From positions 1 through 20,639 of IMG/VR virus record IMGVR_UViG_3300033182_000865: a stretch of 20,639 nucleotides of DNA, one strand, 5' to 3'. Below the pieces are notes generated by a model that was not told the DNA's origin, made no database searches, and saw only the letters and a list, made by a program, of their open reading frames with translations. This document shows positions 1-20,639 of this stretch, piece by piece (position 1 is the first letter of the stretch; every line of letters begins with the position of its first letter). Position numbers and translations under genes: made by a program. Source of the DNA: a virus.

Positions 1-54
1 GTAGCATATGGTGCTATTGCTTACGGTGCTTGGACACTTTGGAAGTCTGAATAA
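1..54 (+). CDS. 3' end of an unidentified gene (partial)
   Basis: Frame 1 is open from the first base to a TAA at 52-54 and gives 17 residues ending in AYGAWTLWKSE. The start lies outside the window, so the product cannot be identified. Its position before a late-gene cluster on the same strand makes a virion gene likely, but this is inference. Its stop codon is directly followed by the reverse-complement stop of the convergent gene, with no base between. A strong hairpin terminator follows 30 bases further on, supporting this as the true end of a plus-strand transcription unit. Confidence 0.6.
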   Translation, partial: VAYGAIAYGAWTLWKSE

Positions 55-342
55 TTATAATTTACTAATTGGTATATCGCTAGAGGCGTGGAGATTCCAA
101 ACTTGTTTGCGTTCCACGCCTTTCTTTTGCGCGAAAACTTTAGCATCACATTTAGAACAAACGTGAAAATAGTTATTGTTTAGACGTTTAGGATCCATAT
201 TGCCTCTTTTCCTTTCAAATTCAGTATCACAACTATCGCATCTTAGTACAACTATAGTAACATCACGGTAATATGTGTGACGTTTACCTAATTTACTAGC
301 ACGTTCGTACAACTTCTTTAATGTATATTCTCGAATGAACAT
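55..342 (-). CDS. small zinc-ribbon protein
   Basis: This encodes 95 residues starting at the ATG read from 342. It has two CxxC pairs, Cys35/Cys38 (CDSC) and Cys62/Cys65 (CSKC), about 24 residues apart, the spacing expected of a zinc-binding ribbon or treble-clef. The rest is rich in Lys and Arg, consistent with nucleic-acid binding. The open frame extends upstream to a TTG at 432, but that extension would run through the late promoter and the start of the next gene and reads like translated non-coding DNA, so the ATG at 342 is preferred. No clear Shine-Dalgarno is visible. It is the only minus-strand gene in the window. Similar small two-CxxC proteins are common in marine T4-like phages with no assigned role; transcription control or an HNH-like relative are possible, but no HNH catalytic histidines are evident. 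Confidence 0.72.
   Translation of the reverse strand: MFIREYTLKKLYERASKLGKRHTYYRDVTIVVLRCDSCDTEFERKRGNMDPKRLNNNYFHVCSKCDAKVFAQKKGVERKQVWNLHASSDIPISKL
84..128 (+). terminator. Rho-independent terminator for the plus strand
   Basis: The arms AGGCGTGGAG (84-93) and TTCCACGCCT (112-121) pair over 10 positions, with G-U at the top. A second 4-bp stem, CAAA/TTTG (98-101 with 106-109), closes a CTTG tetraloop. The T-rich tail TTTCTTTT (122-128, after T121) follows at once. The opposite strand has no T tract after the stem, so it should act only on plus-strand transcription arriving from the gene ending at 54. It lies inside the coding sequence of the convergent zinc-ribbon gene. Confidence 0.75.
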
Positions 343-360
343 AATACTATTTACATTAAG

Positions 361-366
361 ATTATA
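361..366 (-). promoter_or_regulatory. possible sigma70-type -10 element of the zinc-ribbon gene
   Basis: Read on the minus strand this is a perfect TATAAT, 18 bases upstream of the ATG at 342. No convincing TTGACA-like -35 sits at the right distance, and the area is very AT-rich, so this is a weak call. If real, the gene would be read by host RNA polymerase early in infection, unlike its late-promoter neighbours, with a leader of roughly a dozen bases. Confidence 0.3.
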
Positions 367-375
367 AAATATTTT

Positions 376-383
376 ACTAAATA
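376..383 (+). promoter_or_regulatory. T4-type late promoter (ACTAAATA)
   Basis: The octamer ACTAAATA followed by C resembles the T4 late consensus TATAAATA, with differences only in the first positions. It lies 42 bases before the ATG at 426. The same core, TAAATAC, recurs before four other genes here, which supports it. In T4-like phages this motif is recognised by the phage late sigma factor gp55. A GGAG ribosome site at 414-417 follows. Confidence 0.6.
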
Positions 384-425
384 CTAGTACTAAAGCAATT
401 TTAGCCCACAAACGGAGAATTCTAC

Positions 426-3400
426 ATGGCAAGAAAAGAGATTAACATTGGTGTTGAAGGTAATGACGGCACTGGTGATAGTATTCGCGAGTCGTTTAAC
501 AAAGTAAACCAAAACTTTAACGAAATTTATGGCTTCTTAGGTCAAGGCGGAGCAATTGGCTTTGTTGATCTTGAAGACACTCCTAATAGTTTAGATGGCG
601 AATTAAATAAAATTCCAGTTGTAGATGCTGTTGCTGGTAGTAATAGAATTGTTTTTAAAGAAATTAAAGGCGCTGACGGCCAAGGTATTAATGTAAACTT
701 TGATGCTGAAGAAGGTGCTATCCTTATTGAAAACACTAGTGCTAATGTTGTGCTAGATACTACTCCAGAATTAGGCGGAACATTACACGGTAAACGTTCT
801 TTAGGTTTTGCTCACGGTATTATTGGTATTGATACTACTGAAAAGATGGTTAACCGAGCCAACTTAGATTACAATACTAATTACACTATTCAAGATATTG
901 TTATTGACAAACAGTTTGCTGATGACAAATATATTGCGTCAGCACATGACGTTATGGAAGGTTCTTTAGGGCTAAGAGCAGAACCTACTAGTGCGCCTCT
1001 TGCAGCAATTAGCGCAATAGATGCCGGAAACATTACCATTCCAAATCACGGCTACGATAGTGACACTGACGGGAAGCCTGTAAAATTTATTGGAACTGCT
1101 GCTGGATTAGACAACACAACAGAATACTATATTCACGTTCCACGTTACTCGGCATTTAAATTTAGTTTATCAAATAGTGGCACATTTACAAGAGGACATT
1201 ATGTTAGACAGCAAGCAACGGGTGCTACTGGTGTAATTGCTCAATCACTTACTAACACTCCTTACATTTATATTAGAAGTATATCAGGAACATTCTCTGT
1301 AACTGGAGGTGTTATTGACACTTCACCAGATGGAAGTAACTGGGCTGCTACAACATTTAACATCTTAACTGTATACAATCAAGACGCAGAAGAAATTTTC
1401 TTTGAAGAAGATATTATTAAATTATACACAAACAAAGTCGGCGCTAAGAAAGGTGGTGTTGGCTACGTAAATGCTTCAACTCCTATTGGTGCGTGTTACT
1501 TAGTTGACAGTAAATTTGACAGTAGTTTAAGAGGCTTATATAATTTAGACGAAGCACTTCCAAGAGAAGCAGTTGTTCGCAGACAGGGCGACGCAATGGA
1601 AGGCTACTTACAGTTATCAGACCACCCAGGTGAACTAACTGGAGATGGAACACCGAGCGGATTTACAATTATTTTTAACAGTCCTGTTACAGTAGTTAAA
1701 GATGAAGATTTAATACAAGCAAACACAGGTGCTACAGCACAAGTCAAAGACGACTTTACTAATACGCAAATAGTACAAGTAATAGGCGATTGGGCATCTT
1801 GGAGTATGAGTGAACTTGATTCTGTTAGCGGTACAACTAGTGGTGCTTTAAATACCTACGTTGTAGATCGTTATGCTCCAGATTTATTAGCAGCGACCAA
1901 ATACTATGTAGATAAGTCAACTCCAGTAAGTAAAACTAACTTATTTGTAAGTTGGGAAAATGGTGATGACAACATGGTAAACGTTCCACCTGACTCAATT
2001 GGACGCTCGTTTGCTACAGCATTTAAAACTGTAGGTCATGCTGCTCGTTACGCTGAACGTATTATTTACGGTGACGACAGTATTACATTTACTGACTTTG
2101 ACCGCATTAACATGGATCCAGGTGAAGACTTTGTTATTCCTTACGATCCGGTTGCTCGCCCAGGTGTTAAACCAATGTCAGGACCATATCGTCAAGTTAT
2201 TACTTATAAAGGTCCAGACTACCCAGCAAAAGTAGTTATTCCTCCTCAAGCAGTAGCAGGCCAACCTAACGTATTTGATATTCAACTCAATCATGACGGA
2301 ACTGTTATTGACCAGGCAGGCGACAACACAGACAACGCAGACTTTAACAACAACAATATTATTCCAGGTAAGATTATTACAACACGTTTAATTACAGGAC
2401 GTGATGTACGTGGTCGTATTCTAAACTATACTCAACGTGCTAATCCATTTACTAGTGATGTTATTCGCTACGAATTGTTAACACCGGGTGCTAACTTCCA
2501 AACAGCAGACGAAGTTGAATTTGGTAATGCTGTTGCTGATGTACAAATTACATTAATGATTGAATCAGGTCAGTACGAAGAAGACTATCCAATTAGAATG
2601 GCTGAAAACTTATCTGTAAGCGGTGACCACTTTAGACGTGTTATCTTAAGACCAAAAGATGCTGTTTCAAAATCTCCATGGGCTAAAACTTACTTCCGTA
2701 GAGATAGAGCATACGACGGTAACGCAGGTGCTAAGAAACAATACATTACATTAAACAGTGTTGTAACACTTAACGCAGGCGATGTTATTAAACAAGACCT
2801 AACAGGTGCTAGAGGTATTGTTCAAACATCAGATACTTCAAACACATTTGCTTTAATACTTTGTCAAGGCGAGTTCTTTACAGGTATTGACTACAATGTT
2901 CGTCAATACACAAACTATGCTCAAACTGGCGAAACAGAAATCAACCTAAATACATATATTGGCAGTATTGACGCAGTTGAATATGGTTATCATTACTTAA
3001 CAGATCCTGAAGATATTAACAGTACTCCGTTAAACAACAGAGACATGGATATCCTACTAATGAACAACGCAACATTTATTAGTGGATTTACTTGTCAAGA
3101 CCACGGTGGATTTATGGAAGTGCTTGATCCAGATGGCCAAGTACAAACTAAATCGCCATATACACAAACTGCGGCATCGTTTACACGTTCACTAGGTGAT
3201 ACACAACGTTTTGGCGGCGGTATCTTTATCGACGGTAAAGTAAGTAACTTACAAGGCTACTTGTACGATGATGGTGCTGGCAATCCGCAAGGCGTAGGTA
3301 ATACTTCAACAGAAGTTGCTGCTCGAATTAGAGACGAGCGTGATGGAAACTTTAAACGTTTCCCTTCACTTCCAACTATTATTGTTAGAAACGGCAAGCG

Positions 3401-6400
3401 TTATCAAATTAACGATATTATTAACAAGAACAATGTTACAGGTGATTGTACATTAATCTTTGATGCTAACACTCCGTTTGTAAACGCAGGTATTACTACA
3501 GGACTTGTACCTAACCAAAATACAAATGCTAAGTCGTTATTAACACTTAACAAAGAATTTATACAAGCAGAAATTATTGGTTACATCAATGCTAACTACT
3601 CTGTATTCACATATGATCAAACCAAGTGTGAGCGTGATACAGGATTAATATTAGACGCGGCAAGTATGGACCAGGCATTAGGTACTAACTATAATGCTGT
3701 AACTGCTGGTTTAGCATACCAACGTGCTAATGCTACAGAAGTACAAGGTCCACAGTTAACTAAAACAGTTGACGCTATCAACGAAGCAAGAGATGATACT
3801 ATTACGTTAACTAATGTTGCTTCTAGTGCTACAGCAGTAGCAAGAGTTACAGCGGCATTTAACGAAGTAACAGACATTTTAAGCAACGGTGTAGGAAACG
3901 CAGATGCGTTAGTGTTCCCAGCACCAGCTGGAGTATCACAAGATCTTCAAAATGCTCACGATCAGTTAAGAAACAACAGACAGTTTATACGTGACGAAGT
4001 TATTGCTTGGATTGGCGTAAACTATCCAGCACTAACATATGATCAAACTGATTGTTCACGTGACACAGGATATATTGTTGATGCTTTATCTTATGACATA
4101 CTATACGGTGGTAACAGTGCTACACGTACAGCGGCACAAGCATACTTTGTTGGAGCAGTAAGTCAACTAGGCGCAGGAGAAGGTCCTGCTACAGTAGCCG
4201 CTTACAATCATATGGCAGGCGTAATTGGTGATATTGTACAAGGTAATGCTGTAACACCAAGTAGCGGAAATGCTACTTCACAAGATACATCAGCAGGTAA
4301 TGCTACTGCTAGTGAAGCAACTACATTAGACGGCTTAGTACAAATTATTGAAGATGTAATCACAGCAGGTAACATTAACGGCTTACCAGCAGAAACGTTA
4401 CCAAGTATTACTTGGACATCAGCAGATTTACAAGCGGCTTATTCAAACATCCAAACTAATAGAACAACTATTATTACAAACACTATTAGTTACATTAACA
4501 ATAACTTAGCATTTACATACGACGAAGCAATTTGTTACAGAGATGTTGGATTCATTGTTGATGCGTTAATTGAAGATTTAGATAATGAAAGTTATGAAAA
4601 ATCTGTAGACGCAGGTATTTCGTATTACGATAATGCTAGTGCGTTAAAAGCAATTACAGAACAAAAAGCAGAAACGGTTGCTGCGATTACATACATCAAA
4701 ACTGTTGTAAGTGCAGTATTGGCACAACAAATATTAGGTACAGACACTGGTACAAAATACAGTGCGGGTTCTATTACGCAATCACTAGATATTGGTCTTA
4801 TAGCAGAACCTGGGTCAACCACACTTTGTACTCAAAATATTGATTACATTGTTGACATTATTAATGGCGGGGCTGATGCTGCTCCATTTGAAGCATCTTA
4901 CTCATTGGTAGGTGACAGAACAACAGCAAACATAGCAACTGGTTCGCAAATTGTTGTTGAAACTGCTGGTAACAGATCTATCCTAGCAAACGACTTTACA
5001 CAAGTTAACGATTTGGCATACGGTGTATATGTTACTAACAATGCTCTTTGTGAGCTTGTATCAGTGTTTACATATTACTGTCATAGATCATACGTTGCTG
5101 ACAATGGCGGCGAAATACGTTCACTTAACGGATCGAGTATTTACGGTAACTGGGGTATGGTTGCTATTGGCGTTGACCCAGACGAAATTCCAGACACTGT
5201 ACGTTTAACATACGATATGGTACAAACTGCTAAAATTGCTCAAGTAACTGCTAAAGGTGAACAGGCAATGTACATATACGATTACGAGTACATTCCATCG
5301 CAGTATTCACTTATTGAAATTAAACACGAACGTGCGTTGATTCCTAAAAAGGTTACTGTTAACACAGGAGGTACTGGCTATGCGCCAGGTGATGTTGTTG
5401 ACGTTACTGTTCCAGGAACTTCTACTATCGCAGTTCAATTACAAATTGTGGCAGTTGGACCAAGTGGCGAAGTATTAGACGTTGCTATTTCAAGTGGTGA
5501 AATGGCAAGCATTACAGGCTGGACAGACGATGTAACTCCTATGACTAACTTATCAGTTAATGGTGTAGGCGGTGCTACGTTTGATATTGTATTCTCAAGA
5601 GCAACAAAACTTTACGAGATTAACAGTATTGCTAGTACAGGTAACAGTGCTGGCGGAGCAGTTCGTAACGGCGATATATTAAAAGTTAACTTTGCGTCAT
5701 CAGGTATTGAAGGAAGTGAACAGTTTGGTTTAGCGTATCCTACTAGCACAGACGAATTTGTAACTATTAGAGCATATCGTAACTTTATCTTTAATGACGT
5801 TGCTGCTCCTACTCCAGTTAAGAAAGCAAACGCTGTTAACTTTGTAGAAACAGACGAACTAGGTTATAACTCAATTGACTACTCATCACATGATGCGTTA
5901 GGAAATAAAGTAGGTTCTAACTCTGCTCAAATTACATTCCAAAGTGGATTTAACTTTATCAAACTAAACGTTGATAATACTAATGCTCAAGTTGCTGACT
6001 TAGTACTTGGAACAAGAACATATGGTTCAAAAGCAGGTGATATTAAAATTGCTATTGTTGAAACAACTTTAAGTAATGTTGATATTGATAGATTGAAACG
6101 TGGTCAAATGATATTTGGCTGGAACGGCGAACTACATAAGATTAACAACTACTTTACTGGTGCTGGCGAAGATGGATCTGACGCAACAGGATTCCCTTAC
6201 ATTGTTATAAACAATAACGATTATAACAACGAATTAACAGGATCACCAAGTTTAGGTCTAAGTTATCCTGTACACGTTTTATCTGATGTAGAAGAAGATA
6301 GAAACATCTTACAAGCAGGTCTACAATTAGGCGAAAAGGCTACAATTACTAGACGTATTTCAAACTTACGTTCTACTAACCATGACTTTGCTGATGTTGG

Positions 6401-9400
6401 TACAGGTGGTTATAATACTACTAACTATCCAAATGCTGTATATGGTGAGCCTAAGCAACCTTCATACACACGCGAAACAGACGAGTTCTCCGGCGGACGA
6501 GTATTCTACACAAGTACAGACCAAGATGGTAACTTCCGAGTTGGTGAGTTCTTCAAGATTGACCAAGGTACTGGTGAGATTACATTCAACGCTCGACTAG
6601 CACTTTCAAACGTAAACGGATTACAGTTTAGTAGAGGTGTTGAAGTTAAGGAATTCTCCGTTGACGAAGAATTTACAGATAACGCTCCAGACGCAGTACC
6701 AACTGAATTTGCTGCCAGACAATACATTGACAAACGTTTAGGTATTATACACGGTGACTTAGGTACTGGTTCAGGTAGATTGCCATCTAACTTACGTATT
6801 GGTCCAGGATATGTTGCTCTTAACGGTAAAACTCCATTAGAAGGTAGTCTAAACTTTAATAGTACATACACTGCTACTAACTTGATTGCTCCAATTAACT
6901 CAGACGATGCCGCAACTAAGATTTATGTAGACTCAGCGGTGCGTGTGTCAAGTCAATTAAGCAACTTATACGATGTTGAAACTGCTGGCGCAATAGCAGG
7001 TGATACATTAATGTTTACTGGCGTGTACGAAGTACCAATTGATTTATCACAAACTTCAGGAACAGCGACTTCAGGTGCGACATTTGTTGCTTCACCAAGT
7101 GGTGCTACTGGTATATTTGCTGAATATAGAGATTTAGGCGGCAATAACCCAAGAATGAGATACATTCCAGATGATGTTAATAACACACCTAAGTTTGGTG
7201 ACACTATTAACATTGGAAGCGGTGCTGCTCAAACAGCAACTGATATGTTACCATACGAATCATCATTCCCATTGTCATACGGTACTAACCAAACAGGCGA
7301 TGTATTCAACGACTTTAAATTCTCGTTAAGAACTGTTGATGCTAAACTTGGTATTGCTGGTGCTGACTATACTGTAGGAGATGTTGTTGAACTAGTAGGT
7401 GGAGTTATTTCAAACGATCCACAAGGACAACCTTATCCAAAAGCACAAGTACAAATTGACGCTGTTGACGTAAACGGAAGTGTACAAGCAGTTAGTATTT
7501 TAATCAATGGTGCGTACGATCAACCTCCATTCCCGCATGATAATATTCAAACAGCAAACGTTACTGTTTCTAACCCAGCGGCAACTGGACTACGTTTAGA
7601 AGGTGTGTTCGGCGGAACAAGTTATTGGCAGATTGCTAATAATGTTATACTCGACGTTGATGTAAACTCAAACGCAGATATTGCTCAAAGCAAACTGCTA
7701 ATGAATGTTGCTACTACAAGAGCATCAGCACCAACAGGTACATCAAAACAAGTACAAGCAACACTTGGTTTGTCAACATATGATGAAGATATGTTTACAC
7801 TTACTGACGGTTTTGTACAATATAAAACTGCTACATCTACAGGCACTGGTTTAGACTCAAGCAAACTAAGTTGGGTTGGTACAGATACTGTATTAGGTAG
7901 AAGTGCTGCTGGCACAGGTGCTGTTGGACAAATTGGTTTCCAAACTGTTGTAGATGAAGGTAACGGTATTCTACACTCAGACATTCCAGGAACATCAGTA
8001 GGCTTAATTGAAAGAAGTAGTGCTGAAACATACAGCATTCTACCAATTGACAACGGACAGGCGGACTCTACAGCACACATTGTAAAAACAGATAGTGATG
8101 GTAAAATTAACATTGTTGCGTTACAACTTAGTAGCCAAGATATTATTGAAAGAACAGGCGTAGGCACTGTCCAAGATCCATACAAACTTGTTGTTAGAGA
8201 CTTCGACAACAGTGTACTATTTGTAGGTGACAACGGTAACTTAACTGGCGTTAACGATTTAACTGCTAACAACTTGTATGTTACTAATGGAGTAGGTGAT
8301 AGTATATCACTTACTGGTTCAAATGGTAAAGTAACATCTGTAAGTGTTGACGTAGGTAACTTAAAACTAAGTGGAGATTTAATTACTTCAAGTAGTACTA
8401 ATCCACTTGTAATTAGATCACAAGATACAGGTGACGCTGGAACACTTGGTGACTATGGTGTTACTATTGATGACAACTTAACAGTATCAGGTAACTTAAC
8501 TGTTAATGGAACCACAACTACAGTTAACAGTACAGTAGTAACAATAGATGATCCAATCTTTACACTAGGCGGCGATGCTGCTCCAAGCACAGACGATAAC
8601 AAAGACAGAGGTATATTATTCCGCTGGCACGATGGCTCTAACGCAAAAGTTGGTTTCTTTGGTTATGATGATAGCGCAGGTAAGTTTACATTTATTAAAG
8701 ATGGATCTGTATCAGGTGAAGTAATGAGCGGAAGTGTTGCTGATGTTCAGTTTGCTGATGCTGCTCTAAGTTCTGCTACAGTAAGTGGAAACTTTGTTGT
8801 ACAAGGAAATACAGACATTGGTAATGCGACAGGCGATACATTAACTATTACTGCTAGTGTTGATTCTAACATTGTTCCAACTGGTACACGTAACTTAGGT
8901 AGTACTAGTAACTTCTGGGACGCAACATATTCTAATACTGTTAGAACAACAGCAATTACAACTGGTGCTAATACAACAGCAGGAACTATTACAGGTGATT
9001 GGAGTCTAAGCAGTGGATCTAAACTAGACGCTACATACGCTGACTTGGCAGAGAAGTATACAGCAGATGCTGATTACGAGCCAGGCACTGTACTAGTATT
9101 TGGCGGAGAACAAGAAGTTACTACAACTGATGTTAAAGCAAACTTTAGAGTAGCAGGTGTTGTAACAACTAACCCAGCATACTCAATGAACAGTGATTGC
9201 CCAGGTGAACACGTTGCTGAAATAGCACTACAAGGTCGTGTACCATGTAAAGTAATTGGTAAAGTTGAAAAAGGCGACCTACTTGTTACAGCGGCTAAGC
9301 CAGGATACGCAATGGTTTGGAACGATCCAGGCAGAGTTGGTACAATAATTGGTAAGGCTTTAGAAAACAAAGACACTTCAGAAGAAGGTGTAATTGAAGT

Positions 9401-9419
9401 AGCAGTAGGTAGATTATAA
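426..9419 (+). CDS. giant modular tail fiber / virion adhesion protein (2997 aa)
   Basis: A very long structural protein, probably a trimeric fiber or baseplate-attached adhesin. Residues 1-40 hold the motif NDGTGDSIRESFNKVNQNF, repeated at the start of the next gene, suggesting a docking domain. Around residues 506-750 is a pattern typical of right-handed beta-helix fibers (LFVSWENGDDN, then YPIRMAENLSVSGDHFRRV). Residues about 1042-1380 carry three copies of a helical unit with C-x-RDxG-(F/Y/L)-I-(L/V)-DA. Near 1561 is GGEIRSLNGSSIYGNWG and near 2030 TSTDQDGNFRVGEFF, both recalled from marine T4-like phage fibers. AATKIYVD near 2163 is a typical fiber pivot motif. The last ~125 residues begin YADLAEKY and resemble C-terminal fiber domains that may aid folding or trimerisation. 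Start chosen at ATG 426 with GGAG eight bases upstream. No signal peptide, as expected for a virion protein. Structural role confident; receptor unknown. Confidence 0.88.
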   Translation: MARKEINIGVEGNDGTGDSIRESFNKVNQNFNEIYGFLGQGGAIGFVDLEDTPNSLDGELNKIPVVDAVAGSNRIVFKEIKGADGQGINVNFDAEEGAILIENTSANVVLDTTPELGGTLHGKRSLGFAHGIIGIDTTEKMVNRANLDYNTNYTIQDIVIDKQFADDKYIASAHDVMEGSLGLRAEPTSAPLAAISAIDAGNITIPNHGYDSDTDGKPVKFIGTAAGLDNTTEYYIHVPRYSAFKFSLSNSGTFTRGHYVRQQATGATGVIAQSLTNTPYIYIRSISGTFSVTGGVIDTSPDGSNWAATTFNILTVYNQDAEEIFFEEDIIKLYTNKVGAKKGGVGYVNASTPIGACYLVDSKFDSSLRGLYNLDEALPREAVVRRQGDAMEGYLQLSDHPGELTGDGTPSGFTIIFNSPVTVVKDEDLIQANTGATAQVKDDFTNTQIVQVIGDWASWSMSELDSVSGTTSGALNTYVVDRYAPDLLAATKYYVDKSTPVSKTNLFVSWENGDDNMVNVPPDSIGRSFATAFKTVGHAARYAERIIYGDDSITFTDFDRINMDPGEDFVIPYDPVARPGVKPMSGPYRQVITYKGPDYPAKVVIPPQAVAGQPNVFDIQLNHDGTVIDQAGDNTDNADFNNNNIIPGKIITTRLITGRDVRGRILNYTQRANPFTSDVIRYELLTPGANFQTADEVEFGNAVADVQITLMIESGQYEEDYPIRMAENLSVSGDHFRRVILRPKDAVSKSPWAKTYFRRDRAYDGNAGAKKQYITLNSVVTLNAGDVIKQDLTGARGIVQTSDTSNTFALILCQGEFFTGIDYNVRQYTNYAQTGETEINLNTYIGSIDAVEYGYHYLTDPEDINSTPLNNRDMDILLMNNATFISGFTCQDHGGFMEVLDPDGQVQTKSPYTQTAASFTRSLGDTQRFGGGIFIDGKVSNLQGYLYDDGAGNPQGVGNTSTEVAARIRDERDGNFKRFPSLPTIIVRNGKRYQINDIINKNNVTGDCTLIFDANTPFVNAGITTGLVPNQNTNAKSLLTLNKEFIQAEIIGYINANYSVFTYDQTKCERDTGLILDAASMDQALGTNYNAVTAGLAYQRANATEVQGPQLTKTVDAINEARDDTITLTNVASSATAVARVTAAFNEVTDILSNGVGNADALVFPAPAGVSQDLQNAHDQLRNNRQFIRDEVIAWIGVNYPALTYDQTDCSRDTGYIVDALSYDILYGGNSATRTAAQAYFVGAVSQLGAGEGPATVAAYNHMAGVIGDIVQGNAVTPSSGNATSQDTSAGNATASEATTLDGLVQIIEDVITAGNINGLPAETLPSITWTSADLQAAYSNIQTNRTTIITNTISYINNNLAFTYDEAICYRDVGFIVDALIEDLDNESYEKSVDAGISYYDNASALKAITEQKAETVAAITYIKTVVSAVLAQQILGTDTGTKYSAGSITQSLDIGLIAEPGSTTLCTQNIDYIVDIINGGADAAPFEASYSLVGDRTTANIATGSQIVVETAGNRSILANDFTQVNDLAYGVYVTNNALCELVSVFTYYCHRSYVADNGGEIRSLNGSSIYGNWGMVAIGVDPDEIPDTVRLTYDMVQTAKIAQVTAKGEQAMYIYDYEYIPSQYSLIEIKHERALIPKKVTVNTGGTGYAPGDVVDVTVPGTSTIAVQLQIVAVGPSGEVLDVAISSGEMASITGWTDDVTPMTNLSVNGVGGATFDIVFSRATKLYEINSIASTGNSAGGAVRNGDILKVNFASSGIEGSEQFGLAYPTSTDEFVTIRAYRNFIFNDVAAPTPVKKANAVNFVETDELGYNSIDYSSHDALGNKVGSNSAQITFQSGFNFIKLNVDNTNAQVADLVLGTRTYGSKAGDIKIAIVETTLSNVDIDRLKRGQMIFGWNGELHKINNYFTGAGEDGSDATGFPYIVINNNDYNNELTGSPSLGLSYPVHVLSDVEEDRNILQAGLQLGEKATITRRISNLRSTNHDFADVGTGGYNTTNYPNAVYGEPKQPSYTRETDEFSGGRVFYTSTDQDGNFRVGEFFKIDQGTGEITFNARLALSNVNGLQFSRGVEVKEFSVDEEFTDNAPDAVPTEFAARQYIDKRLGIIHGDLGTGSGRLPSNLRIGPGYVALNGKTPLEGSLNFNSTYTATNLIAPINSDDAATKIYVDSAVRVSSQLSNLYDVETAGAIAGDTLMFTGVYEVPIDLSQTSGTATSGATFVASPSGATGIFAEYRDLGGNNPRMRYIPDDVNNTPKFGDTINIGSGAAQTATDMLPYESSFPLSYGTNQTGDVFNDFKFSLRTVDAKLGIAGADYTVGDVVELVGGVISNDPQGQPYPKAQVQIDAVDVNGSVQAVSILINGAYDQPPFPHDNIQTANVTVSNPAATGLRLEGVFGGTSYWQIANNVILDVDVNSNADIAQSKLLMNVATTRASAPTGTSKQVQATLGLSTYDEDMFTLTDGFVQYKTATSTGTGLDSSKLSWVGTDTVLGRSAAGTGAVGQIGFQTVVDEGNGILHSDIPGTSVGLIERSSAETYSILPIDNGQADSTAHIVKTDSDGKINIVALQLSSQDIIERTGVGTVQDPYKLVVRDFDNSVLFVGDNGNLTGVNDLTANNLYVTNGVGDSISLTGSNGKVTSVSVDVGNLKLSGDLITSSSTNPLVIRSQDTGDAGTLGDYGVTIDDNLTVSGNLTVNGTTTTVNSTVVTIDDPIFTLGGDAAPSTDDNKDRGILFRWHDGSNAKVGFFGYDDSAGKFTFIKDGSVSGEVMSGSVADVQFADAALSSATVSGNFVVQGNTDIGNATGDTLTITASVDSNIVPTGTRNLGSTSNFWDATYSNTVRTTAITTGANTTAGTITGDWSLSSGSKLDATYADLAEKYTADADYEPGTVLVFGGEQEVTTTDVKANFRVAGVVTTNPAYSMNSDCPGEHVAEIALQGRVPCKVIGKVEKGDLLVTAAKPGYAMVWNDPGRVGTIIGKALENKDTSEEGVIEVAVGRL
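3549..3659 (+). repeat. fiber internal repeat, unit 1
   Basis: Codes for residues 1042-1078 of the giant fiber: N-KEFIQ-EI--YI---Y--FTYDQTKCERDTGLILDA. It shares the 14-base string ACATATGATCAAAC (3609-3622) with unit 2. Each unit is about 37 residues and looks helix-forming. Confidence 0.75.
3975..4085 (+). repeat. fiber internal repeat, unit 2
   Basis: Codes for residues 1184-1220: NRQFIRDEVIAWIG-NYPALTYDQTDCSRDTGYIVDA, aligned without gaps to unit 1. It starts 142 residues after unit 1. The shared 14-base string is at 4035-4048. Confidence 0.75.
4458..4565 (+). repeat. fiber internal repeat, unit 3
   Basis: Codes for residues 1345-1380: NRTTIITNTISYIN-NLAFTYDEAICYRDVGFIVDA, the same frame of conserved residues with one residue fewer. 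It starts 161 residues after unit 2. A decayed fourth copy (LCTQNIDYIVDIINGG) is visible near 4825-4870. Confidence 0.72.
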
Positions 9420-9425
9420 GGGGCT

Positions 9426-9433
9426 GATAAATA
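9426..9433 (+). promoter_or_regulatory. T4-type late promoter (GATAAATA)
   Basis: GATAAATA followed by C lies in the short gap between the giant fiber stop and the next ATG, 15 bases before the start codon. It differs from TATAAATA only at the first base. A strong ribosome site TAAGGAG (9437-9443) sits between it and the ATG at 9449, so the leader would be very short. Confidence 0.75.
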
Positions 9434-9448
9434 CAGTAAGGAGTAAAG

Positions 9449-10183
9449 ATGGCTATTCAAACTATAAACATAGGATCGAACGCAAACGACGGTACTGGCG
9501 ATAATATCAGAGATGCCTTCCAGAAGATTAATGCTAACTTTGATTACCTAAATGTTAACTTAGGTATTGATAATACCGGTTTAAACGTAGGTGACGCACA
9601 AGGTGTAGGAATATTTTTACGTAAAAACGAAGGACAGTTTGAATTTAAAAAACTACTTGCTGGCACAGGTATTACTTTAGATGACACAACTGATCCAAAC
9701 ACTATTGAAATCACTTCAGGCATTGTTGGCGATTTAAGTGTTAGTGACGGCACAATAACTTCTAACTTAGTTTTAGGAACTGACACATTAACTATTAACG
9801 GTGGCAGTAATATAACAACAACACTTTCGGGAACTACTTTAACAATTGATAGTAGTGCTTCAAGTTTATCAAACGACCCTGCTCCGCAATTAGGCGCAAA
9901 TTTAGATTTAAACAACAATGACATTACAGGAACTGGCAACATTAACATTACTGGTTCTGTTACAGCAGCAAATTTTATTGGTAATGTAACAGGTAATGTA
10001 ACAGGTTTAGTTAATGGTATAGATGTATTAGACCTTGAATCAGAACTTACAAGTTTTGACTTTGGTCCTATAACAGGCTCATACCAACGAGTTATACCGT
10101 ACATTTTAAGCCAATTCCCAATTGATATGGGAACACTTAATAATCCATCGTCGGCAACTATTGACGGCGGGAGTCTTGTATAA
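9449..10183 (+). CDS. short fiber-like structural protein (244 aa)
   Basis: The first ~37 residues (INIGSNANDGTGDNIRDAF followed by QKINANF) match the start of the giant fiber almost position by position, so both probably dock on the same virion site or each other. The middle (residues ~90-195) is Gly/Thr/Asn-rich with beta-strand repeats such as DLNNNDITGTGNINITG and NVTGNVTG, typical of fibrous phage proteins. The last ~40 residues contain FDFGPITG and end in IDGGSLV, perhaps a small tip domain. It lacks the globular modules of its neighbours and could be a short fiber, an adaptor or a trimmed paralog of the giant fiber. It has its own late promoter and TAAGGAG ribosome site. Confidence 0.82.
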   Translation: MAIQTINIGSNANDGTGDNIRDAFQKINANFDYLNVNLGIDNTGLNVGDAQGVGIFLRKNEGQFEFKKLLAGTGITLDDTTDPNTIEITSGIVGDLSVSDGTITSNLVLGTDTLTINGGSNITTTLSGTTLTIDSSASSLSNDPAPQLGANLDLNNNDITGTGNINITGSVTAANFIGNVTGNVTGLVNGIDVLDLESELTSFDFGPITGSYQRVIPYILSQFPIDMGTLNNPSSATIDGGSLV

Positions 10184-10193
10184 GTATGATTTT

Positions 10194-10201
10194 AATAAAT
10201 A
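10194..10201 (+). promoter_or_regulatory. T4-type late promoter (AATAAATA)
   Basis: AATAAATA followed by C lies in the 57-base gap after the stop at 10183, 39 bases before the ATG at 10241. It differs from the consensus TATAAATA only at the first base. GGAG at 10227-10230 is the ribosome site of the following gene. Confidence 0.7.
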
Positions 10202-10240
10202 CATATAAGTTGATATTACCAAAAATGGAGAAATAATAAA

Positions 10241-12520
10241 ATGGCATTCAAACTAAGACGTGGCACAGATGCAGAACGCCAAAACATAACACCAGCAGAA
10301 GGCGAACTAATCTATACTACAGATAATAAACAAATATTTGTAGGTGATGGTACAACAGCAGGTGGTAACCCAGCATCAGGCGGTGGTGTAGTAGCAGGTT
10401 TAAGTATTCCAGCAGGAGATCCTTTCTACACAGAAGCACAAGCAAATCCAAATGATCCTTTCCTAGATGGAGATTTACATCTAAGAGGAAACGATATTAT
10501 TGGAACAGGTAATATTAACATTGACGGCACTATAACTGCTACAGGTAATATCAACATAGGTGATGGCGGTGACAGTGTAACAATTAACGGTTCAATTGCT
10601 TCTAATTTAACTCCAGAATTAGGAACAGGCGCAGACGGTGTTTCATCTTACACCATTGGTAGTGATCCAACTGACTCCGGTATTGCTTGGGGCGAACTTT
10701 GGGTTGGCAACATTTATGCTGGTCCTACTACATTATCAGGCAACATTGCTTTTGATCCTGCGGTTGCTGGCATAGGTTTACAAGGCGATGTTTACGACAC
10801 TTCTGGAGGTAATAGATTATGGAATGCTACTACCAGTCAAGCAGACGGCGAATTAATTTTTGGTAATCTTACTAATGCTACTGTAACAGGAGCAATTAAT
10901 ACAGGAACTGCGGCTACTTTCAACGGTGGACTCACAGCAAGTACAATTGAATGTGATACTGTATACGGTAACGATGGCACAACAGTAATTATTGACGCAG
11001 ATGTTACAGCAAACGTAGACGGCGTGGCAGTATTCTTTGGTGAGTTCCAAGGTATACATCAAGGTGATACAGAAGGTGATGTTTACACAGCAGACGGTAG
11101 TACTGTAATTCTTGACTCAACAGCAAATACTATAACTACTACGGCTGTCGATACTGGCACAATGGATGCCACTGGTAATGCTACAGTAGGTGGTACATTA
11201 GGTGTAACTGGCAACCAAACTAACACTGGCAACTTAACAGTTGGTGGTACATTTGGCGTAACTGGTGATTTAACGGCATCGAGTAATGCTTCAGTAGGTG
11301 GAGATGCTACTATTACAGGTAATACTACTGTTACAGGAACACTAGGTGTAACTGGCGATACTACAGTAGGTAACTTGAGTATCACAGGAAACTTAACAGC
11401 AATTGGTACTATCGCAGCAACTACAGCAACTACACTAGAAACTGCGAGAACAATTAACGGTGTATCATTTGATGGTAGTGCTAACATTACTATTGAAGAT
11501 AATTCAAAACTACCAACAAGTGGTTTGGTTCCAATGTTAGGTGATTTAACACTAGCACAAGATCCTACTAGTCCGCTACACGCAGTTACAAAACAATATG
11601 TAGATAATAACTTCCACGAAATTACAACAAACACAACTATTAGTGCTACACAAACAACTTACACTGGCGCAATACTTTGTTCAGACTTACAAGAAGAAAC
11701 TACAGGCGGCGGCTTAGGCATAAGTTCAGTTAACGGTACTATTGCTCTTAACGCAGGTCTTGCTGGATCTGTAAGTTTACAAAACTTGTCAAGTGGACCG
11801 GTTGTATTAAGTGGTGTTGAAATTGTAGGCACTAGTATTGCTACTACAGACAGTAGTTCGCTTTCAGTAGATAATGTTACTAACTTCTTAAGTGATGTTA
11901 TTGTTGACGGTAACATTACAGCAGCAAGAATTGATGCTGAAATAATTGAAACTTCAGGTGCTGGTATTCCAAGACTTGAATCAGACACAAACATTGAAGT
12001 AAGTATTCCAACAGGAAGATTAAATATTATTGACGGATTGCTTAACTTCTCGTTGTACACACTAGCAGACTTAGGTACAGACTTTACCGGTACAAACGGT
12101 GACATAGCATTTGTTGAAGATTCAACACTCCCACAACCACACGTTTATACTTCAGGCAATTGGATGCCAATGTTAAGTCCAACTATTGGATGGGTATTAG
12201 GTAATGACGGTACAAACACAGCATTTACATTTACTGGTCCTGGTTTTGTTTCAGCAACAAGTGATCCAGCATTAACATTGTATAGAGGTCATACTTATGT
12301 ATTTAATAACACTGCTAACGGAGCAAGTCATCCTATAGCATTCCAAACTACTGATCCAGGTGCAGTAGGTTACGATTCCGGTAACCTTTACACAACTGGT
12401 ACTAGTGGTAATAATCAAGGTGTTCTTGTTTGGGTTATTCCAATGGACGCACCTAGTACACTTTACTATGCTTGTGAAGTACACGGCGGAACAATGAACG
12501 GCACAATTACAATCGCGTAA
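10241..12520 (+). CDS. tail fiber with Mtd-like N-terminus and cupredoxin-like C-terminal domain (759 aa)
   Basis: Residues 3-40 (KLRRGTDAERQNITPAEGEL, then YTTDNKQIFVGDG) match the N-terminal segment of phage fibers related to the Major tropism determinant, likely the virion-attachment end. Residues ~305-390 are a run of short beta repeats around GTLGVTG/TVGG/ITGNLT, the fibrous shaft. ARTINGVSFDGSANITI and HAVTKQYVDN near 405-460 are standard fiber motifs. The last ~100 residues look like a cupredoxin fold: LTLYRGHTYVFNN, then SHPIAF with His697, and YYACEVHGGTMNG with Cys745, His748 and Met752, the order and approximate spacing of type-1 copper ligands. Related C-terminal domains occur in other marine phage structural proteins, with no function I know to be proven. 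Ends 10 bases before the protease gene, with which it shares a transcript. Confidence 0.87.
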   Translation: MAFKLRRGTDAERQNITPAEGELIYTTDNKQIFVGDGTTAGGNPASGGGVVAGLSIPAGDPFYTEAQANPNDPFLDGDLHLRGNDIIGTGNINIDGTITATGNINIGDGGDSVTINGSIASNLTPELGTGADGVSSYTIGSDPTDSGIAWGELWVGNIYAGPTTLSGNIAFDPAVAGIGLQGDVYDTSGGNRLWNATTSQADGELIFGNLTNATVTGAINTGTAATFNGGLTASTIECDTVYGNDGTTVIIDADVTANVDGVAVFFGEFQGIHQGDTEGDVYTADGSTVILDSTANTITTTAVDTGTMDATGNATVGGTLGVTGNQTNTGNLTVGGTFGVTGDLTASSNASVGGDATITGNTTVTGTLGVTGDTTVGNLSITGNLTAIGTIAATTATTLETARTINGVSFDGSANITIEDNSKLPTSGLVPMLGDLTLAQDPTSPLHAVTKQYVDNNFHEITTNTTISATQTTYTGAILCSDLQEETTGGGLGISSVNGTIALNAGLAGSVSLQNLSSGPVVLSGVEIVGTSIATTDSSSLSVDNVTNFLSDVIVDGNITAARIDAEIIETSGAGIPRLESDTNIEVSIPTGRLNIIDGLLNFSLYTLADLGTDFTGTNGDIAFVEDSTLPQPHVYTSGNWMPMLSPTIGWVLGNDGTNTAFTFTGPGFVSATSDPALTLYRGHTYVFNNTANGASHPIAFQTTDPGAVGYDSGNLYTTGTSGNNQGVLVWVIPMDAPSTLYYACEVHGGTMNGTITIA
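11160..11410 (+). repeat. degenerate beta-strand repeats in the fiber shaft
   Basis: Several imperfect copies of a unit coding roughly VGGTLGVTGNxTxTGNLT occur, for example around 11184-11212, 11235-11268 and 11331-11365, sharing DNA such as GGTGTAACTGGC or GGCGTAACTGGT. Such arrays grow and shrink by recombination and set shaft length in phage fibers. Confidence 0.65.
12220..12520 (+). other. cupredoxin-like domain region of the 759-aa fiber
   Basis: This segment codes for the C-terminal ~100 residues holding His697 (codon at 12329), Cys745 (12473), His748 (12482) and Met752 (12494). The Cys-x2-His-x3-Met spacing and distant upstream His fit a type-1 copper centre. The fold call is by pattern only, and copper binding is not shown. 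Confidence 0.6.
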
Positions 12521-12530
12521 GGTTTAAACA

Positions 12531-14141
12531 ATGGCTGAAAAAGAATATATTGTAACACTAAAAGCAGGGGTTGACTACGAAGCGTTTAACGCAGAAATGA
12601 TTGCTACAACAGGCGATGGAGATATTCCAGGTCGTTCAGTTGATGTAGCAAACGCTCGTCCAGGCTCAAAACGTAATACACACTATTCACTAACAGATGA
12701 AGAAGCAGCAACTCTACGTAATGACAGCAGAGTTGATGACGTACAAATTCCTCCACAAGACAGAGACGACATTGAAATTGGTCACTGGGCAACGCAGTCA
12801 GGCGGGTTGATGGATAGAACTGGATCGACTATAACTAATCAAAGAGTTAATTGGGGCTTATTACGTTGTGATAGAGAAATTAATCCTTATACAAGTACAA
12901 GTGCGCCTGCGGGACTAAATCACGATTATAGTTTAGATGGCACCGGTGTAGATGTTGTTATACAAGACTCAGGATTAGATTATACTCACCCAGAATTTAC
13001 AGACGCACAAGGAAACAGTCGAGTACAATTAATTGACTGGTACCAAGAAAGTGGAATAGCAGGAACACAAAATGCTAACCACTATAGAGATTATGACGGA
13101 CATGGAACACACTGCGCAGGTATTGCCGCAGGTAAAAACTATGGCTGGGCAAAAAATGCTAGAATTTATTCAGTTAAAGTAAATGGCTTAGAAGGTTCGG
13201 GTGATACTGGTACAGGCATTTCAATAACTGATTGCTTTGATGTTATTAAACTATGGCACAGAAACAAAGATGTAGATCCTAAAACAGGTAAAAAGCGTCC
13301 TACTATTGTAAACATGAGTTGGGGATACGGTAATTATTTTACTGATATTACAGGAGGCAACTACAGAGGAACTCCTTGGACTGGAACTAGCAGAGATACA
13401 TCAAAAGGTATGGTCGGAGTGTATACAGGATTAAGTGGTTATCGACACGTTGTACGTGTAGCATCTGTTGATGCTGATATTGAAGAACTTATTGATGAAG
13501 GTGTACACGTTTGTATTGCCGCAGGTAACTCATATCAAAAGATTGACGTTCTTGGCGGTGTTGACTACGATAACTATTATACAAAATCTTCAGGAACTTC
13601 TTATTATTACCATCGCGGAGGATCTCCGTTTAGTGCAAGAGCTATGATAGTTGGTAACATTGATGATAATGTAGCTGGCGGCGAGATTAGAGCAACATCA
13701 AGTGAACACGGACCTGGTGTTAATATAAACGCACCTGGTACAGGCATTATGAGTACGTGTTCTACTACAAATAGATTTAGTAGTGTGGAACAACCGTATC
13801 CACTAAACACTTCTTATAAATGTATGAGTATTTCAGGCACTTCAATGGCATCTCCACAAGTATGCGGGTTAGGTGCTTTATACTTGCAAGCCAATCCAGA
13901 AGCAACTCCGCAACAACTACAAGATTGGTTTATTAACAACGCTCAAACTAATCAACTTAATGACACTGGGTTAGATAACGATTATACTAATGCTACTAGT
14001 TTACTAGGTGGACCAAATAGATACTTGTTCAATCCTTTTAATAAGGCTAAAAGAGATGTAGCAAAAGGACCATTAAGAGTTATTAACGGTGGCGGAATTA
14101 CTTTTAGAGGCGGCAAAAACCCAACTACTGATCCTGCGTAG
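12531..14141 (+). CDS. subtilisin-family (S8) serine protease, virion-associated or maturation type (536 aa)
   Basis: The three catalytic blocks of subtilases are present in order: Asp146 in VVIQDSGLDYTHPEF, His191 in GHGTHCAGIAAG and Ser438 in SGTSMASPQ. Asn333 in IAAGNS fits the oxyanion-hole residue, and NMSWG (near 13308) the substrate-binding strand. The first ~75 residues (EYIVTLKAGVDYEAF to VDDVQIPPQ) resemble the I9-type propeptide that folds and inhibits subtilases, so self-cleavage near residue 80-110 is plausible. No signal peptide is seen, unlike most secreted bacterial subtilases, consistent with release by lysis or packing into the virion. It has only TAAGG (12518-12522) upstream and no late promoter of its own, so it is read with the cupredoxin fiber. 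Possible roles are cleaving fiber precursors or host surface proteins. Family very confident; role inferred. Confidence 0.92.
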   Translation: MAEKEYIVTLKAGVDYEAFNAEMIATTGDGDIPGRSVDVANARPGSKRNTHYSLTDEEAATLRNDSRVDDVQIPPQDRDDIEIGHWATQSGGLMDRTGSTITNQRVNWGLLRCDREINPYTSTSAPAGLNHDYSLDGTGVDVVIQDSGLDYTHPEFTDAQGNSRVQLIDWYQESGIAGTQNANHYRDYDGHGTHCAGIAAGKNYGWAKNARIYSVKVNGLEGSGDTGTGISITDCFDVIKLWHRNKDVDPKTGKKRPTIVNMSWGYGNYFTDITGGNYRGTPWTGTSRDTSKGMVGVYTGLSGYRHVVRVASVDADIEELIDEGVHVCIAAGNSYQKIDVLGGVDYDNYYTKSSGTSYYYHRGGSPFSARAMIVGNIDDNVAGGEIRATSSEHGPGVNINAPGTGIMSTCSTTNRFSSVEQPYPLNTSYKCMSISGTSMASPQVCGLGALYLQANPEATPQQLQDWFINNAQTNQLNDTGLDNDYTNATSLLGGPNRYLFNPFNKAKRDVAKGPLRVINGGGITFRGGKNPTTDPA

Positions 14142-14145
14142 TTTC

Positions 14146-14153
14146 GATAAATA
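14146..14153 (+). promoter_or_regulatory. T4-type late promoter (GATAAATA)
   Basis: GATAAATA followed by C starts 5 bases after the protease stop and lies 19 bases before the ATG at 14173. It matches the one before 9449 exactly. The ribosome site AAAGGTAGG (14159-14167) follows directly. Confidence 0.75.
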
Positions 14154-14172
14154 CTGCAAAAGGTAGGTATCG

Positions 14173-17100
14173 ATGGCAACAAGCGTTTGGAAGCAACAAT
14201 CTAACTATAATCTCGGAACAGTACTTTTAGGAGCAGATTACGATATCACAGCATCTTATGTTATTAATGATGTTGTAACTTTCAACGGAAAGACTTATCG
14301 TGCTATCAAAGATAATCCTGCTGTTAACGGTTCAAATATATTACCGCGAAATACTTCTTACTGGGAGGAGTTTGATCCAGAAATATCAGAAGGTGAAACA
14401 TTTGATATTCTACTTCCTATAAACTTAGGTGCTGCAACAAGCATCATACAAACAGATCAATTCACCGGTTCATCAACATTTACAGACTTTGATGATCAAC
14501 AGTTTTATGTTTCGTCAGGTGGGTTGCCGGAACATGCTTATGGTCCATATCCTAATAATAAAAATAGTTTCCCTGCTCGTGTACAAGATTACTTGTTTAC
14601 GATGCCAAGATTCCCTACAACTCCATCTGTAAAAGTAGCCTTGCCAACTGGCTCTGTTGCTGTTGCTACAAATGGTGTACCTATTTACAACCATGCTTTA
14701 GATGATGTAGATGTTCTAGAAGGTGTTGAGTACACTAAAATAAGTCAAGTGTTTATTGAAAATGGCGCTAGTGTACAAGATGGATCCGGCCCTCCAAGTT
14801 CAATTGGCGATTATCATTATAGACAAGATCCTTTAAAACTTTATCTTAAACCAGTATTATATAAAGGAGAGTACGATAATACTCGCAATTATGAAATTGA
14901 TGAAATTGTTTGGCAAAACGGTACTGTATATATTGCTAACTTAGAAAATCCTGGAAGTTTAATTGTTAATGATCACAGAGCAGTTGTTCAAACAAGAACT
15001 ACTAAAATTGGTTTTATTCTTGATGAAACTTCTCCAAGTTTTACCGTAGGAACTAGAGGCGGGGATATAGAAGTTGATATTAATCCTAACTATAGTTACA
15101 ATGTAGTTAATCGTAGTAATCAAACAATTCAAACACTGCTAGAACAAGATTGGACAACTTACGTAACTGGAGTATCTCATAGTCCTATTATAGGTTATGC
15201 GTATGATGGTTATCCTATTTACGGAAGTATTGGTTATGCTGATCCAATGGATTCTGCTAGTTCTTTAGAGTTTATGACGTCTAGTTATAAAGTCAGAGAC
15301 GACTTGCGTCAAGACGGAAGCACACCAGATGGTTCATACGAAGAAGATTGGGTTTACGAACAAGGTCTAGGAACTTTAGATCAATACAATGGACGTTATT
15401 GTGTTACACCTGAATACCCTACAGGAACTTATGCTTACTTTTCAAGTTGTGAAAAAGAAAATCCATTAACAAGTACATATCCATATCTATTAGCAAAACA
15501 ATATTATGGACAACCTGTGTTACCAAATGGCCTAGGAGAAAAGACCGGACTTAACGATATCAACTTTAGTGTTATTAGTGGTGAGTTACCAGCAGGATTG
15601 CGTGTTGAAAGATTAAGACTTAAAGGAACTCCGTTAGAAGTTTCTAACACAACAGAATACAATTTTGTTATTAGAGCAACATACGCTAATGGTACTAAAA
15701 TTGAAGATAGAACATTTAAGTTATTAGTTGAAGGACCAGATGAACCTGAGTGGCTTACACCAGAAGGGGATCTACCTATAGGTCCAAATAATACGTATTA
15801 CGTATTAGATGGAGATTATGTTGACTTTAACTTACTAGCAGAAGATATTGATTTACCAGAAGGCAAGACTTTAGAATTCTTTATTGAAGATGAAAGCGGA
15901 GAATTACCTCCTGGACTAACACTAACTAAAGAAGGACGTATATACGGATTTACAGAACCAGTCATTCCTTTAAGTGCTGCCGCAGTTAAAGGTGGCGGAT
16001 ACGATTTTGATCGTTACGACTTTAGTCCTTATGATTATGCTATTAAATCACAAAGTGGTTATGATAGTTTCTTATATGATAGTGTAGGTTATGATGAATT
16101 TGATCCGACACGTTCACCTAAGAAGGCAAATCGTTATTATGAATTTATTGTTAGTATTAATGACGGTACTGACATTGCTAAACGTAAATTTAAAATATTT
16201 GTAGTAGGCGATGACGCTGCTAGAGCAGACAACGTAAGTACTAAATCATCACAAGACTTATTTACAGCAGACATGACGTTTGTTCGTAAGCCAATCTTTA
16301 TTACACCTAGTAACCTTGGCGTTAAACGTGCTGGTTCATTTATTACATTAATAATTGATATATTTGATCCTAACACAATCATAGGTCCAATTGATTATGC
16401 GTTGGAACCAGTAAACTTAGACGGAACACCTAGTGTATTACCTGAAGGTTTATCATTAGATATCATTACTGGAGAAATTGCTGGTAAGTATCCATATCAA
16501 CCTCAAGTAACTAGAGATTTTAATTTTACAATTAAAGCAACACGTTATAACGCAAGTGTAGGCGATAGAGAAGTAATATACGGATATCTTGCTAAAGCAT
16601 TTGAAGCCGGTGATAGCGATATATTTGTAAAAAGTTTATCAGACGCAGATGCTCAAAACATTGTTGACGCAACTATATTTGACCCTGTTAGTGGAAAGAA
16701 TGTTCCTGTAATTTCTGTTACAGAAGTAGACGCAGGCTCATATACTGGTTGGTTTGATAATGACGAAACATATACTAGAATATCATTTAAAACTTCTTTA
16801 CAATTTAGTAGCACTAGTAATACACAAGTATTTGGTTTTGAAACTACTATTACAGCATTAGACGACGATGAATACATTTCAGAACGTAAACAATTTAGTC
16901 TTAGAATTCAAGGTGCTGCTGATGGCGCAATTACTTGGATTACACCAGAAGACCTTGGAGAAATTACTGCTAACTCTATTAGTACATTAAAACTTGAAGC
17001 AGAAAGTACATTCCCAGGAACAACTGTTGTTTACAAACTTGTTGACGGACAATTACCAAACGGATTAACACTTATTGAAGATGGTGAAATTATTGGTAAG

Positions 17101-18153
17101 GTTAGACAGTTCAGTTCTAAAGATAAACCGGGTATTAGTATTTTTGATAACGGTTACTTAACATTTGATGGCGGTACAACTACATTTGACAGACGTTATA
17201 CATTTACTGTAGAAGCAAAAGACGGCTTTACTATTAATGCTCTTACTAGAACATTTACAGTATTTGTAAGTCCGTTGAAAGATAGAGCATATAGTAATGT
17301 TGAAATTAAACCGTTCTTAAAAACAGATGTCAAAACATCATGGCTATCATTTATTAATAACAGTAACATATTCAGTTCAGATTTAATTTATAGAGCATAC
17401 GATGAAAACTTTGGTGTACAAAAAGATCTTAAGTCGTTGATATTTGCTGGACTAGAAGCAAGACCATATTCAGCCTTTGCGTCAGCAGTAGCATACGCAC
17501 ACAAGCCTCGCAGTTTACGTATAGGCGGAATAAAGACAGCAACAGCACGTTCATTAGGAGTCGACGATGTGCGTTACGAAGTTGTTTACTTTGAGTTATT
17601 AGATCCAAATGAAAAACGTGGCGAAGATACTGAAGATATTATTTCACCTAATGAAATCTTTACACTAGATAATCAAAATGTTATTACAGCAGACCAAACA
17701 AATACTGATCTTGCTAAAGGTCCTTTAACAAGTGACAATGTAACATTAAACGAAGACGATCCGTATTTCTTTAGACCAGATGGTTCTGTGATAACTGTTG
17801 ATAGTGACATTAATCCTAATGACAACGCTCAACTACATATTAGTACTATTACAAATATGCGTAAACGTTTATTAGATATTGGTGAAGTTGATAATGACTT
17901 CTTGCCATTATGGATGAGAACAAGACAAGATGACACTGGTAGACAGCCCGGATATGTTAGAGCAATTCCTATAGCATACTGTAAGCCTGGCAGGTCAAAA
18001 GAATTATTACTTAAAATTAATAACCATTTAGAAGAAACAGGTTATAGTTTTACTGAAATCGATTATTACGTTGATAGATACTTAATTGATGCTACCCTTG
18101 GTAATAGTAACCCGCAATTCATTGTGTGGCCTAGAAACAATCTATCAATATAA
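14173..18153 (+). CDS. YHYH-domain structural protein with Ig-like repeats (1326 aa)
   Basis: Residues 28-68 (YVINDVVTFNGKTYRAI to SYWEEFDP) and 234-256 (YDNTRNYEIDEIVWQNG, VYIAN) resemble carbohydrate-binding module 5/12 patterns. Residues ~165-445 match the YHYH family: GVPIYNHA, YHYR (214-217), HSPIIGYAYDGYPIYG (336-351), LDQYNGRYCVTPEYPTGTY and YPYLLAKQYYG. The signature reads YHYR rather than YHYH, and about 118 residues separate it from the HSPIIGYA block. Four putative Ig (He_PIG-like) cores follow: ELPAGLRV (471), ELPPGLTL (577), LPEGLSL (756) and LPNGLTL (961). Residues 609-645 are rich in Tyr-Asp. The last ~100 residues, with LPLWMRTRQ and YCKPG, recall a terminal domain in marine T4-like structural proteins. 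It is likely a fiber or baseplate-associated adhesin binding glycans or metal. Its TAA lies inside the next late promoter. Confidence 0.85.
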   Translation: MATSVWKQQSNYNLGTVLLGADYDITASYVINDVVTFNGKTYRAIKDNPAVNGSNILPRNTSYWEEFDPEISEGETFDILLPINLGAATSIIQTDQFTGSSTFTDFDDQQFYVSSGGLPEHAYGPYPNNKNSFPARVQDYLFTMPRFPTTPSVKVALPTGSVAVATNGVPIYNHALDDVDVLEGVEYTKISQVFIENGASVQDGSGPPSSIGDYHYRQDPLKLYLKPVLYKGEYDNTRNYEIDEIVWQNGTVYIANLENPGSLIVNDHRAVVQTRTTKIGFILDETSPSFTVGTRGGDIEVDINPNYSYNVVNRSNQTIQTLLEQDWTTYVTGVSHSPIIGYAYDGYPIYGSIGYADPMDSASSLEFMTSSYKVRDDLRQDGSTPDGSYEEDWVYEQGLGTLDQYNGRYCVTPEYPTGTYAYFSSCEKENPLTSTYPYLLAKQYYGQPVLPNGLGEKTGLNDINFSVISGELPAGLRVERLRLKGTPLEVSNTTEYNFVIRATYANGTKIEDRTFKLLVEGPDEPEWLTPEGDLPIGPNNTYYVLDGDYVDFNLLAEDIDLPEGKTLEFFIEDESGELPPGLTLTKEGRIYGFTEPVIPLSAAAVKGGGYDFDRYDFSPYDYAIKSQSGYDSFLYDSVGYDEFDPTRSPKKANRYYEFIVSINDGTDIAKRKFKIFVVGDDAARADNVSTKSSQDLFTADMTFVRKPIFITPSNLGVKRAGSFITLIIDIFDPNTIIGPIDYALEPVNLDGTPSVLPEGLSLDIITGEIAGKYPYQPQVTRDFNFTIKATRYNASVGDREVIYGYLAKAFEAGDSDIFVKSLSDADAQNIVDATIFDPVSGKNVPVISVTEVDAGSYTGWFDNDETYTRISFKTSLQFSSTSNTQVFGFETTITALDDDEYISERKQFSLRIQGAADGAITWITPEDLGEITANSISTLKLEAESTFPGTTVVYKLVDGQLPNGLTLIEDGEIIGKVRQFSSKDKPGISIFDNGYLTFDGGTTTFDRRYTFTVEAKDGFTINALTRTFTVFVSPLKDRAYSNVEIKPFLKTDVKTSWLSFINNSNIFSSDLIYRAYDENFGVQKDLKSLIFAGLEARPYSAFASAVAYAHKPRSLRIGGIKTATARSLGVDDVRYEVVYFELLDPNEKRGEDTEDIISPNEIFTLDNQNVITADQTNTDLAKGPLTSDNVTLNEDDPYFFRPDGSVITVDSDINPNDNAQLHISTITNMRKRLLDIGEVDNDFLPLWMRTRQDDTGRQPGYVRAIPIAYCKPGRSKELLLKINNHLEETGYSFTEIDYYVDRYLIDATLGNSNPQFIVWPRNNLSI

Positions 18154-18156
18154 ATA
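18149..18156 (+). promoter_or_regulatory. perfect T4-type late promoter TATAAATA overlapping a stop codon
   Basis: This is the exact consensus TATAAATA followed by C. The TAA stop of the preceding gene (18151-18153) is part of the octamer. It is 17 bases before the GTG start at 18174, with CTGGAG (18160-18165) between them. Confidence 0.85.
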
Positions 18157-18173
18157 CTACTGGAGAATAGAAA

Positions 18174-18767
18174 GTGGCAAGTAATATAAAATATTTAGAC
18201 ATAGACGAAGCGTTTCCGATCGCTGGTATTGATAATGAATCTCAAGGATTTAGAGATAACTTTAAATTTATCAAAGACAGTTTAGGAGAGGCTAAAGCAG
18301 AAATTGAAGATCTTCAAGATACCACCTTGAAGAATAACATTGCCAACTATGCTAACTTTAATACACTACAAAAAATTCAATTACAAGAAGCACAACTAGC
18401 ATTTAATAGTTTAGGTAATGTAAGCACTGCTGTTGATTTAGATTACAACAGAGGACACTTCCAAGCATTAGAATTGAATTATAATGTAGCCGCTTTTCCA
18501 AATGGTATTACTATAACTATTCGCGAATGGCCAGATAATGGACTAGCAAAGGTACAAGTTGCTATGACTAGTTTTGAAAGTGTTTCAAGAAAAATTATTT
18601 GGGCATCTGAAAGTGCTGGTAATATTATAACTTCTCAAGTATGGAAAGATAACTTAGTTAATGGTGAATTTGTAATTAATTCATCTACTGATGTTACTAT
18701 TGTAGAGTTTTATACATATGATGGTGGCAGAAATGTTTTTGCTGATTTTGTAGGACAATTTAGTTAA
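18174..18767 (+). CDS. small virion structural protein (197 aa, GTG start)
   Basis: The start is GTG, chosen because it is 8 bases after a GGAG site and 17 after a perfect late promoter. Residues 1-40 (YLDIDEAFPIAGIDNESQGF, then RDNFKFIKDSL) look like a distant version of the N-terminal motif in the two fibers (NDGTGD-IR--F-K-N-NF). Residues ~38-75 are helical and could form a coiled coil (EAKAEIEDLQ, NTLQKIQLQEAQLAF). The C-terminal ~110 residues are beta-rich with no motif recognised (ITITIREWPDNG, KIIWASESAGN, VEFYTYDGGRNVFADF). Late promoter and position support a virion component, perhaps an adaptor or neck/baseplate accessory. No exact function assigned. Confidence 0.75.
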   Translation: MASNIKYLDIDEAFPIAGIDNESQGFRDNFKFIKDSLGEAKAEIEDLQDTTLKNNIANYANFNTLQKIQLQEAQLAFNSLGNVSTAVDLDYNRGHFQALELNYNVAAFPNGITITIREWPDNGLAKVQVAMTSFESVSRKIIWASESAGNIITSQVWKDNLVNGEFVINSSTDVTIVEFYTYDGGRNVFADFVGQFS

Positions 18768-18769
18768 TA

Positions 18770-19000
18770 ATGAATGATCCTTTTGAAAGAATACCTACTC
18801 TTACTGATCAAGAACTAGAAGCAAATATTTCTAGACTAACTAAAATTTATTGGCAAACACCCAATCCATACTTAAAAGAACAAATTGTATCTCAATTAGA
18901 CGCACATAAATTAGAATATCAAAGCCGCCAGGCTAAAAAGTACCAAGAAAGTCAAGAAAATCTTGACGATGGACTTGACAATCTGATTAATATCAGTTAA
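18770..19000 (+). CDS. hypothetical short helical protein (76 aa)
   Basis: It starts two bases after the stop of the preceding gene, so translation is probably coupled to it. The product is charged and helical (TDQELEANISRLTKIYWQTP, then LDAHKLEYQSRQAKKYQESQ) and could form a short coiled coil. There is no signal peptide, Cys motif or membrane segment. No family recognised. The adjoining late structural gene suggests a minor virion or assembly protein. Confidence 0.65.
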   Translation: MNDPFERIPTLTDQELEANISRLTKIYWQTPNPYLKEQIVSQLDAHKLEYQSRQAKKYQESQENLDDGLDNLINIS

Positions 19001-19009
19001 AATACATTA

Positions 19010-19567
19010 ATGCTTATGAAAACAGACGAACTAGGTATACCCCGCTTCTCTAACCGCGACCTTATAGATATGATCTATAGTGGTCATGCGGATAAAGTTC
19101 ATGTGGTATTATGTGACGAAAATGACGATGTAGACAAGTTCAATACCGCAATGGAAGAACAAGGTATGTCACCATTACAAAAATATATTCCATTAGATGT
19201 AGATCAAAAGACTTTTGATGGTGTATGTCAAGGTGAATGGTTTATGCCTGAAAAATACAAGAATATAGATGTACGCTCTATAGTATTATCTAAACTACAT
19301 CAAGTAGAAGGCTTTAAAAGTAGAGCGGCGGCACAAGCCAGTAAAAACTGGTATCGTTGTATGGAAGAACTAGACGAGTATGAAGTACGAGGTATGTTAC
19401 CATTACTTCAGTATATGATATATCTAGTAGATTTTATGCGTGAAAATAATATTGTATGGGGTGTAGGACGCGGATCAAGTGTTGCTAGTTATGTGTTATA
19501 TTTAATAGGTGTACACCGCATTAACTCAATCCAGTTTGACCTAGACTGGAGAGAGTTCTTAAGATAA
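19010..19567 (+). CDS. stand-alone DnaE-like (DNA polymerase III alpha) fragment (185 aa)
   Basis: Residues 121-185 (DEYEVRGMLPLLQYMIYLVD, then WGVGRGSSVASYVLYLIGV and FDLDWREFLR) match the bacterial replicase alpha subunit where PHP meets palm, including the GRGS-x-x-S loop (153-156) that helps bind incoming nucleotide. In full-length DnaE this block is soon followed by N-P-E-R and the DxD catalytic aspartates; here the protein stops at REFLR. Residues 1-120 are less clear (TDELGIPRFSNRDLIDMIYS). It therefore cannot be a polymerase alone. It might bind nucleotide or the host replicase, or be a conserved remnant. No good ribosome site is seen before ATG 19010, and a second ATG at 19016 is possible. 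Its place between virion genes and the chaperonin gene gives no clue to its role. Confidence 0.75.
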   Translation: MLMKTDELGIPRFSNRDLIDMIYSGHADKVHVVLCDENDDVDKFNTAMEEQGMSPLQKYIPLDVDQKTFDGVCQGEWFMPEKYKNIDVRSIVLSKLHQVEGFKSRAAAQASKNWYRCMEELDEYEVRGMLPLLQYMIYLVDFMRENNIVWGVGRGSSVASYVLYLIGVHRINSIQFDLDWREFLR

Positions 19568-19570
19568 GTA
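19563..19570 (+). promoter_or_regulatory. possible variant late promoter (GATAAGTA)
   Basis: GATAAGTA overlaps the TAA of the DnaE-like gene and lies 23 bases before the ATG at 19594. It has one change in the core (G for A at position 6) besides the first base, so it is a weak candidate. The next gene has a good ribosome site, TTAGGAGA (19581-19588). Confidence 0.35.
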
Positions 19571-19593
19571 TAGTTATAATTTAGGAGAAAGTT

Positions 19594-19992
19594 ATGGTAC
19601 AAAAAGCTCAAGCAAAAAGACAATACAGATCAGCAAACGGTAAGGTTGTTGATATGGACTTGTTACGTCAGCGTAACGAATTAACTCCTGCTGTAGGCAA
19701 TGCTCGTGTTAATGCACGCGGAGACGAATTAGGCCCAGGTGGCAAGATTATTCGTAAACGTGAAGATGTATTAAAAGATTATTACGAAACAAAACAAGCA
19801 AGAGTACAAGACGAAGTAATTACAAGTCGTAACACTGTACAAGACGAAGTAGTTGAAACAAAGAAAACAACTTCCAAAAAGAAAGCAGCACCTAAAGTTG
19901 ATGAACCAGTTGAGTCAGTAGATGATGCTGGCGCAGCATCTGGTGATTGGGTTGAAGACGAAGAAGGCAATTTTGTAAAGAAAGGTGAATAA
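19594..19992 (+). CDS. conserved phage protein, highly charged (132 aa)
   Basis: Residues 1-60 are basic and apparently ordered (AKRQYRSANGKVVDMDLLRQ, RNELTPAVGNARVNARGDEL, GPGGKI), a stretch I recall in marine T4-like phage genomes without an assigned role. Residues 60-132 are disordered-looking: DEV repeats (VQDEVITSRNTVQDEVVETK), a Lys-rich run (KKTTSKKKAAPK), then an acidic tail ending in GDWVEDEEGNFVKKGE. The basic-then-acidic layout suggests an internal head, scaffold-like or nucleic-acid-contacting protein, but this is inference. Its TAA overlaps the ATG of the next gene by one base (TAATG), implying coupled translation. Confidence 0.75.
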   Translation: MVQKAQAKRQYRSANGKVVDMDLLRQRNELTPAVGNARVNARGDELGPGGKIIRKREDVLKDYYETKQARVQDEVITSRNTVQDEVVETKKTTSKKKAAPKVDEPVESVDDAGAASGDWVEDEEGNFVKKGE

Positions 19993-20390
19993 TGGCGAAT
20001 CTTAATGCTATAAACGGAATCCCCCGTGCGATTGGAAATCGTGTATTAGTTACTGATATGTACTTTGGTGAACAAACTACTAAAAGCGGTTTGGTCATTA
20101 GTAACGATGACGGTAAGACTCGGGGCATTTATCCGCGTTGGTGTAAAGTTTATTCAAAAGGTCCTCGTAACACAGATCCGTACAACATAGGTGATTGGAT
20201 TCTTGTAGAACACGGTCGTTGGACTCGCGGTATGCTTATCAACGACGGGAATGAAGAAAAAGAATTTCGAATGGTTGAAACTGAAAGTATCTTGGCATAC
20301 TCAGATGAAAAACCAGAAGATACATTAACACTAGGACAAGAATATTCAGACGGTCCAGTAGAATTTGCACCAGAACATTTTATGGGGTAA
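19992..20390 (+). CDS. GroES-like co-chaperonin (132 aa)
   Basis: The order of motifs fits the Cpn10 fold. IPRAIGNRVLVTDMYFGEQT (10-29) corresponds to the family's P-x-x-DRVLV strand; TKSGLVISNDDGKTRGIYPR (30-49) to the mobile loop that docks on GroEL; KVYSKGP (52-58) to the V-x-AVG-x-G turn; YNIGDWILVEHG (64-75) to V-x-x-GD-x-VL; and FRMVETESILAYSDE (92-106) to the closing strand with ILA. About 25 extra residues trail after it. T4-like phages use such proteins (gp31, CocO) to make host GroEL fold the major capsid protein, so the same role is likely. It starts by one-base overlap with the previous gene and ends two bases before the next. Confidence 0.85.
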   Translation: MANLNAINGIPRAIGNRVLVTDMYFGEQTTKSGLVISNDDGKTRGIYPRWCKVYSKGPRNTDPYNIGDWILVEHGRWTRGMLINDGNEEKEFRMVETESILAYSDEKPEDTLTLGQEYSDGPVEFAPEHFMG

Positions 20391-20392
20391 TA

Positions 20393-20639
20393 ATGACAAA
20401 TCCATTTAAAGATATTGACACGTTTCAGAAAGCGTGTGATCAAGAAGTAAATTGCGCAAACTATACTATGTATCTAGGACTAATCGAAGAAGAATATAAC
20501 GAGCTTCAAGCAGCAGTAGAAGCAGGCGACAAAGTAGAACAACTTGACGCACTTGTAGATATTCTAGTGGTTACTATGGGTGCTATCCGTACAGCAGGCT
20601 GGGACGGAGAAGCGGCGTGGGAAGAAGTAATGAAAACCA
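20393..20639 (+). CDS. MazG-type nucleotide pyrophosphohydrolase, 5' part (partial)
   Basis: Eighty-two residues are visible before the window ends. They contain EExxE (Glu33, Glu34, Glu37 in IEEEYNE) and, 12 residues on, ExxD (Glu49, Asp52) followed by Asp56 in EQLDALVDILVVTMG, the Mg-binding pattern of the all-alpha NTP pyrophosphatase family (MazG, phosphoribosyl-ATP pyrophosphohydrolase and relatives). The N-terminal FQKACDQEVN fits phage members. It would hydrolyse (d)NTPs or a related nucleotide to the monophosphate, shaping the nucleotide pool during infection; the exact substrate cannot be read from sequence. The ATG follows the co-chaperonin stop by two bases, so the two are likely co-translated. 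Confidence 0.82.
   Translation, partial: MTNPFKDIDTFQKACDQEVNCANYTMYLGLIEEEYNELQAAVEAGDKVEQLDALVDILVVTMGAIRTAGWDGEAAWEEVMKT

Follow-up and report, generated by a model that had tools for sequence, protein, structure and literature searches.

The window analysed here, an entire virus record of 20,639 bases from IMG/VR, encodes a complete subtilisin-like (S8) protease directly behind a tail-fibre gene. The protein is best read as an accessory, virion-borne subtilase that activates itself and acts outside the cell, probably on a host-surface protein at adsorption; a rough probability of 0.55 is given to this reading. Support comes from invariant catalytic residues, a prodomain fold, a fibre operon of late type, the optional presence of the gene, fusions in relatives and a virion label on one of them. 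The protease would be expressed late together with the tail fibre, fold in the cytoplasm with the aid of its own I9-type prodomain, and, in the case of the window copy, presumably become part of the tail fibres or the baseplate of the particle. Self-cleavage would then free the protease from the prodomain. On the released particle the enzyme would cut an extracellular protein, most likely one on the host surface or close to it while the phage adsorbs, and a host-surface protein cut at entry would be the most economical choice of substrate.

The gene, its predicted domains and its active-site codons are located as follows.
12531..14141, + strand: S8 subtilase gene (PHROG 9158), 536 aa, ATG start; complete open reading frame with Pfam and PHROG matches
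12531..12782, + strand: predicted I9-like prodomain, residues 1-84, from the model fold and matches to pro-enzymes
12783..12851, + strand: linker, residues 85-107, of low pLDDT in the model; probable activation (autoprocessing) region
12852..14042, + strand: proteinase-K-like catalytic domain, residues 108-504, from Pfam, the model and structural matches
12966..12968, + strand: codon of catalytic Asp146, invariant in 96/96 rows
13101..13103, + strand: codon of catalytic His191, invariant in 96/96 rows
13527..13529, + strand: codon of oxyanion Asn333, invariant in 96/96 rows
13842..13844, + strand: codon of catalytic Ser438, invariant in 95/95 rows, one row being truncated

Pfam Peptidase_S8 matched residues 137-485 of the protein (E 6.7e-35), and the profile of PHROG 9158, a family listed with 'unknown function', matched residues 2-501 (E 2.2e-87). 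The Asp-His-Ser triad and the oxyanion Asn are present in S8 sequence context, which places the protein in this peptidase family. The 96 rows of the alignment are the window protein, 89 IMG/VR relatives and six proteins of cultured cyanophages. Catalytic residues were lost in none of them, and the reading as a dead enzyme was rejected because they are kept throughout the family. Simple motif searches initially missed one relative (L024), but its sequence keeps all four residues. The first-pass annotation had described a complete subtilisin-like protease with all catalytic residues, and the exact reading frame and the family-wide conservation of D146, H191, N333 and S438 confirm it. The protein is predicted to be proteolytically active. 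A PHROG search gave no match of the window protein to prohead proteases of the gp21/phrog_207 type.

An AlphaFold2 model was built on 54 sequences, the alignment consisting of the window protein and IMG/VR loci only (mean pLDDT 87.9, pTM 0.89). The model has the subtilisin fold: 330 PDB chains were matched at E≤0.001, with a TM (target) of about 0.8 for the top matches, and the best matches were proteinase-K-like enzymes. Long structural matches of 503-537 columns, enough to cover the N-terminus, were unprocessed pro-forms, including unautoprocessed pro-subtilisin E (3whi), ProN-Tk-SP (3afg), fervidolysin (1r6v) and PCSK9. Residues 4-84 are modelled as a compact beta-alpha fold (strands 4-10, 49-54, 68-72 and 82-84; helices 16-23 and 56-62) with pLDDT of 85-97 up to residue 80. 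The short strand 82-84 closes the N-terminal domain, and pLDDT falls below 50 at residues 89-101; self-cleavage is expected within this low-confidence stretch, which would hold the predicted cleavage site. Pfam Inhibitor_I9 had no match in the window protein at E≤0.05, so that the I9 sequence signature is not significant; the N-terminal domain is an I9-type prodomain as judged by the modelled fold only. The propeptide-like N-terminus noticed earlier is borne out by this compact fold ahead of the low-confidence linker and by the long matches to pro-enzymes. No hydrophobic signal peptide was visible by eye at the N-terminus, MAEKEYIVTLKAGVDYEAF, in agreement with the earlier remark that a secretion signal is absent, and the protease would therefore be made in the cytoplasm. 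Fold matches in BFVD include a protein of S-CAM1 named 'putative proximal tail fiber protein'.

The genes on either side of the protease are the following.
10241..12520, + strand: upstream tail-fibre gene, 759 aa, with Mtd_N N-terminus and C-terminal cupredoxin-like tip (Pfam/PHROG; PHROG 677)
14173..18153, + strand: downstream virion/baseplate-type protein, 1326 aa, with YHYH and He_PIG domains (Pfam/PHROG)

The position directly behind a tail-fibre gene agrees with the placing of the protease in a fibre cassette. The description of both flanks as adhesins is borne out only in part: the upstream neighbour is a tail-fibre protein, and the downstream YHYH/He_PIG protein has PHROG matches to baseplate-wedge and virion structural proteins. 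The cupredoxin-like tip of the window fibre (12218-12520) shares His, Cys, His and Met columns with phage plastocyanin and with two enlarged protease relatives (L011 and L056). This domain of the tip was not scored by Pfam, and comparison of the tip with solved structures gave nothing significant. Elsewhere in the window, a stand-alone piece of 185 aa with matches to the DNA polymerase III alpha family (19010-19567; Pfam DNA_pol3_alpha, phrog_11127) occupies the same place as in relatives, and a GroES-like/head-morphogenesis ORF (phrog_931, phrog_3188) lies at 19992-20390. An ORF of 125 aa at 55-432 runs on the - strand, against the direction of everything else in the window; it has two Cys-x2-Cys pairs and is a possible zinc-finger protein.

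Linkage of the protease to fibre genes is nearly constant across the family. Among 75 non-redundant loci the upstream gene was in view at 72, on the same strand in every case (72/72) and at most 60 nt away in 71; a spacing of 8-9 nt is common. The commonest families in this set of upstream neighbours are tail-fibre and tail PHROGs. Three tip types (GDMIYN-type, YDGAW-type and cupredoxin) account for the ends of many of the upstream fibres. Tip motifs were found in 47 of 72 upstream genes versus 7 of 640 others, with patterns that were written after reading those sequences. In cultured phages the protease is similarly preceded by a tail-pin, fibre or hypothetical gene and usually followed by a structural protein. 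The fibre neighbour is not universal, because in one clade (L005, L007, L009 and L015) the protease overlaps the stop codon of gp20, the portal gene, and is followed by gp21, gp22 and gp23. This portal-linked clade is nested within the family tree, consistent with a derived move. Tandem protease pairs were seen in L049 (5822-9542), L041, L228, L231, L236 and L254; the pairs of L049 and L041 follow a gp23-like capsid gene and a fibre-like gene. The first protease of the tandem in L049 and L041 is of a longer, more distant type. In S-TIM54 the protease region is contained in a long ORF near the portal, annotated 'virion structural protein'.

The late promoter of cyanophages has the consensus NATAAATA (PMC2984593). 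ATAAATA occurs four times in the window, always on the + strand and shortly upstream of a structural gene, three times between genes and once across a stop codon; this is motif evidence only.
9427-9433, + strand: late-promoter-like ATAAATA before the 9449 ORF
10195..10201, + strand: late-promoter-like ATAAATA ahead of the copper-site fibre, from which a fibre and protease unit is probably transcribed
14147..14153, + strand: late-promoter-like ATAAATA before the YHYH gene; likely starts a separate transcript
18150-18156, + strand: late-promoter-like ATAAATA spanning the stop codon of the YHYH gene, shortly upstream of the 18174 ORF

Four copies are fewer than chance would give (9.2 expected), so the placement of the motif is informative and not its number. 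A near match, ACTAAATAC, is found shortly before the 426 ORF of the window. Fibre and protease probably form one late unit, because the gap between them is 10 nt and no ATAAATA stands directly before the protease. Co-transcription with the copper-site fibre had been claimed, and the short gap, together with the motif before both neighbours of the protease but not before the protease itself, supports it. Among relatives the motif precedes the upstream fibre at 23 of 61 loci and the protease at 6 of 75, against a background of 1% per 60 nt. Scans for sigma-70 promoters and terminators stayed at chance level.

Whether the protease is needed for the fibres was addressed by counting modules with and without it. 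With the YHYH protein alone as anchor only five loci were reached, and a conserved downstream gene of 197 aa was used for this reason. Of 48 modules anchored on the 197-aa gene, each with at least 7.5 kb upstream, 21 have the protease in its slot and 27 do not. Modules free of the protease usually keep fibre-like genes, a protein of about 235 aa and the YHYH gene. When the records with an empty slot were searched with the family profile, 17 of 19 had no copy anywhere and two had a copy elsewhere; the records are fragments, so that absence is not proven for the whole virus. Fibres of protease-free modules can be closely related to fibres that adjoin a protease: one such pair (L232 and L040) is 50% identical over 840 residues, and another (L238, from a protease-free module, and L055) has in common a C-terminal stretch of 92 residues with 72% identity. 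The protease tree shows at least 12 changes of tip type (shuffled mean 23.4) and 11 changes between proteins above 600 aa and shorter ones. The protease therefore tracks 'a fibre' and not one particular tip.

Additional modules in relatives bear on where the enzyme acts. Of 89 relatives, 24 are longer than 600 aa, mostly through added modules; among these enlarged proteins and that of cultured phage S-SCSM1 there are Laminin_G, Calx-beta-like and Copper-bind matches and a weak esterase match, with Laminin_G_3 in the S-SCSM1 fusion at E 1e-25 and Copper-bind in L056 at E 4.5e-7. One of the 24 (L018) owes its length to an internal insertion, not to a C-terminal module. In L011 the protease is joined to cupredoxin-like modules; in the window these sit on two adjacent genes. 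A further fusion (L114, 7995-10139) joins the protease to a region with weak acetyl-xylan-esterase/BD-FAE matches. The S-SCSM1 protease with Laminin_G (ORF228) bears the GenBank note 'virion protein'. The same note is found on RegA, NMNAT, ORF213 and ORF214, and is absent from the terminases and several predicted baseplate genes. The S-SCSM1 paper reports 45 virion proteins detected by MS and names ORF91, ORF213 and ORF214 as detected but not structural (PMC9602691); 48 labels were counted in the GenBank entry (L035-L039). The note most likely records MS detection, because it marks these three ORFs and is missing from the terminases and several baseplate genes. Detection in a CsCl-purified stock may also reflect carry-over, and the labelled homologue is distant from the window protein (about 29% identical). 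A virion location of the protease has fair support, the label on ORF228 being that of a homologue.

Three jobs had been proposed for the enzyme: maturing the giant fibres, trimming tips to change host range, and digesting host surface proteins at entry. An assembly protease, which would mature fibres or baseplate proteins such as the 2997-aa fibre, the neighbouring fibre or the YHYH protein while these are still in the infected cell, would account for the tight linkage to the upstream fibre gene, the common late unit in the window and the position of one clade between portal and prohead protease. The protease gene is, however, optional in otherwise matching modules: the slot is empty in 27 of 48, no copy was found in 17 of 19 records searched, and closely related fibres or tips occur without it. 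Obligatory fibre maturation is therefore disfavoured. The repeated change of tip type on the protease tree and the separate prohead protease kept by the portal-linked clade speak against assembly too, and this explanation is considered unlikely; the evidence supports an accessory particle enzyme over a dedicated maturation protease. Trimming of tips gained no support, since tips change at least 12 times and the order of fibre followed by protease stays. A head-maturation protease would fit the clade between gp20 and gp21 and the two copies after the major capsid gene in L049. A separate gp21-type prohead protease is nevertheless present wherever head genes are visible (L005 and L049), the portal-linked clade lies within the tree as expected of a derived move, and most relatives are in fibre modules, so that this role is very improbable.

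Digestion of a putative substrate among host surface proteins best matches the binding-module fusions and the virion-protein evidence. An enzyme displayed on the particle could instead remove cell debris or proteins of the host envelope once the cell has lysed, keeping progeny from being trapped. The virion-display evidence counts equally for such a release function, and the optional presence of the gene suits an ecological role better than a structural one; this alternative is rated a little below assembly, and sequence alone does not separate entry, release and non-essential fibre trimming. An effector that degrades host proteins in the cytoplasm during infection would explain the lack of a visible signal peptide, but the late structural operon, the relatives with binding modules and a virion-protein label, and a prodomain fold typical of extracellular enzymes leave it as little probable as head maturation. 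For the family as a whole, it is tentatively proposed, at slightly less than even odds, that marine T4-like phages carry an exchangeable, fibre-linked 'protease cassette', self-activating and virion-displayed, in many cases equipped with binding modules, and digesting host surface protein at entry.

A tblastn search with the window protein found 42 phage records, nearly all of T4-like cyanophages and below 60% identity, and the P-SSM2 copy found 47. At least 443 records of Synechococcus phages and cyanophages have a T4-type portal, and about a tenth of that number have the protease (records not de-duplicated). At least 584 viral contigs were confirmed to have a family member by a profile-guided scan. 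No near DNA match to the window as a whole turned up when megablast was run against the phage collection. In the genome contigs searched, the best cellular matches were 26-36% identical, most over the catalytic domain only, and these contigs yielded no close cellular donor.

The known phage enzymes that open the way to the cell act mostly on sugars and peptidoglycan. If the proposed role is true, host surface proteins too may be cut at infection, by a widespread, optional and catalytically conserved protease tied to fibres of abundant marine phages, and the role of marine bacterial protein coats in phage resistance becomes testable. The enzyme would be a protein-cutting counterpart of the tail-spike depolymerases, across hundreds of marine viruses. 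The gene is present in cultured phages P-SSM2, S-RSM4, S-SCSM1 and S-H38, so the substrate question can be addressed at the bench.

The window gene belongs to a family already known, since S8 peptidases have been described in cyanophage P-HM1 and P-HM2 and several cyanophage genes are so named in GenBank; it is functionally uncharacterised, and no study of function was found in the literature on phage virion subtilases. The S8 peptidases of T4-like cyanophages P-HM1 and P-HM2 (T4-GC518; Sullivan et al. 2010) were mentioned as perhaps connected with infecting a particular host (PMC3037559). They were not recovered by tblastn with the window protein or the P-SSM2 copy. PHROG 9158 proteins are annotated 'subtilisin-like serine protease' in S-H38, S-WAM2, S-H9-1 and Sf-FR1, and hypothetical in P-SSM2 (PSSM2_297) and S-RSM4 (S-RSM4_039). 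They are homologous to the window copy over nearly the full length at about 28-37% identity, with the same layout of prodomain and S8 domain and equal catalytic residues, and their genes, too, immediately follow a fibre, tail-pin or hypothetical gene within a structural region. The window differs in the cupredoxin-like tip of its upstream fibre; unlike S-SCSM1 and others, its protease is without C-terminal fusion modules. Proteinase K, aqualysin and subtilisin proenzymes have the fold, the triad and the prodomain in common with the window protease. These enzymes are secreted with a signal peptide, whereas the window protease has no visible one, and its catalytic domain is longer. The T4 gp21 prohead protease is likewise a phage-encoded protease of the late region; no sequence relation to the window protease was found, and the gp21 type and the subtilase co-occur in the head-gene cluster of the portal-linked clade. 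Tail-spike depolymerases are compared only for the way they work, as optional, fibre-linked virion enzymes that would act on the host surface; they cut polysaccharide, whereas the window enzyme is a predicted protease.
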